Assembly: GCA_029938185.1 (NCBI GenBank)
Contig: JAOZVK010000005.1
Location: forward strand, 1-36,685
DNA: 36,685 bases
From: Bacteroidales bacterium
GTDB taxonomy: Bacteria > Bacteroidota > Bacteroidia > Bacteroidales > JAOZVK01
Direction: 5' to 3'
In this document: in pieces, positions 1-36,685 of the stretch
Numbering within the stretch: the stretch's first letter is position 1
Layout: each line of letters begins with the position of its first letter
Made by a program: the position numbers and the translations under genes
Notes under the pieces: model-generated
The model's input: the letters and a program-made list of their open reading frames with translations, nothing else
What the model was told of the DNA's origin: nothing
Databases searched by the model: none

Positions 1-87
1 GAATAAAATTAGAACTAATAATATTGCTGTAATTTATTAATTTTTATAAGCCCAGCTTCAGTCCGTAAATAATTCATCAGTATTTAA

Positions 88-246
88 ATTTTTATTAAAA
101 TATGTAAATATTATCAAGCCATAATAGTATTTTGTATAAAGTTTATTTGTTTAGCAATTGTTTATACATATGTGTTTCAGTTAATAAAACTGGGAGAATT
201 TATCAAATCTACTTGCAAATGGCACAGAAAAAATCTAAATTTGTAA
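88..246 (+). other. Open frame without an ATG encoding a small hydrophobic peptide tail (...YVFQLIKLGEFIKSTCKWHRKNLNL*), similar to the ORF at 1570-1728
   Basis: Hand translation; shares the KLGEFIK[SF]TCK motif with the second copy; below the ORF-track size cutoff. Confidence 0.35.
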
Positions 247-311
247 CTACCACAACAACGCTAATATAGAGATTAAAAGTTTGCTTATAAAAGATAATTT
301 GTATATCATTT

Positions 312-938
312 ATGAAATTTATAGTAGATTGGATTAAACGTAAAACAATTTGGTTGTTAACAGGCTTGATAACAATATTTGGAGGAATTACAACACGTTT
401 AGCAAATTGCACTCAACAGACAACTGTAGCTGTTACACAAATTGCAACAAACCCAACTAACCAAATTGCAACAGTGGAAGTAGCTTCATTTGTTGCAAAT
501 TTATTTTATGAAGGAACAGATGATCCTTTTGCAACACCTGGAGCTGGTGGAGAAGCAGGAAAATTAACTCATGTTGTATTGCAAAAAGGCAAAAAACTGT
601 TTGGAGATGCATTAACAAAAATAATTGGTAAAACAGACAAAATTCTAAATACTTCAAGAGTATGGGATAGTCCTCAAATTCAAAAAGGTGCAAGAGCAAT
701 ACATAAAAAGATTGGACATGCTGAAAAGAAAAAAATTATTTCTGCATTTAACGGAGTAAGACATAAGCAAGGCAATGCTGAAAAATTAATATATAAAATT
801 ATTAATGAGGCAGATGCAATTGTTATTCGTCCTAAAAGGACAATGATTTACAACAGCACAGGACAAGGTATTTCAATAGGAACAAAAGCAGGCTATTTTA
901 TTGGTTTTGTTGAACGACAATTAGAAAAAGCATTATGA
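312..938 (+). CDS. Putative small polymorphic-type toxin with N-terminal hydrophobic/TM segment and charged C-terminal domain
   Basis: N-terminal segment IWLLTGLITIFGGITTRLA, low-complexity linker, C-terminal basic domain (AIHKKIGHAEKKKIISAFNGVRHKQGN...GQGISIGTKAGYFIGFVE); 4-nt overlap with a SUKH-like immunity-type gene. Confidence 0.5.
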   Translation: MKFIVDWIKRKTIWLLTGLITIFGGITTRLANCTQQTTVAVTQIATNPTNQIATVEVASFVANLFYEGTDDPFATPGAGGEAGKLTHVVLQKGKKLFGDALTKIIGKTDKILNTSRVWDSPQIQKGARAIHKKIGHAEKKKIISAFNGVRHKQGNAEKLIYKIINEADAIVIRPKRTMIYNSTGQGISIGTKAGYFIGFVERQLEKAL

Positions 939-1456
939 TGAAAATAGTAAGAAACTCATTTGATAGTATAAAAAAAAGGTTCAATATCATAAAAAATGAT
1001 AACAATAGAACACTTGTAAATGTTATCAATAAACACTTAAAAATTGAACCTAATTTTTTCATTTCATTTGGAAAAGTAAAAAAACAGAGATTAGAAAAAG
1101 AATTGCAAAAATATGACTTTAATTTCCCTGATGAATTAATAAATGAATGGCTTGAATTTGCTGGAGGTGAATTTTGGGAAACAGAAAATATTCTTCACCC
1201 TATTACATCAGACGATGAGCTAATTGAAAAAATGATTATCTATAACCAAGAAGCACAAAAAAATAATTTCAACAATCAATATTTTATTTTTGCTTCCGAT
1301 ACGGTAGAATTAGTAGCATTTGAAAAAGAAAAGCATACAATAAAAATATTTCGTCCCAAAGAAGAGAATTATAGAATAGAAGCAGAATTTAAGAATATAG
1401 TTGAATGGTTTAATAGTATTTTTTGGGAGCAATATAACTATGTTGCAATATACTAA
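935..1456 (+). CDS. SMI1/KNR4 (SUKH)-like protein, probable immunity protein
   Basis: FPDELINEWLEFAGGEFWE... and FIFASDTVELVAFEKEKHTIKIF...EFKNIVEWFNSIF resemble SUKH family layout; ATG overlaps the upstream TGA. Confidence 0.55.
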   Translation: MMKIVRNSFDSIKKRFNIIKNDNNRTLVNVINKHLKIEPNFFISFGKVKKQRLEKELQKYDFNFPDELINEWLEFAGGEFWETENILHPITSDDELIEKMIIYNQEAQKNNFNNQYFIFASDTVELVAFEKEKHTIKIFRPKEENYRIEAEFKNIVEWFNSIFWEQYNYVAIY

Positions 1457-1569
1457 TTAAGAATTTATAATTAATAATTAGCTATCGCCTGAAAATAAGA
1501 ATTTTATATAACTTGAAAAGTAAATTATTTAACCTAAGTTAGTATAACAAAAGAACTGACAGTAAAACA

Positions 1570-1728
1570 ATGACTATAAATAGAAAATACAGCATTAATT
1601 TGTTCGTATGTTATTTAATTACTGCTTATTATTTATTATATGTAAGTGTTTCTATTAAAAAATTAGGAGAATTTATCAAATTCACTTGTAAATGTTTCAA
1701 AAAAATGCTAAGTTCACAATTAACATAG
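1570..1728 (+). CDS. Small (52 aa) putative membrane peptide MTINRKYSINLFVCYLITAYYLLYVSVSIKKLGEFIKFTCKCFKKMLSSQLT
   Basis: Hand translation from ATG at 1570 to TAG at 1726; C-terminal half matches the open frame at 88-246. Confidence 0.35.
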   Translation: MTINRKYSINLFVCYLITAYYLLYVSVSIKKLGEFIKFTCKCFKKMLSSQLT

Positions 1729-1854
1729 TTGCAAACCTATTAACACAAATTGCTATATGCTAAAATAAAATGAATGACGAAACATAAAAATTCAAATAAT
1801 GCTATTGGTAATTTTTGTATTTATCGTATTTTGATATATGGTAAAGTAAGTAGT

Positions 1855-1951
1855 CTTACAAACGTTTTTCGACATTTACCTATTCATAACTTACTGATTA
1901 AGTTGTCTTTGTATTAATGCGTAAGCAACAATAAATAGGTCGAAGACCTTA
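1855..1951. repeat. Family A repeat, right half (…GTTTTTCGACATTTACCTATTCATAACTTACTGATTAAG…GCGTAAGCAACAATAAATAGGTCGAAGACCTTA)
   Basis: Matches right arms of the full elements at 15825-16022 and 17832-18056. Confidence 0.75.
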
Positions 1952-1980
1952 ATGAATAATTTTGCTTACGACTGATAAAC

Positions 1981-2093
1981 AGTATATACTCTAAATGGTT
2001 ATAGTTTTAACATTAACAAACTATTATCAATTATTAATCAAAGTATTGTACCATTGTACCATTGAATAATCGTACCATTTAAAAGTATATTAG
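1981..2093. repeat. Family D repeat (GTACCATT/AATGGTACAATACTTTGATTAATAATTGATAA)
   Basis: Reverse complement matches 11925-12005 closely and 22656-22720 partly. Confidence 0.65.
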
Positions 2094-2094
2094 A

Positions 2095-2131
2095 ATGCGT
2101 AAGCAATATTAAATAGGGCAAAGACCTTATT
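2095..2131. repeat. Family A repeat terminus, overlapping the stop codon of the 2127-2993 gene
   Basis: AATGCGTAAGCAATATTAAATAGGGCAAAGACCTTA. Confidence 0.65.
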
Positions 2132-2993
2132 TTGAGGGTAAAGCACCAATATATCCTCCTTTACCACTTTTTGCACAAGGCGAATTTTTTTGTAAGCGGT
2201 AATCTCCATTTTTTGGTGAAACAAACACAGGGTCAACAACAAATATATTATTACCTTTATCATTAACACTAAAAGGTAAACTACTTTTTTTGATTAATGA
2301 ATATGATATACTTGGTTTACTGCCACCATTTATATATAAGGTAGTATTATTACCCCATATTATTGTATTAATAACATTAGGTTTTGAGTCAGAATTACAC
2401 TCAAGCCCATAGTTGTTATTATAAATTGTAGTATTTTTAATTAAAGGTGCAGAACCTTTTTTGCAATTAATACCTGTCCAACCATTATTTACTATCAAAC
2501 AATTTTCTACAGTACCTTTTGATTTGTGAAAAGATATTGAGCCTGTTGCGTTATCATTACTAATAATACTTCTAACATAGAAACTATACTCAACTTTGCA
2601 CCATTTTAGCAAACTTTTATCATCTTCGGTATCAATAAAAATATTTCCCCAATAGCCGTAACTTCCACTACGTGTGAATGTTATCATTTTCCTCTTTCTA
2701 CCTTTTGCTATCAATTGTCCGTTTACTCTCAAAAATCCCAAATCGAAATCAGGGTTATCCCAATAGTCGCGGTTTGTACCCACTTTGAATTTTATAATCA
2801 CTCCAGGCTTTATTTTAAGAACCTTGCCTTTAGGTACTATTGCTTCCCCTTCTATAATATAAGGTGATTTACTCTTTTTCCATTTCCCATAAACTTCTTG
2901 TTTGTCTTTTATTATTGTTTGCGAAAATAAATCTGTATTTATTAACAACAGTGCAACAATACAAAAAGAATAAATTTTAAATACATTTTTCAT
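2127..2993 (-). CDS. Secreted right-handed parallel beta-helix (pectin-lyase-fold) protein
   Basis: Signal peptide; repeating segments (TVENCLIVNNGWTGINCKKGSAPLIKNTTIYNNNYGLECNSDSKPNVINTIIWGNN). Confidence 0.7.
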   Translation of the reverse strand: MKNVFKIYSFCIVALLLINTDLFSQTIIKDKQEVYGKWKKSKSPYIIEGEAIVPKGKVLKIKPGVIIKFKVGTNRDYWDNPDFDLGFLRVNGQLIAKGRKRKMITFTRSGSYGYWGNIFIDTEDDKSLLKWCKVEYSFYVRSIISNDNATGSISFHKSKGTVENCLIVNNGWTGINCKKGSAPLIKNTTIYNNNYGLECNSDSKPNVINTIIWGNNTTLYINGGSKPSISYSLIKKSSLPFSVNDKGNNIFVVDPVFVSPKNGDYRLQKNSPCAKSGKGGYIGALPSK

Positions 2994-3161
2994 AATTATA
3001 ATTTTTTGATTATTAAATATTTTATTAGTTTGTTTAGCAAATAGTAAGCCAAAATTAATTTAATGTTGTTTATGTATATTAAGATATGCTAAAAAAATTT
3101 ATTAAATTACTTACACTCATTAAATAGGTCGGTTACCATTACTAAGCTGGACAAATTATTT

Positions 3162-3242
3162 TTAAGGTAAAGCACCAATATGTCCACCTTTTACACATGG
3201 TAATTTTGATTGTAAGTGGAAATCTCCTTTTATAGGACGAAC
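3162..3242 (-). pseudogene. C-terminal remnant of a paralogue of the beta-helix protein (VRPIKGDFHLQSKLPCVKGGHIGALP*)
   Basis: Hand translation aligns with the C-terminus at 2127 (SPKNGDYRLQKNSPCAKSGKGGYIGALPSK). Confidence 0.65.
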
Positions 3243-3262
3243 TATTGTTAGACCACAATGAT

Positions 3263-3285
3263 AGTGGGAGGTAGAGCTTCCCACT
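3263..3285. terminator. Stem-loop AGTGGGA-ggtagagct-TCCCACT downstream of the A2M-like gene
   Basis: 7-bp perfect stem; not followed by a clear U-tract. Confidence 0.3.
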
Positions 3286-3355
3286 AAAGTGATTACTTTG
3301 CATTAATCAAAATATTTAATACAAACGTTGTGATTAATATAAAAGTAGAAGATAT

Positions 3356-6300
3356 TTATTTTACCACATCAACTCTAATACCCTCGCTATGTGATGTAAA
3401 CTCAGGAGCATACATACATTGTATTGTTGTTATTCCGTTTGAGAAATTTCCATTATGAGTTACACGCAAAGGGTATTCAAATACAAAAGTTCCTTTGGGC
3501 AAGGCTGACATAAAAAAATTTGTTGCTGCGTCTTTTGTGCTTTCATAATATCCCAAACCATCTTGATATTTATATCGTGATATTACATTTATTGGCTCAA
3601 AACCAGATGCTCGCATATCTTTCATGTGTACATATTCCATTCTTCTATCTACTCGCAACACTATTCTAACTATTATCTTATCGCCAACTTTTAGTTTGGC
3701 TTTTTTTGATATTGGCTCTATTACTTTGCCGCTTTTTGTTATTCGTTCTATAAATAGTTTCTTTTCTAAATGTAAAGGTGTTTTGTGAGGAGTTATTTTA
3801 TCTAAATCCTCAAAATATTGCCAATATAATGCACCCCATGCTACACCTTCGTCTTCTTTTGTTACTGTTACATTGCCCATTTCGGGTTTTATTTCACCGG
3901 CTCCCCATGATGTTTTGAAATATCCTGTTCCGGCTTCTACTTTAACATTATCCATCTTTTTGGGGTCGATATTTAAATTACCCAACTTTATTTTTACAAG
4001 TTTATCGCTTGCAAGCATATCCATTCCTCTTAGCAACAATGCATAAACGGCTTCGACTGTTGCTTTGGTAGTTCGCCAATCTTGTGTTTGTTTTTGTTTC
4101 AAAAGCCAAACCTTCAATGATTCCACCGATTTTTTATCTTTTGCCACCTCATCAAAAGCTTCGATCATCAATGCTTGTGTTTCGATTGGTGCCTGATGCC
4201 AATAATATCCGCCAAGATTATCTTTCCAATATAAGCCCATTTCTTCCGACTCGGTCGAATGTTCTTTTAATGATTTTATTATATCCATTGGTATTTTCTC
4301 GGTTTTATATCGGTGAAGCGACAAAGCAATCATGCCCTGCATATATTTATTTTGCGATAACCAATATTTTCCGGACTGTCCTTTATAATATTCAAATGCT
4401 TCTTTGCTTCTTTTTGGAATTGGCAAATCAGTAAAATAGCTTCTTCCATAAAGATATTGAATAGCTGTATATGATAAATGATTTTCTAATAATTCTTTTT
4501 TTGAATAATGTTTTTTTTGCCAATCATAATCTTCTTTTATTCTTATATCTAAATACGAAACTGCTTTTTTCAACATTTGCCATGTTTTGCTGTCTTCTCG
4601 TACACTTCTTACTTTCAGCTTATCAAGATGTCCCATGCCTGTTACAATATGTTGAGTTATATATCTACTTTCGGGCATTCCCTTGAACCAAGACCAGCCT
4701 CCATTATACGATTGCGATTTTTGTAATTTTCGCATTGCACGACTTAGCTCATTACCCATTCTATTGAGGTCAAACAATAAACCTACACGCTTTTTGCGTT
4801 CAGTTTCGTTTTGGCTATTCAAAACCCAAGGCGTTTCTTCTAATAATACAGCTTTTAGTTCTTGATTTTTTTCAAGATTCGATAACAACTCTTTAGAATT
4901 TGGGTCATTTTTCCAACTGTCAAATACTCTTTTTATTTTGGGCGTAGAATTTGAAATATGTGATGCAATACTATTAGCATAATATCTGCTAAATGTTTGT
5001 TCTGTACATTCATAAGGATACTCCATCAAATATGGTAGAGCCTGTATTGCATACCATGCCGGATTTGATGTAAATTCGAGAGTTAGTTTAAAATGTTTTA
5101 AACTTTTTGATTTACCAGAGTTTACAAGCTTAGTGAATTTATATTTTTTTGTTTGCTTGCTTCTTATTGGCAATGGTAATGACTCGGTTACAAGCATTCT
5201 GTTTGTCAATACAGGTAATGCTTTTTGTTCTCCGTCCGAAAATTTATCGGCTTTTGCTATTATTCTGTAAGCAATTGCACCATATCCACTTGGAATTTCG
5301 AGATTCCACTTTACCACTGTGTTTTTCTTCGATTTTACACTAAAGTTTTTATTTGTTCTTTCTCCTTTTGCAAAAATATTTTTTATCGGCTTCATTGTTA
5401 TAGCATCAATTAGCTCTAAACTAACTGTTCCACTTAGATTTTTGCTTGATATATTGCTTATTTTTGCTGGAAATTCTATTTTATCAAACTCTCTGAAAAA
5501 ACGAGGATTATTTGGCATTACCATCAGGTCTTTTTGGGTCACCAAACTGTTACTTGTTAATCCAAATTTTAAATCACTTGTGTGAGCAAAACCTTTCATA
5601 TTCCACTTGGTCAATGATTCCGGTACGGTGAATTTTATTATTATTTCGCCTTCCGAGTTGGTCTCTAAATGTGGATAGAAAAAGGCTGTTTCGTTAAAGT
5701 TGGTTCTTACTTGTACTTTTTCTGTTTTACCTTTACCTGTTTTATTATCTTTAGGTTTTGCCCCTCCAACAGTTTTATCTGAAACAACAACTTCATCATT
5801 AAGTTCACCTTCTTCATCTTTATTTACAGAATAATTCAATTTTTTTTCGGCTGAAACTTTTTTAGATTTCCGTGTTCTTCTTTTAAAAATACCATTTCGT
5901 TTTTTAGTTCCATTTGTAGTTATAGCAAAACCTTTTTTTTCTCCTTTACTAAAATTAAGACCATGAAATCCATACCTAAGACCAAACCAATTTAGTTTAT
6001 CATAATATTTTGAGTATGAATTATGAAATTTATCAAATTTATATTTTAACAAACTTGAACTTGTATTTCCAAAGGTTGGACTTCCCCATTTCAATTTTGC
6101 ATAATATGTTTTATAAATATTAAAACCCCAGTAGTCTTTTCTGAATTGGTCAAGCGAAGCGTCGTATAATGTTGCAAGCATTTCGGCAGCAATCTTTTCG
6201 CCTTTATGTCCTTTTATTTTCAGCTTCCATTCTTCTTTTTGTCCCGGATATAGTTTATCTCTAAATGTTTCGAATGTTATATCCAGTTTTTTGTTTGTAT

Positions 6301-9300
6301 ATGGAACATGTACTAATTCGCTGAAACTATATGTTTTGTTGTTTTTTATAAATATAAAATATACAGAAAAATTACCTCTGTGTTTTTCTTCAATTGGAAT
6401 TTCAATAAGTTTTTGTTCATTATTAATAGTTATCCATTCTTTTTTTATTGAACTTCCTTTATGTTCAATTTCGTAAAGTAATTTAACATTACTTAATCCA
6501 CTACCAATCAGAAATTTTACTTTATCTCCCGGCTCTCCGCTATTGTTAATCGTGGCAAACCAATCAATTATTGGTGTAGGCATTTTTTTTGACTTTTCAT
6601 CATAAACAGTAAAAAATTTCTTATAATTTATTTTGTTTCCAAAAAAATCTTTTGAATTAATTTCAACTATATAGTTGCCTGTTTTCCATTTTGAAATATC
6701 ATCAATAATTAATTTTTTATTTTCGGCGGTATTAAAATTACCAGAAAACACCTGATTATCTTTTTCTCTTTTTCTTAAATTATTTTCATCTTTATATACA
6801 TTGCCCGAAAATTCTTTATTCCATTCATCTTTGCTATATAAATATTTGTCTGGCATTTGCCAATCTTTATTTTTCAAAGCTTTGTCCAAATCCTTTAATT
6901 TAAAAATCTTTATATCACCTTTTGCTGTTACAAATTCGGAATTTAGATTTTTAGTATTTATTGTTATACCTTTGTTTTCTTTTGAAAAAGGAGAGTCAGC
7001 TTTATTTATTTTGTCTGTTAAATCTAAACTTATTTTTAAGGCTTTATATCCAACAGTTATACTTTTACTTGCACTATGGGTTTCGCCATTAATATCAGTA
7101 ATATCAACATAAATACTATAACTAAATGCTAACCATTCGCTTTTGGTTTTTGATAAATCAGGAATAGCTTTAAAAGTTATTTTAAACTCGCCATTATCAT
7201 CAGTATTTGTATAACCATCAGTTACTTGTGTTGAACTTGTGCCGTAATTATAATGCCACCAGCCTGTCCATACTGGTTTTCGTACAACTCTATATTTAAC
7301 TTTGGCATCAGTAAGTTTTGAACCTGCAAAAGATATTGCATTTCCTTTTACTTTTACGCTATCGTTCAATAAGTAATTGCCTTTAAAAGGAAGTATCGAA
7401 ACTTCAAATTTTGGACGTTTATACTCCTCAACCTGAAAATATTTTGAACCCGAATTTGTATATAATTGCATTCTTCCGTTAAGCAAACCTCTTGGAATTT
7501 CAAATGAACCGCTGTAAGTACCATATTTATTGGTTGTAACTTTCAAATCACTAACTTTTTGATGATTTACATCATATAATATTATATTGCTTGTATATTC
7601 GCTTTTAATATTACTTGTTTCTCCATTAGTTTTTATTACAATTCCTTTAAAATAAACCGTTTGCCCAGGACGATAGATTGCACGGTCTGTAAACAAAGTT
7701 GTTCTGATTTTGTTTGTTGGTTTGTAATTATAATTATATACGTAAGTCTTGCCAGATGATTCGTAAAAGTCAGTTCCTTTTGTTAGTTCAATCTGATAGC
7801 TTCTTGAACTTTTATGATTTGATTTTAAATGAAAAAATCCATTAGCATCACTTATAAAACTGGGACCATTTTTATTAATATATCTTCTAAGTTTATAGTT
7901 ATAATTAGAATATTTTGTTTTAACAGAAACTCCTTTAATCGGTTGTCCTGTTGTACGATTTAAAATGTAAAAATTATACGAACCATCGCTTAGTTTTTGT
8001 CTGATATAACTTAGGTTTGTAATATTTATAAATGCATAAGATACCATATTTTTTTCATATGCAAATTTTTCATTATTTGAAATCATTATCACATACTTAC
8101 CAAGAGCCAATTTATTTAAGAGTAATTCAACCGAGTGGCTATTGTAATCTTTATCAACCGGTAGTTCTTTATTTTCGGTATATATTTTTTTTGAATTTGC
8201 CAAAATTTTATCAAAAAGTTTTTTGCCGTAATGTTTTTTTCTTAGAGATATTAATTTATTCCTATCAATAGATGCTACTCTAATATATATTTTTTCAAGA
8301 TTTTTATAGGTTATTTTGCTCGAAAACTTTTGATTAGCAGGATTATTTCTGTTTATATGAAATGAAAGACTTGTTGATAAGATTTTATATTTAAGAGTTT
8401 TACATCTACTTGCTGCATTAGTTTTTGGGAATGTATTAATAACTTTATTGCAAATATCAAGAGCAGTTTTTTTGTAAGTCTTATAGATTTTGCTCAATTC
8501 GTCCGAAGCTTTGTATTTAGAGCTATTCATATAATAATAATTAGCAATAAGATACGAAATTTCCGATGAATACGAATGGGCTTTAAATCTTATTTCCATT
8601 CGTTTTAAAGCCTCCAAATATAATTTACTTTTATTTTCGTGTACAGAGTGCCTTTTTGCAAAAGTTAATCTTTTTATATCAACATCAATTAATGCATCAT
8701 CATTTTTATCTTTTAGTCTAAATATTAATAATTCTTTTATTATTATAATAGCCTGATAATGTAATGATAAGGAGTCAGATGAACTTATATCATGAACAAC
8801 AAAGTTTTCTGCTTTGTCGAAATAAAATGCTTGTTTGATTGTAAATTGGTCGGCAGGTTTGGTAAGAGAAATACTTGTATTTGAAAAGAAATCAATTGCT
8901 CGATGTGCCAGAAAATCATAAAGAGTTGGTCTCAATTCTTTTGCTTTTGACCCCCACGAAATTATTTCATCATAGGTTTTCATTGGTGTTTTTTGTAGTT
9001 CTGTTTTTTGCTCCAATGATTTATTATAATGCTTTATAGATTGGTCAATCAATTGGTTTAATGTCCACGTTTTTATATCCGATAATGTAAAATTAATAGT
9101 TTTTGTTCTAAACATAAACCTATATCTGTTTTTTTTTTGGTAATACAACCAATACAACTCGGCAAGCATTGAATTTAATATAGCATTGTTTGGAAATTTT
9201 GATTCCTCAGCTTCTTTTTTAAATTCAAAAATCATATTTTCAAAAGCATCTTCTTCATACATATTTGTAAATTTCATACGATATGTTAAAGCTTTAATAA

Positions 9301-9532
9301 TCTGATCGCCATTATTATCATTTTTGGCTTTTTTCAATATTTCATGTACAATTTTAAGGGCTGACTTTGGTAAACCTTTTTTTTCTAAAGAATCAACTTT
9401 TGCCCATTCTTTTTTATACTTATCCCCTTTGTCATTAGGAAATATAGAATATTTAGTATTATTTGACTTTATGCTAAACAAACACAAAATCATTATTAAC
9501 ATAATGTAAGTACGTTTTATTGATAGTTTCAT
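3356..9532 (-). CDS. Alpha-2-macroglobulin family protein (large Bacteroidota type with thioester motif)
   Basis: Signal peptide; MG2-like TDRAIYRPGQTVYFKGIV; YPYECTEQTFSRYYANSIASH with CxEQ thioester; C-terminal MRASGFEPINV. Confidence 0.88.
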   Translation of the reverse strand: MKLSIKRTYIMLIMILCLFSIKSNNTKYSIFPNDKGDKYKKEWAKVDSLEKKGLPKSALKIVHEILKKAKNDNNGDQIIKALTYRMKFTNMYEEDAFENMIFEFKKEAEESKFPNNAILNSMLAELYWLYYQKKNRYRFMFRTKTINFTLSDIKTWTLNQLIDQSIKHYNKSLEQKTELQKTPMKTYDEIISWGSKAKELRPTLYDFLAHRAIDFFSNTSISLTKPADQFTIKQAFYFDKAENFVVHDISSSDSLSLHYQAIIIIKELLIFRLKDKNDDALIDVDIKRLTFAKRHSVHENKSKLYLEALKRMEIRFKAHSYSSEISYLIANYYYMNSSKYKASDELSKIYKTYKKTALDICNKVINTFPKTNAASRCKTLKYKILSTSLSFHINRNNPANQKFSSKITYKNLEKIYIRVASIDRNKLISLRKKHYGKKLFDKILANSKKIYTENKELPVDKDYNSHSVELLLNKLALGKYVIMISNNEKFAYEKNMVSYAFINITNLSYIRQKLSDGSYNFYILNRTTGQPIKGVSVKTKYSNYNYKLRRYINKNGPSFISDANGFFHLKSNHKSSRSYQIELTKGTDFYESSGKTYVYNYNYKPTNKIRTTLFTDRAIYRPGQTVYFKGIVIKTNGETSNIKSEYTSNIILYDVNHQKVSDLKVTTNKYGTYSGSFEIPRGLLNGRMQLYTNSGSKYFQVEEYKRPKFEVSILPFKGNYLLNDSVKVKGNAISFAGSKLTDAKVKYRVVRKPVWTGWWHYNYGTSSTQVTDGYTNTDDNGEFKITFKAIPDLSKTKSEWLAFSYSIYVDITDINGETHSASKSITVGYKALKISLDLTDKINKADSPFSKENKGITINTKNLNSEFVTAKGDIKIFKLKDLDKALKNKDWQMPDKYLYSKDEWNKEFSGNVYKDENNLRKREKDNQVFSGNFNTAENKKLIIDDISKWKTGNYIVEINSKDFFGNKINYKKFFTVYDEKSKKMPTPIIDWFATINNSGEPGDKVKFLIGSGLSNVKLLYEIEHKGSSIKKEWITINNEQKLIEIPIEEKHRGNFSVYFIFIKNNKTYSFSELVHVPYTNKKLDITFETFRDKLYPGQKEEWKLKIKGHKGEKIAAEMLATLYDASLDQFRKDYWGFNIYKTYYAKLKWGSPTFGNTSSSLLKYKFDKFHNSYSKYYDKLNWFGLRYGFHGLNFSKGEKKGFAITTNGTKKRNGIFKRRTRKSKKVSAEKKLNYSVNKDEEGELNDEVVVSDKTVGGAKPKDNKTGKGKTEKVQVRTNFNETAFFYPHLETNSEGEIIIKFTVPESLTKWNMKGFAHTSDLKFGLTSNSLVTQKDLMVMPNNPRFFREFDKIEFPAKISNISSKNLSGTVSLELIDAITMKPIKNIFAKGERTNKNFSVKSKKNTVVKWNLEIPSGYGAIAYRIIAKADKFSDGEQKALPVLTNRMLVTESLPLPIRSKQTKKYKFTKLVNSGKSKSLKHFKLTLEFTSNPAWYAIQALPYLMEYPYECTEQTFSRYYANSIASHISNSTPKIKRVFDSWKNDPNSKELLSNLEKNQELKAVLLEETPWVLNSQNETERKKRVGLLFDLNRMGNELSRAMRKLQKSQSYNGGWSWFKGMPESRYITQHIVTGMGHLDKLKVRSVREDSKTWQMLKKAVSYLDIRIKEDYDWQKKHYSKKELLENHLSYTAIQYLYGRSYFTDLPIPKRSKEAFEYYKGQSGKYWLSQNKYMQGMIALSLHRYKTEKIPMDIIKSLKEHSTESEEMGLYWKDNLGGYYWHQAPIETQALMIEAFDEVAKDKKSVESLKVWLLKQKQTQDWRTTKATVEAVYALLLRGMDMLASDKLVKIKLGNLNIDPKKMDNVKVEAGTGYFKTSWGAGEIKPEMGNVTVTKEDEGVAWGALYWQYFEDLDKITPHKTPLHLEKKLFIERITKSGKVIEPISKKAKLKVGDKIIVRIVLRVDRRMEYVHMKDMRASGFEPINVISRYKYQDGLGYYESTKDAATNFFMSALPKGTFVFEYPLRVTHNGNFSNGITTIQCMYAPEFTSHSEGIRVDVVK

Positions 9533-9718
9533 AATTTATATAATTTTGTTATAAAATAAACTTCATATTATATATGATATATTTGTATACTATTTTCCAT
9601 AAATATATTAAATTTTTTGTTGTGACTTGATAGTATTTATACAAAATCAATATTTTAGACAAGTTTCATAATATTGTTCCTACTGTAACAAGACGTAAGT
9701 TTCTTTAGTATTATTTAG

Positions 9719-9787
9719 ACAGGATTAACAGGATTTACATGTTTAAAATCCTGTCAAATTATTACATTTATAAACTTAAGCAATTTA
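9719..9787. repeat. Family C repeat, GACAGGATT…AAATCCTGTCAAATTATTACATTTATAAACTTAA
   Basis: CCTGTCAAATTATTACATTTATAAACTTAA[G/T]CAATTTAT recurs at 28742-28780. Confidence 0.65.
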
Positions 9788-9835
9788 TATCTTAATACAC
9801 TACTGAACTTTAAGCATATACAAATATTAGTAGTA

Positions 9836-9990
9836 TTAGTGATATTTATTTGTCCGATATTTTTCCAATTCTTTGGGATTTCTACTCGTATGAATTACTC
9901 CCAGTATTACAACAACTCTTTTTGTGACTTTAAAAAGCAACTTCCAACTTTTCATTACAATTGCAAAACGGTAAAGAATACGAATTTTGG
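9836..9990 (-). pseudogene. Truncated RelE/ParE-like toxin C-terminus (KIRILYRFAIVMKSWKLLFKVTKRVVVILGVIHTSRNPKELEKYRTNKYH*)
   Basis: Hand translation; RILYRF…VVVILGVIHTSRNPKEL fits the RelE/ParE C-terminal pattern; frame runs into a family B repeat. Confidence 0.55.
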
Positions 9991-10137
9991 CTACCAGTTT
10001 TAAGTTAGTCGCTTTTTAACCGCAAAGTTACACAACGTTTGACGCAAAGTTTCGCAAAGTTTTGCTAATCTTTACTTTAATTTTATGATTAAAACTACTT
10101 GAAAAACAAGACTGTCCAACTTCTGACGGGTAGCCTA
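9988..10137. repeat. Family B repeat with imperfect terminal inverted repeats GGCTACCAGTTTTAAGTT…AACTTCTGACGGGTAGCC
   Basis: Inverted second copy at 36312-36455. Confidence 0.75.
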
Positions 10138-10142
10138 AAAAT

Positions 10143-10931
10143 CTATTCTTTTTTTATTTCAATATCATTTAATTTCATTAATTTTTTTTGATAGCTACCT
10201 TGTATAATATCTATAATAACAAGAATTACAATTATAAAATAGAATGTAGCTTTACTCATTGGAGTTATTTCTTCTCCAAACAAATGAAGATGAGATATAT
10301 GACCAAATTCGGATAGTAACATTATTCCAACAAGAAAAAGTATAAATAAACCTAATACTTCATATAATTTGTTTTTTTGTAGAAATTTTGCAACTCTACC
10401 TGCTAACCAAATCATTAAAATTCCACCAATAATAACTGCCAAAGCCATCACCCAAAAAACATCTGTAAGTGCCATTGCGCTTAATATTGAGTCGAATGAA
10501 AATACTAAGTTCATTATAACTATCATTGTAACAATTTTTGTTATAGAACGTTGCTTTGGTTTTACATTAAACTCTTGTGCATCAAACGAAATTATATGCC
10601 ATATTTCTTTCATTGCTGTATACACAATAAATACACCTCCTACAAAAATTATAAAACTGTGAATCGTGAACTCACCTGTAATTACTCCTTCAATATCAAT
10701 ATTAAATAAAGGTTTTTGAAAAAATTTTATCAAAGAAACCAATAAAAATAATAGTCCTATACGTAGTATAATTGCCAATCCTATTCCGAGTTTTCTTACA
10801 TATGCTTGCTTTTCTTTTGGTGCACTTTTAGATTCGAGCGATATGTATAGTAGGTTGTCAAAACCTAAAACAGCTTGTAATAAAACAAGCATTCCTAATG
10901 TTATAAAGTTATTTAAAGTTAATGAATCCAT
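10143..10931 (-). CDS. TerC family integral membrane protein
   Basis: Multiple TM helices; LQAVLGFDNLLYISLES, NLVFSFDSILSAMALTDVFWVMALAVIIGGILMIWLAG. Confidence 0.85.
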   Translation of the reverse strand: MDSLTLNNFITLGMLVLLQAVLGFDNLLYISLESKSAPKEKQAYVRKLGIGLAIILRIGLLFLLVSLIKFFQKPLFNIDIEGVITGEFTIHSFIIFVGGVFIVYTAMKEIWHIISFDAQEFNVKPKQRSITKIVTMIVIMNLVFSFDSILSAMALTDVFWVMALAVIIGGILMIWLAGRVAKFLQKNKLYEVLGLFILFLVGIMLLSEFGHISHLHLFGEEITPMSKATFYFIIVILVIIDIIQGSYQKKLMKLNDIEIKKE

Positions 10932-11185
10932 TTTTTGCTAAGGTTTTAGACTGATTTTACAAATATGTTAAATTTAAGCTGCTAATTTAATAAAATAATT
11001 ACAATTCATAATTATTATTGTTAAAAAAATAGATTATTATCGACTTTTTGTAATCAACTAACTATGCTTTCTAAATTAGTTGTATTTAAGTACTGGGTAA
11101 TAATTCAAATTAGTTTACCTTTGTATTTTATTCTTAAAAAAACAAACACTGTTTGTTTAATTATTAATCTTATGTATTTAACAAA

Positions 11186-11917
11186 ATGAAAAAATTAAAT
11201 TACTTATTAATTATTGGATTATTTTTAGTTTTTGCATGTAACAGTAGTACTGAGTCAAATGGCGATGATACTAACGATATGGACATAAAAGATACTAAAA
11301 AAACTGAAAACTTAGAAAACATAGAAAAACTCGAAAAGCTCGAAGCCGAAAGTAACAATGATACTAAAAAAGGCAAATATAAGGTCGAATCATGTATTAT
11401 TGATTATGAAATGAATATGGGAGCAATGAAAACAAACACAGTTTTAAGTTTCAAAGACTATGGTTTAACAGAACGTACTGAAACTTCGGTTGATATAATG
11501 GGTAAAAAATCAACAACAAGAATGGTAAAAAAAGATGACTTTACTTATTCATTTCAAGTAGGTACGAAAAATGGAACAAAAATGTCGTCTAAAAATAGTA
11601 ACACTAATTTCATTCCTCTTGATTACGAGAGTCTTCCAGCTGAGAAAAAAGCTCTGATGAAAGAGTTAGGAAATGAAGATATTGCAGGAAAATCTTGTAA
11701 AATCATACAATTTAATGACAAAGGAACAGATGGAAAAATTTGGATTTGGAATAATATTGTTCTTAAATATGAAATTAAAACAAACGGACAAACTATTTCT
11801 GTAATAGCTGTAAAAGTACAAGACAGTCCTTCGTTTGCTGATGATTTTTTTGAAATTCCTTCTGATATTGAATTTAAAGAAGTTGATTTAACCAAAATGC
11901 TTGATATGAATAAATAA
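11186..11917 (+). CDS. Lipoprotein of unknown function (possibly DUF4412-like)
   Basis: Signal peptide with lipobox LVFAC; beta-rich GKSCKIIQFNDKGTDGKIWIWNNIVLKYEIK. Confidence 0.6.
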   Translation: MKKLNYLLIIGLFLVFACNSSTESNGDDTNDMDIKDTKKTENLENIEKLEKLEAESNNDTKKGKYKVESCIIDYEMNMGAMKTNTVLSFKDYGLTERTETSVDIMGKKSTTRMVKKDDFTYSFQVGTKNGTKMSSKNSNTNFIPLDYESLPAEKKALMKELGNEDIAGKSCKIIQFNDKGTDGKIWIWNNIVLKYEIKTNGQTISVIAVKVQDSPSFADDFFEIPSDIEFKEVDLTKMLDMNK

Positions 11918-11924
11918 ATTTGTG

Positions 11925-12005
11925 CTTATACTTTAAATGGTACAATTATTAAATGATACAATGGTACAATACTTTGATTAATAATTGATAACAGTTTAGA
12001 GTATA
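11925..12005. repeat. Family D repeat
   Basis: ACTTTAAATGGTACAATTATTAAATGATACAATGGTACAATACTTTGATTAATAATTGATAACAGTTTAGAGTATA; inverted relative to 1981-2093. Confidence 0.65.
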
Positions 12006-12012
12006 AATAAGT

Positions 12013-12065
12013 TAAGGTCTTCAACCTATTTAGTGGCTTACGTATTAAATATGTCGAAGACCTTA
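12013..12065. repeat. Family A mini-element with both ends (53 bp)
   Basis: TAAGGTCTTCAACCTATTTAGTGGCTTACG-TATTAAATATGTCGAAGACCTTA. Confidence 0.7.
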
Positions 12066-12072
12066 TGTTCTT

Positions 12073-15000
12073 TTATTCTCTATTCCATTTAGGAAGTCTA
12101 CCATGAGTCCATGGAGCTTTTATAGCTTCCATTTCGGTTTCAAGTTTTTCAATTCTTTTTATTAAATTTTTAAGTTTCTTGTATTCAGGCTCAAATAATT
12201 CGGCAGCTATTTCATATTGCTTTTTCATTGTTTGTGTAGGTTCTGAGTTCGACCTGTATAAACCATAAAATGCTGTAAATACTCTGCTTCTTATTGAAGG
12301 AGCTTGATTTCCATTCCTTTTACTAATACTCCTATCACCAGTCAAAGCACGTGAAATTTCTTTTAGTTCAATTTCAATTTTTCTTGCACGTTCTAGCATA
12401 TCCTTACTTGCTTTAGATGTATAGTAAAGAGCAGTTCTGATTGCTTTTATTTTTTTAACCATCTCTTTATTAACATTTACAGCTCCAAAAACTGTCCTTG
12501 CAAGTTCTGATGTTTTTTTCTGAAATGCCAAAACTTCTTTTCTGTTTTTGGCAGGAAGTGTAGAATTATTTAATGATTTAACATTAAATGATTCTGCCCC
12601 ATATAGCTTAGTTTCAACCCCATCAACAACTTTTGACATTGTAATATTATATTTTCCTGGAATTATCGGTATACCAAAACCTTTATTTGAAAATGGATTT
12701 GCTCCTTTTCTAACTGGTTGAGTCGAAGCATAGTTAAAATCCCAAACTATTCTTTTCAGCCCTTTTGATGCAGGAGCATGTAATTTTCTAACAATATTTC
12801 CATCTGCATCTTTTATTGTAAATAGTATGAATGGTTTTTCTTGTTCGTCTTCAATTCTTAACTCTTCAAATGTTGGATACTTAAATGCTGACTTGTTCTT
12901 TAATGCCTTTTTTTCAATCTTTTTACGTATTTGTTTTTTGGTTTTAATTGATTTACCAAAATAATATGTAAAAACAGCACCATATTTTGGATTTTTAGCA
13001 GAATAGTAGTCAGCACCTTGTCCATATCTTGCTCGTTTTTGAACATACATTAAAGCGTCTTTTATTGGAAAAATAATACTTTCTTTTTTAAGTTCTTTTT
13101 CATTTATAAATCTTAGAGGAGTGTAATCATCAACAATATAAAAACCTCTACCAAATGTAGCAATTACAATATCATTTTCTCTTTTATGCAACTTTATATC
13201 TCTTACAGCTATTGTAGGTAAACCAGATTTAAGTTTTATCCATTTTTTGCCACCATCAATACTAAAATAGAAACCAAACTCAGTACCTGCAAACAATAAA
13301 TCTTTTTTAACATGGTCTTCGGCTATTGCATATACAGTTCCTCTATCAGGTAGGTTGGAACTAATTGAAGTCCAAGATTTACCTTTGTTAGTACTTTTTA
13401 AAATATGAGGTTTTAAATCATTGTTTTTTCTACCATCAAAGGCAGCGTATACTACATTTTCGTCATGCTGTGATGCTAATACTGCACTAACATATGTCAT
13501 ATCTTTAACATCAGGAAATTTGTTGTATTTTTTCCATTTATCTCCTCCATCTTCAGTTACTTGTATTAAACCATCGTCTGTACCAACATATAAAAGATTT
13601 TCGTTTTTTGGCGATTCGCTTAGCGATACAATATTACCAAACAATGATGTTGAAGCATTTTTAGCAACAGCTTCGGGGCTTTGCATAATATCCATTACTT
13701 TAAGATTATTTCTATTAATTTGTCTTGTCAAATCCGGACTTATTACTTCCCAAGAATTACCTCTGTCATTGCTTTTAAAAAGTTTATTTGCAGCAAAATA
13801 TAGCCTTGTGTGAAGATGTGAACTTAGAATCAAAGGAGCATTCCAATTCCAACGATAAGCCTCGCCTTTTGGTGGTGCAGGCATAATACTTGTGTTATCG
13901 CCACTTTTTCTGTCGTATCTTGTCAAATAACCATATTGTGCCTCGGCATATACTATATTTGGGTCTTTTGGGTCGAAAGCTGAAAAAAAACCATCACCAC
14001 CCTGTGTATTAAACCAATCGGCATTTGTAATACCGTCAGCACTTATTGTTCTCGAAGGTCCTCCCATACTATTATTATCCTGAGTACCACCATGAACATA
14101 ATAAAAAGGTTTTGAATTATCAATACTGACTCTGTAATATTGAGTTACTGGTAAGTTTGGTTTATGATGCCAGTTTGCTCCATGGTCATACGATTCATAT
14201 ATTCCTCCGTCTCCACCAATTAGCAAATGATTTGTGTTTTTTGGGTCAATCCATAATGCATGATCGTCTACATGTCTTTGTTTTTGTCCTAAACGTTTCC
14301 ATTTTTTTCCTCCATCAAGAGTATACATAGTATATGTATTCATCGAAAAAACTTTATCAACATCTTTAGGGTCAGCATAAATTCTATTGTAATATTGAGG
14401 GCTATTACTTACATGATTACTCATTTTTTTCCATGTAACCCCTCTGTTTGTACTTCGATAAAAACCTCCCGATTTTCCAGCAGCCTCTATTATTGCAAAT
14501 ACAAAATCGGGGTTTACCGGTGAAATAGTTAAACCAATTCTACCAACATCACCAGATGGCAAGCCCGATTTTAATTTTGTCCATGTTTTACCTGCATCTT
14601 TCGATTTATATATTGCCGATTCGGGTCCTCCATTAATCAATGTAAATACATGTCGTCGTCTTTGGTAACTTGCAGCATATAAGATATCAGGATTTCGTGG
14701 ATCCATAACAATATCAGTAAGTCCAGTGTTTTCACTTATATTTAATATTTTTTTCCATGTTTTTCCATCATCTTCCGATTTATATAAACCTCTATCACCA
14801 CCTTTTCCCCATAGTGGACCTTGTGCAGCTACGTATACATGTGAGTTTCTGGGGTCAATTATTATTCTACCAATATGTTCGGATTTTTTTAGTCCCATAT
14901 TTTTAAATGATTTTCCACCATTTTCCGAACGATACACACCATCGCCATAACCAATTGCTCGTTGACTATTGTATTCGCCAGTACCTACCCAAACAACATT

Positions 15001-15339
15001 TTTATTATTAGGGTCTATTTCCACATCGGCTATTGAGTATGAGCCATAATTATCAAAAATAGCTTTCCATGTTAAACCCGCATTTGATGTTTTCCAAACA
15101 TTTCCGGCTGCAACTGCTACATAATATTCGCTTGGACATTTAGGATTTACTGCAAAATCGGCTATTCTTCCTGATGCATATGCTGGACCAATACTTCTAA
15201 ATTTCAAAGCACTAAATGTGCCTGAAGATAAAGCACCTTTTTTTTTATCTTTCTTATCGTCTTTTTTTTGTGCATTACTTATATTAAAAATAATAAAAAG
15301 AGACAATACTAATGTTAAGTATTTGTAATAATGTTTCAT
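12073..15339 (-). CDS. Secreted BNR/VPS10-like repeat protein (annotated in relatives as glycosyl hydrolase)
   Basis: Repeated Asp-box-like S.D.GKTWKK / STNRGVTWKK motifs in a predicted beta-propeller. Confidence 0.82.
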   Translation of the reverse strand: MKHYYKYLTLVLSLFIIFNISNAQKKDDKKDKKKGALSSGTFSALKFRSIGPAYASGRIADFAVNPKCPSEYYVAVAAGNVWKTSNAGLTWKAIFDNYGSYSIADVEIDPNNKNVVWVGTGEYNSQRAIGYGDGVYRSENGGKSFKNMGLKKSEHIGRIIIDPRNSHVYVAAQGPLWGKGGDRGLYKSEDDGKTWKKILNISENTGLTDIVMDPRNPDILYAASYQRRRHVFTLINGGPESAIYKSKDAGKTWTKLKSGLPSGDVGRIGLTISPVNPDFVFAIIEAAGKSGGFYRSTNRGVTWKKMSNHVSNSPQYYNRIYADPKDVDKVFSMNTYTMYTLDGGKKWKRLGQKQRHVDDHALWIDPKNTNHLLIGGDGGIYESYDHGANWHHKPNLPVTQYYRVSIDNSKPFYYVHGGTQDNNSMGGPSRTISADGITNADWFNTQGGDGFFSAFDPKDPNIVYAEAQYGYLTRYDRKSGDNTSIMPAPPKGEAYRWNWNAPLILSSHLHTRLYFAANKLFKSNDRGNSWEVISPDLTRQINRNNLKVMDIMQSPEAVAKNASTSLFGNIVSLSESPKNENLLYVGTDDGLIQVTEDGGDKWKKYNKFPDVKDMTYVSAVLASQHDENVVYAAFDGRKNNDLKPHILKSTNKGKSWTSISSNLPDRGTVYAIAEDHVKKDLLFAGTEFGFYFSIDGGKKWIKLKSGLPTIAVRDIKLHKRENDIVIATFGRGFYIVDDYTPLRFINEKELKKESIIFPIKDALMYVQKRARYGQGADYYSAKNPKYGAVFTYYFGKSIKTKKQIRKKIEKKALKNKSAFKYPTFEELRIEDEQEKPFILFTIKDADGNIVRKLHAPASKGLKRIVWDFNYASTQPVRKGANPFSNKGFGIPIIPGKYNITMSKVVDGVETKLYGAESFNVKSLNNSTLPAKNRKEVLAFQKKTSELARTVFGAVNVNKEMVKKIKAIRTALYYTSKASKDMLERARKIEIELKEISRALTGDRSISKRNGNQAPSIRSRVFTAFYGLYRSNSEPTQTMKKQYEIAAELFEPEYKKLKNLIKRIEKLETEMEAIKAPWTHGRLPKWNRE

Positions 15340-15824
15340 TTTAAAAATAGTTTAGTTATTTAATTAAATTTGTTTGATAAGGTCTTTAACAATAAAGTTA
15401 TAATTTTACAAAGTGTCATTTTTATATATCGACCTACTTATTAAGTGTAAACAAATTTATAATTCATAATTTCCTAAAAAGCTTTATGTTAAATATTTGA
15501 TTGTTCTTTATTAGGCAATTCACAATTTAATAATTAGCCAATTTGCACGCAGGTATTTTAAGCTTTAACAATTCAAAAAATGCGATAATATTGGGAATAT
15601 TTGAGTGTTTTTTGAAGCCGTTAATGGTTAAAATAAGTAATTAACAATTAATAATGTATAATTAATAATTTTGCTTACGCTTGATAAACAGCATGATATA
15701 AAAAACAAAAGTGTCGTTTTTATATAGCTATCTACTTAACAAGTGCAAATGGTTAATTATTATTTGTGATTTGCCTTAATCTCTATCAAGCAAATATAGT
15801 ATTATTTGTTTGTAATATCAAATA

Positions 15825-16022
15825 TAAGGTCTTCGACCTATTTATAGTTGCTTACGCATTAGTACAAAGAGAATTTAATCAGGAGATTACGAATAAGTAA
15901 ATGTCGGAAAACTTTTGTAAGCACCCATACAAAAGTTTTTTGGTATTCGTATTTATCCAATCAACTGTAATACATTCGTATACAAAAACGTGTAAGCCAC
16001 ATTAAATAGTTCGAAGACCTTA
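15825..16022. mobile_element. Full-length family A MITE-like element (~198 bp) flanked by TA
   Basis: Long imperfect inverted repeat TA-AGGTCTTCGACCTATTTATAGTTGCTTACGCATTAGTAC…TGTAAGCCACATTAAATAGTTCGAAGACCT-TA. Confidence 0.75.
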
Positions 16023-16211
16023 CTTAATAGATATATAAGACGATACATAATTTATAAATTTTATTTTTATATTATTTTTATATTTTTACATAATAAATCG
16101 TAAATAAATTTGTTAGTAAACTATTAATTCATTACTATTGCACTGTATTTAATTACATATTGTAACTATTTACATGGATTTAATATTAATTAGCAACTAA
16201 AATAAATTGTT

Positions 16212-17834
16212 ATGTGTGGAATATTCGGAATAATTGGAAATAGAGAAGAAAAAGAAGCTCAAACATTATCAAAACGTATGAGCCATAGAGGACCTGATGA
16301 AAGAGGTTTACACATATCTCAAAATGGTTCAATATTATTACATGAGCGTCTATCAATAATTGATTTATCAACTGGCAAACAACCAATAAAAGGTAGCAAC
16401 AACGCATATGTTATTCATAATGGCGAGATATACAATCATCAAGAATTAAGAAGCGAACTTTCACACCATACATTTAATACAAATTCTGATAGCGAAATAA
16501 TTGTTCATTTATATGAAGAATACGGAACCGATTTTCTAAATAAATTAGATGGAGTATTTGTATTTGTTATTCTTGAAGGCGATTTTTTCATGGCTGCACG
16601 CGATCCTATAGGCGTAAAACCATTATATTATGGTACAGACAAAAATGGAAACATGTATTTTGCATCAGAGATGAAAGTAATTACAGACCAGTGTGATGAT
16701 TTTAAAGCATTCCCTCCCGGACATTACTATACCGAAAAAGAAGGATTTGTAAAATATTATAAACCAGAGTGGGAAGACCATAGCAAAGCTACAAAGAAAG
16801 TAGATTTAAAAGAAATTAGAGAATCGCTAACAGCAGCTACAAAAAAACGTTTAATGAGCGATGTTCCATTAGGTGTTTTATTATCGGGTGGACTTGACTC
16901 AAGTATAATTTCATCAATAACAAAAAGAGCTTTAACCGAAATGGGTATAGACGAACTTCATTCGTTTTCTATTGGAACAGGTGCAAACGCACCAGATTTA
17001 TTAGCAGCAAAAAAAGTTGCAAAACATATTGGTACAAAGCATCATGAAATATATTTCTCGGTAGAGCAAGGGATTGAAGCTATCGAAAAAATAATATGGC
17101 ATCTCGAAACATATGATGTTACTACAATAAGGGCTTCTACACCAATGTATTTTCTATCGAAAGCAATTACAGATATGGGAATAAAAGTAGTACTTTCGGG
17201 CGAGGGTGCTGATGAGATTTTTGGAGGATACTTATATTTCTATAATGCTCCATCGAACGCAGAGTTTCAAAAAGAAACTGTAAGTAGAGTACAACGATTA
17301 TCAACAGCTGATTGTTTAAGAGCTGACAAATCAACTATGGCTCACGGACTTGAAGCAAGAGTTCCATTTTTGGATAAGGAATTTATTGATGTTACTATGA
17401 AAATTGATCCACAAGATAAAAAACCTAATAAGCACACTGATAGACCTGAAAAATATATACTACGTAAAGCATTTGATGATAAAGAAAACCCATATATACC
17501 CGAGTCTGTATTATGGAGACAAAAAGAGCAATTTAGTGATGGCGTGGGTTATAGTTGGATTGATGGTTTGACAAATTATTGTAACTCAGTAGTAAGTGAT
17601 AACGAGTTTTCAAGAGCTTCTGAATTATATAAACATAACACTCCAACAACAAAAGAGGCATTTTTGTTTAGAAAAATTTTTGAAAAACATTACCCTCAAA
17701 AGTCGGCTATTGAGTCTGTTGTAAAATGGATTCCAAAATGGCAGTTCAATATTGACCCATCTGGCAGAGCTTGTGATGTGCATCTTGAAAATGATACAAT
17801 CAAAAAAGATAAAAAACGACTACGAAGTGCATAA
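16212..17834 (+). CDS. asnB: Asparagine synthase (glutamine-hydrolysing)
   Basis: MCGIFGIIG class II amidotransferase N-terminus; SGGLDSS PP-loop; LSGEGADEIFGGY. Confidence 0.93.
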   Translation: MCGIFGIIGNREEKEAQTLSKRMSHRGPDERGLHISQNGSILLHERLSIIDLSTGKQPIKGSNNAYVIHNGEIYNHQELRSELSHHTFNTNSDSEIIVHLYEEYGTDFLNKLDGVFVFVILEGDFFMAARDPIGVKPLYYGTDKNGNMYFASEMKVITDQCDDFKAFPPGHYYTEKEGFVKYYKPEWEDHSKATKKVDLKEIRESLTAATKKRLMSDVPLGVLLSGGLDSSIISSITKRALTEMGIDELHSFSIGTGANAPDLLAAKKVAKHIGTKHHEIYFSVEQGIEAIEKIIWHLETYDVTTIRASTPMYFLSKAITDMGIKVVLSGEGADEIFGGYLYFYNAPSNAEFQKETVSRVQRLSTADCLRADKSTMAHGLEARVPFLDKEFIDVTMKIDPQDKKPNKHTDRPEKYILRKAFDDKENPYIPESVLWRQKEQFSDGVGYSWIDGLTNYCNSVVSDNEFSRASELYKHNTPTTKEAFLFRKIFEKHYPQKSAIESVVKWIPKWQFNIDPSGRACDVHLENDTIKKDKKRLRSA

Positions 17835-18056
17835 GGTCTTCGACCTATTTATAGTTGCTTATTAGTACAAAGACAATTTAATCAGCAAGTTATGAATAGG
17901 CTAATGTCGAAAAACTTCAACCTGTGCAATCAAAAGTCCGATAGGACGAACTTAAGTACTGTTACAAAAATTTTTCGATATTTATTTATTAATAACTCAC
18001 TGATTCTGTTGTTTTTGTACTAATGCGTAAGCAACATTAAATATGTCCAAGACCTT
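17832..18056. mobile_element. Full-length family A MITE-like element (~225 bp) in the convergent asnB/AhpD-like intergenic space
   Basis: Left arm TAAGGTCTTCGACCTATTTATAGTTGC, right arm GCGTAAGCAACATTAAATATGTCCAAGACCTTA. Confidence 0.78.
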
Positions 18057-18057
18057 A

Positions 18058-18699
18058 TTAATTTGTTAATCTATTTCTTTTTTTTCCAAAAAATTTATAT
18101 TTCAACATTTTATATAAAATAACAGGCATTACCTTAAAAAAATTCACAGTAACAGCTATTTCTTGCCAAAAGCTACTATTTTCAACTGCTTTTCCTTTTA
18201 GTCTAAGCCATAATGCTTCAATTGTATTACCATGAAGATTCGTTAGGTTCATCATTAAAATACTTGCCATAATGTCTTTTGTCTTCTCTTCGCCATAAGT
18301 ATCTATCAGTTTTTGTTTAATTTCAGGCTCTGTATTTCCATTTGTATCAGCATAATGTTGAGCAAATAGTAAAGCCTCTAATTGTTCTTTTGGAGCATTA
18401 TCGAAACCGCCAGATAATAAAAATTCGACCTCTTCTTTGCTCATACCTGATTTTAGAGCATTTTTAGCATGTGTGTAACTACACAGTTTACAGCCATTTA
18501 CTTGTGATATTGCTAAACTGACACTTTCACTAAATGATTTGCTAATTACTGGATTTAGTTGAGCTTCTACAAATGTGTCCGAATGTTTAATAAATATGCG
18601 TATATGCTCATTTTGAGTTTTAAGATTTATTATTCTTTTGTCAAATTTTTTATTTTTATTGACTTTTGTTTCTACTGATTGAATTGTAACTTTTTGCAT
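18058..18699 (-). CDS. Carboxymuconolactone decarboxylase / AhpD-like protein
   Basis: VNGCKLCSYTHAKNALKSGMSKEEVEFLLSG with CxxC...H. Confidence 0.82.
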   Translation of the reverse strand: MQKVTIQSVETKVNKNKKFDKRIINLKTQNEHIRIFIKHSDTFVEAQLNPVISKSFSESVSLAISQVNGCKLCSYTHAKNALKSGMSKEEVEFLLSGGFDNAPKEQLEALLFAQHYADTNGNTEPEIKQKLIDTYGEEKTKDIMASILMMNLTNLHGNTIEALWLRLKGKAVENSSFWQEIAVTVNFFKVMPVILYKMLKYKFFGKKRNRLTN

Positions 18700-18735
18700 T
18701 TTATACTATTTTTATGATAATATTTTAAGTCTGTT

Positions 18736-18766
18736 TTTGAAATATAGTGCAAATATTATATCTTTG
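18736..18766 (+). promoter_or_regulatory. Bacteroidota-type promoter TTTG-N19-TATCTTTG for the HxlR gene
   Basis: TTTG at 18736-18739, TAnnTTTG at 18759-18766, 47 nt upstream of the ATG. Confidence 0.5.
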
Positions 18767-18813
18767 TTTGAATAAAACAAGTAGTTATATATAAATTACA
18801 TAGTCATAAAAAC

Positions 18814-19197
18814 ATGACTAATACATATTATCAATCACTTATGGATGTAAAAAAAATGGATAAAGATAAATTATCTGATTGTTTAGAAGGTTTATCAGAA
18901 TGCCCAGTTAGTTATTGCATGCGAATAATAGGAGGAAAATGGAAACCGATAGTTATTTTTCTTATTTTTAATGATATTAATCGTTTTGGCATTATGCAAA
19001 GAAGTATAGAAAAGATAAGTAAACAAATGCTAACAAAGCAATTGCGTGAATTAGAAGCAGATGGTATTTTAATTAGAAAAATTTATGCAGAAATACCTCC
19101 ACGTGTAGAGTATTTTTTGACAGAAAAAGGCAAATCTCTTTGTCCAATAATAAAAAGTATGAAAATTTGGGGTGAAGAAAATTTGGCTTCAGAATAA
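18814..19197 (+). CDS. HxlR family winged-helix transcriptional regulator
   Basis: CPVSYCMRIIGGKWKPIVIFLI…KQLRELEADGILIRKIYAEIPPRVEYFLTEKG. Confidence 0.88.
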   Translation: MTNTYYQSLMDVKKMDKDKLSDCLEGLSECPVSYCMRIIGGKWKPIVIFLIFNDINRFGIMQRSIEKISKQMLTKQLRELEADGILIRKIYAEIPPRVEYFLTEKGKSLCPIIKSMKIWGEENLASE

Positions 19198-19239
19198 TTG
19201 ATTTTGGGCTATCAGTTTTAAGTTGGACGCTATGTAATA

Positions 19240-19261
19240 GTGGCACGTTGCAACGTGCCAC
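19240..19261. repeat. REP-like perfect palindrome GTGGCACGTTGCAACGTGCCAC
   Basis: 22-bp palindrome; compensated variant at 32741-32762. Confidence 0.75.
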
Positions 19262-19348
19262 GATTACTATTTTAAAAACCTGATAAACAGTACGATACAA
19301 AAAATAAAAGTGTCGTTTTTATATATCACCTGCTTAGAATATTAATAG

Positions 19349-19391
19349 AATGCGTAAGCCACATTAAATAGGTCGAAGACCTAAGACCTTA
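19349..19391. repeat. Family A repeat terminus overlapping the prfA stop codon
   Basis: AATGCGTAAGCCACATTAAATAGGTCGAAGACCTAAGACCTTA. Confidence 0.7.
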
Positions 19392-20471
19392 GCTACTTTC
19401 TTTAAGTCGTTCAGCATTTTCGGCTATTTGAAGCTTTTCAATAATATCACCAATATCACCATTTACAACATTAGTAAGGCTATATAAAGTCAAATTTATT
19501 CTATGGTCGGTAACACGTCCTTGTGGATAATTGTATGTTCTGATTTTTGCCGAACGGTCGCCAGTCGATACCATAGTTTTTCTTTTTGACGATATATCAT
19601 CAAGATATTTTTGATATTCAATATTATATAATCGAGTTCGCAATTCTTTCATAGCTTTGTCAAGGTTTTTTATTTGCGACTTCTCATCTTGGCAAGTTAC
19701 TACAATTCCCGATGGTTCATGAGTTAGCCTTATTGCCGAGTATGTTGTATTTACTGATTGTCCTCCTGGCCCCGACGAACAATAGGTATCTTTGCGCACA
19801 TCTTGAGGTTTAATTTCAATATCAAAATCTTCGGCTTCGGGCAAAACTGCTACCGATGCTGCCGATGTATGTACCCTTCCTTGCGTTTCGGTTTGTGGCA
19901 CTCTTTGAACCCTGTGTACACCCGATTCATATTTTAAAATACCATATACACCGTCTCCTTTTACACTGAAAACTATCTCTTTATATCCTCCTGATGTTCC
20001 TTCGGACTCACTAGAAATAGACACTTTCCACTTTTTTGTTTCACAAAACTTGAAATACATACGTGCCAAATCACCTGCAAAAATACTTGCTTCGTTGCCT
20101 CCTGTTCCTGCACGAATTTCAATTATTGCATTTTTCTCATCTTCAGGGTCTTTTGGTATTAAAAGTATTTTTATGTGTTCTTCGGTATTTTTTTTGGAAT
20201 TTTTTAGCTCATCTAATTCCATTTTAGCCATTTCGCGCATTTCGTCATCTTTCTCTACAGCCAAAATATCTTTTGCTTCTTGAAGGTTGCTTAATATGTT
20301 TTCATAATCTTTGTATGTCTCAATTATTGGTTGAAGGTCTTTATATTCTTTATTTAGCTTAATATAATTATCCATATTTGCAATAATATCCGGCTGGGTT
20401 ATTTGCTCTGCAACTTCTTCAAATCTGGTATTTATTCCTTTAAGCTTATCTAATAATAAATTATTACTCAT
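19389..20471 (-). CDS. prfA: Peptide chain release factor 1
   Basis: [25 protein letters not shown] (GGQ); [27 protein letters not shown]. Confidence 0.95.
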
Positions 20472-20491
20472 TTTTTATATTTTATAAAAGT

Positions 20492-20526
20492 TAAGGTCTT
20501 CGACCTGTTTAATATTGCTTTCGCAT
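20492..20526. repeat. Family A repeat terminus
   Basis: TAAGGTCTTCGACCTGTTTAATATTGCTTTCGCAT. Confidence 0.7.
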
Positions 20527-20619
20527 GAAATTTATTGAGGGTATTCCTAAAAACCTTGATTTCTACGTTGTTTTGAAATAAAATTTTGGGGCACTGTCCG
20601 TATTTATAACTTATATATT

Positions 20620-20742
20620 TAGTAAAAAGCTTTATTAAGAAACATTTTTTAGAGTTTTATTATCATGTGAAAATATTTTACAAAATTACATTAATAATAT
20701 TAATGTTACAAAAATTTAATAGTATTAAATTGGTTTGAAGAA
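20620..20742. repeat. ~122-bp direct repeat flanking the nuclease/TOPRIM module, copy 1
   Basis: TAGTAAAAAGCTTTATTAAGAAACATTTTTTAGAGTTTTATTATCATGTGAAAAT… near-identical to 22275-22396. Confidence 0.85.
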
Positions 20743-20751
20743 CTTAGCTCA

Positions 20752-21288
20752 CTACAAAATACTCGATTTTTGCAAGTACTCTTCAATTGTCTTAATTAAT
20801 TCGTCATTATAAAATTCGTTGTTTACATTTTTATTGTCAAAGAAAGATATGAAAGAGTCGTGTTTTTTATTCGATAATTTTTCTAAAGTTTTTTTAGGAG
20901 CAGCTTTTCCAATCTCGATTAAATCATCACTATAATTTTTATTCGTTAGCTCTTTTAAAAATTCTTTATTATTTAGAAATATCACGTCAAATTCAGGTAT
21001 TGCCCATACAATTTTTAATCTTTTATGATACAATTTTGTGTTAATATATGTATTTACAAAATCTTTTTTTTCTGAAATATCTGTTTCCGAAATAGTGTCG
21101 GAGTCTAATATTAACAATATATGTTTATTTTTAGTAGATAAATATGTTTTAACTTTTGATAGTGCAGATGAGAAACCATTTGCAGCAATTATTTCAAAAT
21201 CTGATTTATAGGATTTTGCTCTTAGAAGCTTTTCTAAAACTTCAGCATCAAATTTTCCTTCTGTTATTATTGTTATATTATTTTTCAT
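20752..21288 (-). CDS. Solitary TOPRIM-domain protein (OLD/DUF4435-like by motif)
   Basis: ITEGKFDAEVLEKLL (E-G-x-x-D), LLILDSDTIS (DxD), WAIPEFDVIFL. Confidence 0.65.
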   Translation of the reverse strand: MKNNITIITEGKFDAEVLEKLLRAKSYKSDFEIIAANGFSSALSKVKTYLSTKNKHILLILDSDTISETDISEKKDFVNTYINTKLYHKRLKIVWAIPEFDVIFLNNKEFLKELTNKNYSDDLIEIGKAAPKKTLEKLSNKKHDSFISFFDNKNVNNEFYNDELIKTIEEYLQKSSIL

Positions 21289-21300
21289 TTGAATATTTTT

Positions 21301-21849
21301 TTAAATTGTAATGTCATAATTTGGATTCCCTTCTTCGATGGCATTCCTATATTTTTTTAAAAGTCCTTGTTTAAAGGTGGACTTGCCTTTTATACAATAT
21401 TCAATATGGTCACATTCCCAAAGAAGAATTGTCTGAGGAGCAATGAATTGTGTTAATATTAAAGCTGGCATGGTAAAGCCCATCGTGCTGAATATAGCGC
21501 CTATTGCATTAGAAGGTCTCCTCAATAGTTGATTTCTTAATTTAGCAATTGGTTCAATATTGAGATTCCTTGAGTAATCCTTAAACTCTGTTACAATGGA
21601 TAGGTTTATGTCTTGAAAATGAATAACTCCATCAATTTGTTCCGCATTACTTTGTCCTAAAAGGTCAACCGAATAAGGATAACGTATTATTGCACCTTCA
21701 ATTTCGAAAAGACGTAATATTAAAAATTCAAATGCTTTACCACTATCCCAAGTTGGTGTATTTTTTGATTTAATGTCAGTCCACAGGCTAAGTAAATCTG
21801 TTCTTGAAAAAGACTGAATTCGAGTCATATAATCTTGTGTAGTTGGCAT
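21301..21849 (-). CDS. PD-(D/E)XK (Mrr-like) restriction-endonuclease-fold protein
   Basis: GKAFEFLILRLFEIEGAIIRYPYSVD…EQIDGVIHFQDINLSIVTEFKDYS (D…ExK)…AIFSTMGFT. Confidence 0.68.
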   Translation of the reverse strand: MPTTQDYMTRIQSFSRTDLLSLWTDIKSKNTPTWDSGKAFEFLILRLFEIEGAIIRYPYSVDLLGQSNAEQIDGVIHFQDINLSIVTEFKDYSRNLNIEPIAKLRNQLLRRPSNAIGAIFSTMGFTMPALILTQFIAPQTILLWECDHIEYCIKGKSTFKQGLLKKYRNAIEEGNPNYDITI

Positions 21850-21889
21850 GATTTAATCATCTTTTTTATTAGTGAATATAATACTTTTA

Positions 21890-22150
21890 TTATTTCCAAT
21901 GATACTGACATTTTTCTTTTTTTACCAATTCTAAAATCATATTCAACGTATTCATAAATTGATTGATTTCATTAGGTCAAATAATATTCCTGAGTGTTAA
22001 ACTTGATTAAATCGCTAAGGTATCTTGAAGCATCTTCTTTATCAACTATAAAAGAATGGTATTTATATTCATAAACGAAATTTCTTTCTATTTAATCTAT
22101 ACTTTTAGGAAGTTTTTTATTACCAGATAGTAAACGATTTGCATAAGTAA
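21890..22150 (-). pseudogene. Decayed gene upstream of the nuclease (DLTYANRLLSGNKKLPKSID*IERNFVYEYKYHSFIVDKEDASRYLSDLIKFNTQEYYLT/fs/NEINQFMNTLNMILELVKKEKCQYHWK*)
   Basis: Hand translation; one in-frame stop and one apparent frameshift; 5' end cut by a family A repeat. Confidence 0.5.
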
Positions 22151-22181
22151 GGTCTTCGACCTATTTAATGTTGCTTTCGCA
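22148..22181. repeat. Family A repeat terminus interrupting the decayed gene
   Basis: TAAGGTCTTCGACCTATTTAATGTTGCTTTCGCA. Confidence 0.7.
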
Positions 22182-22274
22182 AGATATATAATAAACGGTA
22201 TTTCAAAAAGTAAGCTCTATACTAAATAGGTAAAAATTTTTGTATGGATGCTTAGGTCATCGTATAAAACCGAC

Positions 22275-22396
22275 TAGTAAAAAGCTTTATTAAGAAACAT
22301 TTTTTGAGTTTTATAATCAAGTGAAAACATCTTACAAAATTACATTAATATTATTAATGTTACAAAAATTTAATAGTATTAAATTAGTTTGAAGAA
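22275..22396. repeat. ~122-bp direct repeat flanking the nuclease/TOPRIM module, copy 2
   Basis: TAGTAAAAAGCTTTATTAAGAAACATTTTTTGAGTTTTATAATCAAGTGAAAACAT…. Confidence 0.85.
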
Positions 22397-22749
22397 TAAT
22401 AGCTTATTGTTTGCCTCCATAAAACACTCGAAAAAAACCGATTATTTATGTGTAAAGCAACATAAAAAAGGCTTGAAGAGACAAAAAAAATACAATTTTA
22501 GTTTATTTATATTAAAAACCATAATAAGCTAACAATGTGCATATTGGTATTTAGTGTTAAATTAGAAATCAACTTTTTTTAATACTTTTTACAAAAATTT
22601 ATAATAGAAATAGAAAAAATTATTTATAGTTTTACGCTGTTATTAATATCTTAAAAGGTTCAATTATTAAATCATACAATGGTACAATGTTTTGATTAAC
22701 AACTGATAATAGTTTTATAAAAATCAAATTTTAACCAAATTCAGTATAT

Positions 22750-22911
22750 AAGATACTTAGAACTATTTAATGTTGCTTACACATAATATATAACTAACTG
22801 TATTTCATGTAATAAATTTTTCTAATAGGTGTTTATTACAATAGTTTTTTACATTAGTGAGTTTAATTACTTAGGCGTAAGCAACAATAAAAAGGCTCAT
22901 AGAGCCATGAT
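22750..22911. repeat. Degenerate full family A element
   Basis: ACTATTTAATGTTGCTTACACAT … GGCGTAAGCAACAATAAAAAGGCTCATAGAGCC. Confidence 0.5.
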
Positions 22912-22937
22912 TTGCTCATTATATTTAACTAATTATT

Positions 22938-25900
22938 ATGCAAAATACCGAAAAAAATCATACAAAAAAATATAAAGTTGGAATAGATGTAGGTTCTACG
23001 ACAGCAAAAATAGCTATACTTGACAATAATAACAATTTAATTCATTATGAATATGTAAGGCATAATACAAAAATTCATGAAACGGTTAATCTTCTAATAA
23101 AAAATTCGTTAACCAAGATAGGCAATTCGAAAATTAAAATTACAATTACAGGTTCGGCAGGTATTGGTATTTCAGAAAAAACAGGAATGCCATTTATTCA
23201 AGAGGTAGTTGCATCAACAGAAGTTGTAAAAAAGAGATATTCGCAGGTGAAAACCTTAATTGATATAGGTGGTGAAGATTCAAAAATGATTCTTTTTTAT
23301 GAAAAAAAATCGCCTGATATAAGAATGAATGGAAGTTGTGCTGGTGGAACAGGTGCTTTTATCGACCAAATAGCATCATTAATGAATATACCCATTATTG
23401 AATTTAATGAACTTGCAAAAAACTATTCTCAGATATATCCAATTGCTTCAAGATGTGGTGTTTTTGCTAAAACCGATGTACAAAACCTTTTGAGTAGAAA
23501 AATAAAAAAAGAAGATATAGCTGCATCTGTTTTTCATGCAGTTGCAATACAGACTATCAATACTCTTGCTCGTGGTTTTGATATTGTACCAAAGGTAATG
23601 TTTACTGGTGGACCTTTTGCTTTTTTATCAGAACTAAGTACAACTTTTATAAGAGATTTAAAATTAGATATTAGCGATATTGTTATTCCCGAAAATCCTG
23701 CACTTCTTCCAGCTATTGGTGCTGCTTTGTCCGACAATAAATTTGATTACACAAGCTTACAAGAGCAGTATAATAATATTGAAAAAGCAAGTAATATTGT
23801 TATAAAACCCAAAAATAGACTAAAACCACTTTTTAAAAGTAAGGCAGATTTTGAAAATTGGAATAATGAAAAAATTAGAACTAAAGTTCCCAAAGTACAT
23901 ATAAAAGATTATAAATCGCAGGATTGTTATATTGGAATAGATTCGGGTTCAACTACAACAAAAATATCAGTTATAGGGACAAATAAAGAATTATTATATA
24001 ATTATTATACTAATAGTAAGGGAAATCCAATTGATTCGGTAAAAAAAGGCTTGTTTGAATTTAGTGAAATACTAAAAAAGTATAATAAAAAAATAGATGT
24101 AAAATATACAGCAGTTACAGGTTATGGCGAAGATTTAATAAAAACTGCTTTAGGAATAGACCTTGGTATTGTCGAAACGATAGCACATTTTATGGCAGCC
24201 AAACATTTTAACAAAGATGTTAGCTTTATTATGGATATTGGTGGGCAGGATATGAAAGCAATATTTGTTGAAAACGGAGTAGTAAACCGAATAGATTTGA
24301 ATGAAGCATGTTCGTCTGGTTGTGGCTCATTTGTTGAAACATTCAGTAATTCGCTTGGGCATAAAATTGGTGATTTTGCTAATTTGGCTTGTCAAGCTCA
24401 GGCTCCTGCCGATTTGGGTACAAGATGCACAGTATTTATGAATTCTAAAGTAAAACAATCATTACGCGAAAATGCTAAAACAGAAGATATTGCAGCTGGT
24501 TTATCTATTTCTGTAATTAAAAATGCTTTGTTCAAGGTATTGAAATTAAGAGATATAACTGATCTTGGCGATAATATTGTAGTACAAGGTGGTACATTTA
24601 GAAACCCATCAATACTTAAAGCTTTAGAAAACCTAACAGAAAAAAAAGTTATTTGTACTGATATTCCAGAACAAATGGGTGCATATGGTGCAGCTTTAGC
24701 AGCTATTGATGAGTATTCAAAAAATAAGTTGGAGACTAAATTTGTAGAAATAGATAAATTAGATGATATAGATAAGTACAAATCAAAGCATCTTGTATGT
24801 AAGGCATGCGAAAATCGTTGTGCTGTAACTCAATTTAAGTTCAACAATAATAATACTTATTATTCAGGAAATAAATGCGAAAAAGTATTTTACAATAAAG
24901 GATTTAAAGCTGAAAAAGGACAAAATTTGTATGATTATAAATACAAGTTATTATTTAATCGTGATGTACAAAAGAATGAAAATACAAAAATAACTATCGG
25001 AATACCCAGAGTTTTAAACTTTTATGAAAATTATCCTTTTTGGAATAAACTACTAACCGAGAGTGGATTTAAAATTGAATTATCCTCAACATCAACAATG
25101 AAGTTATATGAAATAGGCTTAGGTACAGTAATGTCCGATAGTATTTGCTTTCCTGCAAAATTGGTACATGGTCATATAAGCGATTTGATAAACAAAAAAG
25201 TTGATAGAATTTTTTATCCAAATGTTATATTTCAGGCAAATGAATTTAACGAAGCCGAAAATCATTTCAATTGTCCGATTGTTAGTGGATATTCTGATGT
25301 TGTTAAAAGTGCAATAAACCCACAAAAAAAATATAATATTCCTGTTGATTCTCCAATTATAAGTTTTAAAGATGTAAATATGCTGAAAAAAGCATGTTAT
25401 AATTATCTAAAAAGCTTAGGAGTCAAAAAATCTGTTTTTAATAAAGCATTCGCATTGAGTTTAGATGCTCAGAAAAAGTTTAAAAATGATATGAATCAAA
25501 AAACCAAGCAGGTAATTAATAGTGCTAAAAAAAATAATGAACTATTGATTGTTTTGGCTGGTCGTCCATATCATGCAGACCCTTTGATAAATCAAAAAAC
25601 ACCCGATATTTTATCCGATTTGGGTGCGCATGTTATTCCTGATGATTCGGTACCAAGATTTGAAGAAAATGGACTTAATGATTTACAAATAATAACACAA
25701 TGGTCATATCCAAACCGAATATATAATGCAGCGCAATGGACTGCAAGTATGCCCAATAATGTTCAATTTGTTCAGTTTAACTCATTTGGTTGTGGACCCG
25801 ATGCAATAACTATTGATGAGAGTGTTGAAATATTGAAAGCAAAAGGAAAAAATCATACTTTAATAAGAATTGATGAAATAACAAGCACTGGTTCTGTGCG

Positions 25901-27236
25901 ATTGAGATTGCGCTCAATGCTCGAATCTTTACGAATTAGAGGAAACTCTTATAAACTAAAAAGTAATGCAAGAATTACTACAAGAAATTTTGAAAAAGAG
26001 GACAAACAAAAAACAATTATTGCGCCCTATTTTGCCGAAATTTATTCAGATTTGTTTCCAAGTATTTTTAAAGTAGCAGGTTACAAATATATAAATTTAC
26101 CAAAACCCGATAAAGAATCGGTACAGTATGGATTGAGGTATGCAAATAATGAAATATGTTATCCAGCTACAATTATTATTGGTGATATTATAAAAGCTTT
26201 AAAATCTGACAATTATAATTTAAACGATATAGCAGTTGGTATTTCTCAAACAGGTGGACAGTGTAGAGCATCAACTTATCTTTCGTTAATAAAAAAAGGA
26301 ATGATTGCTTCTGGTTTTAAGGATATTCCCATAGTTGCAGTTGGTACGGCAGGAAAAACAATTAACCCTCAGCCTGGTTTTGATATTGATTGGAACGATA
26401 TACTCCCCATAACATTTATGGCAATGTTGTATGGCGATTCTATTGCAAAAATGTATTATTCGATGGTAGTACGCGAAAAAAACAAAGGAGAAAGTAAAAA
26501 ACTACTTGATAAATACATTAATGAAGTAAAATATTATATCGAAAATAAAGATATTAAAGGCGTTTATAATTTGCTTGAAAAAGCTGTTATTGAGTTTAAT
26601 AGAATTGTAATTTATGACAAACATTATCCTAAAATTGGTATAGTGGGGGAAATTTTTGTTAAATATAATTCTTTTGGTAATCAATATATAGTAGAATGGT
26701 TAATTGAGCAGGGTGTAGAAGTTGTTGTACCGCCAATATTGGATTTCTTTATGCAAGAATTTGTAAATGTGGGTGTTAATAGAAAATTAAATTTAGCTAA
26801 AAACTCAACCGTAACAAAATTGTTTTTATGGTATCTTGAAAAGAAAGCTAACAGACATATAAATTCAGCCGAAAAAATATTAAAAAAATTCAAATTCTAT
26901 AATCCTCATCATAAAATCAGATATTTAGCCAAAAAAGCTGAGGAAATATTAAGTCTATCAAATCAATTTGGCGAAGGCTGGCTTATTCCTGCCGAAATAT
27001 CTATGTTTGCCGAAGAGGGAGTAAATAATGTTATTAGTGTTCAACCATTTGGCTGTATTGCAAATCATGTTATATCAAAAGGTATTGAAAAAAAAATTAA
27101 GGATTTATTCCCAAATATGAATCTTTTATTTCTTGATTTTGATGATGGTGCCAGTGAAGTTAATATTCTTAATAGACTGCATTTTATGCTTAAAAATGTG
27201 CAAGAAGAAGTTTTAAAGTCTTCGACCTATTTGTAG
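22938..27236 (+). CDS. Acyl-CoA dehydratase activase-related fusion protein (two BadF/BadG/BcrA/BcrD ATPase modules + DUF2229/HgdB-like region)
   Basis: GIDVGSTTAKIAILD and GIDSGSTTTKISVIG ASKHA motifs; NGSCAGGTGAFIDQ, EACSSGCGSFVETF; GIPRVLNFYENYPFW. Confidence 0.9.
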   Translation: MQNTEKNHTKKYKVGIDVGSTTAKIAILDNNNNLIHYEYVRHNTKIHETVNLLIKNSLTKIGNSKIKITITGSAGIGISEKTGMPFIQEVVASTEVVKKRYSQVKTLIDIGGEDSKMILFYEKKSPDIRMNGSCAGGTGAFIDQIASLMNIPIIEFNELAKNYSQIYPIASRCGVFAKTDVQNLLSRKIKKEDIAASVFHAVAIQTINTLARGFDIVPKVMFTGGPFAFLSELSTTFIRDLKLDISDIVIPENPALLPAIGAALSDNKFDYTSLQEQYNNIEKASNIVIKPKNRLKPLFKSKADFENWNNEKIRTKVPKVHIKDYKSQDCYIGIDSGSTTTKISVIGTNKELLYNYYTNSKGNPIDSVKKGLFEFSEILKKYNKKIDVKYTAVTGYGEDLIKTALGIDLGIVETIAHFMAAKHFNKDVSFIMDIGGQDMKAIFVENGVVNRIDLNEACSSGCGSFVETFSNSLGHKIGDFANLACQAQAPADLGTRCTVFMNSKVKQSLRENAKTEDIAAGLSISVIKNALFKVLKLRDITDLGDNIVVQGGTFRNPSILKALENLTEKKVICTDIPEQMGAYGAALAAIDEYSKNKLETKFVEIDKLDDIDKYKSKHLVCKACENRCAVTQFKFNNNNTYYSGNKCEKVFYNKGFKAEKGQNLYDYKYKLLFNRDVQKNENTKITIGIPRVLNFYENYPFWNKLLTESGFKIELSSTSTMKLYEIGLGTVMSDSICFPAKLVHGHISDLINKKVDRIFYPNVIFQANEFNEAENHFNCPIVSGYSDVVKSAINPQKKYNIPVDSPIISFKDVNMLKKACYNYLKSLGVKKSVFNKAFALSLDAQKKFKNDMNQKTKQVINSAKKNNELLIVLAGRPYHADPLINQKTPDILSDLGAHVIPDDSVPRFEENGLNDLQIITQWSYPNRIYNAAQWTASMPNNVQFVQFNSFGCGPDAITIDESVEILKAKGKNHTLIRIDEITSTGSVRLRLRSMLESLRIRGNSYKLKSNARITTRNFEKEDKQKTIIAPYFAEIYSDLFPSIFKVAGYKYINLPKPDKESVQYGLRYANNEICYPATIIIGDIIKALKSDNYNLNDIAVGISQTGGQCRASTYLSLIKKGMIASGFKDIPIVAVGTAGKTINPQPGFDIDWNDILPITFMAMLYGDSIAKMYYSMVVREKNKGESKKLLDKYINEVKYYIENKDIKGVYNLLEKAVIEFNRIVIYDKHYPKIGIVGEIFVKYNSFGNQYIVEWLIEQGVEVVVPPILDFFMQEFVNVGVNRKLNLAKNSTVTKLFLWYLEKKANRHINSAEKILKKFKFYNPHHKIRYLAKKAEEILSLSNQFGEGWLIPAEISMFAEEGVNNVISVQPFGCIANHVISKGIEKKIKDLFPNMNLLFLDFDDGASEVNILNRLHFMLKNVQEEVLKSSTYL

Positions 27237-27317
27237 TTGCTTATGCATTAGTCAAAAGATGACTTAATCAGAAAGTTATGAATAAGTAAATGTCGAAAAA
27301 CTTTTGTAACAGTACTT
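27215..27317. mobile_element. Family A element, left part; contains the stop codon of the activase gene
   Basis: TAAAGTCTTCGACCTATTTGTAGTTGCTTATGCATTAGTC…ATGTCGAAAAACTTTTGTAACAGTACTT; continues at ~27475-27506 after the nested insertion. Confidence 0.72.
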
Positions 27318-27474
27318 TGGAATAGGTATTAAATAAATGTCCGTTTTGATAGATTAGTTTGTTATTTTACAACTTACAAAAAGTCGCAAATAGTGAACTA
27401 TTTAAGACTTTTTTTAAGGTAGTAAAATGACAAAATAATGACACAAAATAGGGCAGTTATTTGATACCTGTTCC
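27318..27474. mobile_element. ~157-bp long palindromic element nested in the family A copy
   Basis: GGAATAGGTATTAAATAAATG…CAGTTATTTGATACCTGTTCC terminal inverted repeats; inner stem AAAAAGTCgcAAATAGTgaACTATTTaaGACTTTTT. Confidence 0.7.
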
Positions 27475-27533
27475 TTAGTTCGTCCTATCGGACTTTGATT
27501 ACACAGATAAAATATTATTATTATAATAAAAAC

Positions 27534-28607
27534 ATGAAAATTTATATAAATTTATTTTTACTATTAACAATATTAATATTTAGTAATATAAATACAAATG
27601 CCCAAATTGTAAGCTACAGTAATGAATATCTGAAAATTGGAGTTGGGGCAAAACAAATAGGTATGGCTGGCAGCAGTGTTGCATCTACTAACAATTCAGA
27701 GTCAGTATATTGGAATCCGGCAGGATTAAACTATATGAGCAAAAAATATGATGTATCTTTAATGCATTCTGAATATTTTGCTGGTATTGCAAAATATGAT
27801 AATGTAAATTTTGCTTATAAACATACAGATTCAGTTGCATTTGGAATTTCATTTTTAAGATTTGGTGTCGATGATATTCAAAATACTTTAGAACTTATTG
27901 ACGAAAACGGAAATATTGATTATAGTAGAATCAAATCATTTTCGGTTGCTGATTATGCTTTATTATTATCATATTCAAGAAAAACAAAAATAAAAGGATT
28001 GAGTTATGGAATAAATATGAAAATTATTTACAGACATCAAGGAGAATTTGCAAACGCCTATGGTTTTGGTTTAGATTTGGGAGTTTTGTACAGTAAAAAA
28101 AAGTTGAAAATTGCAGCAATGATACGTGATATTAGTACAACTTTCAATGCTTGGGTTTTTAATAAAGAAATTCTAAAAAGTACGTTTAGCATAACTAATA
28201 ATGAACTGCCCAACAATTCTTTAGAAATCACTCTCCCCTCAGTTGTTTTAGGAATAGCATATGATTTTAATATATACAAAAAAATAAGCGTAAATGCAGA
28301 AATTGATGCTGATATAACTTTCGATGGAAGACGAAATGTATTAATAAGCAAAGAACCTGTAAGTTCAAATCTAAGTTTAGGTTTAGAATTTAATTATAAT
28401 AATTTGATATTCGTAAGAACAGGAGTTACAAATTTTCAAAGAATTAGTGATTTTGATAAATCAGAAAAAATAATATTTCAACCAAATATTGGAATAGGTG
28501 TAAAACTATTTAATTTTTCGATAGATTATGCTTTAAGTAACTTAGGAAAACAATCAACAGTTTTTTATTCAAATATTTTTTCCATCAGATATAGTTTTGA
28601 TATATAA
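27534..28607 (+). CDS. PorV/PorQ family outer-membrane protein
   Basis: Signal peptide from ATG 27534 (MKIYINLFLLLTILIFS); EYLKIGVGAKQIGMAGSSVASTNNSESVYWNPAGL. The ORF track starts 13 codons earlier at a TTG. Confidence 0.82.
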   Translation: MKIYINLFLLLTILIFSNINTNAQIVSYSNEYLKIGVGAKQIGMAGSSVASTNNSESVYWNPAGLNYMSKKYDVSLMHSEYFAGIAKYDNVNFAYKHTDSVAFGISFLRFGVDDIQNTLELIDENGNIDYSRIKSFSVADYALLLSYSRKTKIKGLSYGINMKIIYRHQGEFANAYGFGLDLGVLYSKKKLKIAAMIRDISTTFNAWVFNKEILKSTFSITNNELPNNSLEITLPSVVLGIAYDFNIYKKISVNAEIDADITFDGRRNVLISKEPVSSNLSLGLEFNYNNLIFVRTGVTNFQRISDFDKSEKIIFQPNIGIGVKLFNFSIDYALSNLGKQSTVFYSNIFSIRYSFDI

Positions 28608-28713
28608 GGAAATTATGAATTATGAATTACGAATTATGAATTGGTTTACACTATATATAAGTATCTTACAAAAAACAAATTGGAAAGTTATTTTTTAACG
28701 ATTTCTTAACATG

Positions 28714-28780
28714 TTTTAAATATCCAGTCAATCGTGTTAATCCTGTCAAATTATTACATTTATAAACTTAATCAATTTAT
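28714..28780. repeat. Family C repeat copy 2
   Basis: CCTGTCAAATTATTACATTTATAAACTTAATCAATTTAT as at 9750-9788. Confidence 0.65.
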
Positions 28781-28872
28781 GACTTGTTTCAGTAGGTCAT
28801 TGTATAAAAAACGACACTTATATTATTTATATTTTACTATTTATTAAGCAAAATCAAAATTATTAATTATCT

Positions 28873-30651
28873 ATGACAATAAATAAAAAAATTTCAGATT
28901 TAAGGGATTTAATGAAAAAAAATAAAATAGATGCATATATAATCCCTAGCACCGATGCACATCAAAGCGAGTATATAGCAGAACATTGGATGGCTCGTTA
29001 TTGGATTTCAGGTTTTTTAGGTTCGGCTGGTGTAGTTGTTGTTACACAGGGCTTTGCTGGCTTGTGGACAGATTCACGATATTTTATTCAAGCCGAAAAC
29101 GAACTAAAAGATTCTGAAATTGAGCTTGTAAAACTTAATGTTCCTCATACACCCGAATATATTGAGTGGATTTCTTATAAACTAAAAAAAGATAACACTG
29201 TTGGTTTTTCGCAAGATGTTTTTTCGGTATCAGCATACAGGCAAATGGTAAGTGCATTTGATGATAAAGGAATACATATAAATAGCAATATAGACTTAAT
29301 CAATGAAATATGGAAAAACAGACCACAAATTCCCATAAATAAAATATTAATCCATGATATTAAATTTGCGGGAAAAACTGTTGATGATAAAGTTTTAGAA
29401 GTAAGAAAAATCATGAAAAAAAGAGATTTTGATTATCACATAATTTCTTCATTAGATGATATTGCATGGTTATATAATATTAGAGGAAACGATATAGATT
29501 ATAATCCTCTTGCAATAGCATTTGCAATAATATCACAAAATAACAACTACCTTTTCATAGATGAACAAAAAATTGATAATAAAGCAAAAGAGTTTTTTAA
29601 AAACAATAGTATTACAGTTTATCCATATGAGAATATAACAGAATTTATAAAAAATATAGAAAACTCGAAAACAGTTTTATTATCGCCCGAAAAAACAAAT
29701 GTCTCTATTTATAAATCAATACCAAAACATTGTAAAATAATAGAAAGTACTAATATTGTAACACAGCTAAAAGCCAGCAAAAACAAAATAGAAATTAAGA
29801 ATATTAAAGAAACGATGGTGAAAGATGGTGTTGCTTTAGTTAAATTCTATATATGGTTGGAAAACAATATTGGAAAAATCAAAATAACTGAATATTCAAT
29901 CGCTGAGAAACTAAAGGAATATAGAGCTGAACAAGAGGGTTTTGTGGGCGAAAGTTTTCCATCAATTGTTGGCTACAACGAAAATGGAGCAATAATACAC
30001 TATTCGGCAAACAAAGAATCGGCAAAAGAGATAAAAGCCGAAGGCATATTATTGATTGATTCGGGAGGTCAATATTTGGGAGGCACAACAGATATAACAA
30101 GAACAATAGCTTTGGGAGAAGCAACGGAAAAACAAAAGCGTGATTTTACATTGGTGCTAAAAGGAAATATAAATCTTTCGCAAGCAAAATTTCCAAGTGG
30201 AACAAATGGATACCAATTGGATATTCTGGCAAGAAAAGCTTTGTGGGACGCAGGAATGAATTATGGACATGGTACTGGTCACGGAGTGGGATATTTTTTG
30301 AATGTACACGAAGGTCCTCAAAATATTGGAATCAGACCAGTAAACCAATCTATAATGGCAGGTATGGTAAGTTCAAACGAACCTGGATTATATAGAGAAA
30401 ATCAATATGGTATTAGGATTGAAAACCTTATTTTGGCAAAGCAATCACATGAAACCGAATTTGGAATTTTTTTAGAATTTGAAACTCTTACTCTATTTCC
30501 AATAGATATAAACTTGATTGATAAAAGTATTTTGACAAAAAAAGAAATAAAATGGATAAATAATTATCATAAAAAAGTTTATGATAATTTGAAAACTCAA
30601 CTTGATAGCGAAGAACAAAAGTGGCTGAAAAACAGGATTGTATCTCTATAA
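28873..30651 (+). CDS. Xaa-Pro aminopeptidase (M24 family)
   Basis: DAYIIPSTDAHQSEYIAEHWMARYWISGFLGSAG; LLIDSGGQYLGGTTDITRTIALG; GHGTGHGVGYFLNVHEGP. Confidence 0.93.
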   Translation: MTINKKISDLRDLMKKNKIDAYIIPSTDAHQSEYIAEHWMARYWISGFLGSAGVVVVTQGFAGLWTDSRYFIQAENELKDSEIELVKLNVPHTPEYIEWISYKLKKDNTVGFSQDVFSVSAYRQMVSAFDDKGIHINSNIDLINEIWKNRPQIPINKILIHDIKFAGKTVDDKVLEVRKIMKKRDFDYHIISSLDDIAWLYNIRGNDIDYNPLAIAFAIISQNNNYLFIDEQKIDNKAKEFFKNNSITVYPYENITEFIKNIENSKTVLLSPEKTNVSIYKSIPKHCKIIESTNIVTQLKASKNKIEIKNIKETMVKDGVALVKFYIWLENNIGKIKITEYSIAEKLKEYRAEQEGFVGESFPSIVGYNENGAIIHYSANKESAKEIKAEGILLIDSGGQYLGGTTDITRTIALGEATEKQKRDFTLVLKGNINLSQAKFPSGTNGYQLDILARKALWDAGMNYGHGTGHGVGYFLNVHEGPQNIGIRPVNQSIMAGMVSSNEPGLYRENQYGIRIENLILAKQSHETEFGIFLEFETLTLFPIDINLIDKSILTKKEIKWINNYHKKVYDNLKTQLDSEEQKWLKNRIVSL

Positions 30652-30762
30652 TACAATATGTGTTTTTTAACATAACAATAAATACTAATATATAAATTAA
30701 TGATAATAATCATATTTTTTTTTGTAGATTATTAAATTATATATACTTTTAAAGTGAAAAAT

Positions 30763-30797
30763 TAAGGTATTCGACCTGTTTAGCATTACTTACACAC
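30763..30797. repeat. Family A repeat terminus
   Basis: TAAGGTATTCGACCTGTTTAGCATTACTTACACAC. Confidence 0.6.
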
Positions 30798-30900
30798 TTT
30801 TGCAAACTAATGTCATATAGTTAATTGTATAGAAGTAAATACCAAGAAATTTTTGTAAAACTACTTAGTTAATAATTTCAAATCAAAATTTATAGGAAAT

Positions 30901-32679
30901 ATGGAAGTAAAAAGGATTTTTGACATACTTGACAATTTAAATGAAAAATATCCAGACAAAGCAGATGCGCTTGCTTGTAAAAAAGATGGTGCCTGGATAA
31001 AACATAGTACTAAAGAATATCATCAATTTGCAAACTATGTAAGTTATGGTCTTTTAAAATTAGGATTTAATAGAGGTGATAAAATTGCCACAGTATCAAA
31101 TAACAGACCAGAATGGAATTTTGCAGACATGGGGATGTTACAAGTTGGAGTTGTTCACGTTCCAATATATCCTACTATAAGCGATAAGGAATATCGCCAT
31201 ATACTTAAACACTCAGACGCAAAGATACTCCTAGTATCAAACGAAGATTTATACAAAAGATTAAGTATAATAGTTGATGAAATTGAATCAATAAAAGAAA
31301 TCTATACTTTTGACCAAATTGAAGGTGCAAAAAACTTTAATGAAATAATTGAACTTGGCAAAAAATCCGAAGATTATAATCTAAGGGGTACACTTGTTAA
31401 TAGAAAAGCCGAAATTTCAGAAGATGATTTAGCTACAATTATATATACATCAGGAACAACTGGACTACCAAAAGGAGTAATGCTTTCGCATAAAACTTTT
31501 ACTTTTCAGGCAAAAAAAATAGCAAAATTAGTTCCAATTAACAATAAACATAGAATGATAAGCTTTTTGCCATTGTGCCATGTACTTGAGCGTGTTGGTG
31601 GTTATGCATTCCAATATATTGGTACAAGTATATATTATGCCGAAGGTATTGAAAAGGTTGCCGAAAATATAAAAGAAATTCAACCTCATGGATTTATTAC
31701 TGTACCTCGTTTGTTAGAAAAAGTTTATGACAAAATAGTTGCAAAAGGAAAAGAACTTGAAGGTAAGAAAAAAGATTTATTTTTCTGGGCTTTAAACTTA
31801 GGTGAAGAATACGAATTTTCAGGAAAAGGATTTGCTTATTATGCAAAACTAAAAGCTGCCAATCTTCTTATATTTAGCAAATGGAGAGAAGCATTAGGCG
31901 GAAATATAAAAATGATTATTTCGGGTGGTGCTGCACTTCAACCTCGTTTGGCAAGAGTATTTCATGCTGCCCAAATTCCAGTATATGAGGGTTATGGCTT
32001 ATCCGAAACTGCACCTGTAATTGCTGTAAATAGACCTGGTGGAACTATGTTTGGAACCGTAGGTCCTGTATTAAGTAGCGAGCAAGATGTGAAAATTGCC
32101 GAAGATGGCGAAATTCTTTTCAAAGGACCTAATTTAATGCAAGGTTACCTAAAAGACGAAGAGAAAACAAAAGAAGCTATTGATACTGATGGTTGGTTTC
32201 ATACGGGTGATATAGGTACTTTTGTTGATGGTAGATATTTGAAAATTACTGACAGAAAGAAAGAAATGTTTAAACTTTCGACAGGTAAATATGTTGCTCC
32301 AGGAGCTGTTGAAAATGTTCTTAAAGAATCATTTTTTATTGAACAACTTATGATTGTTGGCGAAAATGAAAAATTTGCAGGTGCATTAGTTTCTCCAAAT
32401 TTTGAGTTTTTGCATGACTGGTGTCACGATAAAAAAATTCATTATAGAGATAATAAAGAACTTATAGAACACCCTGAAGTAATTTCAAGATATCAAGAAG
32501 AGTTAGATGAATTTAATAAAAAACTTGGACATACCGAAAGAATAAAACGCTTTGAGTTAGTATGTGAAGAATGGACTCCAGATACAGGAGAGCTTTCGCC
32601 AACATTAAAACTGAAAAGAAGAGTTGTAAAAGAAAAATATAAAGATAAGATTAAAAAAATATATTTGATAAATAAGTAA
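30901..32679 (+). CDS. AMP-forming long-chain acyl-CoA synthetase
   Basis: IIYTSGTTGLPKGVMLSH; YEGYGLSETAP; GWFHTGDIG…ITDRKKEMFKLSTGKYVAP. Confidence 0.92.
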   Translation: MEVKRIFDILDNLNEKYPDKADALACKKDGAWIKHSTKEYHQFANYVSYGLLKLGFNRGDKIATVSNNRPEWNFADMGMLQVGVVHVPIYPTISDKEYRHILKHSDAKILLVSNEDLYKRLSIIVDEIESIKEIYTFDQIEGAKNFNEIIELGKKSEDYNLRGTLVNRKAEISEDDLATIIYTSGTTGLPKGVMLSHKTFTFQAKKIAKLVPINNKHRMISFLPLCHVLERVGGYAFQYIGTSIYYAEGIEKVAENIKEIQPHGFITVPRLLEKVYDKIVAKGKELEGKKKDLFFWALNLGEEYEFSGKGFAYYAKLKAANLLIFSKWREALGGNIKMIISGGAALQPRLARVFHAAQIPVYEGYGLSETAPVIAVNRPGGTMFGTVGPVLSSEQDVKIAEDGEILFKGPNLMQGYLKDEEKTKEAIDTDGWFHTGDIGTFVDGRYLKITDRKKEMFKLSTGKYVAPGAVENVLKESFFIEQLMIVGENEKFAGALVSPNFEFLHDWCHDKKIHYRDNKELIEHPEVISRYQEELDEFNKKLGHTERIKRFELVCEEWTPDTGELSPTLKLKRRVVKEKYKDKIKKIYLINK

Positions 32680-32740
32680 GTATTAAGACATAAATTTCTA
32701 AAGTAAAAATACGGATATTCTCATGTGATGCTATGTAAGC

Positions 32741-32762
32741 GTGGCATGTTGCAACATGCCAC
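32741..32762. repeat. REP-like perfect palindrome GTGGCATGTTGCAACATGCCAC
   Basis: Variant of 19240-19261 with both arms changed. Confidence 0.72.
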
Positions 32763-32961
32763 GATGATTATTAGAAAACACAGACAACTTTAATATATTT
32801 CTATATTAATGCTTGTCTTTCTGATAATTTGAAAAACTTTTGAAATTTAAGTCTTTATACAGTAGTTCAATACTATTTGCTTTATAAAAAATAAATTTAT
32901 TCTGTAATTTGCATTTAGCAATTTGCAGAGTGGTTTAAATATAGCTAATAAACAATTTTAG

Positions 32962-33076
32962 GCTACAAGTTTAAAGTTGGACAAAATTAGACTGGTCTGA
33001 CCGCTTCAAGCGGTCTGACCGATTTGCTCTTACATATAAATTATAACAAATTAATTTTCAACACTGTCCAACTTTA
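32962..33076. repeat. Family B-related element carrying an internal hairpin GGTCTGACCGCTTCAAGCGGTCTGACC
   Basis: GGCTACAAGTTTAAAGTTGGACA … TGTCCAACTTTAAAATGGC inverted ends. Confidence 0.6.
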
Positions 33077-33141
33077 AAATGGCAATCAAATTTTATTAGT
33101 TAAAGATGAGTATGTGGTGATTTATTTCCATAATAGTAGTC

Positions 33142-33236
33142 TAACAAAAGTTTTTCGACATTCCTATTTGTTAATTTGCATATTGTTAGAGTATTAATTA
33201 AATACATAAGCAATATTAAATAGGTCGAAGACCTTA
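33142..33236. repeat. Family A repeat, right half, just upstream of the second ligase gene
   Basis: CAAAAGTTTTTCGACATTCCTATTTG…CATAAGCAATATTAAATAGGTCGAAGACCTTA. Confidence 0.72.
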
Positions 33237-33250
33237 AATAAATAAAGAAT

Positions 33251-35023
33251 ATGAAAGTAAAAAGAACATTTGATATTCTTAATATCATAAAAGAAAAGTA
33301 TAATAAACCTAATCTTTTAGTATCTAAATCTGCAGGTAAATGGCGAGAATATGATATTATAGATTATATCGAAAATGCAAACAGATTTAGTTATGGATTG
33401 TTGGAACTTGGTTTTAAAAAAGGTGATAAAATTGCAACTGTATCAAACAATAGACCCGAATGGAATTTTGTTGATATGGGTTCTGCACAAGTTGGTGTAA
33501 TACATATTCCAATTTATCCAACAATTAGTTCTTCAGAATATATGCATATTCTAAATCATTCGGAAGTAAAAATGTTAATTGTTTCCGACTTAGAATTATA
33601 CAATAAGATTGCACCTATAACAAAAAATATTCCTAATATTGAATATATATATACATTTAATCATTATTCAGAAACAAAACACTGGTCAGAAATTGTTGAA
33701 TTAGGAGAGCATAATGAACATAAATATAAAAGAGAGCTTGAAGAAATAAAACAAAATATTAAAATTGATGATGTTGTTTCAATAATATATACATCAGGTA
33801 CAACAGGAGTACCTAAGGGAGTAATGATGACTCATAATAACTTTATAAGTAACATGTTAGCTATTGATCCGAAATTACCATTAGATAGTTCGCATAAAGT
33901 TATAAGTTTTTTGCCCTTGTGCCATGTTCTTGAACGTTTAGCAAACTATTCGTATCAATACAAAGGAATAAGTATATATTACGCCGAAGGAATAGAAATG
34001 CTTTCGGATAATATGAAAGAAATTAAACCACATGGATTTATTACTGTACCAAGAGTTCTTGAAAAAATTTTTGATAAAATCATTGCTAAAGGAAAAGAGC
34101 TAAAAGGAATAAAACGAACTATTTTCTTTTGGGCTGTTGGTTTGGGGCTAAACTATAAACTAAAAGGTAGAGGTGCTATATATAATGCTAAACTTAAGAT
34201 TGTTGATAAATTGATTTTCAGTAAATGGAGAGAAGCATTAGGCGGAAATGTTATTTGTATTATTTCGGGGGGTGCTGCATTACAGGTTCGATTATCAAAG
34301 GTTTTTTCGGCAGCAGGCATTAATTTGTTCGAAGGGTATGGACTAACAGAAACTGCACCAGTGATAGCAGTAAATTATCCAGGAAAAGACAATAACGTAT
34401 TTGGTAGTGTTGGAAAAATTATTGAAGGAGTTGAAGTTAAAATTGCATCTGATGGAGAGATTTTAATGAAAGGACCAAACTTAATGAAAGGATACTATAA
34501 AGACTTGGAAATGACTCAAAAAGTTATTGACAGAGACGGCTGGTTTCACACTGGAGATATTGGTAAATTTGTTAATAAAGAATTTTTAAAAATTACGGAT
34601 AGAAAAAAAGAAATTTTCAAACTTTCGACAGGAAAATATGTAGCTCCCCAAGTAATTGAAAACCTGTTAAAAGAGTCTTTTTTTATTGAACAATTGATAA
34701 TTATTGGCGAAAATGAAAAATTTACATCTGCACTTATATCTCCTAATTTTACTTATTTGCATGATTGGTGTTCAATGAAAAAAATTCAATTTAAAGATAA
34801 CCAAGAATTAATACAAAATCCTAATGTTATTGAAAGATATCAGCATGAAATAGATGAATTTGGCGAAAAGTTAGGAAAAACTGAAAAAATAAAAAAATTT
34901 AGATTAGTTTGTGAAGAATGGACTTCGGAAGGTGGTGAATTATCACCAACATTAAAACTTAAAAGAAGATATGTTATGGAAAAATATAAGAAACTTGTTA
35001 AAGAAATATATTCACAAAGCTAA
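33251..35023 (+). CDS. AMP-forming long-chain acyl-CoA synthetase, tandem paralogue
   Basis: Same length and motifs as 30901-32679 (IIYTSGTTGVPKGVMMTH; FEGYGLTETAP). Confidence 0.92.
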   Translation: MKVKRTFDILNIIKEKYNKPNLLVSKSAGKWREYDIIDYIENANRFSYGLLELGFKKGDKIATVSNNRPEWNFVDMGSAQVGVIHIPIYPTISSSEYMHILNHSEVKMLIVSDLELYNKIAPITKNIPNIEYIYTFNHYSETKHWSEIVELGEHNEHKYKRELEEIKQNIKIDDVVSIIYTSGTTGVPKGVMMTHNNFISNMLAIDPKLPLDSSHKVISFLPLCHVLERLANYSYQYKGISIYYAEGIEMLSDNMKEIKPHGFITVPRVLEKIFDKIIAKGKELKGIKRTIFFWAVGLGLNYKLKGRGAIYNAKLKIVDKLIFSKWREALGGNVICIISGGAALQVRLSKVFSAAGINLFEGYGLTETAPVIAVNYPGKDNNVFGSVGKIIEGVEVKIASDGEILMKGPNLMKGYYKDLEMTQKVIDRDGWFHTGDIGKFVNKEFLKITDRKKEIFKLSTGKYVAPQVIENLLKESFFIEQLIIIGENEKFTSALISPNFTYLHDWCSMKKIQFKDNQELIQNPNVIERYQHEIDEFGEKLGKTEKIKKFRLVCEEWTSEGGELSPTLKLKRRYVMEKYKKLVKEIYSQS

Positions 35024-35073
35024 TATGTTGAATTTCTTGACTCTTAGAGTCCTAGGTGTTTTATATATATAAT

Positions 35074-35121
35074 AAAAAAGCTTATATTATGTTACTGACA
35101 ATTGCATATGTAAGCTTTTTT
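35074..35121. terminator. Likely bidirectional intrinsic terminator
   Basis: AAAAAAGCTTATAT…ATATGTAAGCTTTTTT inverted repeat with T-tract, downstream of the ligase stop. Confidence 0.65.
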
Positions 35122-35253
35122 GTTTACAAAGAAACTTTATAAACCAAGTAAGTAACAAAACAAAAATTTTTCCCATATTTTACTAAGATAAACATCTGAT
35201 TGATAGTGTATATAGTAATAATAAATAGATTGAAGACAATAAAATATTAAACT

Positions 35254-35604
35254 ATGGAAATAATTGAAATTAACGAAATGGAATTTTATGCATTTCACGG
35301 ACACTTAAAGGAAGAACGAGTTGTAGGAAATAGATTTTTGATTGATTTAAAAATTGAAGCAGACTGTTTAACTGCTGCCAAATCAGATAATCTTGACGAC
35401 GCAGTAAATTATAAAGATGCATATGATATTGTGAAAAAGCAAATGAAGAAAAAATCACATTTACTTGAAAATATTGCTAAAAGAATATTAGATGCTTTGT
35501 ACGAAAATATTAAAGGAATTAAAAAAGTAACAGTAAAAGTACAAAAATTGAATCCTCCAATAGATGGTATTATGAAAAGTGTTAGTATTACTATGAGTAA
35601 ATAA
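35254..35604 (+). CDS. folB: Dihydroneopterin aldolase
   Basis: MEFYAFHGHLKEERVVGNRFLIDLKIE…AVNYKDAYDIV…LLENIAKRI…VTVKVQKLNPPIDG. Confidence 0.9.
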   Translation: MEIIEINEMEFYAFHGHLKEERVVGNRFLIDLKIEADCLTAAKSDNLDDAVNYKDAYDIVKKQMKKKSHLLENIAKRILDALYENIKGIKKVTVKVQKLNPPIDGIMKSVSITMSK

Positions 35605-35626
35605 CTAACTATGGTTTTAAGCATTT

Positions 35627-35728
35627 TTACAAAAGTTTTTCAATATTTATATTTTGTTAAATATCATATTGTTAGAATGTTAATAAAATCCATAAGCAGT
35701 ATTAAATCATTCGAAAACCATAATTTTA
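35627..35728. repeat. Degenerate family A right half
   Basis: ACAAAAGTTTTTCAATATTTAT…CCATAAGCAGTATTAAATCATTCGAAAACCATA. Confidence 0.5.
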
Positions 35729-35744
35729 AGCAAATTTAAAACAC

Positions 35745-36197
35745 ATGAAAGAAACATTAAAAATGCATATTATAAATGGACCTAATCTAAATTTATTAGG
35801 GATAAGAGAAAAATCTATATATGGTGATATTTCATTTAAAAAATATTTTATTATCCTCTCAAATAGATATCCAAATATTGACCTAAAATATTTTCAATCA
35901 AACTCAGAGGGTGAAATAATAAATAAAATTCAAGAGGCAGGTTTTTCGAGTGATGGAATCATTTTGAATGCAGCAGCATATACTCACACATCTATTGCAA
36001 TTGCTGATTCAATTGCTGCAATTACTACTCCAGTTGTTGAGGTTCATATTTCAAATATTGCAAAAAGAGAAAGCTACAGACATCAATCGTATATTGCACC
36101 CAATTGTATTGGTAGTATATTTGGTTTTGGTTTAGACTCTTATCGTTTAGCAATTGAAGCTATTATTGAACAGGCAAATTTAAAAGTTAAAAGCTAA
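35745..36197 (+). CDS. aroQ: Type II 3-dehydroquinate dehydratase
   Basis: IINGPNLNLLGIREKSIYGD; QSNSEGEIINKIQEA; ILNAAAYTHTSIAIADSI; EVHISNIAKRESYRHQSYIA. Confidence 0.94.
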   Translation: MKETLKMHIINGPNLNLLGIREKSIYGDISFKKYFIILSNRYPNIDLKYFQSNSEGEIINKIQEAGFSSDGIILNAAAYTHTSIAIADSIAAITTPVVEVHISNIAKRESYRHQSYIAPNCIGSIFGFGLDSYRLAIEAIIEQANLKVKS

Positions 36198-36285
36198 AAG
36201 TTTTTCAATATTTATTTGTATAATCAACTGTATTATAATGGTATACATATACACATAAGTCACATTAAATAGGTCAAAGACCTTA
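36196..36285. repeat. Family A right half immediately after the aroQ stop
   Basis: AAAAGTTTTTCAATATTTATTTG…ACATAAGTCACATTAAATAGGTCAAAGACCTTA. Confidence 0.65.
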
Positions 36286-36311
36286 ATTTTACACTATTCT
36301 TGCTTTCATAT

Positions 36312-36455
36312 TTCGGGCTACCCTTCAGAAGTTGGACAGTCTTGTTTTTCAAATAGTTTTAATCATAGAACTAAAGTGGAGATTAGCAGAACTTTGCGAA
36401 ACGTTGCATGTAACTTTGCGGTTAAAAGCGGTTAACTTAAAACTGGTAGCTCATA
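36312..36455. repeat. Family B repeat, inverted copy of 9988-10137
   Basis: GGGCTACCCTTCAGAAGTTGGACAGTCTTGTTTTTCAAATAGTTTTAATCATAG…CTTTGCGGTTAAAAGCGGTTAACTTAAAACTGGTAGC. Confidence 0.75.
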
Positions 36456-36534
36456 TTTTTATCAATAAATATTATGTTGTATCACAAAAATTTTATAACT
36501 TTGTAAAAGTGTTCAAATAAATACAATTAATGAG

Positions 36535-36685
36535 ATGGAAAAGCATTATACATTTGAAGAAATTAGTCAGTTGCTTACAACAATTTCTATAACACAGGCA
36601 GAAACAAGTAAATCAATGAAAGAAAATGATAGAATTCTGACTGAAAAATTTAATGAAACTGATAGAAAGTTTAAAGAAACAGATA
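36535..36685 (+). CDS. Start of a protein running off the window (MEKHYTFEEISQLLTTISITQAETSKSMKENDRILTEKFNETDRKFKETD…), possibly DUF3782/coiled-coil PD-(D/E)XK-associated family
   Basis: Open frame to window end; FNETDRKFKETD coiled-coil repeats; TAACTTTG -7-like box at 36496-36503. Confidence 0.55.
   Translation, partial: MEKHYTFEEISQLLTTISITQAETSKSMKENDRILTEKFNETDRKFKETD

What the first reader, a model, noticed from the sequence alone, without database searches (positions are those of the whole stretch)
27318..27474. Nested palindromic element inserted into a family A element, with the uninterrupted site visible in the same window
The element at 17832-18056 contains (reverse complement) GTAACAGTACTTAAGTTCGTCCTATCGGACTTTTGATTGCACAG. 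At 27306-27506 the same sequence is split: GTAACAGTACTT | 157 bp | TTAGTTCGTCCTATCGGACTTTGATTACACAG. The 157-bp insert has ~21-bp terminal inverted repeats (GGAATAGGTATTAAATAAATG / GGAACAGGTATCAAATAACTG as reverse complement), pairs along most of its length, and is bordered by a possible 2-bp TT duplication. This is direct evidence of past mobility.
Basis: seen in the sequence. Interest (0 to 1): 0.7.

Follow-up and report, generated by a model that had tools for sequence, protein, structure and literature searches.

The report
Jumping hairpin inside another repeat
A 156-base DNA hairpin that cannot copy itself has jumped into an older repeat; it belongs to a previously undescribed (as far as I could search) family of tiny mobile elements, spread over about 24 genera of one bacterial order, whose middle is kept as an RNA-like hairpin while its ends are swapped to suit different transposases.

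Summary
The insert is 156 bp (27319-27474), a near-complete hairpin. Its 18/21-bp terminal inverted repeats are bordered by a 3-bp TTA/TAA target duplication (here TTT/TTA), not a 2-bp TT. The same genome holds 18 other near-full copies (97-99% identical); 17 of the 19 have exact TTA/TAA duplications. It is a MITE. The best-supported mobiliser is an ISAzo13-family transposase: a decayed ISAzo13 copy in this genome carries the MITE's left end (26/29 bases), and six ISAzo13 elements of the order share its end design (AATAA at end positions 14-18 on at least one end, 3-bp duplication). The surprise is what it belongs to. MITEs of about 158 bp with the same core but different ends occur in 28 of 393 genomes (24 genera) of the order and in 1 of about 395 others sampled from the phylum. 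The core hairpin keeps its pairs through compensatory changes. It folds better as RNA on one strand in 32 of 32 distinct elements, which points to selection on a transcribed hairpin. That function and the transposase are inferred, not shown. I found no description of ISAzo13-linked MITEs in the papers searched.

The parts
27319..27474 (+). MITE-A, 156 bp non-autonomous hairpin element (the insert)
   Evidence: 18 other near-full copies in the genome at 97-99% identity; fold z = -10.6
27319..27339 (+). left terminal inverted repeat GGAATAGGTATTAAATAAATG (AATAA at positions 14-18)
   Evidence: 18/21 identical to the right end
27454..27474 (-). right terminal inverted repeat GGAACAGGTATCAAATAACTG (AATAA at positions 14-18)
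27316..27318 (+). left copy of the 3-bp target duplication, TTT (one change from TTA)
   Evidence: other copies have TTA or TAA on both sides
27475..27477 (+). right copy of the 3-bp target duplication, TTA
27350..27449 (+). hairpin core shared with MITE-B, MITE-C and elements in other genera
   Evidence: (89% to MITE-B); compensatory pairs
27214..27318 (+). R repeat arm that received the insertion (reverse orientation of the AAATAGGTCGAAGACCTTA-ended repeat)
   Evidence: repeats D5 and I2; R end has 1661 matches genome-wide
27475..27506 (+). linker of the composite host repeat, continuing after the insertion
   Evidence: alignment to 17832-18056
17832..18056 (-). uninterrupted composite host repeat (the empty site)
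28683..28705 (-). end of a MITE-D copy (GAAATCGTTAAAAAATAACTTTC, one mismatch to the end of the ISAzo13 element on C19)

Best explanation
The insert is a 156-bp MITE moved in trans by an ISAzo13-family DDE transposase into a TTA target at the end of an older repeat. Shown by sequence: insertion with a 3-bp duplication, recent multiplication in this genome, ends that follow the ISAzo13 design, and homology of the core to MITEs with other ends in about 24 genera of the order. Inferred: ISAzo13 proteins cut at these ends; the lineage lasts because its core, when transcribed from one strand, folds into a long mRNA-borne hairpin (a stability, processing or termination element) that makes insertions between genes tolerable or useful; and the ends change as transposases come and go, so a conserved RNA-like core rides on exchangeable transposase-recognition ends.
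For: Copies and duplications; empty site. Parent link: decayed ISAzo13 copy C443 with the MITE's left end, 26/29 bases. The ISAzo13 element on C19 has perfect 29-bp inverted repeats and a 3-bp duplication, and its end heads a second MITE family with over 100 copies at TTA/TAA sites. Six ISAzo13 elements of the order have a 3-bp duplication and AATAA at end positions 14-18: both ends in five, one end in G297 (NCBIfam NF033519 above cut-off for those of G000, G173 and G383). Of 60 fetched MITEs, 48 have an exact 3-bp duplication and 49 have AATAA at that position on each end, median length 159. MITE and ISAzo13 genomes overlap: 7 against 1.9 expected, P = 0.0014. Core: compensatory changes in 21/44 and 27/40 pairs; covariation score 0.375 against 0.161 +/- 0.013 in shuffles. 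Plus strand folds better in 32/32 elements, mean -52.1 against -38.4 kcal/mol, with orientation confirmed by a sequence-only model.
Against: Twenty-one of the 28 MITE-bearing genomes show no ISAzo13 gene; many are fragmented, but the absence is not explained. No intact ISAzo13 with MITE-A's own end is in the assembly. A few core relatives (G239, G359, G094) have CTA|GTGTYAAGTCAAG-like ends that do not fit ISAzo13, so the core is not tied to one transposase family. Strand preference is weaker in unbiased counts (G.T 37 against A.C 13 in pairs predicted on both strands; 43 against 37 in minus-strand pairs). Orientation to neighbouring genes is only suggestive (19 same against 9 opposite, P = 0.09). 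The terminator scan found nothing and Rfam had no match near its cut-offs.
Confidence: 0.72

Rival explanations
1. Same MITE, but moved by a different DDE transposase family; the likeness to ISAzo13 ends is convergence on a TTA target and A/T-rich ends.
For: Most MITE-bearing genomes lack a detected ISAzo13 gene; a minority of core relatives have CTA-type ends.
Against: Decayed ISAzo13 with MITE-A's end in the same genome; same AATAA register and 3-bp duplication in several ISAzo13 elements; MITE-D carries the exact end of the C19 ISAzo13; overlap of genomes P = 0.0014.
Confidence: 0.17
2. The core's compensatory changes and one-strand stability come from mutation and templated repair of the palindrome (hairpin correction, transcription-linked deamination), not from selection on an RNA.
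For: Palindromes can be corrected from their own other arm, which copies changes to both sides; G.T excess on one strand could follow transcription-linked mutation (both from general knowledge, not tested here).
Against: Two T.G wobbles in tandem are held in many genera (UG in 16 and 19 of 31 rows), which correction would erase; plus strand more stable in 32/32 elements across the sampled genera.
Confidence: 0.3
3. Deletion rather than insertion: 17832-18056 lost the 156-bp segment.
For: None beyond the two-copy comparison.
Against: 18 other near-full copies of the segment at other sites, nearly all with exact TTA/TAA duplications.
Confidence: 0.01

Closest known systems
ISAzo13 family insertion sequences (PF07592, NCBIfam NF033519)
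   Same: End design (AATAA at positions 14-18), 3-bp duplication, TTA/TAA target; one decayed member carries MITE-A's left end
   Different: MITE-A has no transposase gene, and its core resembles no ISAzo13 interior seen here
ERIC/IRU, Correia/NEMIS, RUP and YPAL elements (bacterial MITEs whose transcripts form long hairpins; reviewed in PMC2229807, PMC10969869)
   Same: About 100-170 bp, mostly between genes, palindromic, stable RNA hairpin; orientation matters for the ERIC effect on mRNA (PMC2229807)
   Different: Of those I saw in PMC2229807, Correia/NEMIS and ERIC are listed with 5'-TA-3' at their termini and they occur in other phyla; here the target is TTA/TAA, the core is shared across about 24 genera while the ends differ, and the likely partner is ISAzo13
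REP elements (PMC3733652)
   Same: Many small palindromic repeats between genes
   Different: REPs are 20-40 bp; MITE-A is 156 bp with terminal inverted repeats and target duplications

Membership tests
MITE (non-autonomous DDE element) | Short, no transposase gene, multiple copies | tested here: met
   156 bp; 19 near-full copies at 97-100% to the window copy
MITE (non-autonomous DDE element) | Terminal inverted repeats and constant-length target duplication | tested here: met
   18/21 ends; exact 3-bp duplication in 17/19 copies
MITE (non-autonomous DDE element) | Ends shared with an autonomous partner | tested here: inconclusive
   Only a decayed ISAzo13 copy with 26/29 bases of the left end; no intact partner with these exact ends in the assembly
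MITE (non-autonomous DDE element) | Moved in trans by the partner transposase | not testable with these tools
   Needs a transposition assay
ISAzo13-dependent element | 3-bp target duplication | tested here: met
   for the MITE; for six ISAzo13 elements of the order
ISAzo13-dependent element | Inverted-repeat design of local ISAzo13 elements | tested here: met
   AATAA at positions 14-18 of both ends
ISAzo13 insertion sequence | Encodes an ISAzo13 transposase | tested here: not met
   156-bp hairpin with no room for a transposase; it is not an IS
ERIC-like RNA-level element | Transcribed hairpin that changes mRNA stability depending on orientation | not testable with these tools
   Only indirect: covariation and one-strand stability
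Known Rfam RNA | Match to a curated family | tested here: not met
   No match near any gathering score

The most novel reading that the evidence does not exclude
An order-wide mobile RNA element: a structured, transcribed RNA hairpin of nearly constant length (about 158 bp) that persists by exchanging its transposase-recognition ends between ISAzo13 lineages, and in a few genomes apparently a different transposase family, while selection keeps the RNA core.
Probability: 0.4. Interest if true: 0.75.

Novelty: new variant of a known kind. Interest (0 to 1): 0.52.

Why it matters
MITEs are usually thought of as short-lived derivatives that share ends with a parent IS and decay inside. Here the pattern is reversed: the inside is conserved over about 24 genera and shows pair-preserving, one-strand evolution, while the ends vary. 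If true, it offers a concrete system for asking whether bacterial MITEs persist because their transcripts do something. It also gives ISAzo13, a little-studied IS family, a set of dependent elements with a readable end code (variable positions 3-12, fixed AATAA, TTA target).

Tried and rejected
Deletion model: rejected. A pattern scan of 85,462 species genomes with MITE-A's exact end gave one hit, in an alphaproteobacterial contig; the surrounding 222 bases show no second end, and a hit or two is expected by chance (the expectation is my own estimate). C436 remnant: MITE right arm fused to a short reading frame, no Pfam match. Insertion preference for R repeats: 6 of 19 copies lie within 20 bp of R, but R is dense between genes, so no preference is claimed. 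Intrinsic terminator: none by the simple scan, although an A-tract and a T-tract flank the apical stem. Rfam: three hits far below their cut-offs, treated as chance. One early ISAzo13 end search used wrong locus orientations and was redone (replaced).

Full report
What is there. The window is contig C151 of a 5.72-Mb, 697-contig assembly. It encodes a type IX secretion PorV2 protein downstream of the insert, so the host is most likely a member of the Bacteroidota. At 27319-27474 lies a 156-bp element that folds on itself almost end to end (DNA fold z = -10.6). Its neighbours, joined across it, align in one piece to the reverse complement of 17832-18056. The target duplication is 3 bp, TTT/TTA here; in the 19 near-full genomic copies it is an exact TTA or TAA in 17. 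The copies are 97-100% identical to the window copy, so they spread recently.

Related elements in the same genome. MITE-B (also 156 bp, ends GGGGACTCGAA) shares the core at 89% and mostly has TTA or TAA on both sides too. MITE-C (ends GTGAAAAT) shares it more distantly and also has TTA/TAA duplications. MITE-D is different inside (about 95 bp), but its 23-nt left end has 132 matches with up to 2 mismatches, against 0 for the control, and it sits in TTA/TAA sites.

The likely transposase. A decayed ISAzo13 gene on C443 (PF07592, 144 bits) lies behind the end GGAATCGGTATTAAATAAATGCCCG, 26/29 bases of MITE-A's left end. The only near-intact ISAzo13 found in the genome, on C19, has perfect 29-bp ends GGAATCGTTAAAAAATAACTTTCCCATTT, a 3-bp duplication TGT and a transposase split over two frames; its end is the one used by MITE-D. 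In other genomes of the order, ISAzo13 elements in G173, G383, G098, G279 and G297 have 3-bp TTA/TAA duplications and AATAA at positions 14-18 of the ends, one end only in G297. The C19, G173 and G383 proteins match NCBIfam's ISAzo13 model above its cut-off. MITE-A, -B, -C and most elements of other genera keep AATAA at exactly that place, while positions 3-12 differ between families. I read this as an end code, with the variable part setting which transposase recognises which MITE; that is inference.

Distribution. BLAST with MITE-A found matches in 13 of 393 order genomes, G000 included; a few of the weakest are not MITEs. A covariance model built from 15 elements found 28 of 393, in 24 genera. 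Sampling the phylum gave only one genome besides the window's own (Fisher P about 7e-8 for order against the rest). Of 60 fetched copies, median length is 159 bp (155-173), 48 have an exact 3-bp duplication, and 49 have AATAA at each end. Four elements (L259 and L272 in G239, L273 in G359, L277 in G094) have CTA|GTGTYAAGTCAAG-like ends instead, so the core has apparently been joined to ends of a different kind. A sequence-only model also recovers the 23 more distant elements tested and gives the same orientation for every one, so homology does not rest on the structure model.

The core. In a 15-row alignment 21 of 44 pairs, and in a 31-row alignment (one row entered twice) 27 of 40, show changes on both sides that keep the pair. 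Shuffles give 0.161 +/- 0.013 against an observed covariation score of 0.375, and sliding the partners destroys it. All 32 non-redundant elements fold better as RNA on the plus strand than on the minus strand (mean -52.1 against -38.4 kcal/mol), including the 9 whose orientation came from BLAST or from sequence alone. The cause is that mismatches in the palindrome are more often G.T than A.C on the plus strand, that is G.U in an RNA: 37 G.T against 13 A.C in pairs predicted on both strands, 43 against 37 in the least favourable count. Selection on a DNA cruciform would treat both strands alike; selection on a transcript would not. Mutational bias and hairpin-templated correction are not excluded. 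Among copies between genes running the same way, the plus strand follows the genes in 19 and opposes them in 9 (P = 0.09; 12 against 3 in this genome, P = 0.035). The gene calls behind this are rough.

What it is, and what it is like. It meets the MITE criteria that could be tested. It works like the ERIC/Correia/RUP/YPAL group, small mobile hairpins seen in transcripts (PMC2229807, PMC10969869), but it was not shown to belong to any of them. The 2024 review of prokaryotic MITEs does not mention ISAzo13 in its main text, and a full-text search for ISAzo13 with MITE returned one paper, whose passages on the two terms do not describe such elements. Papers outside that library were not searched.

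Limits. The genome is fragmented and many contigs end inside these repeats. Listings are capped (up to 7 scored copies per genome). The transposase assignment, the RNA role and the exchange of ends are inferences from sequence.

Noticed in passing
window 27214-27318, 1848-1952, 15825-15921, 17954-18057, 33135-33238 and others: The R repeat (about 103 bp, ending AAATAGGTCGAAGACCTTA) has 1661 matches with up to 2 mismatches in 5.72 Mb, one per 3.4 kb, against 0 for the control. It is itself mobile: copies lie inside MITE-B (C487), MITE-D (C384) and the decayed ISAzo13 (C443). Its mobilising enzyme was not looked for.
   Followed up: partly
window 28683-28705 and G000 genome-wide: MITE-D: about 95-100 bp, over 100 copies, left end identical to the C19 ISAzo13 element over 24 bases, right half made of variable AATTCGTAATT repeats.
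   Followed up: partly
L110 (G000:C645:2680-3100): A MITE-B copy carries another insert of about 160 bp containing a GC-rich hairpin (ACTGTCGGTGTGGC...GCCGACAGT); a further nested insertion.
   Followed up: no
L259, L272 (G239), L273 (G359), L277 (G094): Elements with the same core but CTA|GTGTYAAGTCAAG-like ends, suggesting a different transposase family.
   Followed up: no
L058 (G000:C436:1990-2140): MITE-A right arm (59 bp) fused to a short reading frame RERKNIYNYPLLPECIKRKRKLIRPPGSKNDN without a Pfam match.
   Followed up: partly
window 22938-27236 and 27534-28607: The composite repeat with its nested MITE separates a 1432-aa acyl-CoA dehydratase activase-like gene from a PorV2 (type IX secretion) gene on the same strand.
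   Followed up: partly
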